This document shows positions 1 to 56,273 of a DNA stretch of 56,273 bases, piece after piece. The translations under genes were made by a program, and so were the position numbers. The DNA comes from Nitrosomonas sp. (GTDB lineage: Bacteria > Pseudomonadota > Gammaproteobacteria > Burkholderiales > Nitrosomonadaceae), in the NCBI GenBank assembly GCA_021774195.1, contig JAJFJJ010000119.1, positions 1 through 56,273 of the forward strand, in the 5' to 3' direction. Each line of letters opens with the position of its first letter. The first letter of the stretch is position 1. Below the pieces are notes generated by a model that had not been told where the DNA came from, did not search any database, and saw nothing but the letters and a program-made list of their open reading frames with translations.

Positions 1-139
1 CTATGATGTTTATAGCACGCTATTTTTTCATTTTTGCTGTGTTGCAATTCGTTGCAATAACTCGTTATTTCGCCTCATTGCGCCTTGCCAAAAAGAAAAA
101 ATAACGCACTCTAAACACCATCCAACTGAGGATTTTAGG
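1..139. repeat. Partial copy of a short inverted-repeat (MITE-like) element, family A
   Basis: The block ends in CAACTGAGGATTTTAGG (123-139). The identical 17-mer forms the right arm of the hairpin at 22365-22381. The body (CTATGATGTTTATAGCACGC, then TTGCAATTCGTTG) is homologous to the block at 4885-5019. The left end lies outside the window, so whether the copy is complete is unknown. There is no ORF in it. Calling it a non-autonomous mobile element is inference. Confidence 0.6.
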
Positions 140-471
140 TTAAACTTTTGTATAAATTGTAATTATATTTTCTAAGAACGCTTGTACGGTTGCTGTGTTT
201 TGCTTATCAATTGATTCAAGTTCACCAAACCCGGTAACCGGCGCTAAAATAGGCGTCGATAAAAGTTTTCTGCTATGTATCTTGTGCCGAAGTTTGTAAT
301 TCCAAGTGATTATGACGAATACCGGAATTAATACCTTCGATTAATTCCAGCAAAAACATTTTTGTAGCTAGTTTAAAGTCGTGGTGTAAGGAATCCTCAG
401 TATTGTCGACAAATAAAAAACGAGATTTATCCGCCGAAGTATTCCAACTATATGATAAGGGAAAGCAAATC
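140..471. other. Gene-free stretch upstream of the DUF547 gene
   Basis: AT-rich DNA with no convincing gene. A 66-codon minus-strand frame (273-473) has no ribosome binding site and no family I recognise. I looked for a Pho box ahead of the DUF547-pst cluster (two direct CTGTCAT-like repeats) and did not find one. Promoters for the phosphate cluster are presumably here, but I cannot place them. Confidence 0.5.
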
Positions 472-1281
472 ATGTGTTTAATTAAACGTCTATTTATGGG
501 GTTGTTTTTCTTTCTCGTGACCCATTCTGCATTAGCAAGTCAGTTTGACCATTCTACTTGGGATGATTTGTTACAAAAGCATGTGTCTATGATTAGCCAA
601 GGACAGGCCAGTCAGGTCGATTACCATGCTTTTCTAGAAAATCGTCAGACGTTACACAAATATTTGTCTCAGTTGTCAGCGGTTAGTCACAATGAGTTTG
701 CTGCCTGGGATAAGTCAGAGAGATTGGCTTTCTTGATCAATGCTTATAATGCTTATACGGTGGAATTGATACTTTCCCGTTACCCAAAGCTTGATTCCAT
801 CAAAGACCTGGGTTCATTGTTACGTAGTCCATGGAAGAAAAAGTTTGTCCCTTTGCTGGGTGAAACGCTTTCGCTGGATAATATTGAACATGACATCATA
901 CGCCAACCGGGCGTTTATAATGAACCACGTATTCATTTCGCAGTTAACTGTGCTTCTATCGGTTGCCCGGCATTACTCAATGAAGCATTTGCCGGTGAGA
1001 AACTGGACCAACAATTGGATGTCGTCACGCATGCTTTTCTAGCAGATCGTACACGTAACCGCTATAACACCAAGACAGGAAGACTCGAAGTCTCCAAAAT
1101 TTTTGATTGGTATGATAAAGATTTCGAAAGAGGATGGGGTGGCTGGCACTCATTGAGTCAATTCTTCGCACACTATGCCGATAGTCTGACAGACACGCCA
1201 CAAGCCAAGCAAACAGTGGTTGCTGGTGGTCTCAAGATACGATATCTGAGCTATGATTGGAAATTAAACGACAAAAAATAA
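472..1281 (+). CDS. DUF547 family secreted protein
   Basis: A 269-residue protein that begins with a signal peptide (MCLIKRLFMGLFFFLVTHSALA, cleavage near the ALA-SQ step). The mature part carries the DUF547 pattern: a KHV..GQVDY start, a FLINAYNAYTVELIL helix, the LDNIEHDIIR segment and a conserved NCASIGCP Cys motif around residues 165-175. DUF547 proteins are widespread, predicted to be exported, and have no defined biochemical role. The ATG at 472 is chosen because it gives a clean signal peptide and has an AAGG purine run about ten bases upstream; a TTG at 403 opens the frame but only adds a charged tail. The stop abuts pstS, so it is probably the first gene of the pst transcript. A link to phosphate use is inferred from position only. 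Confidence 0.85.
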   Translation: MCLIKRLFMGLFFFLVTHSALASQFDHSTWDDLLQKHVSMISQGQASQVDYHAFLENRQTLHKYLSQLSAVSHNEFAAWDKSERLAFLINAYNAYTVELILSRYPKLDSIKDLGSLLRSPWKKKFVPLLGETLSLDNIEHDIIRQPGVYNEPRIHFAVNCASIGCPALLNEAFAGEKLDQQLDVVTHAFLADRTRNRYNTKTGRLEVSKIFDWYDKDFERGWGGWHSLSQFFAHYADSLTDTPQAKQTVVAGGLKIRYLSYDWKLNDKK

Positions 1282-1299
1282 GTGCGGTCAAACATAACC

Positions 1300-2124
1300 A
1301 TGTCTAAAAACAGTTTATTTATCGGTCTGCTGTGTTTCGCCATTAGCTCAAGCTGGTTTTCTGGCGCAAATGCTGCATCGCAACGCCTGATACTAACCGG
1401 ATCAAGTACAGTAGCGCCACTGGTTGGTGAAATAGCACGACAATACGAGTCTATGCATCCTGGTGTACGTATTGATGTGCAGACTGGTGGGTCTTCACGA
1501 GGTATCAATGACACCCGTAATGGTGTGGCTGATATCGGTATGGTGTCACGTGCTTTGAAACCAACTGAAAAAGATCTACAGGCTTTTGCCATTGCACTAG
1601 ATGGTATCAGTATGATTGTCCACGCGAATAACCCCATCACAGCACTTAGTAAACAGCAAATAGCTGATATTTTTACTGGTAAGATTATCAACTGGAAAAC
1701 TGTTGGCGGAGTAGATGCCCGAATTACTGTGGTGAATAAAGCAGAAGGGCGTTCTACACTGGAACTATTTCTACAGTATTTTCAATTAAGAAACAGCCAG
1801 ATCAAGCCGCATATTATTATTGGTGATAACCCACAAGGAATCAAAACCATCACAGGAAATCCACATGCCATCGGCTATGTGTCCATTGGTGCGGCAGAAT
1901 ATGAAACAAAACGTGGCGCGCCCATCCGTTTATTGGCATTGGACGGTATAGATGCTTCTATTGAGAATCTCCATACGGGAGTCTTCCCATTGTCTCGTCC
2001 GTTAAATTTAGTTACGGCCAAAATACCGCGGGGGTTAACTCAAAGCTTTATTATATTTGCTCGTTCTCAACAGGTTCGGCCATTGGTTAAGGCGCAATAT
2101 TTTGTTCCAGTCCGTGTTGATTGA
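1300..2124 (+). CDS. pstS: Phosphate ABC transporter, periplasmic phosphate-binding protein
   Basis: The binding component that captures phosphate in the periplasm and delivers it to PstC/PstA. A signal peptide ends at about residue 25 (SGANA-AS). The mature protein starts with LILTGSSTVAPLVGEIA, followed by TGGSSRGINDTRNGVADIGMVSR, the phosphate-binding loops of the PstS family. A later segment, INWKTVGG..ITVVNKAEGRSTLELF, matches the second-lobe signature. At 274 residues it is shorter than E. coli PstS (about 346) and matches the compact PstS-like class. ATG 1300 is preferred over GTG 1282 because it starts directly at the signal peptide. The 3' end overlaps pstC, so translation is coupled. 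Confidence 0.93.
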   Translation: MSKNSLFIGLLCFAISSSWFSGANAASQRLILTGSSTVAPLVGEIARQYESMHPGVRIDVQTGGSSRGINDTRNGVADIGMVSRALKPTEKDLQAFAIALDGISMIVHANNPITALSKQQIADIFTGKIINWKTVGGVDARITVVNKAEGRSTLELFLQYFQLRNSQIKPHIIIGDNPQGIKTITGNPHAIGYVSIGAAEYETKRGAPIRLLALDGIDASIENLHTGVFPLSRPLNLVTAKIPRGLTQSFIIFARSQQVRPLVKAQYFVPVRVD

Positions 2125-2956
2125 TACGCTGACACGCTGGCTTCTTCGTGCGGGCGCTATTGTTTCCGCGCTGGTCATGTTACTTATTCTAGCCTTCTTA
2201 TTGATCGAATCATGGCCGGTTCTTGACCAGATCACACCCACACGGTTTTTTACCGATACCTCATGGCACCCGATGGAAGGTGCTTATAATTTAATGCCGA
2301 TGCTATCCGGTACGCTCTTGGCTAGTGTCGGCGCATTATTACTGGCCATACCACTCGGTATCGCATCGGCATTGTTTATCGTTTTTTATGCGCCAATCTA
2401 TTTTGCGCTACCTTACAAGCGCCTCATTGAATTGTTGGCCGGTATTCCTTCTGTGGTTTTTGGTTTTTGGGGGTTAACCACATTGGTGCCACTAATTAAT
2501 CAACTTCATCCGCCGGGCGCCAGCTTGTTAGCGGCAATTTTGGTGTTGACTTTGATGATTCTACCCACCATCACATTAACCGCTTATGCAGCACTCAACG
2601 CTGTACCTAAAGAATACCTACATGGTGCCGCCGCATTGGGACTGTCTCGCTGGGGAATGATCTATGGGGTTGTGTTCCCAGCCGCCCGCAGTGGTATTGT
2701 GGCAGGCATTATTCTGGCTGCTGGTCGTGCTATCGGTGAAACCATGGCTGTTTTGATGGTGGCGGGGAATGTCGTGCAACACCCGGAAGGGTTGTTTGAT
2801 CCTATTCGTACCCTGGCGGCCAACATTGCGTTGGAAATGGCTTACGCTATGGGCGACCACCGTGCCGTACTGTTTGTATCTGGCTTGCTGCTGATGTTGC
2901 TAGTTATGTTGCTGTCTGCAATGGCGGGCAAGATGGAGAACAATCAATATGCTTGA
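2114..2956 (+). CDS. pstC: Phosphate ABC transporter permease PstC
   Basis: One of the two inner-membrane permease subunits of the Pst importer. It has about six hydrophobic helices. The binding-protein-dependent permease loop (EAA-type) appears as AALNAVPKEYLHGAAALGLSRWGMI, followed by IILAAGRAIGETMAVLMVAGN, the typical PstC/PstA GRAIGET motif. The frame is open from TTG 2057, but that would overlap pstS by 68 bases. GTG 2114 (or TTG 2117) gives an 11-base overlap and an N-terminus aligning with family members, so I use GTG with modest certainty. The gene ends six bases into the first possible start of pstA; the four pst genes clearly form one operon. Confidence 0.93.
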   Translation: MLIDTLTRWLLRAGAIVSALVMLLILAFLLIESWPVLDQITPTRFFTDTSWHPMEGAYNLMPMLSGTLLASVGALLLAIPLGIASALFIVFYAPIYFALPYKRLIELLAGIPSVVFGFWGLTTLVPLINQLHPPGASLLAAILVLTLMILPTITLTAYAALNAVPKEYLHGAAALGLSRWGMIYGVVFPAARSGIVAGIILAAGRAIGETMAVLMVAGNVVQHPEGLFDPIRTLAANIALEMAYAMGDHRAVLFVSGLLLMLLVMLLSAMAGKMENNQYA

Positions 2957-2966
2957 GGTTATAACC

Positions 2967-3818
2967 ATGGATAAATGGCAATCCTATCGTGATCGATTCA
3001 TCCAGTTGCTCATCTATTGTTTAGTTCTTTTAGTCAGCGCTGTTTTCGTCTGGATCTTGTTTGATCTAATTAAAGGCGGGTGGTCGCATCTTTCCTGGGA
3101 ATTTCTGACACAGTCTCCATTTGATGCCGGGCGCTCCGGGGGCATAGGTCCCATACTGATTTCCACATTACTCATTTTATTGGTGGCTTTGATAACTGCC
3201 TTGCCATTAGCATGGACTACGGCTGCTTTATTGGCTGAATATGTACCGGTTACCAGTCAATTCGGCAAAACCATACGATTCAGTCTGCAAGTGTTGGCAG
3301 GTGTGCCTTCTATTGTTTTTGGTTTGTTTGGCAATGCTTTCTTCAGTATCTATTTGGGGCTGGGTTTTTCCATTTTGTCTGGTGGATTAACATTGGCTTG
3401 TATGTTACTTCCAATTTTAGTCAGTACTGCTGAAGCGGGTTTACGAGCCGTACCGCAGTCTTACCGTTTATCCGCTGCCGCATTGGGTATGTCACGTACG
3501 GCCACACTGATTCAACTGCTTTTGCCGGCGGCAGCACCGACTCTGGCAGCCGGATTGTTATTGGGCATTGGGCGTGCTGTGGCCGAGACAGCAGCGTTAT
3601 TATTTACCAGTGGCTACGTCGATCGTATGCCAGATTCACTACTGGATTCCGGTCGAGCATTGGCATTGCATATTTTTGATTTGGCCATGAACGTTCCTGG
3701 TGGTGACACGCCCGCGTATGCGTCTGCATTGGTACTGGTTGTTTTGTTATTGTGTATTAATATTTTAGCTATGAAACTGGCTTATGGTTTGCAACGAAGA
3801 AGGATCATGTCGCTATGA
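2967..3818 (+). CDS. pstA: Phosphate ABC transporter permease PstA
   Basis: Second permease subunit of the Pst importer, partner of PstC. Six predicted helices. The EAA-type loop reads AGLRAVPQSYRLSAAALGMSRTATL, and the following LLGIGRAVAETAALLFTSGY is the PstA version of the GRAxxET motif. ATG 2967 is chosen because a GAGG Shine-Dalgarno sequence (at the pstC stop) sits about eight bases upstream; an in-frame ATG at 2949 would overlap pstC and has no better site. Its stop overlaps the pstB start in an ATGA arrangement, pointing to translational coupling. Confidence 0.93.
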   Translation: MDKWQSYRDRFIQLLIYCLVLLVSAVFVWILFDLIKGGWSHLSWEFLTQSPFDAGRSGGIGPILISTLLILLVALITALPLAWTTAALLAEYVPVTSQFGKTIRFSLQVLAGVPSIVFGLFGNAFFSIYLGLGFSILSGGLTLACMLLPILVSTAEAGLRAVPQSYRLSAAALGMSRTATLIQLLLPAAAPTLAAGLLLGIGRAVAETAALLFTSGYVDRMPDSLLDSGRALALHIFDLAMNVPGGDTPAYASALVLVVLLLCINILAMKLAYGLQRRRIMSL

Positions 3819-4678
3819 ATGCTACCCCAGATAATTCTCTACAGAATAGTTGTAACTGTGACGACGCATATACCTTAGGCCCATTACAGGTTGGCCCACC
3901 CTGTTGTGACCCACAACCTGTTATTCAGGTGGAAAATCTATCGCTTCAGTATGGTGGCAAAACCGCTCTTGAGAAAGTAACGCTGGATATTTATCGTGGC
4001 TGTATTACTGCACTAATTGGGCCATCCGGCTGTGGCAAAACCAGTTTCTTATCTGCTATTAATCGGCTCATTGATTTAATTCCTACTTGTCAGATAAGCG
4101 GACACATACGTGTTGACGGAGAAGATATTTATGATCCGGGTACTAATGTACAAGCTTTACGACGAAAAATCGGCATGGTTTTCCAAAAACCTACACCATT
4201 CCCTTTATCTATTCGGCGCAATATTACTTTACCATTGCGTGAACATGGTATTACACAACGTCATAAAGTTGAGGCCATTATCGAGCAGGTGCTACGCGAT
4301 GTGGGCTTGTGGGATGAAGTATGTGACCGTCTGGATACAGCTGCGCTTAGTTTGTCGGGTGGGCAGCAACAGCGGTTATGTATCGCACGCGCATTGGCAT
4401 TAAACCCGGAAATCCTGCTGATGGATGAGCCGTGCAGCGCACTTGATCCGATTGCCTCAGGCGTAGTTGAAGATTTGATCAGCCGTTTAAGTGGTCGCTA
4501 TACCATTGTTATCGTCACCCACAATCTGGCGCAGGCAAGGCGTATCGCCAACTATGCCGCTTTCTTTTGGATAAAAGAGCGTGCCGGACAACTGGTTGAA
4601 TTTGGCCATTGTCGGCATATTTTTGAATCTCCAACACATGAACTAACCGCCGCTTATGTGAACGGTAGTAGAGGATAA
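3815..4678 (+). CDS. pstB: Phosphate ABC transporter ATPase PstB with a Cys-rich N-terminal extension
   Basis: The cytoplasmic ATPase that powers PstCA. Walker A is GPSGCGKTS (residues 69-77), the Q-loop is MVFQKPTPFP (the PstB hallmark), the signature is LSGGQQQR (about 180-187), Walker B is LLMDEPCSALDP and the switch His is in VTHN. The ABC domain starts at about residue 37. Before it lies an extension absent from E. coli PstB that holds NSCNCDD (C13, C15) and GPPCCDP (C30, C31). Four cysteines in a CxC...CC pattern could bind a metal or be redox active; this is speculation. The gene ends the pst operon. No phoU follows; a truncated gene does. Confidence 0.93.
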   Translation: MNATPDNSLQNSCNCDDAYTLGPLQVGPPCCDPQPVIQVENLSLQYGGKTALEKVTLDIYRGCITALIGPSGCGKTSFLSAINRLIDLIPTCQISGHIRVDGEDIYDPGTNVQALRRKIGMVFQKPTPFPLSIRRNITLPLREHGITQRHKVEAIIEQVLRDVGLWDEVCDRLDTAALSLSGGQQQRLCIARALALNPEILLMDEPCSALDPIASGVVEDLISRLSGRYTIVIVTHNLAQARRIANYAAFFWIKERAGQLVEFGHCRHIFESPTHELTAAYVNGSRG

Positions 4679-4684
4679 GAAATC

Positions 4685-4842
4685 ATGACTATGAGAGCAA
4701 AACTTGTGAAATATTTGTTTTTTTTAATCGGTAGCCTACAAGTTTCAGCCGCATCCAAGAACGGTTTTAATTTGGATGGTGCATTGATTCCGATTGATCC
4801 TAAATTCTTCAGTTGGTCGCTACAAAAACAACCAACCTTATG
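4685..4842 (+). pseudogene. Truncated exported protein, probable DUF3179 N-terminal remnant
   Basis: A 52-codon frame seven bases after pstB. It encodes a signal peptide (MRAKLVKYLFFLIGSLQVSA), then KNGFNLDGALIPIDPKFFSW and a short unrelated tail before a stop. NGF-L-ALIP near the mature N-terminus is how DUF3179 proteins begin; in those a segment of roughly 15 residues separates ALIP from DPKF, which here are nearly fused. I read this as the head of a DUF3179 gene that suffered an internal deletion and then lost the rest to the repeat block just downstream. The family assignment is from memory of the motif and moderate at best; a genuine small exported protein is the alternative. Confidence 0.4.
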
Positions 4843-4863
4843 AAATTAAGAATAATATGATAC

Positions 4864-5020
4864 ACACCTTTTGGGTGAGCCTCGCTATGATGTTTTATAG
4901 CACGCTGTTCTTTATTTCTGACTGCGTTGCAATTCGTTGTGAACTAGTTTACTTCTCATTGCGTCTTGTCAGAAACAAACAACAACACACGCTAAAAACC
5001 ATTCAACTGCAATTTTAGGT
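4864..5020. repeat. MITE-like element family A, second copy
   Basis: Homologous to 1-139: both contain CTATGATGTTT(T)ATAGCACGC, TTGCAATTCGTTG, a CTCATTGCG(C/T)CTTG segment and end in CAACTG..ATTTTAGGT. Its left part, CTTTTGGGTGAGCCT, recurs at 12081-12095 inside a different nested element. No matching left inverted arm is visible, so this copy may be truncated, or the left end may have recombined with the broken gene at 4685-4842. Confidence 0.6.
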
Positions 5021-5030
5021 TGATAGTCAC

Positions 5031-7931
5031 CTAATCAGTATCTATGCAATCAAAGATACTTTTAGATTCAACTGGTTTTCCAACAAAGTATCCTTGCGCA
5101 TAATCAATATCCATTTTCTTTAGTAATGAATAAATTTCCTTATTTTCAACAAATTCCGCAGTAATTTTCTTTCCAAACCCTCTTGCCACACTACACAATG
5201 CTTTAACCAATATTTGATCATCTTTATTATTGGCCAAATTTCGAATGAAAGAACCATCTATTTTGACTGCATCAACAGGTAATTCCCGCAGGTAATAAAA
5301 AGATGAAAAACCAACCCCAAAATCATCCAACACAAAGCCGCAGCCTAGTTCCTTAATCTCTTTCATTAGGCAACTCGCTGCCGGCAAATCCTCTAATGCG
5401 GCTGTTTCCGTAATCTCAAACATCAAGATATTGGGGTCTACACTGTGACATAATAGTTCTTGTTTAAGAATAGGTAATAATTCCGGATCATTAAAGGCGT
5501 GTGCGGAAAGATTCACTGAAAACTTAATCGGATCAGTACGACCCTGGTTTATTTTGGACGCTTGCGCAATCGCTTTTCGTAATACCATATGATCGATTGC
5601 ATGAATCAAGCCTGTTTGCTCGGCAGCGGGTATAAAGTCCGCAGGTGAAAGTATAGAACCATCCTTGTCACGCATACGAAGCAAAACTTCATAATGACGG
5701 GTTTCATCACGTGATACATCCATAATCGGTTGCAAATAGAGTATAAAGTTATCATGTATATGCGAATATTCAATTTTTTCTTTCCAGGAAATCAATGTGC
5801 GCATTCGTTCCCTGCTATGGTCCTCATCAGAGTATAAGTACCACCCATTTCTTCCGGTTTCCTTAGAGTGATACATTGCAAGATCAGCGGCAGCTAGTAG
5901 ATCATGAACATTACGTCCGTGCTCTGGAAAAAGGGCAATGCCGATACTGGCAGAAACTTTATGTGTTCGATTATGTATGGTTAATTGTGCTTCACTAAGA
6001 TGCACAAGAATTTTCTTGGCAACCTCAATAGCACCTTCCGCGCTTATTTCTGGCAAAATTACCGCGAACTCATCACCGCCTAAACGTCCGGTTATATCAT
6101 CTCCCCGAATTGTTCTAGATAACATTCCGGCGACCATTCTCAATAATGCATCGCCTGCTTGATGGCCACTGGTATCATTAATGTATTTAAATCGATCCAA
6201 ATCAAAAAATAATAAAGCGCCCGAATGCTTGTATCTGTCTGACCAATTGAGGATTTGCTCCAGTTCTTCACTAAATCGACGCCGATTAAAGAGATTAGTC
6301 AGTGGGTCATGATCAGCCAACCAGGCTAAGTGACCTTCAACTCGTTTATATTCAGTAATATCCAAGCCTACAGACAAAATCGATGGGTCCTCTGTTGAAG
6401 CCCAAGCCAAACGTGAGTGAAGCCAAGCAACATGTCGTGTTGTCCCATCTTTACAATGTGTAATTGCCTCATGCCGAAGCTGTTCTCGTTGTCCGTGATG
6501 GATTTCTTCAAGACGAGCGAAGATGTCGTGGGAACCTTGTTCAGAAATAAGAATGTTCAAAAACTTGGCGCCTCGGAGTTCTGCCTCAGTATAGTGCGTC
6601 AGCATTTCTCCATAAGCGTTCAAAGAAGTTACTTTGCCTTCGACGTTTTGGGTCAAAACAATGACCTGTGCGGTATCAAGCAAATTAGCGACAAAATCTC
6701 TTTCTTTGCTTAATTCATCTCTTTGTTTAATGAGTAATTTGGTTCGAGAGGAGACTTGATTTTCGAGCCGTTCTAATTGCACAGATAAGGTTACAGCCGC
6801 ATCATACAAAGTGTCGATTTCATCCCGGAAAGAATGCTTTCTTTCGGCTGACGACAAAGAAATACGAAAATTCTCAAATTGACCGCTGGCTAGCAAAGGT
6901 AATGTATAAGAAATATCTCTTAAACGTGACAATAATCTGGTGAAAATAACAAATAACAATGCTTCTGAAACAATTAAACCAAGCAGGCCAATAAAGGCAA
7001 TCTTCCAAATTGACTCATAGATGTTATTAACTGTCGAGGTTACATCAGTAATAACAACCAAATAGACATTGTCCGAATCAATCGAATCAATGAGTGGAAT
7101 CAATTTTATTTTCAGATGATAACCTGACCAATCAAGCAATACACCATCATTTAATTGATCGAGATCTGGAAAAACTTTCCCTGCTTTGCTAAGTATCTCA
7201 TAATTAATTCCTTTACTTGTTAACGCAATAATGCGCGTATCCCATTGCGAAATATATGAGGTATCGTGCAATTGATCCAGTTTTGAAGTATCGGAAATGA
7301 GTAAACCAATATCTGCACCAGACATACTTTGGAAATCGAGCAATGTATCGGCCAATGATACGCCGACTGCAACAACGCCGACATTTTGACTGCCTACTAA
7401 CAAGGGCGCGATAGTATATTGCAAACAACTTTCTTTGCAAACTAGGGGATTAATAGGGCGTTCTAACTCATTGACGTTGCTAATCCAATGCCCCATCTTT
7501 TCACTTTCTTCCAGTTCTTTGGCAATATCTCCCCACTTAGCGATCAATTCTCCAGATTGATTATAAAAATGAACAAATTCCACGCCGCTGTGAAATTGCA
7601 ATAATGCCAAATGCTGATCAAACACATCGCTTATGATCTTTCCATCACCGGTTAATAAACTTTCACTCATCCGGTCCCAAAAAGGAATCATTTCAGCTAG
7701 TTGGCGAAGATCTTGTGAAGTCTTTGCGATGAGACTGTCTATTTCTTGTGTATAGCGTTTATGCTCCACATCGCTTTGTCTTTCAAAGTTCGACATTAAG
7801 CTTAAATAACTAATCGCACAAAATAACAATACGACAGCTAGTAAAATTAAACTGCTAAGTAATGATATTTTCCATTTAAAGCTTAGAAAACGTCGGTTTG
7901 TAGGACTTCTAACCTCAAGATTTTCAGCCAT
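5031..7931 (-). CDS. Membrane GGDEF/EAL protein with periplasmic sensor and PAS domain
   Basis: A 966-residue c-di-GMP signalling protein. Order: cytoplasmic tail, helix at about 21-44, a periplasmic region of roughly 260 residues (Cache/CHASE-like, not assigned to a family), a second helix near 310-330, a HAMP-like linker and coiled coil, a PAS domain (about 415-530), GGDEF and EAL. The diguanylate cyclase motif is intact (RLGGDEF, GGDEF at 618-622). The phosphodiesterase domain starts YEVLLR (EVL at 748-750) and keeps FEITETA, DDFGVGFSS, KIDGSF and the AEFVEN glutamate, so both activities are possible. It lies 39 bases after the porin gene on the same strand and is probably co-transcribed with it and the phosphate-binding-like gene, which suggests it senses what they bind. 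Confidence 0.9.
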   Translation of the reverse strand: MAENLEVRSPTNRRFLSFKWKISLLSSLILLAVVLLFCAISYLSLMSNFERQSDVEHKRYTQEIDSLIAKTSQDLRQLAEMIPFWDRMSESLLTGDGKIISDVFDQHLALLQFHSGVEFVHFYNQSGELIAKWGDIAKELEESEKMGHWISNVNELERPINPLVCKESCLQYTIAPLLVGSQNVGVVAVGVSLADTLLDFQSMSGADIGLLISDTSKLDQLHDTSYISQWDTRIIALTSKGINYEILSKAGKVFPDLDQLNDGVLLDWSGYHLKIKLIPLIDSIDSDNVYLVVITDVTSTVNNIYESIWKIAFIGLLGLIVSEALLFVIFTRLLSRLRDISYTLPLLASGQFENFRISLSSAERKHSFRDEIDTLYDAAVTLSVQLERLENQVSSRTKLLIKQRDELSKERDFVANLLDTAQVIVLTQNVEGKVTSLNAYGEMLTHYTEAELRGAKFLNILISEQGSHDIFARLEEIHHGQREQLRHEAITHCKDGTTRHVAWLHSRLAWASTEDPSILSVGLDITEYKRVEGHLAWLADHDPLTNLFNRRRFSEELEQILNWSDRYKHSGALLFFDLDRFKYINDTSGHQAGDALLRMVAGMLSRTIRGDDITGRLGGDEFAVILPEISAEGAIEVAKKILVHLSEAQLTIHNRTHKVSASIGIALFPEHGRNVHDLLAAADLAMYHSKETGRNGWYLYSDEDHSRERMRTLISWKEKIEYSHIHDNFILYLQPIMDVSRDETRHYEVLLRMRDKDGSILSPADFIPAAEQTGLIHAIDHMVLRKAIAQASKINQGRTDPIKFSVNLSAHAFNDPELLPILKQELLCHSVDPNILMFEITETAALEDLPAASCLMKEIKELGCGFVLDDFGVGFSSFYYLRELPVDAVKIDGSFIRNLANNKDDQILVKALCSVARGFGKKITAEFVENKEIYSLLKKMDIDYAQGYFVGKPVESKSIFDCIDTD

Positions 7932-7970
7932 ATTATATTTTCAGATATCTCGCCCCAAAAAAATTTTAAT

Positions 7971-9242
7971 TTAGAAGCGATAAGAAAGTTGTGCTGCAAA
8001 TATATTCCAATGTTGGGATGTCCCAAATGGGTTTTGATTGTCTAAAGTCGATAACCAACCCGTACCATTAACACGATGGTACTCTCCACGCAGCATGATT
8101 TGTGGCGTAATATTCCATCGTAGACCGACTACAAAATCTTTTGCAAACCGACTATGTGCAGGGAGGCCGGTCGCGGCAGCAAATTTTTTCCCATTACGAT
8201 CACTACGATCTGTGAAAAGAACATCATAGCGAATCATTGCTTCCCATTTATGATTAAAGCGATATTCACCCTGAAAGTAGAAACTTTCACCATAAAAGTC
8301 AAGATTATCGAATTGAGGAACATTAAAACCGCTAAATTTAAAATGGCGGAGGGCATATTCCGAGGTCAAGCTCCAACGCTCGGTATTATATTGCGCAGAA
8401 AAAAAGATTGGTGAGAATTGGATCGAACCAGGGCCCAATGGGTCATTAAGTCCTGCTGGATTATAACCGACATTAGCCCACAATCCACTAACAGCCAGAC
8501 GGATACGTCCATCATTGGTTTCATAAATACCACGACCAAGATAACCTACCTCAGATGTTAATTTACCTGCTTGACCTAATCCAATAACTGCTGCTTTAGT
8601 ATCTCTGTCACCCACAATTGGTTTCGCTATGCCAAATTGAACGGCAATGCTACCAAGACTGGAGTGAGAAGTATCAGCATAAAGTTGTACGGAGTCTGAT
8701 GAAAGCCCAAAGTTGCGTACTCGATCAAAATAAATAGATTGCGGCAAAAGAATGCTGGGTCGAGTAAACGCAACATCACGTGTTTCATTATAAAAACCAA
8801 ATGGATTTTTCAATCTTCCAACACGAACACCAAATTGATTCGTTTCATGAGAATATATTCGATAATCAGCAAAACCAAAATCAAGTCTCGGGTGCGAAGA
8901 ACTACCTTCACCTGCACGACGATATAAGCCTTGTCCAGATAGTTGAAGTCTAGGCAAAGGTCGGAACGAAGCATTTAGGCCCACCTCTGTAAAACCAAAA
9001 CCACCGCCTTGATCAGAGTTGCCAAAGACATCATTATTCGATGTTGAAATAAATGCTTGGCTTGCAAAACCATGTATTTGTAAATTATCTTTCAATCTCT
9101 CGGGTTTAAACCATTCGATTGTTGATGATTTGGCGGTTTCATTTTTTAACTCATTGGCTTGTTCTTGAGCCTGGGAGGGAGTGCTCCACAGGAAAACCAG
9201 GATGAAAAGCATCTTAGCTGCCGACTGGCAATATTTATACAT
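7971..9242 (-). CDS. Outer-membrane beta-barrel porin
   Basis: A 423-residue protein with a signal peptide (MYKYCQSAAKMLFILVFLWSTPSQA) and a barrel-like pattern of alternating strands ending in the C-terminal aromatic signature LSYRF typical of outer-membrane proteins. GRLKNPFGFYNETRDVAFTRPS resembles the strand region of large porin-like proteins found beside sensor operons. ATG 9242 is selected because it starts a canonical signal peptide, has AGG seven bases upstream and avoids the overlap with the upstream gene that the ATG near 9278 would cause. It is the middle gene of the binding protein - porin - GGDEF/EAL cluster. Substrate unknown; phosphate or another oxyanion is an inference from the neighbour. 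Confidence 0.85.
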   Translation of the reverse strand: MYKYCQSAAKMLFILVFLWSTPSQAQEQANELKNETAKSSTIEWFKPERLKDNLQIHGFASQAFISTSNNDVFGNSDQGGGFGFTEVGLNASFRPLPRLQLSGQGLYRRAGEGSSSHPRLDFGFADYRIYSHETNQFGVRVGRLKNPFGFYNETRDVAFTRPSILLPQSIYFDRVRNFGLSSDSVQLYADTSHSSLGSIAVQFGIAKPIVGDRDTKAAVIGLGQAGKLTSEVGYLGRGIYETNDGRIRLAVSGLWANVGYNPAGLNDPLGPGSIQFSPIFFSAQYNTERWSLTSEYALRHFKFSGFNVPQFDNLDFYGESFYFQGEYRFNHKWEAMIRYDVLFTDRSDRNGKKFAAATGLPAHSRFAKDFVVGLRWNITPQIMLRGEYHRVNGTGWLSTLDNQNPFGTSQHWNIFAAQLSYRF

Positions 9243-9246
9243 ACCG

Positions 9247-9717
9247 CTACCTGATATTGAGTACATGGACATTACCATTGATAAGAGGAGTTTCTAGATA
9301 CCCGATTGCCCCGGGAGTACTAGCGATTTTGGCCAGCATTTCATCATGTGAGTGCACACGAACAGGCGCTTGACCAGTACCCGAAAACACTAGCCGATCC
9401 CAGGCCAAACGCAGTTGATATGGGAACACACTTAATCGTTCTTTAGCAAAATCGTGGTGTAGTTCGTGATCATCAGGTAGCACAAAAACTCTTACCATTT
9501 CCCCGTTTGGCCAAGTTCTTAAACGCATACTGAAGATAGCTCGCAATACGTTAACAGAAATATTTTCTTCTTTAACGTCAGGGTGAATCACAACTTGATA
9601 GTGATCGGACGCTTCCACGTTATTCATGACAAGTAAAAAACATACCAGCAAAAAACAGCCGCAACTTGTTTTGAATTTAGACAAGCGGAAAAAACGTGTC
9701 GATTTATAGTAAGCCAT
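9247..9717 (-). CDS. Small phosphate-binding (PstS-like) periplasmic protein
   Basis: A 156-residue exported protein with a signal peptide ending at about residue 36 (NNVEA-SD). The mature part reads like a single-lobe PBP-like domain: VIHPDVKEENISVNVLRAIF, SMRLRTWPNGEMVRVFVLP, then FAKERLSVFPYQLRLAWDRL..GTG and a C-terminal TPGAIGYLE. NGEMV-VFVLPDD and GAIGY are features of short PstS-like proteins, which lack a full second lobe. It ends five bases before the porin start. A role as a ligand sensor feeding the neighbouring GGDEF/EAL protein fits better than transport, since no permease is adjacent; this is inference. Confidence 0.8.
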   Translation of the reverse strand: MAYYKSTRFFRLSKFKTSCGCFLLVCFLLVMNNVEASDHYQVVIHPDVKEENISVNVLRAIFSMRLRTWPNGEMVRVFVLPDDHELHHDFAKERLSVFPYQLRLAWDRLVFSGTGQAPVRVHSHDEMLAKIASTPGAIGYLETPLINGNVHVLNIR

Positions 9718-9744
9718 TTCTATTGACTTTTCATAAGAGGCTAG

Positions 9745-10527
9745 TTATGAAGTAAGATCACCGAATTTGCCGTCTTCAGTTATCATTTCCCAAACATCAA
9801 TGTGGTCCTGTTTTATTTTTTTCATCATCTTCACTCCATCTAAAAAGTATGGCCGACGTATGCCATAGTGATCTGTTAACGGTCCAATAGCCTTCATGTC
9901 CAAACCATAATAACCAAGCAATCTGTTTAGGGCGGGATCCATAATCGTTAGCCAATTACTGATACCATATTGAGCGGAAATACGTATTGTGCCAGCCGCA
10001 AGAACTAATGTTAGATCTCTGATAGCTCGCCGATCCTTTTTTGTACTAGACCGACGATCTGCTTTATCCCTACTTTTTATAACTTTGTTCGAACTTTCTG
10101 TGGCTTCTGTGTCCGTAATGCTACGACGTTCCGCTTTTCGTCTATCGAACCCTTTTATGATAATGAAACGAGAAATCTCACCCGTTTGTTGGCGCAGTGG
10201 TTTATTTAAAATAAAAAGTGCCGGGTCAATTTGAGTATTCTGCTCAATAGGAAACAACTTTTCAGGATTCTTGGGGTCAAACATTATTAAACGAACCGTA
10301 CCAATAAATTCACCAGATGGACGAAATCGTATCAGAACATGCGCTGAATGACAGTCATAATCATCCCTCTCTAACCCATCTGGGTAAAGCGACGGTTCGT
10401 ATCCTGGAACGTTCATATCAATGCACAACATTTGGTATCGTATGCGGAATACCTTTTCTAGCAACTCAGGTGTATCAGCTATTACAACTTCAAAATATTG
10501 ATGAAAAGCTTTGTATAAGCTATTCAT
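9745..10527 (-). CDS. PEP-CTERM/exosortase-associated acyltransferase (LuxI-like fold)
   Basis: About 260 residues. The N-terminal part (FEVVIADTPELLEKVFRIRYQ, LERDDYDCHSAHVLIRF, GEFIGTVRLI, GEISRFII) and the C-terminal part (SNWLTIMDPALNRLLGYYGLDM, AIGPLTDHYGIRRPYF) match the exosortase-system acyltransferases, relatives of N-acyl-homoserine-lactone synthases. Their product is not established. Between the two halves is a strongly charged insert of roughly 45 residues with repeated DRR motifs, which I do not recall in the family. ATG 10527 is preferred because a GGAGG lies upstream (about eleven bases away); ATG 10590 has no ribosome site. No exosortase or PEP-CTERM substrate is in the window. 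It is the first gene of the minus-strand run ending at 5031, 27 bases ahead of the phosphate-binding-like gene. Confidence 0.8.
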   Translation of the reverse strand: MNSLYKAFHQYFEVVIADTPELLEKVFRIRYQMLCIDMNVPGYEPSLYPDGLERDDYDCHSAHVLIRFRPSGEFIGTVRLIMFDPKNPEKLFPIEQNTQIDPALFILNKPLRQQTGEISRFIIIKGFDRRKAERRSITDTEATESSNKVIKSRDKADRRSSTKKDRRAIRDLTLVLAAGTIRISAQYGISNWLTIMDPALNRLLGYYGLDMKAIGPLTDHYGIRRPYFLDGVKMMKKIKQDHIDVWEMITEDGKFGDLTS

Positions 10528-11406
10528 TATATCCAAACCCTCCTTTGGTATATCAATCGCTATACTTGTGCGATTTATCCCGCTCTTCATGCCGCACGCT
10601 TAATGGCTAATAGACAACACGAGATATCACGTTAAATAATTTCTACAAATAACGGAAACAAAACTTTGAATAGTTAATGTGTAATTTTTTATTTAAACTA
10701 ATGCGCTAACATTACAAGCACCAAGGTCTTTGTCAGTGTCGTAATAGCCTACAAGATTATTTTCAACTTACTAAGAAAATCTTCATAAGTAATACCGCAC
10801 TTTTTAAATCATTTAATTCCCTTCTCCCCCGCCTACTATAAGCTTATTAAACTGTAACAATACACCAAAGGGCAAATCAAAACCATGCTTTTGTTTTAAA
10901 GTTAATCTTCTGACAGAAAATCTTGTGCAACTCTCTTAAAGAAAAAAATAACTTTTTCCTACACAATGTTTAATTAGATTTAAGTTGTTCTAGAAAAATA
11001 GTATTTATGATCTATTAATTTCATTTTTTCGATCTCACGAGTATCACGGCAAATTTATTCTATTTATGACTAATGAATCTCGATTAATTTATTAGTCATT
11101 GTTAAGTCATTAAACCTATTTTTACCGCATAGATCAGTGGTTTTAATCACACTGATTTGATTAAAAAGAATTGTTTTGATAGCGTAGATCCTGTTTTCGA
11201 GGAGTTTGCGTAGGCGCTAAATTTTTAATAGAAAACCTTGGTCAAGGGGCGTGCCTCATAATCAGCTTCATTGCTTCATCGCAGGAACGAGGTGATTTTT
11301 CCATATCATCTTCAACTAATTTGAGGGCAGAAGGTGTTTTAATCAGCTTTAAATTAGTGCCAAGTCACAGTAATTATTTTTGTTTTTTTACAACACATGG
11401 ATTGAA
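10528..11406. other. Long AT-rich intergenic region
   Basis: About 0.9 kb with no ORF I can defend. It holds a 9-bp perfect inverted repeat (ATGACTAAT 11066-11074, ATTAGTCAT 11091-11099) and a smaller hairpin, ATCAGTG...CACTGAT, near 11132-11155. On the minus strand, a frame just beyond ribH (about 11249-11372) reads LKLVEDDMEKSPRSCDEAMK before a stop, but lacks a start and any family match; it may be a decayed gene tail. The promoter of the acyltransferase-to-GGDEF cluster should lie here. Confidence 0.5.
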
Positions 11407-11889
11407 TTACTCAGATACTTGATCTAATTTAATTTGCATGTTAGCCATTTCAATGGCCGCCTGTGCAGCTTCTGCCCCTTTTCGGCTCATTCTGGCTGTC
11501 GCCTGATCTTCTGTTTCAGTGGTGAGAATGCCATTCGCAATTGGAATATCATTTTCAATTTGAACTTTCATGAGTCCATTGGCAGATTCATTTGATACCA
11601 CTTCAAAATGATAGGTGTCACCACGGACCACAGCTCCTAGTGCAATAAGTGCATCAAACTGTTCAGTTAAAGCCATTTTTTGTAGCGCTAAAGGGACCTC
11701 CAGTGCGCCCGGTACGGTTATCAATAAAATATTCGAATCAAGCACGCCGTTCTTTTTTAATTCCGATGTGCAGGCACCTAATAACCCTTCGCACACATCG
11801 ATATTAAACCGGCTCATTACAATACCAATACGAAGATCGACACCTTTAAAATCAGGTTCAAACTCCAAAATGTTGTCATAGTAGGCCAT
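11407..11889 (-). CDS. ribH: 6,7-dimethyl-8-ribityllumazine synthase
   Basis: Condenses 5-amino-6-ribitylamino-uracil with 3,4-dihydroxy-2-butanone 4-phosphate, the penultimate step of riboflavin synthesis; forms icosahedral shells in most bacteria. The 160-residue length and motifs are canonical: [35 protein letters not shown] and the late GILTTET segment. A GGAG site lies seven bases before the ATG. It is on the same strand and downstream of ribE and ribBX but separated from them by about 0.7 kb of inverted-repeat elements, so it may depend on its own promoter. Confidence 0.96.
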
Positions 11890-11939
11890 TTTGACTCCAA
11901 TAAGTGTTGTGATTTATATATAAAAAACCGTGAAAATAA

Positions 11940-12207
11940 CTAGTACTCTATCAATATGATATTGCCGGGTACAGCGTTACCGTGTTGTTTTGCAATAAGG
12001 CGCAGCACAGGAAAGGGTTATTCCCTTTTCAGGTACTGCAACGCGATTGCAGGACAACACGGTAGCGCCCTTTGGGTGAGCCTGTCAGCGCACATGGACG
12101 GCGTTGTGCCTTTTGGAAATAGAACGACTATTCCCTGCATGGCACGCCTTGCCATGAACACTGACAGGATCACTGTGCCCGGCAATATCAAATTGATAGA
12201 GTACTAG
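11940..12207. repeat. Nested inverted-repeat element with 34-36 bp termini
   Basis: The left end (TAGTACTCTATCAATATGAT...) and right end (...AATTGATAGAGTACTA) are inverted copies with about two mismatches over 34 bp. Inside is a second inverted pair, CTACCGTGTTGT-like at 11978-11990 and ACAACACGGTAGCG at 12052-12065, around a short AAAGGGTTATTCCCTTT palindrome. The element also contains CTTTGGGTGAGCCT, shared with the repeat at 4864-5020. There is no ORF of note. The structure is that of a miniature transposable element; the mobilising enzyme is unknown. Confidence 0.75.
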
Positions 12208-12363
12208 GAAGCTGTCCGAGAATGGATTGATCTACTGCGGAAAAGCTATTTGGATTATATTTCCCGGTCTTTTTCGTTAGATAGAACAACTATTCGCCTC
12301 AAATGATCAAAAAATTTGTTTTAATAGCTTGTTCTCGCTACCATCCCTATTCTAGGACAGCCT
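12206..12363. repeat. MITE-like element family B, copy 1
   Basis: Ends are AGGAAGCTGTCCGAGAAT on the left and ATTCTAGGACAGCCT on the right, imperfect inverted repeats. The body (TGATCTACTGCGG, AGCTATT, ATTCGCCTCAAATGAT) is repeated in the same orientation at 12452-12614. It starts exactly at the end of the preceding element, sharing the last bases with it. Confidence 0.75.
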
Positions 12364-12451
12364 ACTGTACTCCTGTAACGCAGTAGCGGGGCATCTTATT
12401 TTCTTGCCCTGCAGGTTAGTTTTTAGCGTCAATATCAAGTAGACGGAGTAC
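12364..12451. repeat. Short inverted-repeat block between the two family B copies
   Basis: CTGTACTCC at the left is matched by GGAGTACAG at the right, and GCGGGGC by GCCCTGC further in. This gives a third nested hairpin in the composite, directly bridging family B copies 1 and 2. Confidence 0.5.
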
Positions 12452-12614
12452 AGGAGGTTGTCCGAGAATAGAGTGATCTACTGCGGGAAAGCTATTTTGG
12501 CCAGATTTCCCGATCATTTTCGTTAAATAGAACAGCTATTCGCCTCAAATGATTAAAAAATCTGTCTCAAAATTACTTCCCCTCGCTACGACCACTATTC
12601 TAGGACAGCCTCCT
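12452..12614. repeat. MITE-like element family B, copy 2
   Basis: Terminal repeats AGGAGGTTGTCCGAGAATAG and CTATTCTAGGACAGCCTCCT are inverted with only a few mismatches. The body is a direct repeat of 12206-12363, diverged at scattered positions, so the two insertions are not recent tandem duplicates. The right end stops eight bases from the ribBX stop codon and could act as its transcription terminator, a hairpin without a T-run. Confidence 0.75.
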
Positions 12615-12622
12615 GTCCGATG

Positions 12623-13714
12623 TTATAACTTGACATAGCTGGTCACCTCTAGACCAAAACCCGTCACACTTGGCATTTTTCTAGGTTTCGCCATTAAACG
12701 CATTTTACCGACATTGAGATCTTTCAGTATCTGTGCACCAATACCATGATCACGCAAGTCCGCCTTAACAGGCCCTTCAGTATTTGTTTCAGTTAATTTG
12801 ATACGTTCTATTAACCGAGTATCACTTTCTTTGCGATTTAATAATACGATCACGCCATGTTTAGCTTGTGCAATCATACGCAATGCGTCATTAATACTCC
12901 AGGAGTGTGTATTGTCTTGAATATCCAGCAGATCAATTACCGATAGTGGTTCATGCACACGCACCAATGTTTCCTTTTCCGGGGTAATATCACCTTTAAC
13001 TAAAGCCAAGTGAGTAGTGTTAGCTGTTTCATCACGATAAGCAGTCAATTGGAATTTGCCATGTATGGTTTCAATTGAACGCTCTGCAACTCGCGTTACT
13101 AGGCTTTCATTCATGTTGCGATAATGAATCAGATCAGCAATTGCCCCAATTTTTAATTGGTGCTTGGCGGCAAATTCGATCAAATCTGGTAATCGCGCCA
13201 TACTGCCATCTTCTTTTAAGATCTCACAAATCACTGAGGCGGCCGTCAATCCAGCTATGTTGGCTAAATCACAACCCGCTTCAGTGTGCCCTGCACGGAC
13301 TAATACGCCACCTTTTTGCGCCATCAGTGGGAAAATATGACCGGGCTGGACAATGTCTTCCGCTTGCGCATCCGGTTTCACCGCGGCCTGAACCGTTTGC
13401 GCACGGTCCGCCGCAGATATGCCCGTTGTTACGCCACTTGCTGCTTCGATGGATAGGGTAAAGTTTGTACCTAATGGTGAGCGATTGGCCGACACCATCA
13501 GCGGTAAGTTCAACTGATGACACCGTTCTTCCGTTAATGTCAAACAAATCAGGCCACGCCCATAAGTTGCCATAAAATTAATTGCTTCCGGCGTAACAAA
13601 GTCGGCTGCCAAAACCAAGTCACCTTCATTTTCACGATCTTCTTCATCAACAAGAATTACCATCTTTCCGACTTTGAGATCTTCGATGATTTCTTGAATG
13701 GCACTGATTTTCAT
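12623..13714 (-). CDS. ribBX: 3,4-dihydroxy-2-butanone-4-phosphate synthase with degenerate GTP cyclohydrolase II-like domain (RibBX)
   Basis: The N-terminal half (about 1-200) is a complete DHBP synthase: [60 protein letters not shown]. It makes the four-carbon precursor of riboflavin from ribulose 5-phosphate. The C-terminal half (about 205-363) aligns with GTP cyclohydrolase II ([23 protein letters not shown] [21 protein letters not shown]) but lacks the zinc-binding cysteines (the C...CxC cluster after VRVH) and the catalytic core between. That combination is the RibBX architecture known in several proteobacteria, so a separate RibA is expected elsewhere. The gene starts 11 bases after ribE and is co-transcribed with it. 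Confidence 0.92.
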
Positions 13715-13725
13715 GTGTTTGTTTC

Positions 13726-14313
13726 CTATGTATTTAAAAGCCTTGCCACATAACGTGCCAGCATGTCTGTTTCTAAATTAACCATATATCCTGGTTTCAA
13801 TAAATGCAATGTTGTCGCCGACAAGGTGTGCGGAATCAGATTAATTGAAAACACATCGCCATCAATCTGATTAACTGTCAGACTCACACCATTCACAGTG
13901 ATGGAACCTTTATTGGCTATCAATCGCAGTAATGATTGTGGCGCTCTTATATCTAACAAATAATTATCACCAAGCGGCTCAAATTTAACCACTTCACCGG
14001 TTGCATCAACATGGCCGCTGACAAGATGCCCGCCCAATCGATCCGACAAACGCATGGCCTTTTCCAAATTAACCAAATTTCCGGCTTGATCCAAACCCTG
14101 TGTGCAATCCAGCGTTTCCTGAGAAACATCGACCGAAAATGATTGGTTATCAAATGCTGTCACCGTCAGGCAAACGCCATTAACGGCAATGCTGTCACCG
14201 GTTGACACATCACCTAAATCTAATTGACCAGATGAGATGCTTAAATGTAAGCCATCTCCCTGCGATATGACGCGCTCAATTTTGCCAACGGCTTCAATAA
14301 TTCCAGTAAACAT
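13726..14313 (-). CDS. ribE: Riboflavin synthase alpha subunit
   Basis: Dismutates two 6,7-dimethyl-8-ribityllumazine molecules to riboflavin and the pyrimidine precursor; acts as a homotrimer in the cytosol. It begins with the invariant MFTGIIE and shows the two lumazine-binding repeats: GDSIAVNGVCLTVT..FSVDVSQETL, then GSITVNGVSLTVN..FSINLIPHTL, plus SGHVDATG. The 195-residue length is slightly short but complete. First gene of the ribE-ribBX pair. I looked for an FMN riboswitch upstream and found none in the 130 bases to mltF. Confidence 0.96.
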   Translation of the reverse strand: MFTGIIEAVGKIERVISQGDGLHLSISSGQLDLGDVSTGDSIAVNGVCLTVTAFDNQSFSVDVSQETLDCTQGLDQAGNLVNLEKAMRLSDRLGGHLVSGHVDATGEVVKFEPLGDNYLLDIRAPQSLLRLIANKGSITVNGVSLTVNQIDGDVFSINLIPHTLSATTLHLLKPGYMVNLETDMLARYVARLLNT

Positions 14314-14443
14314 CTTGTTATTCTCTTATATTCCGGGGAAGAAGCATGTGTTTTTATAGAAAAAAGTAAACAACTGATCAAGAATAACCGGTTGTTTGCA
14401 AATAATGCGCGATTGTAACGAATGATTGGCCAATTAGCTGTAA

Positions 14444-15787
14444 TTATTGCGCATGGTTCTTTTTAAGGATTTCGTAATAAGCACGTACCGATTCAGTCAA
14501 AGTCACCGCTTCGCTACCACGCGTTTTACCATATTTAATGGTGTCAAAATATTGCTTTTTACTGAGCAATGGTAAAGTTTTTTTTAAATCCACCCATAAA
14601 TCAGGGTTCAAGTTAAAACGAGTCGCCAAAGTTCGTGCATCGACAATATGTCCATAACCCTGATTATAAGCGGCTAGTGCGATCCATGTTCGATCTGGTT
14701 CAGCCACACTGTCTGACAATTTGTTTTTTAATAATTGTAAATAACCTGCGCCAGCAAGAATACTCTGTCGTGCATCAAGTCGATCGGTGACTTTCATCCT
14801 TTTGGCGGTATCTTGCGTCAACATCATCATGCCACGCACGCCAGTGATCGACTTTGCCTCTGGGTTCCAATGCGACTCCTGATATGCTAGAGCAGCAAGC
14901 AAACGCCAATCAATTTCGGTTAATTCACCAGCCCGAACAAAATGTTTTTTAAAACCAGGTAATTTTGTTTTAATTTTTTTCTTAAAGAAATGAATATCTC
15001 CAGCCTCTAATTGCTGAAAATGACCACTGTAATTATCCAGCAATTGTCTTAATGAACCATCATCCTGGATGCGCTCAAAAAACGCCTTCGTTCTTCTTAA
15101 CAGTTCCGGTTCAACAAACTTTGGGAAAATCCATTGATTGGAAGAGGCATCCAACTCAAACGCACTATCGATATTAGCGTAAAAATGTTTCTTTTGTTTA
15201 ATTTGCAATGCATTGGTAACCGTATAATCAATCTCGCCTTTAGCCAATTTTTGTAGTAAATCTACACTTGGTAAGTTGACTGCTGACCATGTCAGGTCAG
15301 GCAAAGTTTGCTTTAGTTTCTCAAGCTTCTTCTCATATATTGAACCAATTGGAACTTCGATGTTTTTGCCGACAAGTTGTTGCAAATCTTGTGGTTTAAA
15401 GTTTTTTGTATTAAACGCGACCTGGTGATGTGCATGCTTATAAACTGGACCTAAACGAAACCGAGAAGCATTTGCTACAGGATGACTCAGTCCAATGGCA
15501 AGGTGTGCTTGTTGTCGGCTTAATGCAGCCAGCGCATCCTCCGCATTTTGCATCATAACAAACCGGATTTCTAATCCCATCTCATGAGCGAACTCAGTAA
15601 TCAAATCAAAGGTTAAACCAGAATAGCCGCCATCGGACTTTTTATGAAAATGCTCTGCGTGCTTAACGGTAATGACCACCAACTCGTTCGTCATACCAAA
15701 TGGCGATACCGGTTTATTACCCATTCCACAGCCCACCAAGGCGACTCCGGCAGTTAATAAAAAAAAGTAAACTATTAATACGCGCAT
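14444..15787 (-). CDS. mltF: Membrane-bound lytic murein transglycosylase F
   Basis: A lipoprotein peptidoglycan lyase. The signal sequence MRVLIVYFFLLTAGVALVGC ends in a lipobox (LVGC), anchoring it to the membrane facing the periplasm. Residues about 35-260 form a solute-binding-like regulatory domain (LTFDLITEFAHEMGLEIRFV), and the rest is a family 1 transglycosylase domain: LLAALAYQESHWNP with the catalytic Glu, GVRGMMMLTQDTA, then WIALAAYNQGYGHI. ATG 15787 is selected because it begins the lipoprotein signal; the frame continues 18 codons upstream to 15841 without a better start. It stands between the riboflavin genes and tRNA-Arg. Confidence 0.94.
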   Translation of the reverse strand: MRVLIVYFFLLTAGVALVGCGMGNKPVSPFGMTNELVVITVKHAEHFHKKSDGGYSGLTFDLITEFAHEMGLEIRFVMMQNAEDALAALSRQQAHLAIGLSHPVANASRFRLGPVYKHAHHQVAFNTKNFKPQDLQQLVGKNIEVPIGSIYEKKLEKLKQTLPDLTWSAVNLPSVDLLQKLAKGEIDYTVTNALQIKQKKHFYANIDSAFELDASSNQWIFPKFVEPELLRRTKAFFERIQDDGSLRQLLDNYSGHFQQLEAGDIHFFKKKIKTKLPGFKKHFVRAGELTEIDWRLLAALAYQESHWNPEAKSITGVRGMMMLTQDTAKRMKVTDRLDARQSILAGAGYLQLLKNKLSDSVAEPDRTWIALAAYNQGYGHIVDARTLATRFNLNPDLWVDLKKTLPLLSKKQYFDTIKYGKTRGSEAVTLTESVRAYYEILKKNHAQ

Positions 15788-15915
15788 AGAAAATAGGTTA
15801 GCCGAATAGCAAAGATCACGATAAATCAAATACAGACACAATTGGTCTTTAATTTTTGGAATGGAACTGAAATCAAAAAAAAAGGGAGAGAATAAGTATA
15901 AGAAACAATTCAGAA

Positions 15916-15992
15916 TGGCGCGCCCAACACGATTCGAACGTGTGACCCCCGCCTTCGGAGGGCGGTACTCTATCCAGCTGAGCTATGGGCGC
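15916..15992 (-). tRNA. tRNA-Arg (anticodon CCG)
   Basis: Full cloverleaf on the minus strand. The acceptor GCGCCCA pairs with TGGGCGC, followed by discriminator G and encoded CCA. D-arm is AGCTCAGCTGGATAGAGT. Anticodon stem CCGCC/GGCGG encloses the loop CTCCGAA, giving CCG. T-loop is TTCGAAT. Confidence 0.97.
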
Positions 15993-16171
15993 GTTGGAAA
16001 AAACCAGTCATAATAAACTCGAGCAAGCATAACCGCTTTTGAAAGTTACGTCCAACAAGTCGTCCCTAGTTTGAACTTCGGCTTGTTGTGCCTACAATAG
16101 GGGTGGGAGTCTTTTAGCGATTGTGAGCCGATTTAACACCTATCGAAATTAATTTTTATTATGCCAAAAAA

Positions 16172-17632
16172 ATGAGCACTATTTTGTTAAGCGCGTATGT
16201 TTTGTGTGTAATGGCATTATTTGCCTATGGGGTGAATTGTTATTTTATGGTGTGGCGATTTTGGAAAACTTATCGCAAAGCATCTGGAGAATTACGTCGA
16301 CGGATAAATGATGCGCAATCAATTTTTGCTGATGCTCGTGTTCTACCGCATGTTACGACACAGATTCCGCTCTACAACGAAGCGAATGTGGCGGAGCGTG
16401 TGATTCGAGCTGTGGCGGCGATTGATTATCCCGCAGTGAAGCATGAGATTCAGATTCTGGATGATTCAACTGATGAGACTCGCCAGATTGTTGATCAGGT
16501 TGCCGCGTCGCTTCGGCAGGAAGGGAAAGACATCAGTGTTTTCCGGCGTGAGAAACGTCAGGGTTACAAAGCGGGTGCGTTGGCTGAAGGAATGAAAGTG
16601 TGCAAAGGTGAATTCATCGCTATTTTTGATAGTGACTTTGTGCCGAATGCGGATTACCTGAGGCAAATGATGCCGCCATTGCTGGCGGATGAAAAATTAG
16701 CTTTTGTTCAAGCACGTTGGGGGCATCTCAATACAAAACATTCTATTCTCACGCAAGCGCAAAGCATTGGCATTGATGGGCACTTTATGATTGAGCAAAG
16801 TACTCGCGCTTTTAATGGTTTTTTCATGAATTTTAATGGTACGGCGGGAGTTTGGCGTAAACATGCGATTGAAGACGCTGGTGGTTGGCAGGCCGATACG
16901 CTGACAGAAGACATGGATTTGTCTTATCGGTGCCAATTGATAGGGTGGCGTGCCAGTTTTTTAGTCGATGTGGTGGTGCCAGCAGAGCTGCCGGAGACTT
17001 ATACCGCGTTTAAAAGCCAACAATTTCGTTGGGCGAAAGGTTCGATTCAAACCGCGATGAAACTGTATCCCAGGGTGTTGCGATCAAAAGCGAGTGTGAT
17101 GGCGAAGATTCAGGCTTTTTTACATTTAACGCATTACTGTATTCATCCGATCATGGCATTGCTGTCAATCCTAACATTACCGGTTTTGTTAACATTGGAT
17201 GTCAATGTGCCGTGGCAGGTAATGGTGTTTTGCATGTTCTGTATTTTAATTGCCATTTGCGGCCCCAGCACGTTGTATCTGACTAGTCAGGTGGTGACCA
17301 AGGCTGGGTTTAAACGATTATTATTTTTTCCGGTGTTAATGTGTGTTGGTGTCGGCATTGCCTTATCCAATACTCGAGCGGTATTTGAGGCAGTGACAAA
17401 GGTGAAAAGCGGTTTTGTTCGTACACCAAAGCGTGGCGATCATGAAAAGACGCGGTACCGTGTCAATGCGCCGGTGTTGCCTATCTTTGAAATCCTGTTG
17501 GGATTATATTGTATGGTGAGTCTGTTTTACTATATTGAAGCCAAGCAATATATGGTGGGGCCATTTCTACTGATTTATGCTTGTGGGTTTCTACTTATCG
17601 GGATTCGGTCTTTAAGAGAAAGTTATCGGTAA
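16172..17632 (+). CDS. Cellulose-synthase-like family 2 glycosyltransferase
   Basis: A 486-residue membrane GT2. One helix at the N-terminus, a cytoplasmic catalytic domain, then about four helices after residue 315. All processive-type motifs are present: TQIPLYNEANVA, DD at 97-98, DSD at 153-155, TED at 245-247 and QQFRW at 283-287. The FNGTAGVWRK segment and the Q-x-x-R-W motif are typical of bacterial homologues of beta-mannan and beta-glucan synthases. Polymer or glycolipid product is unknown. A four-codon frame (ATG 16161) ends in TGA overlapping this ATG; it may be coincidence. No obvious Shine-Dalgarno. The next gene is another glycosyltransferase on the same strand but 255 bases away. 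Confidence 0.9.
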   Translation: MSTILLSAYVLCVMALFAYGVNCYFMVWRFWKTYRKASGELRRRINDAQSIFADARVLPHVTTQIPLYNEANVAERVIRAVAAIDYPAVKHEIQILDDSTDETRQIVDQVAASLRQEGKDISVFRREKRQGYKAGALAEGMKVCKGEFIAIFDSDFVPNADYLRQMMPPLLADEKLAFVQARWGHLNTKHSILTQAQSIGIDGHFMIEQSTRAFNGFFMNFNGTAGVWRKHAIEDAGGWQADTLTEDMDLSYRCQLIGWRASFLVDVVVPAELPETYTAFKSQQFRWAKGSIQTAMKLYPRVLRSKASVMAKIQAFLHLTHYCIHPIMALLSILTLPVLLTLDVNVPWQVMVFCMFCILIAICGPSTLYLTSQVVTKAGFKRLLFFPVLMCVGVGIALSNTRAVFEAVTKVKSGFVRTPKRGDHEKTRYRVNAPVLPIFEILLGLYCMVSLFYYIEAKQYMVGPFLLIYACGFLLIGIRSLRESYR

Positions 17633-17641
17633 CTATTCAGT

Positions 17642-17736
17642 TTACCCCTAGAATTCACCATTCCTGCGTTACAAAATGATCATTTACACGTGTAAACTCA
17701 CATTTTGTGCCTTGAACTGATGAATTCTAGGGGCAA
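17642..17736. repeat. Short inverted-repeat element after the GT2 gene
   Basis: CCCCTAGAATTCA and TGAATTCTAGGGG form 13-bp perfect inverted ends, extended by near matches. Inside, ACAAAATG and CATTTTGT pair, with the perfect palindrome TTTACACGTGTAAA between them. The whole block can fold into one long hairpin; it may terminate transcription and has the build of a MITE. Confidence 0.65.
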
Positions 17737-17887
17737 TCAGAACAGTTACCGCAATATGCTGAATAATTACAGTTATCGTTAACTTGAATAGCGCCCAGTA
17801 CCTTCCATTCAAATCAGCTCAGCATTTAAATTTTATTAACTGGTGAAATATTCAGGTGAATCATTCAATATTTCCTAAAGTGAGGAC

Positions 17888-19876
17888 ATGCGCAACGCAC
17901 GCCGATCATTATTTTTTTATTCGCTGGCTTTAATCTTTATTGCGGGTGCCAGTCATTGGACACCGTGGGCAATTGCGTATAAAGGCTGGTTCATGGTGAT
18001 TTCCTACGGCGTGATTTCTCTGGGATTCGTAGGGGCTTGGCTAAGTTTTCCAGAGGGATTGAGTCCTCGTTATAAAGTTGGGTTAATTCTGCTTATCGCA
18101 CTACTGGCGCGAATATTCATGTTGGGTGTGCCGGTTTCAGATGATGTTTATCGTTATTTGTGGGAAGGTAAAATTATTATTGCCGGGGAGAGTCCCTATC
18201 AGTATCCGGCTGATCATGCACACTATGAACCCTATCGTGATCAGTATTGGGAAGTCATGAATCATAAAGATAAGCTAACGGCTTACCCCCCTCTGGCCGA
18301 GCTTATCTTTGCTGGTGTGAGTCATATTTCTTATTCACCACTGGCCTTCAAAGTATTATTTATCCTGGCAGATTTGTGTGTGGTGTGGGTGTTACTCTCG
18401 TTGCTGGCGCGACGCGGCGCAGATCTGCGAACAGCTTTATTGTATGCGTTAAATCCATTGGCACTATTTGCCATTGCGGGAGAAGCACATTTTGATGTGT
18501 TAATGATTCTGGCAATAATGTTGTCAGTGCTTTGTGTGGAGAAAAGGGCGTTCGCCTGGGGGTGGGTCTGGCTGGGTATCGCCATTCAGATGAAGATTGT
18601 TGCCGTGGTATTGGTGCCGCTCTATCTGTGGCGATGTAATTGGCGTCACGCCTGGTTGATGCTTATTCCGTTGGTTTTGTCATCGCTTTATTTCCTTGAT
18701 TCATTGTCCGGTATGTTCCACGGGCTTTGGGCTTTTGGCGGCACTAACGCCTTTAATGGGCCGATCCACGGCCCGATCAATTATTTCTTAGATGACAACA
18801 TCACTTGGGCCACACGGTCGGTATTTTTGCTGTTTGGTCTGGTAACACTGTGGGTGATTTGGGCAGTCAAGACACCAGCCAAAGCGGCGTATTTATTGAT
18901 TGCGTCACTGGTGTTGCTTTCGCCGGTGGTGCATTACTGGTATGTGTTGTGGGTGATTCCGTTTGTAGTGCTTTATCCTAGTCTATCTTGGCTAGTGTTG
19001 AGCTTTACCAGCGGCGCTTATTTTACTTCAACGTTTAGTGTGGAGAATGGTGCGGATTGGTCGTTGCCGGTTTGGGCCATGTGGGCAACATGGCTACCGT
19101 TCCTACTGATTCTGATTTATGAATTACGTATGGTGCTGATCCGTCAATTTCGGCCGAATACTCTGTGGAATAAACCCAAAACACTGGCGATCATTGTGCC
19201 TACATTAAATGAAAGCGATCAAATTGCAACCTGTCTGTCGAGTTTGCAAGCATTGAATCGTCCTGCAGATGAAATCATTGTCAGTGACGGAGGCTCCAGT
19301 GATCAAACCGTAACCATAGCCCAAAGTATGGGTGTTCACGTTGTGACTAGCCAACGCGGGCGCGGTGCGCAAATTAGGGCAGGGGTGGAAGCGGCCAGTG
19401 CAGATGTTGTGCTAGTGATTCATGCAGACTGTGTTTGTAATAAGCGTATTAGTCAGCAGGTGATGACGGTGTTGACACAGAACCCAGAGGTTGTTGGAGG
19501 TGCTGTAGGCCAACGTTTTGACCGGTCATCATTGCATTTATTAATTATTGAAATGCTTAACGATGCACGCGCCACACTTGGTGGTGCCAGTTTTGGAGAC
19601 CAGGGACAATTTTTTCGTATGGCCGCAATCCAGCAGCAAGGCGGTTTCCCTGATTATCCTTTGATGGAAGATATCGAGTTGAGTTTACGCATGATGAAGG
19701 CCGGACATGTGGTATTGCTAGATGGCGGGATACAAAATGCCGCGCGTCAATGGCAGAATGGATTCTTGACACGTATTTTATTAATTCTAAGACTGGTGAT
19801 CGTATTCAGATTGAGTCGTTTGTTTAATCGTGATGTGACCAAAAAACTTTATCAGCGGTATTACGCCAGAAAGTAG
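17888..19876 (+). CDS. Fused GT-C mannosyltransferase-like protein and TIGR04283-type GT2 glycosyltransferase
   Basis: A 662-residue two-enzyme protein. The first 410 residues are a polytopic GT-C enzyme of the polyprenol-phosphate-sugar-dependent type: acidic motif PVSDDVYRYLWEG near residue 84, KLTAYPPLAELIF, LYALNPLALFAIAGEAHFDV and a repeated hydrophobic helix pattern. From about residue 430 a soluble GT2 begins: LAIIVPTLNESDQIATCLSSL, EIIVSDGGSSDQT, GRGAQIRAGVEAA, VIHADC, GGASFGDQGQFFR and PLMEDIELSLRM. This second domain matches the TIGR04283 glycosyltransferases. Fusion of the two is unusual and implies sequential sugar transfer at the membrane. The frame is uninterrupted across the junction, so it is not an assembly artefact of two ORFs. 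Acceptor unknown. Confidence 0.85.
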   Translation: MRNARRSLFFYSLALIFIAGASHWTPWAIAYKGWFMVISYGVISLGFVGAWLSFPEGLSPRYKVGLILLIALLARIFMLGVPVSDDVYRYLWEGKIIIAGESPYQYPADHAHYEPYRDQYWEVMNHKDKLTAYPPLAELIFAGVSHISYSPLAFKVLFILADLCVVWVLLSLLARRGADLRTALLYALNPLALFAIAGEAHFDVLMILAIMLSVLCVEKRAFAWGWVWLGIAIQMKIVAVVLVPLYLWRCNWRHAWLMLIPLVLSSLYFLDSLSGMFHGLWAFGGTNAFNGPIHGPINYFLDDNITWATRSVFLLFGLVTLWVIWAVKTPAKAAYLLIASLVLLSPVVHYWYVLWVIPFVVLYPSLSWLVLSFTSGAYFTSTFSVENGADWSLPVWAMWATWLPFLLILIYELRMVLIRQFRPNTLWNKPKTLAIIVPTLNESDQIATCLSSLQALNRPADEIIVSDGGSSDQTVTIAQSMGVHVVTSQRGRGAQIRAGVEAASADVVLVIHADCVCNKRISQQVMTVLTQNPEVVGGAVGQRFDRSSLHLLIIEMLNDARATLGGASFGDQGQFFRMAAIQQQGGFPDYPLMEDIELSLRMMKAGHVVLLDGGIQNAARQWQNGFLTRILLILRLVIVFRLSRLFNRDVTKKLYQRYYARK

Positions 19877-20401
19877 GATTAATTGGCGTGGGGTGATGTG
19901 ATTTTACCCATCATTTATCACGAGTTTTTATAGCAATGTTCGCCACTCAGATTTGTATATACATTAACTATCAAAAGTATCTCGTTTATTCTAAAGTATC
20001 TTTTGCATTGCCCACAATTTCTGTGGATAAGTTTGTTGGTAACTCGCCAATTTCATACTTAACTTACCGAAAATAGGTAATATTATCCAAATTGATTAAT
20101 ATTCGAACAATAATTTTTATTGATAATATTCAATTGGTTAAAATTACCTGATCTATTTTATGTTAAATTCTCGCAAATTAATGTCCCTAACTCATCTAAA
20201 TTGTGGATTATTCAAGAACAGGCTAATCCTTGTATGATAGTCAAACGATGTTAATCGTGACCTAAACCGGGTTACTCGCCAGCCTTAGCTTGTTACATCA
20301 TCAACAAAATCATTGCAGCTTGACGCCAAAAAACACGATCTTGGTAGAATCGCGTAAACTACAGCCTTATTATTGCTTTCAACTCTTTTAATTTATTCAT
20401 C
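19877..20401. other. Gene-free region upstream of gltX
   Basis: AT-rich, with no ORF. It contains a nested inverted repeat at 20075-20149. A possible gltX promoter is TTGACG at 20320-20325 and TAGAAT at 20345-20350, but the 19-base spacer is long and I give it low weight. Confidence 0.4.
20075..20149. repeat. Nested inverted repeat (hairpin element)
   Basis: Outer arms are AGGTAAT (20075-20081) and ATTACCT (20143-20149). Inner arms are CCAAATTGATTAATATT (20087-20103) and AATATTCAATTGG (20125-20137), imperfectly complementary. It is AT-rich, with no T-run suggestive of a terminator. Confidence 0.5.
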
Positions 20402-21796
20402 ATGACAGTACGCACACGTTTTGCCCCTAGCCCAACCGGATATTTACATATTGGCGGCGCACGCACCGCTTTATTTTCTTGGGCTTATGCACGCCGACAT
20501 GGCGGGAAATTCATCTTACGCATTGAAGACACCGATCTTGAGCGCTCTACCAAGGAGTCCATTCAAACTATTCTTGATGGCATGTCCTGGCTTGGGTTAG
20601 ATCATGACGAAGGTCCGTTCTATCAAATGCAGCGTCTTGAACGTTATCATCAAGTTGCCGAACAATTGCTCCAAGCTAATCAAGCTTACTATTGCTATGC
20701 CAGCAAAGAAGAATTAGATGAGATGCGAGAAAAACAATTAGCGGCTGGGCTGAAACCACGATATGACGGGCGCTGGAGAGATTCCATCAAAACACCGCCT
20801 GCTGGGGTAAAACCAGTTATACGGTTTAAGAACCCGTTATCAGGTCATGTGGTAATGAATGATTTAATCAAAGGACGCATTACTGTCGCCAATAGCGAAT
20901 TAGATGATCTAGTGTTAGTGCGCAGTGATGGCGTGCCAACTTACAATTTCAGCGTTGTTTTGGACGATCTAGATATGGATATCAGTCACGTTATTCGTGG
21001 TGATGATCATGTTAATAATACCCCTAGGCAAATTAATATCCTTAAAGCATTAGATGCACCACTACCAGAATACGCGCATGTTCCCATGATATTAGGCGCC
21101 ACTGGTGAGCGTTTGTCCAAACGCCACGGTGCCGTTTCAGTCACCCAATATCGCGATGACGGGTATTTGCCCGAAGCGTTGATGAATTACTTGGCGAGAT
21201 TGGGCTGGTCGCACGGCGATGAGGAAATATTCAGCCGTGAACAGCTCATCGAATGGTTTGATCTATCATCGATCAATCGAGCTCCGGCAAAATTTAACCC
21301 TGAGAAACTGCACTGGATGAATCAGCAATATCTCAAAAAAACGGACAATGCGCGTTTGGCTGAATTGGTCATTCCTTTCCTGCAACAAGATGCTTGTCCC
21401 ATCGCTGACGGGCCAGATTTACTATTAGTCATCAATTTATTAAAAGAAAGGGTCAATACGATTGAAGAACTAGCCGATGCGGCGGTCTATTTCTTTCGTC
21501 CTTTGGAACCCAGTGAAACACTTAAAGCGGAGTATTTTAGCCTTGAAGCCAAGCCGATTTTCGTTAGCCTAATAGAAAAATTTAACCACATCGATTGGAA
21601 TCGTCAATCTATTCAGCAAGAAATAAAAGCAACCGCTAAAAATCATGACGTAAAAATGCCCAAGGTCGCCATGCCGTTACGAGTAATGGTGACCGGTGAA
21701 ACGCATACCCCATCAATTGATGCCATACTTGAACTGCTGGGGCGAGAAGAAACGCTGCGACGCATGAATTGCCGTTTAACTAACTTCCCTAAATGA
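20402..21796 (+). CDS. gltX: Glutamyl-tRNA synthetase
   Basis: Charges tRNA-Glu with glutamate in the cytosol. The 464-residue class I enzyme opens with RTRFAPSPTGYLHIGGARTA (HIGH-type motif) and has RLSKRHGAVSV (KMSKS-type), the EDTD element early on, and VIRGDDHVNNTPRQI. The C-terminal anticodon-binding helical region is complete, ending MPLRVMVTGETHTPSIDAIL..LGREETLRRM. It is followed at once by tRNA-Ala and tRNA-Glu, its own substrate, on the same strand, a common proteobacterial arrangement that suggests a shared transcript. Confidence 0.97.
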   Translation: MTVRTRFAPSPTGYLHIGGARTALFSWAYARRHGGKFILRIEDTDLERSTKESIQTILDGMSWLGLDHDEGPFYQMQRLERYHQVAEQLLQANQAYYCYASKEELDEMREKQLAAGLKPRYDGRWRDSIKTPPAGVKPVIRFKNPLSGHVVMNDLIKGRITVANSELDDLVLVRSDGVPTYNFSVVLDDLDMDISHVIRGDDHVNNTPRQINILKALDAPLPEYAHVPMILGATGERLSKRHGAVSVTQYRDDGYLPEALMNYLARLGWSHGDEEIFSREQLIEWFDLSSINRAPAKFNPEKLHWMNQQYLKKTDNARLAELVIPFLQQDACPIADGPDLLLVINLLKERVNTIEELADAAVYFFRPLEPSETLKAEYFSLEAKPIFVSLIEKFNHIDWNRQSIQQEIKATAKNHDVKMPKVAMPLRVMVTGETHTPSIDAILELLGREETLRRMNCRLTNFPK

Positions 21797-21859
21797 TTCA
21801 ACATCTCTACTTTACATTGATACCGCGCCTCAGTATAATCCCACCTTCCTTTTGGTTAA

Positions 21860-21935
<76 letters not shown>

Positions 21936-21978
21936 AACAAAATTGTTTTGGTCATTAGGTGTAATAAAAAGCCCTTTA

Positions 21979-22054
21979 GTCCCCATCGTCTAGAGGCCTA
22001 GGACACTGCCCTTTCACGGCGGCAACAGGGGTTCGAATCCCCTTGGGGACGCCA
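21979..22054 (+). tRNA. tRNA-Glu (anticodon UUC)
   Basis: Acceptor GTCCCCA pairs with TGGGGAC, followed by GCCA. D-arm TCGTCTAGAGGCCTAGGA. Anticodon loop CTTTCAC gives UUC. T-arm GGGGTTCGAATCCCC. It lies 43 bases after tRNA-Ala. Confidence 0.97.
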
Positions 22055-22064
22055 AATAAACAAA

Positions 22065-22090
22065 GGCTTGAAAAGAATCAAGTCTTTTTT
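22065..22090 (+). terminator. Rho-independent terminator of the tRNA transcript
   Basis: GGCTTGA and TCAAGTC pair (one G-T) around AAAGAA, followed by a run of six T. Its position ten bases past tRNA-Glu fits the end of the gltX-tRNA transcript. Confidence 0.75.
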
Positions 22091-22137
22091 ATCTGCGCTT
22101 ATTCCATACGTATGTGTGGAGCCGGAAATAACCGTCA

Positions 22138-22218
22138 CTATATCAACCGCAATAAATCAAACGTCACTTTAGCAAATACAGCCGTTTTGCCGGGGTCGGA
22201 TAGTAATTGCATCGCTAC
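22138..22218 (-). pseudogene. C-terminal remnant of a second hsdR
   Basis: Read on the minus strand, 22212 back to the TAG at 22138 encodes MQLLSDPGKTAVFAKVTFDL and then LRLI. The intact HsdR ends MQLLSNPEKSASFAKVVFDL and then LKLTK; 17 of 24 aligned positions are identical. Homology fades just upstream. It is a leftover 3' end of a related but distinct hsdR allele, now separated from its 5' end (27108-27332) by the intact hsdR and toxin-antitoxin genes. Confidence 0.75.
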
Positions 22219-22247
22219 AAATTTCAACAATGCCGAAAACGTCTGTT

Positions 22248-22275
22248 TTTTTAAGCTGCCTGTGCGGCAGTTTTA
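22248..22275 (-). CRISPR. Isolated type I-F-like CRISPR repeat
   Basis: On the minus strand the 28-mer has the core ACTGCCGCACAGGCAGCTTA, which equals positions 5-24 of the type I-F (Yersinia/Pectobacterium class) repeat as I remember it; 23-24 of 28 bases agree. The flanks diverge and no second repeat lies 32 bases away on either side. No cas gene is present. It may be a decayed solo repeat or a coincidental hairpin. Confidence 0.35.
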
Positions 22276-22313
22276 AAGAACGAGAAATTTTTGGTTAAAA
22301 CAGTAATTCTTAT

Positions 22314-22381
22314 CCTAAAATCCTCAGTTGGATGTTGCTTAGAGTGCATCAATGCTGAAGCGATCAACTGAGGATTTTAGG
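22314..22381. repeat. MITE-like element family A, compact palindromic copy
   Basis: CCTAAAATCCTCAGTTG (22314-22330) and its exact reverse complement (22365-22381) enclose 34 bases. The right arm is identical to the end of the copy at 123-139. The element begins one base past the stop codon of the toxin gene, so it may serve as its terminator. Confidence 0.75.
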
Positions 22382-22382
22382 T

Positions 22383-22976
22383 TTATTGTGGCTCTAAATA
22401 ATCGGTTAATAATTCTCGACACCATTGCGGTATTATAGTGTGCTTTAATTTAAGTTGCCCATCACAAATGACAGCGATTTGCTGAAACGGGTTGTCAGTA
22501 CGAGAATTATCTAGGATATAAGTTTGATTGCATAATGGTATCACTTGTTTGATCAACTTTAATACTCTTGGGATACGGTCGATCACTTTCTCATTGGGGA
22601 CATTATGTCCACCTTCGCTGACGCGTTGAGCGATGCGTGCTTGATTGAGAGAAACGATTTCCAGGTGAATAAATACCAGAATAATTTCGTAGCCCATTGT
22701 TTTAGCTTGGGCAACAAAATCAATTTTTGAAGGGTGCGAGAATACTGTTTCGAAACAAAAACTCTGCCCTTCCTGCAATAGCTGCGAACGAATTTGTGCC
22801 GCTAACATTGCGGCATCATAGCTATGCATCTCTGGCGCATGTGGATAAAGCTGTTTTGCTAAAATATCAGCATTAACAAAAGATATCCCTTTTATCGCTA
22901 ATCGTGTACGGTAAAAAGTACTTTTCCCTGAGCCATTCCCGCCCGCCAACAACCAAAGCTGTTTTTTGGGTTTCAA
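22383..22976 (-). CDS. Zeta-toxin-like P-loop kinase (toxin of a TA pair)
   Basis: A 197-residue protein with Walker A AGGNGSGKS at 11-19, NADILAKQL (about 35-43) and CFETVFSHPSK, the arrangement of zeta-toxin/PezT-like kinases, whose well-studied members phosphorylate UDP-N-acetylglucosamine and block cell-wall synthesis. A later ARIAQRVSEGGHNVP segment fits the nucleotide-binding lid of this family. The start appears to be TTG, overlapping the antitoxin TGA stop as TTGA, so translation is coupled. The actual substrate of this branch is not known to me. Confidence 0.8.
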   Translation of the reverse strand: MKPKKQLWLLAGGNGSGKSTFYRTRLAIKGISFVNADILAKQLYPHAPEMHSYDAAMLAAQIRSQLLQEGQSFCFETVFSHPSKIDFVAQAKTMGYEIILVFIHLEIVSLNQARIAQRVSEGGHNVPNEKVIDRIPRVLKLIKQVIPLCNQTYILDNSRTDNPFQQIAVICDGQLKLKHTIIPQWCRELLTDYLEPQ

Positions 22977-23389
22977 GATGCGACTTTATTGATTTCGATA
23001 AATACGCCATTATTGAACTTACCCGTCTTCACCTTTCCATTCGAGTCAATTTGTTCCAAGTAGCCAGGGTGAATTAATGAAACCTGATACTTAATTGAGC
23101 TGCTAGTAACGGTTTCCGCCAAAGTCCCACTTGCACGTTCAACTTCAAGCGACTGAAACACCCCATCCGGATCAACCGGTTCGCTAAGAATAGGTTCAAC
23201 CTTGATTTTTGCCAGTCCGGCTGAAACAGATAACAAATCGTCCGGGTCAAGAACCTTTGACACATTGCGGCCCATTTCCGCCCAATACTCAATCTGTTCG
23301 GCCGTGCTACGATGAAACCGCTTACCGGTTAAGGTGGCCTCTTGCATTAGTTTTTGCTGCAAACGAATAGGAGAAGCTGATTTCACCAT
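22973..23389 (-). CDS. ParD-like antitoxin partner of the zeta-like toxin
   Basis: A 138-residue protein. The N-terminal MVKSASPIRLQQKLMQEATLTGKRFHRSTAEQIEYWAEMGRN is the hallmark of ParD-like antitoxins paired with P-loop toxins, a DNA-binding region near residues 1-65. The C-terminal half probably wraps the toxin; it ends VSLIHPGYLEQIDSNGKVKTG. ATG 23389 is chosen because GAGG lies seven bases upstream. An ATG 12 codons earlier falls inside a 15-bp-arm palindrome (23418-23450) that I take for the operator. Autoregulation is therefore likely. Confidence 0.75.
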   Translation of the reverse strand: MVKSASPIRLQQKLMQEATLTGKRFHRSTAEQIEYWAEMGRNVSKVLDPDDLLSVSAGLAKIKVEPILSEPVDPDGVFQSLEVERASGTLAETVTSSSIKYQVSLIHPGYLEQIDSNGKVKTGKFNNGVFIEINKVAS

Positions 23390-23417
23390 GCGAATACCTC
23401 GTAGATCATTACAAAAC

Positions 23418-23450
23418 GATTGCATTGTAGCAGAATGCTACAATGCAATC
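23418..23450. promoter_or_regulatory. Candidate operator of the toxin-antitoxin operon
   Basis: A perfect inverted repeat with 15-bp arms (GATTGCATTGTAGCA and its complement) and a 3-base loop, 29 bases upstream of the chosen antitoxin start. It contains TACAAT, a good minus-10 on the minus strand. Position and symmetry match autorepressor sites of ParD-like antitoxins. Confidence 0.55.
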
Positions 23451-23540
23451 TATCCTAGCCCGTATATTGCGCCAGTACGCTTAATTTTAGCCTGAAACGC
23501 TTACAGTAACTTAGTTTCAGAGGGTCCACGAAAAGTACAA

Positions 23541-23628
23541 CTTGTACCCGTATTGTACGGCAGTGAACCACCCGCGCCCGCGACGATTGATCGAAACACT
23601 TTTCTTAGCTACCTGTGCAGCAGTGGTT
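23541..23628 (-). CRISPR. Degenerate two-repeat type I-F-like CRISPR remnant with one 32-nt spacer
   Basis: Minus strand: the first repeat (23628-23601) has CACTGCTGCACAGGTAGCTAAGAAA against the I-F consensus CACTGCC(G)(T/C)ACAGGCAGCT(A/T)AGAAA, about five mismatches in 28. Then come exactly 32 bases (23600-23569). Then GTTCACTGCCGTACA (23568-23554), an exact match to the first 15 bases of the I-F repeat, after which the match stops. Repeat identity, orientation and the I-F spacer length all agree. It lies 16 bases beyond the hsdR stop. No cas genes or further repeats are present. The consensus is from memory. Confidence 0.45.
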
Positions 23629-23644
23629 CAGGAAAGCAACCGAC

Positions 23645-26600
23645 TCATTTCGTCAACTTCAACAGATCAAACACTACTTTAGCAAAACTTGCCGATTTTT
23701 CGGGGTTTGATAATAATTGCATCATCTGGTTTTGATGCGCATCACTACTATCCATGACAGCATCATCAACGGCTTTGATGAAATCACCCAACATGGCCTG
23801 TTCAGTTGTGTTGTTGGCAATTTGCTTCATCACCAATGCATTTTCACTGACTTTATCCCGAATGGTGTCGGCGTAATTCACTAAGTCTTTTTCCGTCAGA
23901 TGGTCGGTAATAAAGATCTCATTTAAACGGCTGATAATTTGCGAGAGGAACTCATCCTGTTTATCTTTGGGTCTTGCCGTTCCAAGTCCTTCACCGGGTT
24001 CAAGTTTATAGTCAGCCGAATCTTGTTTTAGTTTTAAGTCTTGTTGGCGAATGGCGGACAAACGGTAATGACTGAGCACCACGCTGTTTAAATCGATATC
24101 TTCCTCTTCCTCCACCAAGGCCTCACGCAACATGGGGCGCAGATTGCGTGCATACAGGCTGAGCTTTTCCAAGTCCTTGTCGTCATAATCGACGATTTGT
24201 GACATAAATTCATAGAAGCGCACAAAGGTGCCTAAATCTTTTTTGAAGATTTCCAAAGCATCCTTCTCTTTTTTGCAGTCCTTAAAGCTATTTTCTGCAT
24301 TAGCTATCAACACGGCATCAGCCGTTTTCTTGCTGCGCTCAAACATATCTTTGGCTTGACGATACGCTTCAATCGCTAATTGATAACGTTTCTGCCAACG
24401 CTCGACTGCCGGTTTGCAGATGTTCGCTATGGCGGCATTACTTTTACTTTTTACAAAGAAGGTATTACAAAACTGTTCAACCTCTTGCCCGGTAAAAATA
24501 TCCGCCGCACGTAGTTTATTGAAGAGATCGAAGATTAAATCCGGGTCGGATACATCGGCGAGCTCGGCGGTTTGATAGTAAGGCTGAAAGGCATTGAGGA
24601 TATCTTCTGGCTCATTGAAGAAATCCAATATAAACGTACCGGTTTCGGCCTTACCGGGGAAGGTTCGATTCAGCCGTGACAATGTTTGTACACATTCTAC
24701 GCCACCTAATTTTTTATCCACATACATGGCACAGAGTTTGGGTTGGTCAAAGCCGGTCTGGAATTTGTTGGCCACGATCATGACTTGGTAGTCGTCAGTA
24801 TCAAACGCTTTACGTAGGTCACGGCCTTTGAGATTGGGGTTCATGCTGCTCTCGGTAAATTTCTCCCCGACCAGTCCCGCAGTATTCGGGTCTTTGTCAC
24901 TAAATTCAACCTCACCCGAGAAGGCCACCATGGCATGAATTCTCTGATAACCTTTGACTGCAATATATCGATCAAACCCAAGCTTGTAGCGCACAGCTTC
25001 TTTGCGTGAACTGGTGACGACCATGGCCTTGGCTTGACCGCCTAACAGACCCATCACATTGGCTTTAAAATGCTCAATAATCACTTGTACCTTCTGCGAG
25101 ATATTGTAATCATGCAGCCGTACCCATTGGTTGAGCTTTACCTTGGCGCGTTTACTTTCAACTTCCTGGTCAGCACTTTGTATTTTCATCGCCAAGTTAT
25201 AGGCCACTTTATAGTTGGTGTAGTTCTTTAGCACATCCAGAATAAAACCTTCTTCGATGGCTTGGCGCATGCTATACACGTGATAGGCTTCGGGACGATT
25301 GGTTTTAGATGGTGCTTCATCCGGGTTGGGTAGACGACCAAACAACTCCAATGTTTTGGTTTTAGGGGTTGCGGTGAAAGCCAAGTAACTGACATTCTTG
25401 GAAGCACGACGCGAAGCGATGGCGGCATCCAAAATATCTTCGGTGGTCACTTCTTCGTCATCTCTGCCTTGCGCATCGATCATCAGCACTTCTTTTAATT
25501 GACGCGCTGTAGCGCCAGTTTGTGATGAGTGCGCCTCATCGGCAATAATCGCATAGCAACGTTCTTTCAAGCTGACACTGTTCTCAATGGCTTTTAATAC
25601 ATAAGGGAACGTCTGAATGGTGACAATAATGATGGGCTGTGAGTTTTCCAGGGCAGCGGCCAGTTTTTCAGATTTAGAACCATCACCTTCTTTGTTATTA
25701 ATGCGCCCCACGACACCGTCCACATGTTCAAACTGGTAAATGGTGTCTTGTAACTGATCATCCAATACCGTTCGGTCGGTGACGATAATCACTGAATCAA
25801 ATTGTTTGTGGCCAGCAGCATCGTAGAGTGACGACAACTGATGCGCAACCCAAGCGATGGAATTGGACTTACCCGAACCGGCACTGTGTTGAATCAAGTA
25901 TTTATGGCCGGGACCTTCAGTGCGAGCCGCCTCGATCAGTTTGTTGACCACATCCCATTGGTGATAGCGTGGGAAGATCAAGGTTTCTTTTTTGTACTTG
26001 CGTCCTTCCCAGTCTTCTTTTTCTTCAATCTGTAAATGCACAAAGCGGGCAAGAATGTTGAGTAGGTTGTCGGGTAATAATACCTCATTCCATAAGTAAT
26101 CGGTGGCGTATTGGTTTACATCCGACGGTACATCGTTACCCGCCGCACCTTCTGATGTACCTTTATTAAACGGCAAGAAGAACGTGTCATCGCCTTGCAA
26201 ACGCGTCGCCATATACACTTCATATTGACTCACAGCAAAATGTACCAGCGCCCCACGTTTGAAAGTTAGCAGCGGTTCTGGCTTCTTGGTAATAGGGTCA
26301 ACTGGAAGACGGGTAGTTTTGTATTGCTTGATGGCGTTAAATACCGCCTGTTTGAATTCTGATTTTAATTCTAATGTGGCCACCGGCAAGCCATTTACAA
26401 ACAACACCAAATCAATACGCCAGGCTTTGGCTTTAGCACCCGTCTCGGCCAAGTGTTCATCACTGGCCCAAGGGCTATACACCAGCTCTGGCACTACCCG
26501 GCAACGGTTCTTTTGATAACGCGCTAACGTCTCCGGGTTTAAATCATGTTCGGGCTTGAATTGGCACAAACTAAAGCGCGTACCCCGGTCACGTAGTTCA

Positions 26601-26896
26601 TGACGCAGCACCCCCAAGGTGCCGAAGGTGCGCATGGCTTTATTGGCGGCGTTGGGGTCAGCTTTGTTCAACTGGGTGGCGACTCGCTCTAGAAACTTTT
26701 GTTCGGGGTTGTTGGGGTAAAGGGCACAAAACTTTTGCCACTGAGTGTCTTGAGTTTCTTGCACAAAGCCCAGCAAGTCTTCGGGGTATAAGGCCAGCTC
26801 ACGGTTATAGTTTTCCGGTTTGCCTAATTGCCAACCATTAGCGACCAACTGACGAATCATATCGTTTTGAAACGTTAATTCATTTGCGTTACCCAT
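23645..26896 (-). CDS. hsdR: Type I restriction enzyme, HsdR (R) subunit
   Basis: The motor and nuclease subunit that translocates and cuts unmethylated DNA in complex with HsdM and HsdS. About 1083 residues. The nuclease core near the N-terminus has D162 and ELK at 176-178 (RIDLVLFVNGLPVATLELK). SF2 helicase motifs follow: HSAGSGKS (K343), DEAH at 453-456, FTATPK and the TGFDQPKLCAMYVDK / LSRLNRT motifs. The C-terminal helical HsdM-binding region is complete. ATG 26896 is given; TTG 26902, two codons earlier, has a better-spaced AGAGGG and may be used. Remnants of another hsdR flank this gene on both sides. Confidence 0.95.
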   Translation of the reverse strand: MGNANELTFQNDMIRQLVANGWQLGKPENYNRELALYPEDLLGFVQETQDTQWQKFCALYPNNPEQKFLERVATQLNKADPNAANKAMRTFGTLGVLRHELRDRGTRFSLCQFKPEHDLNPETLARYQKNRCRVVPELVYSPWASDEHLAETGAKAKAWRIDLVLFVNGLPVATLELKSEFKQAVFNAIKQYKTTRLPVDPITKKPEPLLTFKRGALVHFAVSQYEVYMATRLQGDDTFFLPFNKGTSEGAAGNDVPSDVNQYATDYLWNEVLLPDNLLNILARFVHLQIEEKEDWEGRKYKKETLIFPRYHQWDVVNKLIEAARTEGPGHKYLIQHSAGSGKSNSIAWVAHQLSSLYDAAGHKQFDSVIIVTDRTVLDDQLQDTIYQFEHVDGVVGRINNKEGDGSKSEKLAAALENSQPIIIVTIQTFPYVLKAIENSVSLKERCYAIIADEAHSSQTGATARQLKEVLMIDAQGRDDEEVTTEDILDAAIASRRASKNVSYLAFTATPKTKTLELFGRLPNPDEAPSKTNRPEAYHVYSMRQAIEEGFILDVLKNYTNYKVAYNLAMKIQSADQEVESKRAKVKLNQWVRLHDYNISQKVQVIIEHFKANVMGLLGGQAKAMVVTSSRKEAVRYKLGFDRYIAVKGYQRIHAMVAFSGEVEFSDKDPNTAGLVGEKFTESSMNPNLKGRDLRKAFDTDDYQVMIVANKFQTGFDQPKLCAMYVDKKLGGVECVQTLSRLNRTFPGKAETGTFILDFFNEPEDILNAFQPYYQTAELADVSDPDLIFDLFNKLRAADIFTGQEVEQFCNTFFVKSKSNAAIANICKPAVERWQKRYQLAIEAYRQAKDMFERSKKTADAVLIANAENSFKDCKKEKDALEIFKKDLGTFVRFYEFMSQIVDYDDKDLEKLSLYARNLRPMLREALVEEEEDIDLNSVVLSHYRLSAIRQQDLKLKQDSADYKLEPGEGLGTARPKDKQDEFLSQIISRLNEIFITDHLTEKDLVNYADTIRDKVSENALVMKQIANNTTEQAMLGDFIKAVDDAVMDSSDAHQNQMMQLLSNPEKSASFAKVVFDLLKLTK

Positions 26897-27107
26897 ACTC
26901 AAACCATCCCTCTAATTGCCAACCAGACGCTTATTCCAGTAACACACCAAAATAACCGCCCATACAGATAAAATGCATTGCACAGCTAGCCCGGACTGCT
27001 AAACGTTAAGCACCCCATCTTCCGGTTGAGATGAAATAAGATAATCCATAACAATCAATCTATTACCTTAATACGCATCCGAATGTAACAGGAATAATGA
27101 AATAAAA

Positions 27108-27332
27108 CTAAGCCCATGACGGGATATACCTCGCATATTTTCTGGAATCTGGTGCACTTGGATCATTCTTAACTAATCCTTGTTGAACGGCTTCAGAAAA
27201 GCCCAGCAAATCTTCAGGGTATAGCGCTAGTTCACGGTTGTAGTCTTCTGGTTTACCTAATAGCCAGCCATTGGCGATTAATTGACGAATCATATCGTTT
27301 TGGAACATCACTTCATTCGTCTTCTCAGTCAT
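27108..27332 (-). pseudogene. N-terminal remnant of a second hsdR
   Basis: The first about 45 residues (TEKTNEVMFQNDMIRQLIAN onward to ALYPEDLLGF) are about 35/40 identical to the start of the intact HsdR. After LGF the frame runs into unrelated sequence ending RKYARYIPSWA and a stop. The start ATG 27332 still has AAGG seven bases upstream, so this was the original start of an hsdR reading frame. Its likely 3' end is the fragment at 22138-22218. Confidence 0.8.
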
Positions 27333-27512
27333 TATGTGGCCTTTTTGCAACCTACTTCCATTAAAGTAAAGCATATCATTGACTTAATCACTGTTAGGAG
27401 CCATAATCTATTTATAAATGGACTGGGGGTGCCCGGTCGGCGTCTAGGCCTCGGTGAGTTTCATCGAGGCTTTTCGCTTTCTGGGAGTAGCAAGTCTGCC
27501 TTTGCACACTTC

Positions 27513-28274
27513 CTAAGGGAATCGCTTCAACCCCCAACCCTCGTAGTTACTGCCCACACATTTACGACCTCCTTGGCAATAAAACTTCGACTCCAGAACC
27601 GCAAAAGCACGATTATCTTGTTTAGGGCGCAATACATGTAAACCAACTGGACGGGCGATCAAGTCTGCCAACTGCAAACCAGTAGAATTGGTTTTTTTAT
27701 CAGCAAACTGAATAATAAAGGGCAGTGACTTGTTGAACCAGTTAGCCCCATCACATATTCGCCTAAACTCTAATTCCAACTCATCATCTTCCTTTTTGCC
27801 GCGTCGCTCGACCACAATATGCGTTTTCTTGCTATTTTGATTTTTCTCTAGTAAAAATCGATACACTCGCTCTAAACCAAATCCCAGCGCAAGGTGATAA
27901 GGATTACCCGGTGACTGATACTGATGGTTTAAACGTTCCTTTTCGATGACACAAGACACCAAGACAAAGTTGCTCTGATCTATAATCACCGTAAGTTGAT
28001 CGATAAAATCAACACGTTCCTGACGACTTTCAAAGATATTAAAGGGCGACTTTTCCTTGCGGATTTCATTTTCGTGCAAAACCACCAGATCATGTCCAAA
28101 ATGCTGAAACTTAAACGCCTGTAATTTGGGCGCAACTACATTGGTATAGTGCGGCTTATGAAATATGCAAAACGCCAATACAAATACAGGGTAATTGGGA
28201 TCGAGGTTTTGTAAACCATGATCACCGCTTTCATCCACGTAGACAATAAAATCACTAAATTTGTCTATCATCAC
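27513..28274 (-). CDS. DUF3800 domain protein in the restriction island
   Basis: A 253-residue protein with the DUF3800 start IVYVDESGDHG (D14, E15), a VLHENEIRKEKSPFNIF segment and a C-terminal QFADKKTNSTGLQLADLIARPVG, the conserved Asp-rich motif of this family. DUF3800 proteins are predicted to have an RNase-H-like fold and are often seen in restriction-modification and other mobile islands; no activity is established to my knowledge. Located between hsdS and the hsdR remnant on the same strand and probably part of the RM transcript. Confidence 0.8.
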   Translation of the reverse strand: MMIDKFSDFIVYVDESGDHGLQNLDPNYPVFVLAFCIFHKPHYTNVVAPKLQAFKFQHFGHDLVVLHENEIRKEKSPFNIFESRQERVDFIDQLTVIIDQSNFVLVSCVIEKERLNHQYQSPGNPYHLALGFGLERVYRFLLEKNQNSKKTHIVVERRGKKEDDELELEFRRICDGANWFNKSLPFIIQFADKKTNSTGLQLADLIARPVGLHVLRPKQDNRAFAVLESKFYCQGGRKCVGSNYEGWGLKRFP

Positions 28275-28348
28275 ACTTTAGCATTCAGGGTGAGACGTGA
28301 TAGTTTGCGAGACAAAAACAGTGGCCATACCATTTTCTGATAATGTAC

Positions 28349-29752
28349 TCATGCTGCGGCTTCCTTGTTGACTTGGTTTTGCTCTGGGGCTTGCCAGTCT
28401 CGAACATCAATTTTACCGGTGACGGCGGCGGAGATTAGTGCTGTACGGCGTTCTTTTGATAAATTTATTTGCTCTTCGGCAAATCCAATAAGCTTGGAAA
28501 ACTTTTCCAACTGCTCATCTATATATGAAGCAATTTCAATCTGATCTTTTCCAGCCGGTTGAATAATCCAAAGCTCACGAATATCTTCCAAACTAAGTTG
28601 AATCTTTGTTCCACCATAACCTGAACCGATAAACTGCTCTTTAGCAAGATCAGACAAAATAAAATAGCCTAACCACCTTGAGGATTCTACATTCCCATTT
28701 GCCCGACAAAGTGCTACATGCTGACTAACATATCCACCTCCTATTTTATCATTCGCCACACATACTGAGCCGAGATCCGCTGTGATTGAAATTAATAAAT
28801 CGCCTTTATTGATTTTTGATCGCTCGCCTTCACTACCAGATGGAGGCCTCACCTTTTGAGTTGATTCCATCTTCGGCTCAATTGTATCTCTTGTTAAATT
28901 TGCAATTCTAAAGAATAGTGATCCTTCATCAGAATAATGCTCGGCCCAGCCTCTTGAACCGCTAGTCACAAAATCAAATAGAAACTTAGCTCTAGTAACA
29001 ACCCAATGCGCCGGCACCTCCCCCAACCATTCAACCCCCGAATCACGCATAGCGACATCAGGATTTAAACCTTTGGTCACGGCATGGCTAATGACGGCCT
29101 GACGCTTTTCTTTGAGCAGTTTGATGAGCTGTTGTTGTTTTTCGATCAGGGTGTCGATTTTGGCCGTTTCGTGGTCGAGGAAATCGAGAATGTTTTCTTG
29201 TTCATCAATGCTCGGCAAAGGAAGTTGTAACGCTTTAATTATGCTTGAGTTCAGACCATGCATAATCGAGCCTTTACCTGAGACTTTTATCTGATTCTCT
29301 ATTTCATGACACTCATCAATCAGCAATCTAAAAAACCGTGGCAAGATTTTATCTTTTTTAACTCTTAAACGTATCAGGTGTGAGTCAATAATTCCTGGCT
29401 CAAAATTTTCTGGAACAAGTTCACACTTACCACTTGTTCCCATCATCGTTATAAGAAGGTCATTAGGAAAAATCTTGTATACCTGCATTTCGGTATATTT
29501 ATCTTCACTAATTCTTCGTTTGCCTAATGTAAAATCTCTTTTTATAACATTCTCTTGGCCGTACACGTTGAAGCCTGACTCAACCATATTCTCAAGTTTC
29601 AACGCACTACCAAACGGCCCAATTTTTATTCCTTCAGCTCCGTCTTTTAGTAGATACCTTACCTGCTTGGTACTCCAGCAAGATGGGATATCTCCCAGCA
29701 TTTCAACATTTGAATCTATATATTCAGCATACGCCCGATACTTATTTCCCAT
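28349..29752 (-). CDS. hsdS: Type I restriction-modification specificity subunit HsdS
   Basis: Chooses the bipartite DNA target for HsdM and HsdR. There are two target-recognition domains, each introduced by the usual W-x-x-x-x-x-x-W type motif: SNVEMLGDIPSCW at the N-terminus and SGVEWLGEVPAHW near residue 245. Long helical spacers follow each (DEQENILDFLDHETAKIDTLIEKQQQLI, then ASYIDEQLEKFSKLIGFAEEQI). ATG 29752 is preferred to the one seven codons earlier (29773), which lies within the repeat that abuts this gene; GGAG is upstream. Separation from hsdM by a GIY-YIG ORF and two repeats is abnormal for hsdMS. Confidence 0.93.
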   Translation of the reverse strand: MGNKYRAYAEYIDSNVEMLGDIPSCWSTKQVRYLLKDGAEGIKIGPFGSALKLENMVESGFNVYGQENVIKRDFTLGKRRISEDKYTEMQVYKIFPNDLLITMMGTSGKCELVPENFEPGIIDSHLIRLRVKKDKILPRFFRLLIDECHEIENQIKVSGKGSIMHGLNSSIIKALQLPLPSIDEQENILDFLDHETAKIDTLIEKQQQLIKLLKEKRQAVISHAVTKGLNPDVAMRDSGVEWLGEVPAHWVVTRAKFLFDFVTSGSRGWAEHYSDEGSLFFRIANLTRDTIEPKMESTQKVRPPSGSEGERSKINKGDLLISITADLGSVCVANDKIGGGYVSQHVALCRANGNVESSRWLGYFILSDLAKEQFIGSGYGGTKIQLSLEDIRELWIIQPAGKDQIEIASYIDEQLEKFSKLIGFAEEQINLSKERRTALISAAVTGKIDVRDWQAPEQNQVNKEAAA

Positions 29753-29759
29753 AAAACGC

Positions 29760-29920
29760 CCCCACTCCGTCATTCCCGCAAGCTTCTAGCGGGAATCCAG
29801 TTTTGACGCTAATTTCTCTGTAATGAAGCTGCGTGAATGACTGGTTGTTGGGTTGTGGATTCCTGCTAGAACTTGTCCTCGAATGTTCTAATCGGGGAAC
29901 ACGCAGGAATGACGGTGGGG
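29760..29920. repeat. CCGTCATTCC inverted-repeat element, copy 1 (downstream of GIY-YIG)
   Basis: Starts CCCCACTCCGTCATTCCCGC and ends GCAGGAATGACGGTGGGG. Internal GCGGGAATCC and GGATTCCTGC form a second pair. This is the widespread proteobacterial GTCATTCC/GGAATGAC repeat type. The right 58 or so bases reappear in inverted orientation at 30303-30365. Confidence 0.8.
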
Positions 29921-29977
29921 TATGAGGGAATGGCTGCGTTATTAATGAAAATAGTTTTGGAATACAACTGTCTGTGG

Positions 29978-30268
29978 TCATAAAATCTCCTCCCACAAAT
30001 CTCGCCACTGTGGATTGGCCTTTTCTATCAGGCTGATTTTCCAGTCTCGTTTCCATTTTTTTATTTGTTTCTCGCGAGTGATTGCTGATGCCATCTCTTC
30101 ATGTTGCTCATAATAAACCAAAATATTCACGTTGTATTTTTCTGTAAAACCAGCGACCTGTTTGTTTTTGTGCTGCCAAATTCGCTGAATAAGATCACTT
30201 GTAACACCGATGTAGAGGGTTCCATTCTTTTTGCTTGCCAGGATGTAGACACAGGGTTGTTTTGTCAT
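29978..30268 (-). CDS. Single-domain GIY-YIG nuclease
   Basis: A 96-residue protein made of one GIY-YIG domain: VYILASKKNGTLYIGVTSD has the V-Y-I...Y-I-G pair, followed by R at LIQRIWQHK, YEQHEEMASAITREKQIKKW with the catalytic-type Glu, and the WRDLWEEIL end. It belongs to the small UvrC-N-terminus-like (COG2827-type) group, present in many proteobacterial genomes with no settled function. It sits between hsdM and hsdS, and both sides carry inverted copies of one repeat element. No strong ribosome site. I infer a selfish cassette rather than a restriction subunit. Confidence 0.88.
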   Translation of the reverse strand: MTKQPCVYILASKKNGTLYIGVTSDLIQRIWQHKNKQVAGFTEKYNVNILVYYEQHEEMASAITREKQIKKWKRDWKISLIEKANPQWRDLWEEIL

Positions 30269-30302
30269 GATTTCGCTCTGTGAATTTTAGTGTACATCTC
30301 TA

Positions 30303-30452
30303 CCCTCCGTCATTCCTGCGTATTCCCGATTAGAACATTCGAGGACAAGTTTAAGCAGGAATCCATTACTGACGATACGATCCGACTGTGGCAAGGTCAT
30401 ATATTATTGTGTTGTGGATTCCTGCTAGAAGCACGCAGGAATGACAGGGGGG
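30303..30452. repeat. CCGTCATTCC inverted-repeat element, copy 2 (upstream of GIY-YIG)
   Basis: Begins CCCTCCGTCATTCCTGCG and ends CGCAGGAATGACAGGGGGG. It shares ATTAGAACATTCGAGGACAA with copy 1 in reverse orientation. It ends five bases from the hsdM stop codon and starts 35 bases ahead of the GIY-YIG ATG. Confidence 0.8.
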
Positions 30453-30457
30453 AGACA

Positions 30458-32803
30458 TCACGAATGTACTTCTTGCAGCAAAGCCATAATCTCGGCACTC
30501 ACCTTATCCAAATCCGCATCAATTTCAGCCAAATCTCTCGGCGGTTGATACTGATAAAAATGTCGGTTAAATGGAATCTCGTAACCGACAATGCCGATCT
30601 CCTGATCCTTATCATCTTTCTTACTAGCGTCTATCCAGGCATCGGGCACATGGGGCTGCACTTCTTTGCGGAAGTAGGCTTCATTAATGGCGTTAACAGT
30701 TTGTGAGGGATCAAGGGCAACGTTCTCATTGTCACGCAGCTCTGTGTCGGCCTGGTATTCGATGACCTGGCCACCCACAGCAAACAAGCCATATAGTGGA
30801 TTGGCTTTGCCCTTGTGGATTTTCTTGATGACTTTTTCGGCGTCCGGGTTCTTCCAACTCACGACGGCTTTAACCAGCTTTTTCTCTTTGGCGTCCAGGC
30901 TAAGTGCTGCGTTTTTACAGGCGGCGGTGATAACAGCGTCATAGCCGTTCATGTCATCATGTTGCGCGGTGCCGATAGTGTGTTGCAGTTGTCTGGCCTT
31001 GACTAACAGGCTTTTCTGCTCTAACCAGGTTTTACGATCCAGCAGGTCTTTGATCTGTTTTTCTTTGAGTTGGCTAAAGTGGGCTTTGATATGCTTACGA
31101 ATCGTATCTTCATGCGTGGTTAAGTCGCCGTATAACTCACAATCAGGCGCATCCGACCACCCGCTTACGTTGTCATCCGCGCTTGCTGCGCCATATTCGG
31201 CATAGACCCACTGCATGGCCGCATTTAAAACGCCGGTGGTAAAACGCAAGGTGTGCAAGCGTTCATCACTGAATTGATAGGATTCGCGCAATGGGCGCTC
31301 GACAGTGATACGTCGATAGCCAAACGCATAGGTGTTAAAGATCTTGCTGGCAAAGGTCTTGGGTGTTTCCGTCTTGGGGTTTTCTGACTGACGGCCACGA
31401 TTGCTTTTTTGTTCGGAGGGTTTGCCCAGTTCATGCGCCTCAACCACTTCAAAATCACCAAAGGTGCGAGTAACCGTGGCAATGTCACCATCTTCCATCA
31501 CGTTGCGTTTAGAGCCTAATGACTTGCGCATTTTGCTGCATAAATTAACGCCGTTGATCAACTGCACTTTGCCTTTGCGCCCTGCGGTCTTTTTATTCGA
31601 GAGCACCCACACATAGGTGGCAATACCGGTGTTGTAGAACATGTCGGTAGGCAATGCGACGATGGCTTCTAGCAAGTCGGCCTCTAGAATGTAACGGCGA
31701 ATCTCTGACTCACCCGAACCGGCACCCCCAGTAAACAACGGTGAACCATTAAGAATGATGCCAATTCGTGCGCCACCTTCAGCAGTGTCGCGCAACTTAC
31801 TGATTAAGTGCAGCAGGAATAACAACGAGCCGTCAGACACCCGTGGCAAGCCGGGGCCAAAACGACCATCAAAACCTTTAAGCGTGTTCTCATCTTTGAT
31901 GGTTTGCTCGATTTTTTTCCAGTCCACACCAAATGGTGGGTTAGATAGCATGTAATCAAATTTGTCGGCATACAGTTGATCGTTCGACAAGGTGTTACCG
32001 AGTTTGATATTTTTGACTTCTTGCCCTTTGATCAACATATCGGCTTTGCAAATGGCATAACTCTCGGGATTAAGCTCTTGCCCATAACCGCGCATCACCG
32101 CTTGTGGGTTTAACTCATATACATATTCCATGCCTGCAGAAAGAAAGCCGCCGGTGCCTGCGGTGGGATCATAGATGGTGCGGATAATGCCCGGCTTGGT
32201 CAGCGCGTCATTGTCTTCCATAAAGACTAACGACGTGGTGAGGCGCACGATATCACGCGGGGTAAAGTGTTCACCGGCGGTATCATTTGAGCTTTCTGCA
32301 AAGCGGCGGATCAGTTCTTCAAACACCAACCCCATGTCGTGGTTAGAAATCGCCTTAGGGCTTAAATCGGTCTGTCGAACCTTCTGTACGATCTTATAGA
32401 GCAGGTTGGCGTCATTCAACTCACCTATAAAATCAGCAAACTTAAAATGCTCAAAGATCTCACGTGCATCTTTAGAAAATCCTTGAATGTACGATTCCAA
32501 ATTAGCAGCAATACCCGCTTCACCGAGTTTGGAGAGATCCATTTTTGAAATATTGAAAAACGACAAACCGTTGGTCGCCCGTAACAGCAGTTTCTCCTGC
32601 GCTTCTTCCGGTAGGTTCATCCGTTGCACTTTTTCAATCTCAGCCAGTACGGCTTCTTTGCTGTCTTCTAACACCCCTTCAAGGCGACGTAATAAAGTGA
32701 ATGGCAAGATGATGCGGCCATACTGGCTTTGCTTGAAGTCACCCCGCAGTAAGTCGGCTAATGACCAAATATAGGCAGCTAGGTTGTTGGTGTTTTGTGT
32801 CAT
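30458..32803 (-). CDS. hsdM: Type I restriction-modification methyltransferase HsdM
   Basis: N6-adenine methyltransferase subunit. The HsdM N-terminal domain ([20 protein letters not shown]) precedes the SAM motif [13 protein letters not shown] and the catalytic NPPF at 288-291. At 781 residues it is much longer than classical HsdM (about 490-530). The extra C-terminal 250-300 residues contain a charged linker (residues about 455-475) and helices ending in [21 protein letters not shown], a coiled coil. This long form occurs in a known subset of type I systems. First gene of the island; the transcript would run through the GIY-YIG cassette to hsdS. Confidence 0.94.
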
Positions 32804-33004
32804 TGTTTGATTGTTTTTCTCGTTTTTATATGTTTCGGAATATCATATTTATTAATACCAAACCCGCTCAACCGCATACAAGCATAAAACACTTTTAATG
32901 ATTTTGCCTGAAAACCACCATTCAGCTTCCATTCATCTCGGCCTGTGTAAAGTCACGCCATCGGAGTCAAAAAATCTGAATAACGACAAGGATGGAGGTT
33001 TCAA

Positions 33005-33403
33005 ATGAAAACAATATCAACAAAATTATTAGTGGTTGTGTCAATCAGCTTCATCTTAGCAATTCCTGCCGTAGCGCATGCGGATAGAGATCATCACAGG
33101 TATGATCGTTCTCATCATTACGACAGACACGATTATGCTTATTCACAACGCCACCATTACAAGAACAAGAAAAAGCACCATAAGCGTAAGCATGGCCACA
33201 AGCATTCTCATCGGCATAATTATGGTGGGTATAATCGCGGCTATAATCAACCGCCTCGATATTTCGACAACTACCCACAGCCGCTTCACAATCATCGAAG
33301 CAGTTATAATCGAGTAACCTATCCGGCACCTGTATATGGTTATCCACCCAATGTGACGCTTGGCGTTAATACCGGGAATGCCAGCTTTATGTTACGCTAT
33401 TAA
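33005..33403 (+). CDS. His/Tyr-rich secreted protein
   Basis: A 132-residue protein with a signal peptide (MKTISTKLLVVVSISFILAIPAVAHA). The next 60 residues are extremely rich in His, Arg, Lys and Tyr (RDHHRYDRSHHYDRHDYAYS, later KKKHHKRKHGHKHSHRH). The end is Pro/Tyr-rich with PVYGYPPNVTLGVNTG. GGAGG lies eight bases before ATG. Such clusters can bind metals (Ni, Zn, Cu) or anionic polymers; no family is recognised. It precedes the PepSY-phoPQ genes on the same strand, so a role in envelope or metal stress is possible. Confidence 0.75.
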   Translation: MKTISTKLLVVVSISFILAIPAVAHADRDHHRYDRSHHYDRHDYAYSQRHHYKNKKKHHKRKHGHKHSHRHNYGGYNRGYNQPPRYFDNYPQPLHNHRSSYNRVTYPAPVYGYPPNVTLGVNTGNASFMLRY

Positions 33404-33474
33404 GTTGAAAATACCGGTGACAGCAACAAGTCACTGGTTTCCACTTGGTATTTATTGCATAAGGCCTGTTTTTC

Positions 33475-33750
33475 ATGAATAAATTGAGAAAAATTGTATT
33501 AGGAATCGCCTTGTTGATGTGCATGGGTTCGTTAGCCATAGCGGACCAAAACAACAACGTTTTAAAGCCCCAACAAAACAAAATTTCTCAACAAAAAGCG
33601 GTTAATATCGCGCAAAAAAAATTCAAAGGCCGCGTTCTGGCGATTCACCATACGGATAACGCCTATCGGGTTAAAATTTTAAGTGCCCCTGGTTCTGTCC
33701 ATATCGTGCTAGTCAATGACACAGACGGGTCCATTATTTCAGCCCGCTAA
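33475..33750 (+). CDS. PepSY domain periplasmic protein
   Basis: 91 residues: signal peptide to about residue 23 (MGSLAIA-DQ), then a single PepSY domain (KISQQKAVNIAQKKFKGRVLAIHH..YRVKILSAPGSVHIVLVNDTDGSIISAR). PepSY proteins are thought to act as inhibitors or modulators at the cell surface and often precede PhoP/PhoQ-type systems in proteobacteria. It ends 25 bases before phoP, so it is likely in the same operon and may modulate the sensor kinase; this is inference. Confidence 0.85.
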   Translation: MNKLRKIVLGIALLMCMGSLAIADQNNNVLKPQQNKISQQKAVNIAQKKFKGRVLAIHHTDNAYRVKILSAPGSVHIVLVNDTDGSIISAR

Positions 33751-33775
33751 CCGTTCTTAATTCAACTTATTTGCA

Positions 33776-34462
33776 ATGCGTATTCTTGTTATCGAAGATG
33801 AAATATTGCTACTGGCACAAATTCGCCAAAACCTGGAGTCCGATGGTTATATGGTTGATACCTGTAGCGATGGTGAAGAAGGGGTGTTTTTTGCCAATGA
33901 ATATCCACTGGACGCGGCAATTATTGATATTGGATTACCCGGGATCTCCGGGTTGGATGTCATTAAAACGCTACGTGAGCAGGGCAACCGGCTGCCCATA
34001 CTGATTCTGACCGCTCGTGACAGCTGGCAAGATAAAGTAAAAGGTTTGGAAATTGGTGCTGACGATTATCTTGCCAAACCGTTTCAAATGGAAGAGTTAC
34101 AAGCCAGAGTCAAGGCGTTACTTCGTCGCGCAACCGGCATTCCCAGTTCATTGTTAGTATGCGGACCGATCTCAATTGATGTTTCCACCCATTCTGTCAC
34201 AGTTGATGACAACAAAATCGACCTCACCACCTTTGAATATCGGTTGTTGGAACAATTAGTTCGCCACCAGGGTGAGGTGCTTTCTAAACAAAAATTAACA
34301 GATTACCTTTATCCACATGATGAAGATCGTGACAGTAATGTGTTAGAAGTCATGGTCGGTCGATTGCGTCGCAAGCTTGACCCAAAGGGTGAACTTACCC
34401 CGATAGAAACACTGCGCGGCCGAGGCTATCGCTTTACTTTAAAATGCAACGACACCGAATGA
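33776..34462 (+). CDS. phoP: PhoP-type response regulator
   Basis: A 228-residue OmpR-family regulator. Receiver domain: MRILVIEDE, phospho-acceptor D51 in AAIIDIGLPG, the LTARDSWQDKV switch (very like PhoP) and the DDYLAKPF lysine. Linker, then a winged-helix DNA-binding domain (TTFEYRLLEQLVRHQGEVLSKQKL, VMVGRLRRKL, ETLRGRGYRF). The stop overlaps the kinase start. PhoP systems respond to low divalent cations, antimicrobial peptides or acid in enterics; the stimulus here is unknown. Confidence 0.88.
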   Translation: MRILVIEDEILLLAQIRQNLESDGYMVDTCSDGEEGVFFANEYPLDAAIIDIGLPGISGLDVIKTLREQGNRLPILILTARDSWQDKVKGLEIGADDYLAKPFQMEELQARVKALLRRATGIPSSLLVCGPISIDVSTHSVTVDDNKIDLTTFEYRLLEQLVRHQGEVLSKQKLTDYLYPHDEDRDSNVLEVMVGRLRRKLDPKGELTPIETLRGRGYRFTLKCNDTE

Positions 34463-35796
34463 TGTCCTTAAACAAGCGCATTCTTTTGAGTGCGACATTG
34501 GTGTTGCTGATCTTTATTGTCGGTATTGCCGTCACATTGGATCGTGCATTTTATGACAGCGCACGTTTAGGGGTTGAGGATCGTATGTTGGCAAGGTTGC
34601 TGATGCTAATGGGCGATGCTGAAGTTGATGAAACCGGTATTCTTTATATGCCGACTAATATACTAGACACCGAATTCAGTCGCCCTGACTCTGCTACTTA
34701 TGGCTACATTGTCGATCATACAAAAACAATCGCCTGGAAGTCCACTTCAGCCTTAAACAAAACCATTCCATCACCTTACTTGCTTGAAAAAGGTTCAAAG
34801 CAATTCGATCAGATAACAATCAATCAAGAAACTTTCTTTGCCTATAGTTTTGGCGTCGCCTGGGCCACCGAGTCAGGCAGTTATCCGCTCACTTTCAACG
34901 TCATTACCGACACCGAACTTTTTGATGCACAAATAGAACGCTATCGGGAAGACCTGTGGGGTTGGTTGAGCATTATGGCGTTATTGTTGCTGATTACGCA
35001 AATGCTGGTTTTACGATGGGGGCTGCAACCATTGCGCCAAGTCTCCACTGAATTATTTGCGATAGAATCCGGTCAACAAGACAATGTAAAGGGGATTTAT
35101 CCCAGTGAATTAAAGTTGCTAACGGATAGTATTAATTCGTTAATTAATCATGAACGCAAACAGCAAAAACGCTATCGAAATGGGCTGGCGGATTTAGCGC
35201 ACAGTTTAAAAACACCGTTGGCTGTTTTACAAGGTGCCGCCATAACGAAAGAAAACGAGCGGGTTAAGCTCAAAACCATCCATGAACAAATTGAGCGCAT
35301 GGACAATATTATCCAATATCAATTACGGCGTGCGGCGACTGCCGGAAGTTCGCCGGGCATGCGTCTGATCAGGCTCCGCCCAATTACCGATAGAATTGTT
35401 TCTGCCGTTGAAAAGGCCTATCACGACAAACACCCAAATATTGTCATTCAAGTTAATGAGGACATCAACCTTCGCATTGATGAAGGCGACCTAATGGAGT
35501 TATTAGGCAACCTAGTGGATAACGCATTTAAATGGTGTCGACACGTTATCATCATCTCAGCAAAAAATGAGGCGGATCAGATCATGATGCAAATTAGCGA
35601 TGACGGGCCAGGTATTCAACAAAATGAAATTTCTAGAATCTTAGAACGTGGCGTTCGTGCGGATCAATCCACACCCGGACACGGCATTGGGTTGGCCATT
35701 GTGCGCGACATCATTCAAGTGTATGGCGGCGAATTATTAATTGATCAAAATAATCCGCATGGCGCACGTATTACGATCAGACTAAACAACAAATAA
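34459..35796 (+). CDS. phoQ: PhoQ-type sensor histidine kinase
   Basis: About 445 residues. One helix near the N-terminus, a periplasmic sensor of about 140 residues, a second helix (LSIMALLLLITQMLVLRW), HAMP, then the dimerisation domain with LAHSLKTPLAVLQ (phospho-His at about 248), which matches PhoQ rather than a generic kinase. N-box DNAFKW, DDGPGI and GHGIGLAI complete the ATPase. ATG 34459 is chosen because it overlaps the phoP stop as ATGA; the frame is open 15 bases earlier. The acidic patch that binds Mg2+ in enteric PhoQ is not evident. Confidence 0.85.
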   Translation: MMSLNKRILLSATLVLLIFIVGIAVTLDRAFYDSARLGVEDRMLARLLMLMGDAEVDETGILYMPTNILDTEFSRPDSATYGYIVDHTKTIAWKSTSALNKTIPSPYLLEKGSKQFDQITINQETFFAYSFGVAWATESGSYPLTFNVITDTELFDAQIERYREDLWGWLSIMALLLLITQMLVLRWGLQPLRQVSTELFAIESGQQDNVKGIYPSELKLLTDSINSLINHERKQQKRYRNGLADLAHSLKTPLAVLQGAAITKENERVKLKTIHEQIERMDNIIQYQLRRAATAGSSPGMRLIRLRPITDRIVSAVEKAYHDKHPNIVIQVNEDINLRIDEGDLMELLGNLVDNAFKWCRHVIIISAKNEADQIMMQISDDGPGIQQNEISRILERGVRADQSTPGHGIGLAIVRDIIQVYGGELLIDQNNPHGARITIRLNNK

Positions 35797-35797
35797 C

Positions 35798-35816
35798 CCT
35801 TGTAACTATAACAAGG
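35798..35816. terminator. Bidirectional hairpin between phoQ and anmK
   Basis: CCTTGT and ACAAGG form a 6-bp stem with a 7-base loop exactly in the gap between two convergent genes, with a short CTTT on the plus strand. Modest hairpin. Confidence 0.4.
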
Positions 35817-35818
35817 CT

Positions 35819-36928
35819 TTAGGCCGGATAAATCGCGCCAAGTACTCGCGCCCCTTTCGCGCCGGTAACAGCCGGTAAATTCGCAGGTACTTTCAACATT
35901 GTTTGCTGTGCTAACCAAGCAAAAGCATAAGCTTCGACCCAATCTGCTGCTACCCCTAAGTCGTCCGTCAATAATACCGCCCGACCTGCAAGCGCTTCTT
36001 TTAAGCGCGCCATCAGCACCGCGTTATGGGCACCACCACCGCAAACAAAAATTTCTTTAGCAGCCGCACAATCCCTTTCTATTGCATTGGCAATAGTGAT
36101 GACTGTTAATTGCAGTAAGGTCGCTTGAACATCTTTTGCATCTTCACCAGTCTCATTTCCAATCAGAAATTGATCTAACCACTGAATATTGAACAAATCT
36201 CTACCGGTGCTCTTTGGTGGTTCAAGTGAAAAGAATGGTTCTGATAACAATTTGTTAAGCAAATGGGGTATCAACCGGCCTTGAGCAGCCCAGTCGCCAT
36301 TTTTGTCATATGGTTGTTCTGTGTGACGTAAGCACCACGTATCCATCAACATATTACCGGGTCCGCAATCAAAGCCGGTCACGGTCTGATCGACAGGAAG
36401 ATTGGTGATATTTGCAATGCCGCCGATATTTACGATGGCGCGAGCGATATTAGTATGCTGAAAAACGGCTTGATGAAATGCTGGTACCAATGGTGCACCT
36501 TGTCCTCCTGCGGCAATATCGCGGCTTCTGAAATCTGTGACTACGGTTATCCCGGTTAACTCTGCCAACAAAGCCGCATTAACCAGTTGGGTCGTGTATT
36601 GCTTATCTGCTTCCGGGCAATGCCGCACCGTCTGTCCGTGACAGCCGATGGCAACCACTTGTTGCGAAGAAACAGGGCTTTGATCTAGCAGTTTGATCAC
36701 CGCTTGCGCATAAAGACGGGACAGTTGATTACTTATCAATGCGGCGCGGTTAAGTTCATCGTTACCCGATTGATGAAGCGAGAGAAGCTGTGATCGTAGT
36801 GATTCCGAGTAGGGGGAAAAATAAGTTTGGTGCAGGATTGGAGCAGGTCCACTAAAGTCTGCCAGAATGGCATCGACACCATCCAAGCTAGTGCCTGACA
36901 TGATGCCGATATAGTAGGCGGGATTCAA
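35819..36928 (-). CDS. anmK: Anhydro-N-acetylmuramic acid kinase
   Basis: Phosphorylates and opens the 1,6-anhydro ring of recycled anhMurNAc to MurNAc-6-phosphate in cell-wall recycling. The 369-residue protein shows IGIMSGTSLDGVDA at the start, GCHGQTVRH, GFDCGPGNMLMD and EIFVCGGGAHNAVL. The frame opens with TTG at 36928, directly before the conserved core, and no ATG fits as well. It follows the M23 peptidase gene by 30 bases; a peptidoglycan recycling and remodelling pair. Confidence 0.94.
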   Translation of the reverse strand: MNPAYYIGIMSGTSLDGVDAILADFSGPAPILHQTYFSPYSESLRSQLLSLHQSGNDELNRAALISNQLSRLYAQAVIKLLDQSPVSSQQVVAIGCHGQTVRHCPEADKQYTTQLVNAALLAELTGITVVTDFRSRDIAAGGQGAPLVPAFHQAVFQHTNIARAIVNIGGIANITNLPVDQTVTGFDCGPGNMLMDTWCLRHTEQPYDKNGDWAAQGRLIPHLLNKLLSEPFFSLEPPKSTGRDLFNIQWLDQFLIGNETGEDAKDVQATLLQLTVITIANAIERDCAAAKEIFVCGGGAHNAVLMARLKEALAGRAVLLTDDLGVAADWVEAYAFAWLAQQTMLKVPANLPAVTGAKGARVLGAIYPA

Positions 36929-36958
36929 ATGGCGAACAGCCCTTGGCAGACTTTAGTT

Positions 36959-38290
36959 TTAGTTTAAAGCAGCAAAGTGAATATTACGCATAATATCTAA
37001 ACGCGCTGCCAATGATTTTGTTTCATTCTGAAATTCTTGCAAGTCATTATGAGCAATTGGCTGTGCCGATGGTAGAATCACTTTGGAAGGATCACGTTGC
37101 ACCCCATCCACACGTAACTCATAGTGTAAATGTGGTCCTGTAGCCATGCCTGTAGCACCGACATAACCAATCACATCACCTTGAGCAACAGTTGAGCCCT
37201 TTTTTAGACCCTTGGCAAAGCGGGAAAGGTGGCCATAAGCGGTTTCATATTTACCATCATGTTTAACAATAATGATCTTGCCATAACCTCGCTGAGTTCC
37301 CGCGAAAGTTACCACACCCTTTGCCGTGGTCTTCACAGGCGTGCCAGTTGGTGCCGCATAGTCAATGCCTTTATGTGCGCGCCACTCTTTTAGTACGGGA
37401 TGAAAACGTGCGTTTGTGAAACCTGAGCTAATCCGTGAGAATGTGAGCGGCGACATCAAGAATGCTTTGCGAAGACTCTCGCCTTCCGGTGTGTAATAAC
37501 CTCCACCACCATTTGATGATTCGAAATACACCGCACGATGAGACTCTCCTTTGTTAACAAACTCAACCGCTAAAACACGTCCGTTTTTAGCGTGCTCACC
37601 GCTTTCGTCCTGAAGTGATTCATAAACCACGGTAAAATGGTCTCCCTTACGGAGATCGCGATAAAAATCAATATCTGACGCAAAGATCTCAGTCAACTGC
37701 ATGGCGACATTGTTGGGTATATCAGAGCGATCTGTTGCACCAAACAATGAATTTTTCACCACGCCGGATTTCATTTGTACTTGCGCATCAAATTTGATGA
37801 CTTGCTCAGACATTTTAAATTCTTGATCGGTTTTTTCCATCAAGAACAGTTCTTCACTGCCAAAAAAGTATTTCAACATTAATAGCTCACCAGCAGCAGT
37901 TGTTTGCGCATAAACTGTTCTATCTGGTCTTAATTGGCGCATTGCTCTACTATCTCGTGCAGCGCTTAGAAATGCACTGGTGTCCTCTTTGTTGACATCA
38001 AGACGATTCAGAATAGTCGCAATCGTGTCACCGCGCTGGATACTTTCTTGACGCCAAAAAGATTGATTAGGTTGAGCGGAAAATTGAGTGCCAGGAATCA
38101 ATAGGTCTCTCGTAATTTCCTCAACTTCGAAATCTTCGAGAACGGGATAATTTGGTGCAATACCAAATGCGGTAACAAATCCAAATAATGGAATCGTGGA
38201 AATCACAATCAACCAACGCAATGTTTTTTTTGTTAATCGGGATGACTTTTGAGCTAAAATCATTTGTTTACTACGTGGCATAAAGAACAT
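36959..38290 (-). CDS. mepM: M23 family murein endopeptidase (MepM-like)
   Basis: A 443-residue envelope protein with a signal anchor (about 26-46), an OapA/LysM-like segment (SIQRGDTIATILNRLDV), a middle domain, and a C-terminal M23 metallopeptidase: HKGIDYAAPTGTPV (first Zn His and Asp), GYGKIIIVKHDGKYETAYGH, and GPHLHYEL. Members cut D-Ala-mDAP cross-links to allow wall growth. In the usual proteobacterial order it is transcribed with anmK and divergently from tyrS, as here. Confidence 0.92.
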   Translation of the reverse strand: MFFMPRSKQMILAQKSSRLTKKTLRWLIVISTIPLFGFVTAFGIAPNYPVLEDFEVEEITRDLLIPGTQFSAQPNQSFWRQESIQRGDTIATILNRLDVNKEDTSAFLSAARDSRAMRQLRPDRTVYAQTTAAGELLMLKYFFGSEELFLMEKTDQEFKMSEQVIKFDAQVQMKSGVVKNSLFGATDRSDIPNNVAMQLTEIFASDIDFYRDLRKGDHFTVVYESLQDESGEHAKNGRVLAVEFVNKGESHRAVYFESSNGGGGYYTPEGESLRKAFLMSPLTFSRISSGFTNARFHPVLKEWRAHKGIDYAAPTGTPVKTTAKGVVTFAGTQRGYGKIIIVKHDGKYETAYGHLSRFAKGLKKGSTVAQGDVIGYVGATGMATGPHLHYELRVDGVQRDPSKVILPSAQPIAHNDLQEFQNETKSLAARLDIMRNIHFAALN

Positions 38291-38580
38291 TGAATAATCT
38301 CTCGAATAATTTCACTGGGCTTTTCTTGGGCGAAATTCTAGCATGAAAATGCGTCGTCTAGTACTAAGGTACAGTTGATAAATCAATATAACGTCAAAAA
38401 AACACAACACTTTATCTTGAGAAAGTATCGAATTACTCCGGTTTAATTTAAATGATGAGATAAAATGCAGAAATAAAAGATCTGAAATATTAAATAATAT
38501 AGTGCAGAATAAATTCAAGTGGATGTAAATAAACCACTTTATTTGTGAAAATTAATAATTACAACATCCGTCAATCTATT

Positions 38581-39783
38581 GTGAACAGTTCAACCGAAAA
38601 ACAAATTGAAATTATCAAGCGTGGCAGCCACGAACTTTTGATCGAGAAAGAATTAGAGACTAAGCTTGATTCAAATCGTCCGCTACGAGTCAAAGCAGGT
38701 TTTGACCCCACCGCCCCGGATTTACACCTAGGACACGCTGTCCTATTAAATAAGCTGCGCCAATTACAAGATCTGGGGCATCACATCCTTTTTTTGATTG
38801 GTGATTTCACCGGCATGATTGGTGACCCAAGCGGAAAAAATACGACCCGTCCGCCACTCACACGTGAGCAAGTGGCACAAAATGCAGAATCCTATACCAC
38901 CCAAGTTTTTAAGATTCTGAAACAGGAACAAACCGAAGTGGTTTTTAATTCAACCTGGATGGATCAGTTCAACGCTGCTGATTTGATCAAACTGGCCGCT
39001 ACACACACAGTCGCACGCATGCTTGAACGCGACGACTTTGACAAACGCTATCGTAATAACCAACCCATTGCCATCCACGAATTTCTCTATCCATTGATCC
39101 AGGGCTATGATTCTGTGGCACTTAAAGCGGATCTTGAGCTTGGTGGAACGGATCAGAAATTCAACTTGTTAATGGGGCGCGAATTACAGAAGGGTGCCGG
39201 ACAAGCCCAACAATGCATCCTGACCATGCCGTTGCTGGAAGGTTTGGATGGCGTTAATAAAATGTCCAAGTCTTTGAATAACTATGTTGGTATTACTGAA
39301 AGCCCGAAAGAAATATTCGGTAAATTGATGTCTGTTTCCGATCAATTAATGTGGCGCTATATCGAGTTATTGTCTTTTGAGTCACTGGATACGATCAGAA
39401 AATGGCAACAAGAAGTTGAAGCCGGGCGAAACCCAAGAGATATCAAAGTGATTTTTGCACAAGAAATTGTGGCTCGTTTTCACGATCAACAAGAAGCTGA
39501 AGCAGCGCTTACTGACTTTGAAACACGGTTCAAGCGCGGCGCGTTGCCTGATGACATTGTTGAAAAAACAATCCCAAACAATGGCGAGGCACTACCCCTG
39601 CCTCAATTATTAAAACAGGCTGAGTTAACAGCCAGCACTAGCGAGGCGATACGCATGATTGGACAAGGTGCGGTCAAAATAAATGGTGAAAAAGTGACCG
39701 ATAAAGCAACCGCAATACCCGCAGGTGAGGCGAATGTTTTCCAAGTCGGTAAACGTAAATTCGCCAAAGTGACGGTTTCTTAG
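38581..39783 (+). CDS. tyrS: Tyrosyl-tRNA synthetase
   Basis: Charges tRNA-Tyr in the cytosol. HIGH-type motif is [20 protein letters not shown], then [14 protein letters not shown], the tyrosine pocket [15 protein letters not shown], and KMSKS in NKMSKSLNN. An S4 RNA-binding domain closes the protein ([18 protein letters not shown]). The GTG at 38581 gives a 400-residue protein whose N-terminus ([12 protein letters not shown]) fits the family; an alternative GTG at 38545 adds twelve residues. Neither has a clear ribosome site. Divergent from mepM-anmK. Confidence 0.96.
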
Positions 39784-39794
39784 TATTTGTGGAT

Positions 39795-40859
39795 TCAGCG
39801 CTTATGCTGACTATATTGAGACGAATATCTCATAAATGGTGCTTCTACTAGATAGTATGACAGCGTAGCAAATAATATTGAGATTGATAGATAAAGGCTT
39901 AAATAAATGTGCCAATCATAATTGTACTGGCTTAAATAAAGTAGTATTGGGTAATGATAAATATATAAGCTATAGCTAATAAGTGAAATGAATGAAACAA
40001 CTTTTGGGCAACGCCAAGCGGGCTGGGTCAGCATAAAAGCGTAGGTGGCGAAACCTAAAACAAGTATGGAGACATAATCCAGCAAGATTTTGTAAAATAC
40101 CGCATCTTCACGATACGCTTCTAAATCCCACACAATACCGCTTTTTAAATACCCCAATATAATAAGTATCGATACGATTATAATTTTAGTTTTTAATTTT
40201 ATTTCAATGATATGTTGACTGTATCGATAGAGTAGGATCCCAATGAAGAAATTAAATAAATGAATATAGAATTGATCCTGCGCAAGCCTAACAAATTGAT
40301 TGAAATTGATTAGTTGGCTGAAATAGTCGTTTAAGGCTTCGAGTCTGAAGTGAATACTCAGCCAAACAAACACAAGAAATAGCGCAACACTGCCGATCAC
40401 ACTACTGCGCAGAAACAATAAAATGGCTATCGGTGCAATAATGTACCACTGAAACTCAACGGCCAGCGTCCAATAAACCGCATTAATACTTCGATTGTAA
40501 TCATCAAATAAATTGTGCACATTGAATAAATGCGCCGCAAAATCTAATAAATTCGAATCATAGTAGAGGGATAACAGGATAAGGGAAAAGACATAAGCGG
40601 GATATATCCTGAATATCCGACGAATAAAAAATATCCGGCTGGTAACCGAGATCGAATATTTTTTCTTTACAATGGACTCAAATGATTGAGCGAGAAGAAA
40701 GCCGCTGATAATGAAAAATAACGGCACCCCGTAACCTGCGATAGCATCAATAAAAATTTTGGCAAATGATGCCAGGTCTTGTGACGCTGAAGCAAAATGC
40801 CCAAAAACAACCAAGCTCACTGCAAGCGCACGGTAGAAATCAAAAATAGGATAACGCAC
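39795..40859 (-). CDS. Acyltransferase 3 family membrane O-acyltransferase
   Basis: A 354-residue polytopic protein, about ten helices. It starts IFDFYRALAVSLVVFGHFAS, the acyltransferase-3 entry motif with the R..A...V...H pattern, and continues GVPLFFIISGFLLAQSF and a VYWTLAVEFQWYIIAP segment. Such enzymes acetylate surface sugars (O-antigen, exopolysaccharide) or lipids. Acceptor unknown. It converges on tyrS with an 11-base gap and stands alone, so it may be a recent addition. Confidence 0.88.
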   Translation of the reverse strand: MRYPIFDFYRALAVSLVVFGHFASASQDLASFAKIFIDAIAGYGVPLFFIISGFLLAQSFESIVKKKYSISVTSRIFFIRRIFRIYPAYVFSLILLSLYYDSNLLDFAAHLFNVHNLFDDYNRSINAVYWTLAVEFQWYIIAPIAILLFLRSSVIGSVALFLVFVWLSIHFRLEALNDYFSQLINFNQFVRLAQDQFYIHLFNFFIGILLYRYSQHIIEIKLKTKIIIVSILIILGYLKSGIVWDLEAYREDAVFYKILLDYVSILVLGFATYAFMLTQPAWRCPKVVSFISLISYSLYIYHYPILLYLSQYNYDWHIYLSLYLSISILFATLSYYLVEAPFMRYSSQYSQHKR

Positions 40860-41010
40860 TGTTCTATTCTAACGCACTGCTGTTCATTAGAGAATATGCC
40901 TAATGGTAAAGTCTGAGTTAAAATTACGTCGCTGTTAAAAAATCAATTGTGCGTATTTTCATTTAAGCTATAAGCTTAGCATTCATCCTAGACAAAACAA
41001 TCAGATAATT

Positions 41011-44000
41011 ATGAAAAAAAGGTTGCTTAAACATTTTGATGCACTGTCTCAAGATGAGAAAGTCGTTTTGTACGTATTATCAGCTACCTATATACCGATC
41101 GCACAGACACGATTTCAGCAATTATTGTCAAGTAATGAATGCATGCCAAAGGGGCTTTCTAAAATTATCGCGAAACCACTACGTGAAAAACTAGTGAATC
41201 TTGGCCTTATTGAAGTAACCCACTTGGGCTGGAAATGCGCAGACTCAATTGCAGAGCCTCTTATAAGGGATGCTGCTCAACAACCTGAGTTTTTTGAATG
41301 CCTTTCGCGTCTAGTGCAAAATGACAACCCTGCTATGCCGCAAGGGTTTCATTTTGAATTTAGTACTCGCTTGTTACGAATTCATTTATATCAAAAAAAT
41401 GAGAAAGCGTTTCATAAGGAGTTTGAAAAAATTCTTCAAACACATTCTGAGTACTTAATAGAAATCTATCATCGTTTTTTCTTTCAAGATTTCGACCCAA
41501 ACTGGTTCGGTCTATTACCTCTTTCGATACAAATAACCATTTTACTAGACTATCAATTAATGCAACAGATATCACTTACCAATCTAACGCAACAGTATCA
41601 GTTGTTAAAAAGCTGTTTTAGTAAAGTCGCTTCAATTCCCAAACAAACCCTTTATCAGTATATCGAATTACGCATTATCCGTGGTGATGTCCAAGAGCTG
41701 GAAGAGATGCTCAATGGTGATGATTCTGTTACGGCCCATTTATTAATGGGCGCTATTCGTTTTTTGCAACACCGTAATGAAGAAGCATTGGATTATTATC
41801 ATATTGCGATCAAGCAGGCCCGAAAAGAATCGCGCAAACGCAATATTTATATTGCCGGTCAAATAGGCTATTTTTATTGTTTGGCCCTTTTTCAAAGCCA
41901 AACGGAAGAAAATCTCTCGATCTTAAGAAAACAGCTCCAATTTATTAAAAAGAATGATGATATCTATGATGGCTTTCATTTTTCAGAGTGTAGATTATTG
42001 ATCGGGTTGGACGTTTCTCAGGCAAGGACACAAGCTAGAGCGCAGGGTAATTACCTCTTTTTCAAATATCATGACGATGCGCCTTATGATCTGCTATGTT
42101 ATGTTTTATTACTATACTGGTTAGGTGAAATTGATCTACAAATAAAAGACGATCCGCTGATTATGGAAAGGCTCAATGAATTTTGTCAGCTAGCCGATGA
42201 ATATCATTATTACTGGTATGCCGCTGTAAGCTCTAGTCTATTAGAAAGACTATCCGCCACCAATAAAGTAACCAAGGATGTTGCCTTAAAATATCGTGAG
42301 TCATCATTCAATTTCATTATTAACTTGTTGCCTCATGTTGAGGTTTGGGAACGTGCGCTTGATGCTTTAACAAAGCTTGGTCATCAGGAGAGCTCCACGG
42401 CCGGTCAGCCATTCAAACAAGTCACATCACGTATGGCCTGGGTCTTAACAATGAACGATTGGGACATTGGCTTAGCTCCTAGGGAGCAAAAATTAGGCAA
42501 AAATGGTCGTTGGAGTAATGGTCGCCCGGTTGCCGTCAAGAGGTTACACAAAAGTCTTGAGAAATTTGATTATTTAACCGAGCAGGACAGGCAGATTTGT
42601 AGCCGCATTGAAATCGGTTATGAAGACGATTATTACAGCTATTATCGTAAGGAAGTCTATCAGCTCAATGAGCGAGCGCTTGTCGAAGCAATCGGCCATC
42701 CTCACATCTATTGGGAAGGTGCGATGAATTTAGAATGCCCTGTTAGTATTTCCACCGCTGAGTTGCAGTTACTCGTTTCTGAGAATAAAGACCAATTGTT
42801 GGTTAAATTAGCCCCTTATCCAGAGCGGAAACAAGATTATATTTTTGAACGAACGGCAGCAGATGATGTGCTGGTTTATAAAATAGAGCCTCAACACCAT
42901 GAGGTTGCTGCAATCTTAGGTCTGGAAGGTCTTTTGGTGCCTAAGAAGGCCAAGCAACAAGTGATTGATTCGATATCTTCTATCGCATCAATGTTGACCG
43001 TGCAATCTGACATCGGTGGCCAGTCCAGCCATGCCGAAACGGTTGAAGCCGATCACCGGTTACATATTCATTTGCAACCAATGAGAGACGGTATTCAGAT
43101 CGACCTTTTTGTTCAACCATTTGCCGATGGTGGCCCGGTTTATAAACCGGGTGTGGGCGGAACAACCGTGTTAGCTGAAATTGATGGTAAGCAACTACAA
43201 ACCACTCGTGATCTTGCTCAAGAAGAGAAATTTCTGAATCAGATGCTAGACGATTGCCCTGGGTTGTATCACACCACCAATGCCAAATGGATTATGGACG
43301 ACATGGAAATGGCATTGGAAGCATTACTGCAATTACAAGCGCTGGGTGACTATGCGGTACTGGAATGGCCCAAAGGCAAAGCGATCAAAGTAAGCCGGGA
43401 AACCGGTTTTTCTCAAGCGCAATTTTCAGTGCGTAAGGAAAAAAACTGGTTCAGCGTTTCCGGGGAAATTCAGGTCGATGATAATCGGGTGATGGAAATG
43501 CAGAATTTGATGGGATTATTGGCAACAACGCCCGGGCGTTTTCTGAAACTTGAAGACGGGCAAATCATAGCACTCACTCAAGAATTGCGTCAGCGATTGG
43601 ATGACCTTAACGGCTTGGGTGTCATGCAGGGGAAAGACTTAAATTTTCATCCCCTAGCGGCACAAGCGTTAAATGATATTACCGAAGGCATGGCCGTCAA
43701 GTCCGGCAAGCATTGGAAACAACAATTAAAGAAACTCACCGAACTGGATGACCTCGATCCACAGTTGCCTTCAACCTTGCAGGGTGAATTACGTGATTAT
43801 CAACTACAGGGTTATCAATGGATGGTCCGGTTAGCGCATTTAGGTGCGGGCGCCTGTCTGGCGGACGATATGGGGCTGGGTAAAACCATTCAGGCGCTGG
43901 CCCTGATCTTATCGCGCGCACTCAATGGGCCGACATTAATTCTGGCACCCACATCCGTTTGTAATAATTGGTTGGAAGAAGTGCAACGTTTTGCGCCAAC

Positions 44001-45171
44001 ACTTAATGTTAGCTACTTTGGGGTCGGTGACCGTCAGCAACAGTTAGATAATGCTGGACCATTTGATCTGGTTGTTTGCAGTTATGGTTTATTACAAAGT
44101 GAGGCCGATAAACTAAAACAGAAGCAATGGCACACCATTGTTGCGGATGAGGCGCAAGCGATTAAAAACCCCATGACACAGCGCTCTAAAGCAGCCATGG
44201 CATTACAAGGGGATTTTAAAATCATAACGACCGGCACGCCAATAGAAAATCATCTTGGTGAACTGTGGAACCTGTTTAATTTTATTAATCCCGGTTTGTT
44301 GGGGTCACTGAAAGATTTCAATGAACGTTATGCTCAGGATATCGAAAATAAGCGCGATCATGCTACTCAGCAGCGATTAAAAAAACTACTGCAGCCATTT
44401 ATTTTGAGACGGTTAAAAAATGACGTGCTGACTGAGTTACCCGCACGAACGGAAGTGACTCTGCATGTCGAGCTCAGTGAGGAAGAACGAACTTTCTATG
44501 AAGCATTACGTCGTAATGCCATGCAAACCATTGCCGAAGTTCAGGAACAAAATACGCCACCGGGACAACAGCATTTAAAGGTGTTGGCAGAAATCACAAA
44601 GCTGCGCCGCGCCTGCTGCAATCCGCGTTTAGTTTTGGCAGAAAGTGAGATCAGTAGCGCCAAATTGGAAGTGTTTGAAGCGTTGGTCGAAGAATTAATC
44701 GCCAACCACCACAAAGCGTTGGTGTTCAGTCAATTCGTCTCCCATCTCGCCTTGATCAGAGAATTGTTAGATAAAAAAGGAATCAATTATCAGTATTTGG
44801 ACGGCTCCACCTCAATGCCCAAGCGCAAAGCCGCCGTTAATGCGTTTCAATCCGGGCAGGGTGATTTGTTTTTGATTAGCCTGAAAGCCGGTGGTTCGGG
44901 GTTAAATCTAACGGCAGCAGATTATGTCGTGCATATGGACCCCTGGTGGAACCCGGCGGTTGAAGACCAAGCTTCTGATCGAGTGCACCGCATGGGGCAA
45001 AAACGCCCGGTTACCATTTATCGTTTGGTTACAAAAGATACCATTGAGGACAAAATTGTGGATTTACACCAGCACAAACGAGATCTGGCCAATAGTTTGC
45101 TTAAGGATGGGGATGTTAGTGGAAAAATGTCGGTTAAAGAAATGTTGGAATTGCTCGGGGATGTGGTTTAG
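41011..45171 (+). CDS. Large SNF2-family helicase-like ATPase with N-terminal repeat region
   Basis: A 1386-residue SNF2 translocase. Residues 1-460 are helical repeats (TPR-like; NEEALDYYHIAIKQARKES) after a winged-helix-like start; about 480-880 is a region I cannot assign; the ATPase core begins near 925 (QLQGYQWMVRL). Walker A is DDMGLGKT (K958), DEAQ at 1046-1049, TGTPIENHLGELW, then lobe 2: VFSQFVSHLALI, SLKAGGSGLNLTAADYVVHM and QASDRVHRMGQ. All catalytic motifs are intact. Close relatives occur in many gammaproteobacteria as housekeeping or accessory proteins of unknown job. It is followed by rapA (288 bases). Chromatin-type remodelling or removal of stalled proteins from DNA is the likely activity. 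Confidence 0.9.
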   Translation: MKKRLLKHFDALSQDEKVVLYVLSATYIPIAQTRFQQLLSSNECMPKGLSKIIAKPLREKLVNLGLIEVTHLGWKCADSIAEPLIRDAAQQPEFFECLSRLVQNDNPAMPQGFHFEFSTRLLRIHLYQKNEKAFHKEFEKILQTHSEYLIEIYHRFFFQDFDPNWFGLLPLSIQITILLDYQLMQQISLTNLTQQYQLLKSCFSKVASIPKQTLYQYIELRIIRGDVQELEEMLNGDDSVTAHLLMGAIRFLQHRNEEALDYYHIAIKQARKESRKRNIYIAGQIGYFYCLALFQSQTEENLSILRKQLQFIKKNDDIYDGFHFSECRLLIGLDVSQARTQARAQGNYLFFKYHDDAPYDLLCYVLLLYWLGEIDLQIKDDPLIMERLNEFCQLADEYHYYWYAAVSSSLLERLSATNKVTKDVALKYRESSFNFIINLLPHVEVWERALDALTKLGHQESSTAGQPFKQVTSRMAWVLTMNDWDIGLAPREQKLGKNGRWSNGRPVAVKRLHKSLEKFDYLTEQDRQICSRIEIGYEDDYYSYYRKEVYQLNERALVEAIGHPHIYWEGAMNLECPVSISTAELQLLVSENKDQLLVKLAPYPERKQDYIFERTAADDVLVYKIEPQHHEVAAILGLEGLLVPKKAKQQVIDSISSIASMLTVQSDIGGQSSHAETVEADHRLHIHLQPMRDGIQIDLFVQPFADGGPVYKPGVGGTTVLAEIDGKQLQTTRDLAQEEKFLNQMLDDCPGLYHTTNAKWIMDDMEMALEALLQLQALGDYAVLEWPKGKAIKVSRETGFSQAQFSVRKEKNWFSVSGEIQVDDNRVMEMQNLMGLLATTPGRFLKLEDGQIIALTQELRQRLDDLNGLGVMQGKDLNFHPLAAQALNDITEGMAVKSGKHWKQQLKKLTELDDLDPQLPSTLQGELRDYQLQGYQWMVRLAHLGAGACLADDMGLGKTIQALALILSRALNGPTLILAPTSVCNNWLEEVQRFAPTLNVSYFGVGDRQQQLDNAGPFDLVVCSYGLLQSEADKLKQKQWHTIVADEAQAIKNPMTQRSKAAMALQGDFKIITTGTPIENHLGELWNLFNFINPGLLGSLKDFNERYAQDIENKRDHATQQRLKKLLQPFILRRLKNDVLTELPARTEVTLHVELSEEERTFYEALRRNAMQTIAEVQEQNTPPGQQHLKVLAEITKLRRACCNPRLVLAESEISSAKLEVFEALVEELIANHHKALVFSQFVSHLALIRELLDKKGINYQYLDGSTSMPKRKAAVNAFQSGQGDLFLISLKAGGSGLNLTAADYVVHMDPWWNPAVEDQASDRVHRMGQKRPVTIYRLVTKDTIEDKIVDLHQHKRDLANSLLKDGDVSGKMSVKEMLELLGDVV

Positions 45172-45459
45172 TGTGGCATTGAAATGCGACACTGCAAACA
45201 CATCCCGTTTGTTTATGATTATTCAATAACCTTGGTCAGAATTGCTGTTTCTCCTGGGTCTTTGAAGTCTACCGGGTTTCCGCCAGTGCGTTTTCTCTCG
45301 CTAAACAAATCGTTTATCGTATTCCCACTTTAATTATTTTAATAAAAATGAACAAACGTATAAGTACTTATTTTAATTCCGTTAAAAGTTTTCATGGAGT
45401 ATGTAAAACTGTGTTTTCTTCTGTGGTGTTTTCCTTGAAAGTGCAATGAGGTTCTTAAT

Positions 45460-48363
45460 ATGACTGATTTTAAACCGGGCCAACGATGGATTTGTGATGT
45501 TGATTTGCAATTGGGGTTAGGGACGGTTCAAACGGTTGAAGACCGAATTGTTCATATTGACTTCACCGCAGTGGGTGAGGCGCGGGCGTATGCCATACAA
45601 TCTGCACCGTTAACACGGGTTGTATTCAATATTGGCGATAGCATTACCAGTCATGAAGGTGTAAACCTGACCGTTACAGCACATCGCGAACAAGATGATG
45701 GTTTGATCAATTATTCAGGGACCGATAAAGACGGCCAATTGATTGAACTGAGTGAAGAGCATTTGGCACATCATTTGCAGTTTAGTCGCCCCAGTGAGCG
45801 TTTATTTAATGGGCATATTGATCAGGATAAGTGGTTCCAGATTCGTTATCAGACCTTATTGGCGCGCAATCAATTGGCCCAAGCCCCGCTATATGGGTTG
45901 GTGGGTACGCGCACCAGTTTAATTCCCCACCAGCTTTATATTGCCCACGAAGTTGCACGGCGTTATGCGCCACGTGTGTTGTTGGCTGATGAGGTGGGAT
46001 TGGGGAAAACTATTGAGGCCGGTTTGATTTTACATCAGCAGTTATTAACCGAACGGGTACAGCGTGTGCTGATCGTGGTACCGGAAACATTGATGCACCA
46101 GTGGTTGGTTGAAATGTTGCGGCGCTTTAATCTGCATTTTAGTGTTTTTGATGAAGACCGATATGAGACTTTGGAAGAGAGTAATGAGCTGGAGAATCCA
46201 TTTTACAGTGAACAGTTAATTCTCTGTAGCTTGGATTTTTTACGCCAAAATGAAAAATACTTTTATGCCGCACTGGATGGTGATTGGGATCTGTTGGTGG
46301 TTGATGAGGCGCACCATTTGCAGTGGTCGGAGCAATCGGTGAGTCCTGAATATGCCATGATCGAACAATTGGCAGATTGTACCAAAGGGGTATTGTTGTT
46401 AACGGCAACCCCGGAGCAGCTCGGTAAAGCCAGTCATTTTGCTCGTCTACGTTTACTTGACCCGGATCGTTTTGATCAATTCTCAGCATTTGTGGCAGAG
46501 GAACAATCTTATGAGCCGGTTGCGCAGGCGGTAACCGCTTTGCTTGAAGACGATGAACTGACGGAGGAAATAAAACAGGTCATTGCTTCAACAACTGATG
46601 CTAAGCATTCGAAAAAACTGTTGGCTAGTCTGCAAAATAAAAAAGACAGTAAGGCAGAGGCGGTGCAACAAACACGCAAGATGCTGGCGGAGCAACTGCT
46701 CGACCGGCACGGTACCGGTCGTGTCTTGTTTCGCAATACCCGGGCAGCGGTGAAAGGGTTTCCGCAACGAAAATTGGCGTCTTATCCGCTCGTTTCGCCG
46801 CCACAATATGATGGTTGTTTGACCGCTTTCGAAACGGCAAAGTTTTCCAAGCCACAGTTATTATTGAGCCCGGAGTTGCTCTATCAATCCCGAGCTGAAG
46901 ATGACGGTCTGCCATGGACTGAAATTGACCCGCGCATCGACTGGTTAAGAGATCAATTGAAAGCACTTCGGCCTGAGAAAGTGTTGGTGATAGCGGCTAA
47001 TGCACAAACTGCACGTGATATTGCGCAGATTTTGAAAATACAAACGGGTCAGCACATCCCTGTTTTCCATGAGCATATGAGTTTGTTGGAGCGTGATCGT
47101 GCTGCCGCTTTTTTTGCCGATAAGGAAGCGGGTACGCAATCGTTAATATGCTCTGAAATTGGTAGTGAAGGGCGTAATTTCCAATTTTCACATCATCTTG
47201 TTTTGTTTGATTTGCCGCTTAACCCGGATTTGTTGGAGCAACGTATTGGCCGTTTGGACCGGATCGGTCAAACAGAAACCATTAACATTCATGTTCCCTA
47301 TCTAGAGAATACGGCTCAAACAGTGATGTTGCATTGGTATCACGAGGGATTAAACGCTTTTGAGAAAACCTGCCCAGCGGGGCAAGCGGTCTTTTTACAG
47401 GTAGAAGATGCGTTGATAACAGCACTGCATCAACGGTTATTGAATGCTGAGACGAACAAACTCATTCATACAACACAATCCGCCAATCAGGAATTAAATG
47501 ATGCGTTGGATCGTGGGCGGGACAGATTGCTGGAATACAACTCATTTCGTCCAGCTGCGGCAGAACAATTGTGCCAGCTCGCAATGGCTCAAGATGAAGA
47601 TGCCAGTTTATCGCAATACATGGAGATTGCTTTTGATTGTTTTGGTGTACATGTCGAAGAACATCGCACAGGCAGTTACTTTATCCAACCCAGTGAACAC
47701 ATGACTGCCTCATTTCATGGGTTGACTGATGAAGGTATGGCAATCACGTATTCAAGAGCAGTTGCGTTGGCCAATGAAGACCTGCGCTTTCTAACCTGGG
47801 AGCATCCAATGGTCATTTATGCTATGGATCGGGTTCTCGGCGATGAGACAGGCAATGCGGTGGTTACGGCGATTAAGCATCCTGATATCCAACCCGGTAC
47901 ATTGTTTCTTGAGAGTCTATTTATCGCTGAAACAGGTGGCCAGCATATGCAGCAAAGCAAGCGCTATTTGCCGCCAACCATGGTTCGCACTTTTCTGGAC
48001 GAGCAGGAAACGAATGAATATTCGAGTCTTGAACATCACGAGATCAATCAGTATTTAGTGCCTGTGACCGCAGAAATTGCTAAGCAAGTGATCCAGTTAA
48101 AAAATGAATCCATTAAAGATTTGATCACCACTAGTGAGCATCAAGCCGAGGAATTGATGTTGACCATCGTTGCGCAAGCACAAGAAAAGACCAAACAAGC
48201 TTTCATGCTAGAGATTGAACGACTCAAAGCGCTACACGAGATTAACCCCAGTGTGCGAGAAGAGGAAATCCATTTTTTTCAACAGCTATTAGAAGACCTG
48301 TCTGCAGCATTTAAAACCACTCACTTAAGGTTGGATGCGCTACGAGTGATTGTGGCGATTTGA
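45460..48363 (+). CDS. rapA: RNA polymerase-associated ATPase RapA
   Basis: SNF2 ATPase that binds RNA polymerase and recycles it from stalled post-termination complexes. The length (967) is the same as E. coli RapA, and the whole N-terminal Tudor-like region (GQRWICDVDLQLGLGTVQ) is present. Walker A ADEVGLGKT (K183), DEAH at 282-285 and TATPEQLG; lobe 2 has SEIGSEGRNFQFSHHLVLFD and QRIGRLDRIGQ. The C-terminal RapA-specific domain is complete. The gene lies just after another SNF2 gene, an uncommon pairing. Confidence 0.96.
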   Translation: MTDFKPGQRWICDVDLQLGLGTVQTVEDRIVHIDFTAVGEARAYAIQSAPLTRVVFNIGDSITSHEGVNLTVTAHREQDDGLINYSGTDKDGQLIELSEEHLAHHLQFSRPSERLFNGHIDQDKWFQIRYQTLLARNQLAQAPLYGLVGTRTSLIPHQLYIAHEVARRYAPRVLLADEVGLGKTIEAGLILHQQLLTERVQRVLIVVPETLMHQWLVEMLRRFNLHFSVFDEDRYETLEESNELENPFYSEQLILCSLDFLRQNEKYFYAALDGDWDLLVVDEAHHLQWSEQSVSPEYAMIEQLADCTKGVLLLTATPEQLGKASHFARLRLLDPDRFDQFSAFVAEEQSYEPVAQAVTALLEDDELTEEIKQVIASTTDAKHSKKLLASLQNKKDSKAEAVQQTRKMLAEQLLDRHGTGRVLFRNTRAAVKGFPQRKLASYPLVSPPQYDGCLTAFETAKFSKPQLLLSPELLYQSRAEDDGLPWTEIDPRIDWLRDQLKALRPEKVLVIAANAQTARDIAQILKIQTGQHIPVFHEHMSLLERDRAAAFFADKEAGTQSLICSEIGSEGRNFQFSHHLVLFDLPLNPDLLEQRIGRLDRIGQTETINIHVPYLENTAQTVMLHWYHEGLNAFEKTCPAGQAVFLQVEDALITALHQRLLNAETNKLIHTTQSANQELNDALDRGRDRLLEYNSFRPAAAEQLCQLAMAQDEDASLSQYMEIAFDCFGVHVEEHRTGSYFIQPSEHMTASFHGLTDEGMAITYSRAVALANEDLRFLTWEHPMVIYAMDRVLGDETGNAVVTAIKHPDIQPGTLFLESLFIAETGGQHMQQSKRYLPPTMVRTFLDEQETNEYSSLEHHEINQYLVPVTAEIAKQVIQLKNESIKDLITTSEHQAEELMLTIVAQAQEKTKQAFMLEIERLKALHEINPSVREEEIHFFQQLLEDLSAAFKTTHLRLDALRVIVAI

Positions 48364-48748
48364 GTGTGGGTTGAATCATTATAAAAAAATTTAGGTTGTG
48401 ACTTTTATCACATACAGAAAAGGAGTGTTGTGGTATTCGTTGGAGTATTGTTGCTGCACCAATTGTGCTGGCAGGTGAAAACCTCAAAAGGCAAGGGCAA
48501 GAGGGTAAATAGTTAAGTTCTAATGGAAAATCCAGGATTACCCTAACTGGTACGCTTTTGACGCGCCATTTGGTTGTTTTTGTACCGCCATTGACACTGT
48601 AGGCCAAGGCTGGTAAAAGTTATTGCATTCTTGCCGCAGGAATATATATAGCTACATGCGGAGCGTACTCATTAAACAAAGCTGGCTTCAGTCAGTGTCG
48701 GGCCTACCGGCTTTAGTTGATGGTGGTACAGTAAAAAGAGGGTTCTAA
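48364..48748. other. Gap between rapA and the GGDEF/EAL gene
   Basis: No convincing gene. On the plus strand, an open stretch near 48433-48511 (GIRWSIVAAPIVLAGENLKR) ends in a stop and lacks a start; it is too short to judge. The GAGGG site for the next gene is at 48738-48742. Confidence 0.4.
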
Positions 48749-51181
48749 ATGCAAGGCTCTTTCCAATCTGATAAAGAATTATTTGTTCAAGGGCATTTGG
48801 CTTCCATCGTTGAGTCATCTGACGATGCCATCATGACGATAACTCTGGATGCCGTCATTACGAGTTGGAATAGTGCTGCAGAACGTATTTTTGGCTATTC
48901 TGCACCGGAGATGATTGGTCAATCAATGGAAATACTTACTCCGCCAGATCGTACAAATGAAGAATTAGATATTCTCATTCGAATCGGACGTGAAGAGAAA
49001 GTTGATCATTTCGAGACGGTACGAGTCAGAAAGGACGGAAAATGTATCTTTATCTCAGTAACCATATCACCGCTTAGGAATATTGCTGGAAAGATCATCG
49101 GTGCTTCTAAAATTGCACGAGACATTACTGATCTCAGGAAAATCGAAGCTAACTCAAGATCGGCGGTTTATCTTGCAGCAATCGGCAAACTCGCACTGGT
49201 CTCGATTACCGATCATCGAGGAAACATTACCATGGTTAACCAAAAATTTTGTGAAATTAGCGGTTACAGCGAAGATGAATTAATTGGCCAGAATCACAGA
49301 ATACTTAATTCCGGTGTTCATCCTAAAGCTTTCTGGGTCGATATGTTGGCGATGGTTGCAAAAGGTAATAACTGGCATCAGGAAGTCTGTAACCGCAAAA
49401 AGAACGGCGAACTATATTGGATTGATTCGACGATTGTTCCCCTTAAGAACAAGCTCGGAAAAATTGACAGCTATCTCTCAGTGCGTGTTGATATCACTCA
49501 ACTCAAACATCAAGAGATGGCATTGATCGAGCGACTAAAAGAGAGTACTTGTCTTTATAAAATACGTAGCAGCTTGCTGCCGGAATCGACAATTAGTAGG
49601 GTTTGTCAGAAGATTATAGAAGAATTAACAATTGCGTTTCAATTCCCAGAAATTACTGTTGTCAAAATCGAAATTGATAACGAACAGTTTTCCTCCGCTA
49701 ACTATACTGACGATCTTGTAAATGGGCTGTATTCAAAGATTAAGGTTGATGGCGACAGTAGAGGAAAATTACATGTATTTTACCTTGAAGATAAATCGTT
49801 TTTATTGCCATGGGAACAGAACCTCATCAATACCATCGCATATGATTTGGGGAAATGGCTTGAACGTTTAAAGGCAGAGCAGCGTATCAGCCATTTGGCT
49901 ACTCACGACGAATTGACTGGTTTGCCTAATCGGAACTTGCTTCAGGACCGCGTAGCAAGGGCACTAGATAAAAACAATCGAAACCATGAACATGCAGCGG
50001 TGTTATTCATCGACCTGGATCATTTTAAAGTCATCAACGATTCACTCGGTCATAAAATAGGTGATTTTATATTGAAGATGGTTTCAGCAAGGCTTACATC
50101 CGCCGTGCGGAGTGAAGACACGGTGGCCCGCCTTGGCGGGGATGAGTTCATCATTGTATTGCAAAATATTGCCTGCGCTGCAGACGCCGGTACCGTGGCG
50201 CAAAAGATATTGAATACTCTGGCGCAACCTCTGATTGTAGAAAACAAAGAATTACGTGTCGGTGCCAGTATCGGTATTGCCGTATTCCCGAATGACGGCA
50301 ATAGTGTAGAAACCCTAATGATACACGGCGACTTGGCTATGTATCACGCCAAAGAAGCTGGGCGTAATAACTATCAATTCTTTACGTCTATGATGAATCA
50401 ACTTGTGGTGGAAAGATACGCACTAGGAAATGATTTGCACTATGCATTGGAACGCAATGAGCTGCAATTACATTTCCAGCCGGTGGTTAGCATGCCCGAA
50501 GGAAAGATGAAAAGTATGGAGGTATTGTTGCGCTGGCAACATCCTGAATTGGGGTTTGTTATGCCGACCAAGTTCATCAAATTGGCGGAGGATATCGGAC
50601 TAATTGTACCGATCGGAGAATGGGTGTTAAGAACGACTTGCATGCAGATTAGAGCATGGTTGGAGCAAGGTTATGAAGTGCCAAAAATGGCGGTAAATCT
50701 CTCTGCATGTCAATTCCGACATAAATCTTTGGTGGCAGACATTAAGCGTATTCTGGATGAAACGAGCGTCGCAGCGCACTATTTGACGTTGGAGATTACC
50801 GAAAGTATGGTGGTGCAAAATATTGATGAAGCTACCAGAATATTAAATCAGTTGAATGCAATAGGGTTAGATATTTCAATGGATGATTTTGGTACTGGCT
50901 ATTCAAATTTGGGTAATTTGAAGCGCTTCCCGATAAATACGCTGAAGATTGATTGTTCGTTTGTACAAGATATCACCACCGATCAAAATGATGCTGCTAT
51001 TGTCGCGGCTATTATTGCAATGGCCCGCGGCTTAAATATGGGCGTGATCGCCGAGGGGGTGGAGACCGAAGATCAGCTTGCTTTTTTGACAGAGCAAGGC
51101 TGCAATCGCTACCAAGGATATTATTTTAGCAAACCACTACCGGCATCGGAAATTATAAACAAACTGCAACATATGGTTTAG
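48749..51181 (+). CDS. PAS-PAS-GGDEF-EAL protein
   Basis: An 810-residue cytoplasmic c-di-GMP enzyme with no membrane helix. PAS 1 (about 12-130; VESSDDAIMTITLDAVITSW), PAS 2 (about 138-255; SEDELIGQNHRILNSGVHP), a GAF-like middle (about 270-370), GGDEF (463-467, RLGGDEF) and EAL starting SMEVLLRW (EVL 591-593) with FEITES-like LEITESM, DDFGTGYSNL, KIDCSF and AEGVET. Both sites are intact. A GAGGG lies seven bases before ATG. PAS 2 resembles the redox/heme class, but I see no cofactor evidence. Unlike the enzyme at 5031-7931 it senses internal signals. Confidence 0.93.
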   Translation: MQGSFQSDKELFVQGHLASIVESSDDAIMTITLDAVITSWNSAAERIFGYSAPEMIGQSMEILTPPDRTNEELDILIRIGREEKVDHFETVRVRKDGKCIFISVTISPLRNIAGKIIGASKIARDITDLRKIEANSRSAVYLAAIGKLALVSITDHRGNITMVNQKFCEISGYSEDELIGQNHRILNSGVHPKAFWVDMLAMVAKGNNWHQEVCNRKKNGELYWIDSTIVPLKNKLGKIDSYLSVRVDITQLKHQEMALIERLKESTCLYKIRSSLLPESTISRVCQKIIEELTIAFQFPEITVVKIEIDNEQFSSANYTDDLVNGLYSKIKVDGDSRGKLHVFYLEDKSFLLPWEQNLINTIAYDLGKWLERLKAEQRISHLATHDELTGLPNRNLLQDRVARALDKNNRNHEHAAVLFIDLDHFKVINDSLGHKIGDFILKMVSARLTSAVRSEDTVARLGGDEFIIVLQNIACAADAGTVAQKILNTLAQPLIVENKELRVGASIGIAVFPNDGNSVETLMIHGDLAMYHAKEAGRNNYQFFTSMMNQLVVERYALGNDLHYALERNELQLHFQPVVSMPEGKMKSMEVLLRWQHPELGFVMPTKFIKLAEDIGLIVPIGEWVLRTTCMQIRAWLEQGYEVPKMAVNLSACQFRHKSLVADIKRILDETSVAAHYLTLEITESMVVQNIDEATRILNQLNAIGLDISMDDFGTGYSNLGNLKRFPINTLKIDCSFVQDITTDQNDAAIVAAIIAMARGLNMGVIAEGVETEDQLAFLTEQGCNRYQGYYFSKPLPASEIINKLQHMV

Positions 51182-51335
51182 TGTCTGACAGAAAATTATG
51201 TTTCGAATAGCAGCACATGAAGAAACAATATCTTGCAAATTTTCATCGAAATGAAGATTTAAAGGGCTTTGCTGGGATTGCTGGTTTATTAAGCAAATTG
51301 ACTGTAACCATGAGCCGTCCTTTCTTGCTTCCATA

Positions 51336-51578
51336 ATCCTAGAAAAATCAGTTGAACACAGAGTTTGCATTGAATTTTAGGTCACAAGACAAGGCGCCGT
51401 TCGCAGCCAATGGGTAGTCCTTGGCAAGAGCGGCAACACAGTATTGTGACCTAAAATTCAATGCAAAACTGTGTAGTGGTATTACAATCACCTTCATGGT
51501 GTGCAAAACGCTTGATTTTCACAATTATTATTCAGTCGCTTATAAGCGGTTTTAGCGGTCAACTGATTTTTCTAGGAT
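51336..51578. repeat. Nested inverted-repeat element, diverged family A relative
   Basis: Outer arms ATCCTAGAAAAATCAGTTGA (51336-51355) and its exact complement (51559-51578). Inside is a second pair, also exact over 24 bp: 51364-51387 (TTGCATTGAATTTTAGGTCA within it) and 51444-51467. The outer arms resemble the CCTAAAATCCTCAGTTG arms of family A. No ORF. The double palindrome suggests one element inserted into another or a compound hairpin. Confidence 0.75.
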
Positions 51579-51795
51579 AATGCGTCATCATCGTAAACAT
51601 CAAGTGATTGTAAAGGTTGCCGAACTACGTCTAATGGAAATTTGGCTTTAAACATGTGCCGGTTCAAAACCGGCACAGTTAGAAATAACAGATAGAAGTG
51701 TATAATGCCACTTACTTTTAGCTGTTTTGGAATCATAATCTGTGCATCATTCAGTCAATATTGATCGTATGCTACTGAAATTATACCTGTTAACA

Positions 51796-51817
51796 TAGTT
51801 ACGAATATTCGTAACTA
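51796..51817. promoter_or_regulatory. Perfect 22-bp palindrome, candidate operator for the TonB receptor
   Basis: TAGTTACGAATATTCGTAACTA minus its last two bases is shown by the arms TAGTTACGAAT and ATTCGTAACTA; the symmetry is exact over 22 bp. It sits 30 bases before the TonB receptor start. Its form suits a dimeric metal sensor (ArsR/SmtB or Zur type), but it does not match a consensus I can quote. Confidence 0.55.
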
Positions 51818-51846
51818 TTGTTTCATCAACACTCTACTTACTAGCC

Positions 51847-53874
51847 TTGCAGTATTCTTCCCAACTAATCAGATTAGTTCTACCTGGTCTCGCATGTGTC
51901 GTGACAGGCGTTGCTATTGCTAATCCAGTAGAATCAGTACATCTACCACAGATGCCGGAAATTGTGGTTGAGGAGCTATCAGGTAGTGCTGCAGAAGATA
52001 CTCTGAACGAACCGGCGATTGTATTACAGGACGAAGCGTTACGTCGCAAACGTGAAGCTAATCTGGGAGATACGTTATCACGGGAGTTGGGTGTTACATC
52101 CAGCAGCTTCGGTCCTGGTGCGGGTCGCCCAATTATTCGAGGACAGGATGGATCACGTATCAGGGTTCTTGAAGGTGGTGTCGGCACGGGTGATTTATCC
52201 GTTATTAGCCCGGATCATGCCGTTGCAACCGAGACGTTGAATGCTTCACGGATTGAAATTTTGCGTGGGCCGTCGACACTGCTTTATGGCAGTGGTACTT
52301 CCGGTGGTGTCGTGAATGTGATCACAGATCGTATTCCAGATCGCTTATTCCGCTCAGTCACTGGCAGCTTTGATGGGCAGTTCAATTCTGCACTGGAAGA
52401 ACGCATGGGTGCATTAAACGCGTCGGGTAGTTTAGGACGAGTCTCATGGAACGTCGAAGGTGTCAAGAGGAAAACCAATAATATCAAAATACCTGGACGG
52501 GCCGATAAAACTGATCCAAATAGTCCATCGGGTGTGGTTAACAACAGTGCCATTGATTCCAGTAACTTATCGGTAGGCGGTTCATATATTGGTGAGCGGG
52601 GTTTTGTCGGCGTCTCTATTGCGCGACTAGAGAACTTCTACGGTATTCCCGGCCCGGAAGGTGCAACCATTGATATGGGACAGACGCGTTATGGTTTGGC
52701 AGGTGAGCTGGATGATCCGTTGAAGGGTTTCGAACAGCTTAAGTTGCGCATGAACTACAATGATTATCAACATAATGAGCTGGAAGCGTCCGGTGAGATT
52801 GGCTCCCAATTTAAAAATGATGAAGTAGATGGCCGTGTTGAAATGCACCATGCGCCAATTGCCAATTGGCAGGGAATAATGGGTGTTCAATTCCAGCATC
52901 GTAATTTTTCCGCTAAAGGTGAAGAAGCCTTTGTGCCTTCTGCTCAATCACATTCGGTTGGTTTGTTTATGTTGGAGAAACGCAGCTTGGGTCGCTGGCA
53001 ATTTGAATTTGGTGGGCGTCTTGAACATGCTGGACAGAATCCGCAAGGCAATCAAGTACAATCCCGTGATTTTAGTTTGTACAGCATTTCAGCCGGAAGT
53101 GCGTGGGAATTTGTCGATGGTTATCAGATTGATTTGACCGCCACCCGAGGCCAACGTGCGCCGACTGCCGTGGCTTTGTATGCGGATGGCGTACATGTGG
53201 CGACCAATACATTTGATCAGGGTAATTCCAGCTTGAGTAAAGAAACTTCCAATAACTTTGATTTAGCGTTGCAAAAAACAACGGGTTTGATCAAAGGGAG
53301 AGTGAATTTATTTTATAACCATATTAATGATTACATTTTCCAGCAAAGTCGTGATAGTAATGGCGACGGTTTTGCAGACCGGGTTAACGATGAAGGACTG
53401 TTAGATACGGATGGTGATTTTATCGTACAAAATTTTGCTCAAACCCGCGCAAAATTTTATGGTTTAGAAGCTGAAGCGACGATTAGCCTATTACCGGAGA
53501 TGCTTGATTTAAGAGTTTTCACGGATATGGTGTATGCCGATCTAAAAAATAACGGTAATGCGCCGCGTATTACCCCGCAACGTTTTGGTTTCGATCTGGA
53601 CTATAAACAAAATGCATGGCTGGCGAATGTGAATCTGACTCGCGTTACTCGGCAAAATAGGGTGGCAACACTTGAAACCGAGACGCCGGGTTATACCTTG
53701 ATGAACGCCGAATTGGGTTACCGTTTCAAGCGCGGCCCGACAACCTATCATACCTTGTTCTTACAAGGCCGGAATCTGCTGGATAGTGATATTCGGGTCC
53801 ATACCTCATTCCTTAAAAACACTGCGCCATTACCAGGACGGGCTATTGTCGTTGGTATCAGAGGAACATTCTAA
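51847..53874 (+). CDS. TonB-dependent outer-membrane receptor (ZnuD-like)
   Basis: A 675-residue TonB-dependent transporter. Signal peptide (QLIRLVLPGLACVVTGVAIA), plug with LGDTLSRELGVTSSSFGPGA, GRPIIRGQDGSRIRVLEGG, RIEILRGPSTLLYGSGTSGGVVNVI, and a barrel ending in IRGTF. The plug (SSFGPGAGRPIIRG, SPDHAV) is close to ZnuD/heme-type receptors of metal uptake. The likely start is TTG 51847; no in-frame ATG fits and no ribosome site is clear. A cation diffusion facilitator follows after 42 bases, so the pair probably handles a divalent metal. Substrate unproven. Confidence 0.88.
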   Translation: MQYSSQLIRLVLPGLACVVTGVAIANPVESVHLPQMPEIVVEELSGSAAEDTLNEPAIVLQDEALRRKREANLGDTLSRELGVTSSSFGPGAGRPIIRGQDGSRIRVLEGGVGTGDLSVISPDHAVATETLNASRIEILRGPSTLLYGSGTSGGVVNVITDRIPDRLFRSVTGSFDGQFNSALEERMGALNASGSLGRVSWNVEGVKRKTNNIKIPGRADKTDPNSPSGVVNNSAIDSSNLSVGGSYIGERGFVGVSIARLENFYGIPGPEGATIDMGQTRYGLAGELDDPLKGFEQLKLRMNYNDYQHNELEASGEIGSQFKNDEVDGRVEMHHAPIANWQGIMGVQFQHRNFSAKGEEAFVPSAQSHSVGLFMLEKRSLGRWQFEFGGRLEHAGQNPQGNQVQSRDFSLYSISAGSAWEFVDGYQIDLTATRGQRAPTAVALYADGVHVATNTFDQGNSSLSKETSNNFDLALQKTTGLIKGRVNLFYNHINDYIFQQSRDSNGDGFADRVNDEGLLDTDGDFIVQNFAQTRAKFYGLEAEATISLLPEMLDLRVFTDMVYADLKNNGNAPRITPQRFGFDLDYKQNAWLANVNLTRVTRQNRVATLETETPGYTLMNAELGYRFKRGPTTYHTLFLQGRNLLDSDIRVHTSFLKNTAPLPGRAIVVGIRGTF

Positions 53875-53916
53875 AGTTCGTTCTTGTCGTTAACAAAAAA
53901 CAAGTAGAGGCAGATC

Positions 53917-54852
53917 ATGTCAGTATCCGGTTCAAAAAAAGTGATTTATGCCGCATTGGCGGGCAATGCGCTTATTGCAGTGACTAAATTTACTGCTTCT
54001 GTCATTACCGGCAGTTCAGCAATGTTGTCGGAAGCGATTCATTCATTGGTGGATACAGGCAATCAAGGCTTGCTGTTATATGGGATTAAACGTGCCAGTA
54101 AACCGGCGGATAAAGAGTATCCGTTCGGTTATGGTAAAGAAATTTATTTCTGGAGCTTTATTGTTGCGATTCTGATTTTTGCCCTGGGTGCCGGTGTTTC
54201 GATCTACGAAGGTATTCGCCATATGATCTCACCCGAACCAATTCGGAACCCGATGGTGAACTATATAGTGTTGGGACTGGCATTGATTTTTGAGGGCGTC
54301 GCCTGGTACATGGCGTTACAGGAGTTCAAACGAGGTAAGGGCAAGTGGGGTTATTTTAAGGCCGTGCAGCGTGCTAAAGACCCTTCCGTGTTTGTCGTAT
54401 TGTTTGAAGATTCTGCAGCGTTGTTAGGTTTGTTGGTCGCATTTATCGGCATTGTCTTATCTCAAGTAACCGGGATATTGTGGTTTGATGGTTTGGCCTC
54501 AGTGATTATCGGTTTGATTCTGGCTTCAACGGCATTATGGCTGGCGATTGAAACGAAGGGATTGCTGATTGGCGAGAGCGCCAACAGCGAAGTTAATCAG
54601 GAAATTCAAGCGATTGCTGCCAGTTATGAGATGATAGACCACGTTAACGAAGTACTGACGCTACATATGGGGCCGGGTTTTATCCTCGTGAATATCAGTC
54701 TTGATTTCGTTGACAGTGTTACGGCAGCAGAGGTAGAGCGGACGATTGCAATGATAGATCAGGAAATTAAAGCCAGGAATGAATTGGTCCAGCGGGTGTT
54801 TATTGAGGCTGAGAGTCGTGTTGTTACTGGAAATACTAAAGAAAAATTATAA
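53917..54852 (+). CDS. Cation diffusion facilitator, ZnT9-like type
   Basis: A 311-residue inner-membrane metal/proton antiporter with six helices. TM2 carries SEAIHSLVDTGNQ (metal-site H and D). The long PFGYGKEIYFWSFIVAILIF segment after TM2 is characteristic of the ZnT9-like branch. TM5 has FEDSAALLG, Glu-Asp where classical zinc exporters have His-Asp. A C-terminal cytoplasmic domain with LHMGPGFILVNISLDF and EVERTIAMIDQEIK is present. GAGG seven bases before ATG. Clustered with the TonB receptor; uptake and efflux of the same metal is a plausible pairing. Confidence 0.88.
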   Translation: MSVSGSKKVIYAALAGNALIAVTKFTASVITGSSAMLSEAIHSLVDTGNQGLLLYGIKRASKPADKEYPFGYGKEIYFWSFIVAILIFALGAGVSIYEGIRHMISPEPIRNPMVNYIVLGLALIFEGVAWYMALQEFKRGKGKWGYFKAVQRAKDPSVFVVLFEDSAALLGLLVAFIGIVLSQVTGILWFDGLASVIIGLILASTALWLAIETKGLLIGESANSEVNQEIQAIAASYEMIDHVNEVLTLHMGPGFILVNISLDFVDSVTAAEVERTIAMIDQEIKARNELVQRVFIEAESRVVTGNTKEKL

Positions 54853-55153
54853 GCTTGTTTATAATGTGGGCTATGCTTAGAGTTAGTTGGTCGGCTAAAA
54901 AGTTGAAGAGGAAAGGGTTGGAATGTCAAATGTAAAACCCTGGGTTTTTGTTTTGCCGGGTGCGCGGTTATCTGTCTTCTTGCAGAAAAAATAACATTTC
55001 TGCCTCTGAGGCACTTTCTTTGTTCTTCAATGGCGAGTTGCCTGATTTTATCTTGTAGAATGATGGGAAGAAAATACGCTGAATAGTTACGTTTGATGTT
55101 CCTATTTATTTGTATTAGTGATGCTTATAACGACCCAAGAAGGAGAAACGCAA

Positions 55154-55303
55154 ATGCCTTAATACGTTATTGTTTATCTAGGTGGCGATCAGCCATCTAG
55201 CCCAGAGGAAGGCATGCAACATTTCATTAATTCAAGAAAACAGAATTGCAGGGATTCGGTGGATACCATGCGCCGCTATGTTTATATCCACGGCAACGCG
55301 TAA
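55154..55303 (+). pseudogene. Decayed YCII-like gene head fused to an L,D-transpeptidase-like tail
   Basis: A strong AAGGAG precedes ATG 55154, but codon 3 is a stop (ATG CCT TAA). Reading through it gives YVIVYLGGDQPSSPEEGMQH, the start of YCII-related proteins (usually MP-K/N-YVIVYLGG). The frame then shifts in character to VDTMRRYVYIHGN and a stop, the pattern of the YkuD L,D-transpeptidase catalytic region (VDTMRRYIYIHG). These are two gene fragments joined by deletion. A nonsense change of AAA/AAT to TAA explains codon 3. Neither part can be functional. Confidence 0.55.
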
Positions 55304-55312
55304 GGCGCAATG

Positions 55313-55617
55313 TAGGGTGTCAATAAGCGAAGCGCATTGCACCTTTTTTGCTTATAACCATTGATTGCCATTCAAGGGCGCCTCTAAAAATCCATATTTG
55401 CGAACATCCGCAAAGCGAATTGCCTGCTTACCCCGTTTCGTCACAATACTGCGTTACTCACAAAAAATATCTTCTTACATATCAGTTATATGCTGCGTCA
55501 ATATTTTTTGTTCTCGCCTTGTCTTGTTTAGAAATCCGAATTTTTAGAGGCACCCTCAAGTAATAACATAGCCATAATCAACAGAAACGGTGCAATGCCT
55601 TTCAGTTATTGCACCCT
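55313..55617. repeat. Outer inverted-repeat element of the GGTGCAATGC type
   Basis: The left arm GTAGGGTGTCAATAAGCGAA...GCATTGCACC (55313-55343) and the right arm GGTGCAATGCC...TTATTGCACCCTAC (about 55588-55617) are inverted copies with a few mismatches. Each arm is itself a small hairpin. The unit encloses the second element at 55372-55559. Confidence 0.65.
55372..55559. repeat. Inner inverted-repeat element with CGCCTCTAAAAAT ends
   Basis: TCAAGGGCGCCTCTAAAAAT at the left and ATTTTTAGAGGCACCCTCAA at the right are inverted with about two mismatches. The interior has CTGCGTTACTCACAAAAAATAT and ATATTTTTTGTTCTCGCC, again partly complementary. It lies wholly within the outer element, a nested insertion. 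Confidence 0.7.
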
Positions 55618-55889
55618 ACTTCGTCGGTGCTTTTGTCCAGAACAAGGACAGTTGTCCTGAAAAAAATAGGACTATCCTCTCTTCTTGTCTCTTTTACAAT
55701 ACTTTATTATGTATCCGTTATTACAGTTTTATTTGTATAGAAAATACTTTGGACCCGAATCCTGACTTTAATCATTGTCTCTAATCTGCCAGCTTCTAGC
55801 TGTCTATTATTTAATACTAATCAATAGCTTGCGTTGGTATTTGTGATAAAATAATTCCCGAGTTAACAACAAGGAAGTAAGTGATTTTT

Positions 55890-56273
55890 ATGAGAACTAA
55901 ACATTTTTTTGCAGCAGCATTAGTGGTTTTGTCTTTATCCGGCTACGGAGGTACCGCTCCGGCAGTGGCAGCACCTTCAGAAGCGTACGAGAAAGGGAAA
56001 TTTGGTTTGCTACATGATTGGCCAATTATGCCTATTGCCATGATGTTGATGCCGGATGGGCGAGTGTTTGCTTATGGAACAGATGAACAGGGCAAGCAAA
56101 GTGGCGAAATGTATTACGCGGTTTGGGATCCCAAAGTTGGTACAGGCGCCGATGCGTTTGAGACATTGCCTAATATCACCGGCACTGATCTTTTCTGTGC
56201 TGGCCAGGCGCTTATTCCTTCGACGGGTCATGGTCTCCTCGTCGGCGGGGATAGCAAAGTGAACGGGAAAAGA
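55890..56273 (+). CDS. Galactose-oxidase/kelch-like radical copper oxidase, N-terminal part (truncated by window edge)
   Basis: The first 128 codons of a longer gene. Signal peptide MRTKHFFAAALVVLSLSGYG and on to AVAA. Then GKFGLLHDWPIMPIAMMLMPDGRVFAYGT, YYAVWDPKVGTGADAFETLPN and TDLFCAGQALIPSTGHGLLVGGD. The kelch blade pattern and the FC..G motif, where galactose oxidase and glyoxal oxidase hold the Cys that forms the Tyr-Cys cofactor, point to that family. The remaining active-site residues lie beyond the window. A GGAAG lies upstream, spaced long from ATG 55890. Confidence 0.75.
   Translation, partial: MRTKHFFAAALVVLSLSGYGGTAPAVAAPSEAYEKGKFGLLHDWPIMPIAMMLMPDGRVFAYGTDEQGKQSGEMYYAVWDPKVGTGADAFETLPNITGTDLFCAGQALIPSTGHGLLVGGDSKVNGKR

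Follow-up and report, generated by a model that had tools for sequence, protein, structure and literature searches.

The window, by which we mean the whole analysed stretch of 56,273 nucleotides of Nitrosomonas sp. DNA, contains the genes of a type I restriction-modification system, in which a small gene for a GIY-YIG nuclease separates hsdM from hsdS, all three genes lying on the minus strand. The arrangement had originally been predicted as a GIY-YIG gene that is bracketed by inverted repeats and splits hsdM from hsdS, and it was confirmed by ORF, Pfam and inverted-repeat evidence. The features are as follows.

23645..26902, minus strand: hsdR, type I restriction subunit (Pfam HSDR_N, ResIII, SWI2_SNF2)
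27513..28274, minus strand: DUF3800 gene, between hsdS and hsdR (Pfam)
28349..29752, minus strand: hsdS, specificity subunit (Pfam Methylase_S)
29762..30452, unstranded: whole cassette, array, gene and array between the outer inverted arms (inverted-repeat search)
29978..30268, minus strand: GIY-YIG nuclease gene, Ssn-like, 96 aa (ORF and Pfam PF01541, 63.7 bits)
30458..32803, minus strand: hsdM, type I methyltransferase subunit, 781 aa (Pfam N6_Mtase and HsdM_N)

The cassette measures roughly 690 bp. The residues Y8, Y19, R29 and E66 of the nuclease, which we take to be the catalytic residues of a GIY-YIG enzyme, were found to be invariant when 25 close homologues were aligned. The ORF of hsdS (28349–29773) begins at 29773, which is within the repeat, and its preferred ATG start at 29752 was set by comparison with the congeners G020, G064, G065 and G089.

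The nuclease gene is flanked by four hairpin units, which form two mutually inverted arrays, one on each side of the gene, with two units apiece.

30415..30445, minus strand: REP unit 1, outer, hsdM side; TGTC tag, 8-bp stem ATTCCTGC, 9-nt loop, CCA tail
30309..30365, plus strand: REP unit 2, inner, hsdM side; CGTC tag, 8-bp stem, 35-nt loop, CCA tail
29856..29913, minus strand: REP unit 3, inner, hsdS side; CGTC tag, 8-bp stem, 36-nt loop, CCA tail
29769..29799, plus strand: REP unit 4, outer, hsdS side; CGTC tag, 8-bp stem ATTCCCGC, 9-nt loop, CCA tail

Each unit, or the reverse complement of it, has the form GTC - ATTCCYGC - loop - GCRGGAAT - CCA. The two units of an array face opposite ways, so that the pairs are inverted with the tags pointing outward, and unit 3 is an inverted copy of unit 2. 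The inner inverted arms (29856–29896 and 30325–30365) are 95% complementary over 41 nt and continue as 29895–29919 and 30303–30327 with 92% over 25 nt, and the outer inverted pair (29762–29799 and 30415–30452) is 82% complementary over 38 nt. Two inverted copies of about 58 bases had been described in the original prediction; the near-identical inner arms are indeed present, whereas the division into four units, two per array, and the outer pair had gone unmentioned. The nuclease gene start (30268) lies 34 bases from the repeat edge at 30303 and its stop (29978) 58 bases from the edge at 29919; the edge at 30452 is 5 bases from the hsdM stop (30458) and that at 29760 is 7 bases from the preferred hsdS ATG (29752). 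Of the distances given earlier for these intervals (35, 57, 5 and 8), the third stood and the others were each corrected by one base. Insertion sequences and MITEs have terminal inverted repeats together with a target-site duplication. The insert is bordered by inverted ends, and ATG is found at both ends, though it is possibly a selected start codon.

The repeats are concentrated at this locus. The motif GTCATTCCNGC has four copies in the window, all of them here, against 0.09 expected, and none of 100 shuffled sequences reached four. The whole 2.97-Mb assembly contains nine copies (four for the backward control), and no matching hairpin was seen by eye around the other five. When the assembly was searched with the gapped hairpin pattern (loops of 4–34 nt), only the two short-loop units of the locus and one further unit at C41:8985-9009 were obtained. 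At the latter place there is a REP pair without the gene, which belongs to a different stem class (ATCCCCGC). Furthermore, the two arrays were folded as single-stranded DNA and gave z scores of −5.5 and −5.6, which were not equalled by any of 200 shuffles in either case. Contig C31 of the window's own genome (L084, G000:C31) has two near-identical stretches of about 75 bp, around 1042 and 2101, which contain GTCATTCCCGCC and form no hairpin.

The units resemble a known class of repeats. Di Nocera et al. (2013; PMC3733652) divided REPs into GTAG- and CGTC-tagged superfamilies. As given there, the CGTC REPs have a CGTC, TGTC or CCTC tag, a stem of 8–9 bp starting from AT, loops of 4–5 nt with variants and an unpaired CCA tail, occur in many dispersed copies in which head-to-head dimers predominate, and include the dRS3 element of Neisseria (PMC3733652). 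The window units agree with this description in their tags (three CGTC and one TGTC, all unpaired), in the 8-bp ATTCCYGC stem and CCA tail of all four units and in their pairing in opposite orientation. They differ in having loops of 9, 9, 35 and 36 nt rather than 4–5 nt, and in their low copy number in the window genome, where the short-loop pattern occurs twice here and once elsewhere. In view of the misfit in loop length and copy number, we termed the window units CGTC-REP-like. The same study states that CGTC REPs “apparently lack a dedicated transposase” (PMC3733652), whereas the window units flank a nuclease gene. Our own literature search, which covered part of the longer sets of results, found no link between GIY-YIG genes and CGTC REPs.

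The generality of this association was investigated in 199 entries for loci of the nuclease family, comprising 80 named loci, 30 from the window's taxonomic family and 89 from 299 Pseudomonadota genomes. These entries represent 195 distinct loci, as four repeat a named locus. The 60 further loci and the 40 controls were chosen by hand from among the matches listed, the controls being loci with a weak match to the family protein (at most 52 bits) that were taken as UPF0213/YhbQ-like. A strict unit was defined as GTC, a stem whose first base is A, a loop, a complementary arm whose last base is T, and CCA, with the stem sequence left free. Within 250 bp of the gene, such a unit was present at 142 of 199 family loci, at 0 of 40 distant GIY-YIG controls and in 53 of 1717 background windows. 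A looser unit (stem of at least 7 bp, GTC foot) was present at 179/199 family loci, 9/40 controls and 322/1717 background windows, and even this was absent at 20 of the 199. The enrichment of repeats near such genes, which had been proposed as a check, was therefore found to be far above chance and above the level at distant GIY-YIG genes. The loosest definition (stem of at least 6 bp, GTC within six bases) matched 198/199 loci and was dropped because controls (20/40) and background windows (732/1103) matched it often too. The small UPF0213/YhbQ-like GIY-YIG proteins, with a solved relative in 1zg2, are like the window protein in fold family and size; they are set apart by the strict unit, which occurs at none of the 40 weaker matches presumed to be of this kind.

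The motif could also be recovered without being preset. An octamer count over 79 loci ranked GTCATTCC first upstream of the gene (48 loci) and its complement GGAATGAC first downstream (47 loci), and one of these octamers lies within 400 bp of the gene at 70 of the 80 named loci, where it is 24-fold denser than elsewhere in the loci. At the loci without GTCATTCC, other stems stand on the same feet, e.g., GTCATCC...GGATCCAG, GTCATTGC...GCAATCCAG and GTCATACTGGC...GCCAGTATCCAG, and for that reason GTCATTCC was rejected as the defining motif and the hairpin definitions were used instead. Among the 64 possible triplets at the hairpin foot, GTC was the most enriched, with 300/396 flanks, 210/2428 background stretches and 8/80 control flanks. 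Of 514 units across loci, 397 have C before GTC and 78 have T. The repeat type had earlier been described by its sequence; repeats do flank the family, and they are not GTCATTCC alone but any hairpin with a GTC foot, usually with CCA opposite. The 71 named loci with an assigned phylum span 11 phyla. Matches were also obtained in 11 phage records, all below 60% identity, and the one examined in detail was without GTCATTCC. As the gene and the hairpins are found together in many bacteria, the nuclease becomes a candidate partner enzyme of a widespread family of repeats for which none was known.

The stems are conserved as stems. Of the 231 GTCATTCC-class units of 110 loci (80 named and 30 of the family), 220 have a Watson-Crick pair at the stem position adjoining ATTCC, in the form of C-G, G-C or T-A, whereas 119 would be expected from the make-up of the columns; pairing has therefore been conserved under sequence change. 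The usual loop spacing was found in 165 of 231 units outside the window. Where a unit is present on both sides of the gene (124 of the 199 loci), the 9-nt stem arm is identical on both sides at 92 loci, and between loci the arms match in 15.5%. Several genomes carry differently stemmed nuclease genes side by side, and in the ten genomes with at least two such loci the arms matched in 19/23 comparisons within a locus and in 12/32 between loci.

Stem and protein diverge together. A Mantel test of protein against stem identity gave r = 0.464 for 169 of the 199 loci and r = 0.261 for 76 named loci alone, and in both cases none of 1000 permutations reached the observed value. Part of this correlation may be due to shared descent, as host kinship is still in the data. 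When stem class was mapped on a tree of 157 proteins having one of ten stem classes (4 of the 199, with in-frame stops, being left out), it needed 47 changes, against a mean of 55.6 and a least of 52 in 200 shuffles. This signal is real but weak, and the Mantel test was therefore relied upon. The tree fits phylum little, although to some extent (20 changes against 23.7, least 22 of 200; 71 loci, 11 phyla). The natural reading of these patterns would be that every protein reads its own stem.

Orthologous junctions were compared for the presence of the insert. The hsdM orthologues of congeners are 80–84% identical to that of the window, and the hsdM–hsdS junction was compared in five of the six genomes with hsdM at least 80% identical, G066, in which the gene is split, being left out. 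In congener G020 (hsdM 80% identical) the two genes overlap as TGATG with nothing between them. An empty site had been sought in the original prediction, which held that hsdM and hsdS are normally adjacent, and this one congener bears out both points. The same junction in G064, G065 and G089 holds a REP array of like kind without a nuclease gene. In G089 the gene is present at another place, and no nuclease-gene match was obtained for G064 and G065 among the matches listed. In G009 (L124) the junction is occupied by another insert, which measures about 125 bp and lacks GTCATTCC. The insertion between the translationally coupled hsdM and hsdS appears to be tolerated because the hsdS start is kept beyond the insert.

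A second such site was found in Azospirillum lipoferum 4B. Here sufB and sufC are separated by 617 bp, and the space between them holds the nuclease gene, flanked on either side by a REP pair. The gap is 91, 87 and 129 bp, with no such gene, in A. ramasamyi, A. oryzae and strain B510, respectively, and these three relatives are 95–96.5% identical to A. lipoferum in the matched parts. No clear target-site duplication was seen at the hsdM–hsdS or sufB–sufC sites, where the cassette edges are not base-exact. The locus L090 was also tried as an empty-site test and was rejected, as the gene at this site is common to eight congeners, which looks like ordinary inheritance rather than movement, and the sequence at the site differs in relatives that lack the gene. 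Pieces of a GIY-YIG gene lie at the site shared with L090 in two genomes (G046:C4, about 60908–61114, and G088:C172/C175), which suggests decay in place.

When the gene and the repeats were counted in the 299 Pseudomonadota genomes, at least two CGTC-1-type units were present in 37 of the 75 genomes that have the gene and in 28 of the 224 that do not (odds ratio 6.8, p = 3e-10, ignoring kinship), the gene-positive genomes being 75 of the 96 with any match. In the window's taxonomic family, many repeats occur with no detected gene in G055 (128), G108 (60) and G028 (23), some of the high-repeat assemblies being incomplete, and G056 has 46 repeats with only a weak gene match. In the phylum sample, G161 (153), G288 (116), G177 (48) and G279 (47) have many repeats and no strong gene match. 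The gene is therefore not needed for the repeats to persist. In the window's genus, the genome-wide repeat count had a median of 12 with the gene and 10 without it (p = 0.03), with equal means; as a sign of gene activity it was rejected, its effect being almost nil. The window's own genome has few dispersed units.

The gene and its cognate hairpins form a unit, and orthologous junctions differ in whether they hold this unit or its repeats. We consider it probable that the locus as a whole represents a cassette, inserted between hsdM and hsdS, of an Ssn-like GIY-YIG nuclease gene and the REP-type hairpins cognate to it. From the agreement of stems and proteins, the nuclease probably acts on its own hairpin, and it would do so by binding or cutting the cognate hairpin or a single strand bearing it, as is said of the Neisseria Ssn. 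Cleavage, together with repair or uptake of single-stranded DNA, might then spread the repeats and the gene. The interpretation originally given, a small selfish cassette in which the nuclease may cut and spread the repeat hairpin, is partly supported as a whole. The repeat family has been described already and so, reportedly, has the nuclease family.

The likeness to the logic of RAYTs and REPs, which had also been suggested, is apt because each gene has its own matching hairpins. RAYTs with their REPs or REPINs (Bertels & Rainey, 2011; PMC3116915) similarly consist of a gene between paired hairpins of its own class, with doublets elsewhere that are without the gene. They differ in that the RAYT is a tyrosine (HUH/Y1) transposase of IS200/IS605 type, whereas the only Pfam match of the window protein is GIY-YIG. 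To our knowledge, no transposition intermediate is known for this GIY-YIG protein. The nuclease gene may nevertheless stand to the CGTC-tagged REPs as RAYTs stand to the GTAG-tagged ones. We tentatively propose that the dedicated enzymes which the CGTC REPs seemed to lack are the nucleases of this family, and that such a nuclease spreads the hairpins and its own gene, each reading its own stem; this could well be so, though we would stop short of calling it probable.

A different role is suggested by the Neisseria nuclease. Chenal, Veyrier and colleagues (Nature Communications, 2025) reportedly described Ssn as a GIY-YIG family of site-specific single-stranded nucleases, with thousands of homologues that are said to differ in target specificity. 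The Neisseria Ssn reportedly cuts single-stranded DNA at its repeat, and Ssn/NTS interactions are said to modulate natural transformation. The window protein is 65% identical over 93 aa to its N. gonorrhoeae homologue, which we take to be the characterised Ssn, and in both cases a repeat is next to the gene, as four flanking hairpin units in the window. The gonococcal homologue lies amid 16 matches in 5.3 kb to the dRS3 pattern, which was taken from PMC3898611. The record holding it (NZ_CP119140.1, L278, 2.17 Mb) is filed as a plasmid and is chromosome-like in size, as is a record of Aeromonas caviae (NZ_AP026896.1, L279, 4.94 Mb).

The nuclease might thus police DNA entry, cutting incoming single-stranded DNA at the repeat and tuning natural transformation, with the flanking units as its targets and perhaps as its own regulatory site. 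This possibility deserves serious weight, although we are inclined to doubt it. The reports on Ssn/NTS, the dRS3-rich surroundings of the 65%-identical homologue and the position of units near the gene start in many loci are all in keeping with it. As the window genome has few dispersed units, however, a genome-wide role in transformation is hard to see there, and the units without the gene as well as the empty sites call for a spreading process too.

It is unlikely that the gene is a passive passenger, with the REPs spread by another enzyme and the gene moving by homologous recombination between intergenic repeats. Inverted arrays would suit such recombination and the repeats are present in genomes without the gene, but the strict unit is found at none of the 40 control GIY-YIG genes, and the stem agrees between the flanks of a locus and follows the protein sequence. 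We regard it as very unlikely that the protein is a classical homing endonuclease that copies its gene into a fixed target site, as the GIY-YIG domain and the existence of an empty site might suggest; the gene occurs at many unrelated sites (hsdM–hsdS, sufB–sufC, gltA–lpxB and others), lies here outside any intron or intein, and has as its best NCBIfam match a group I intron endonuclease at 18.7 bits against a cut-off of 56.05. That the gene is a functional part of the restriction-modification operon, e.g., an accessory nuclease, is scarcely credible even though it is flanked by hsdM and hsdS and shares their strand, since none of the five congeners compared has it at the junction and its neighbourhoods elsewhere are unrelated.

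The preferred reading, in which the Ssn-like gene and its cognate hairpins make up one unit, bears on a general question. REPs rank among the commonest bacterial repeats. One of their two large superfamilies was without an enzyme as of 2013, according to Di Nocera et al. (PMC3733652). A nuclease gene with its own matching hairpins in several phyla makes the question of this enzyme directly testable by biochemistry, and the genomes with several differently stemmed genes provide built-in controls for stem specificity. If the proposal is true, it would add a second, independently invented bacterial system of REP plus enzyme, based on a nuclease and not on a tyrosine transposase. Should the Ssn work already cover the repeat association, the present analysis would still add the link with CGTC REPs, the test for co-divergence and the empty sites.

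Two further features of the window were noted. An 88-aa ORF at 27108–27374 on the minus strand resembles the HsdR N-terminus, with which it has the stretch FQNDMIRQL...NRELALYPEDLLGF in common, and has no Pfam match; it is probably a partial hsdR duplicate. On the plus strand at 33005–35796, a histidine-rich protein and a small protein, both secreted-looking, were recognised by eye in a row with an apparent two-component system.
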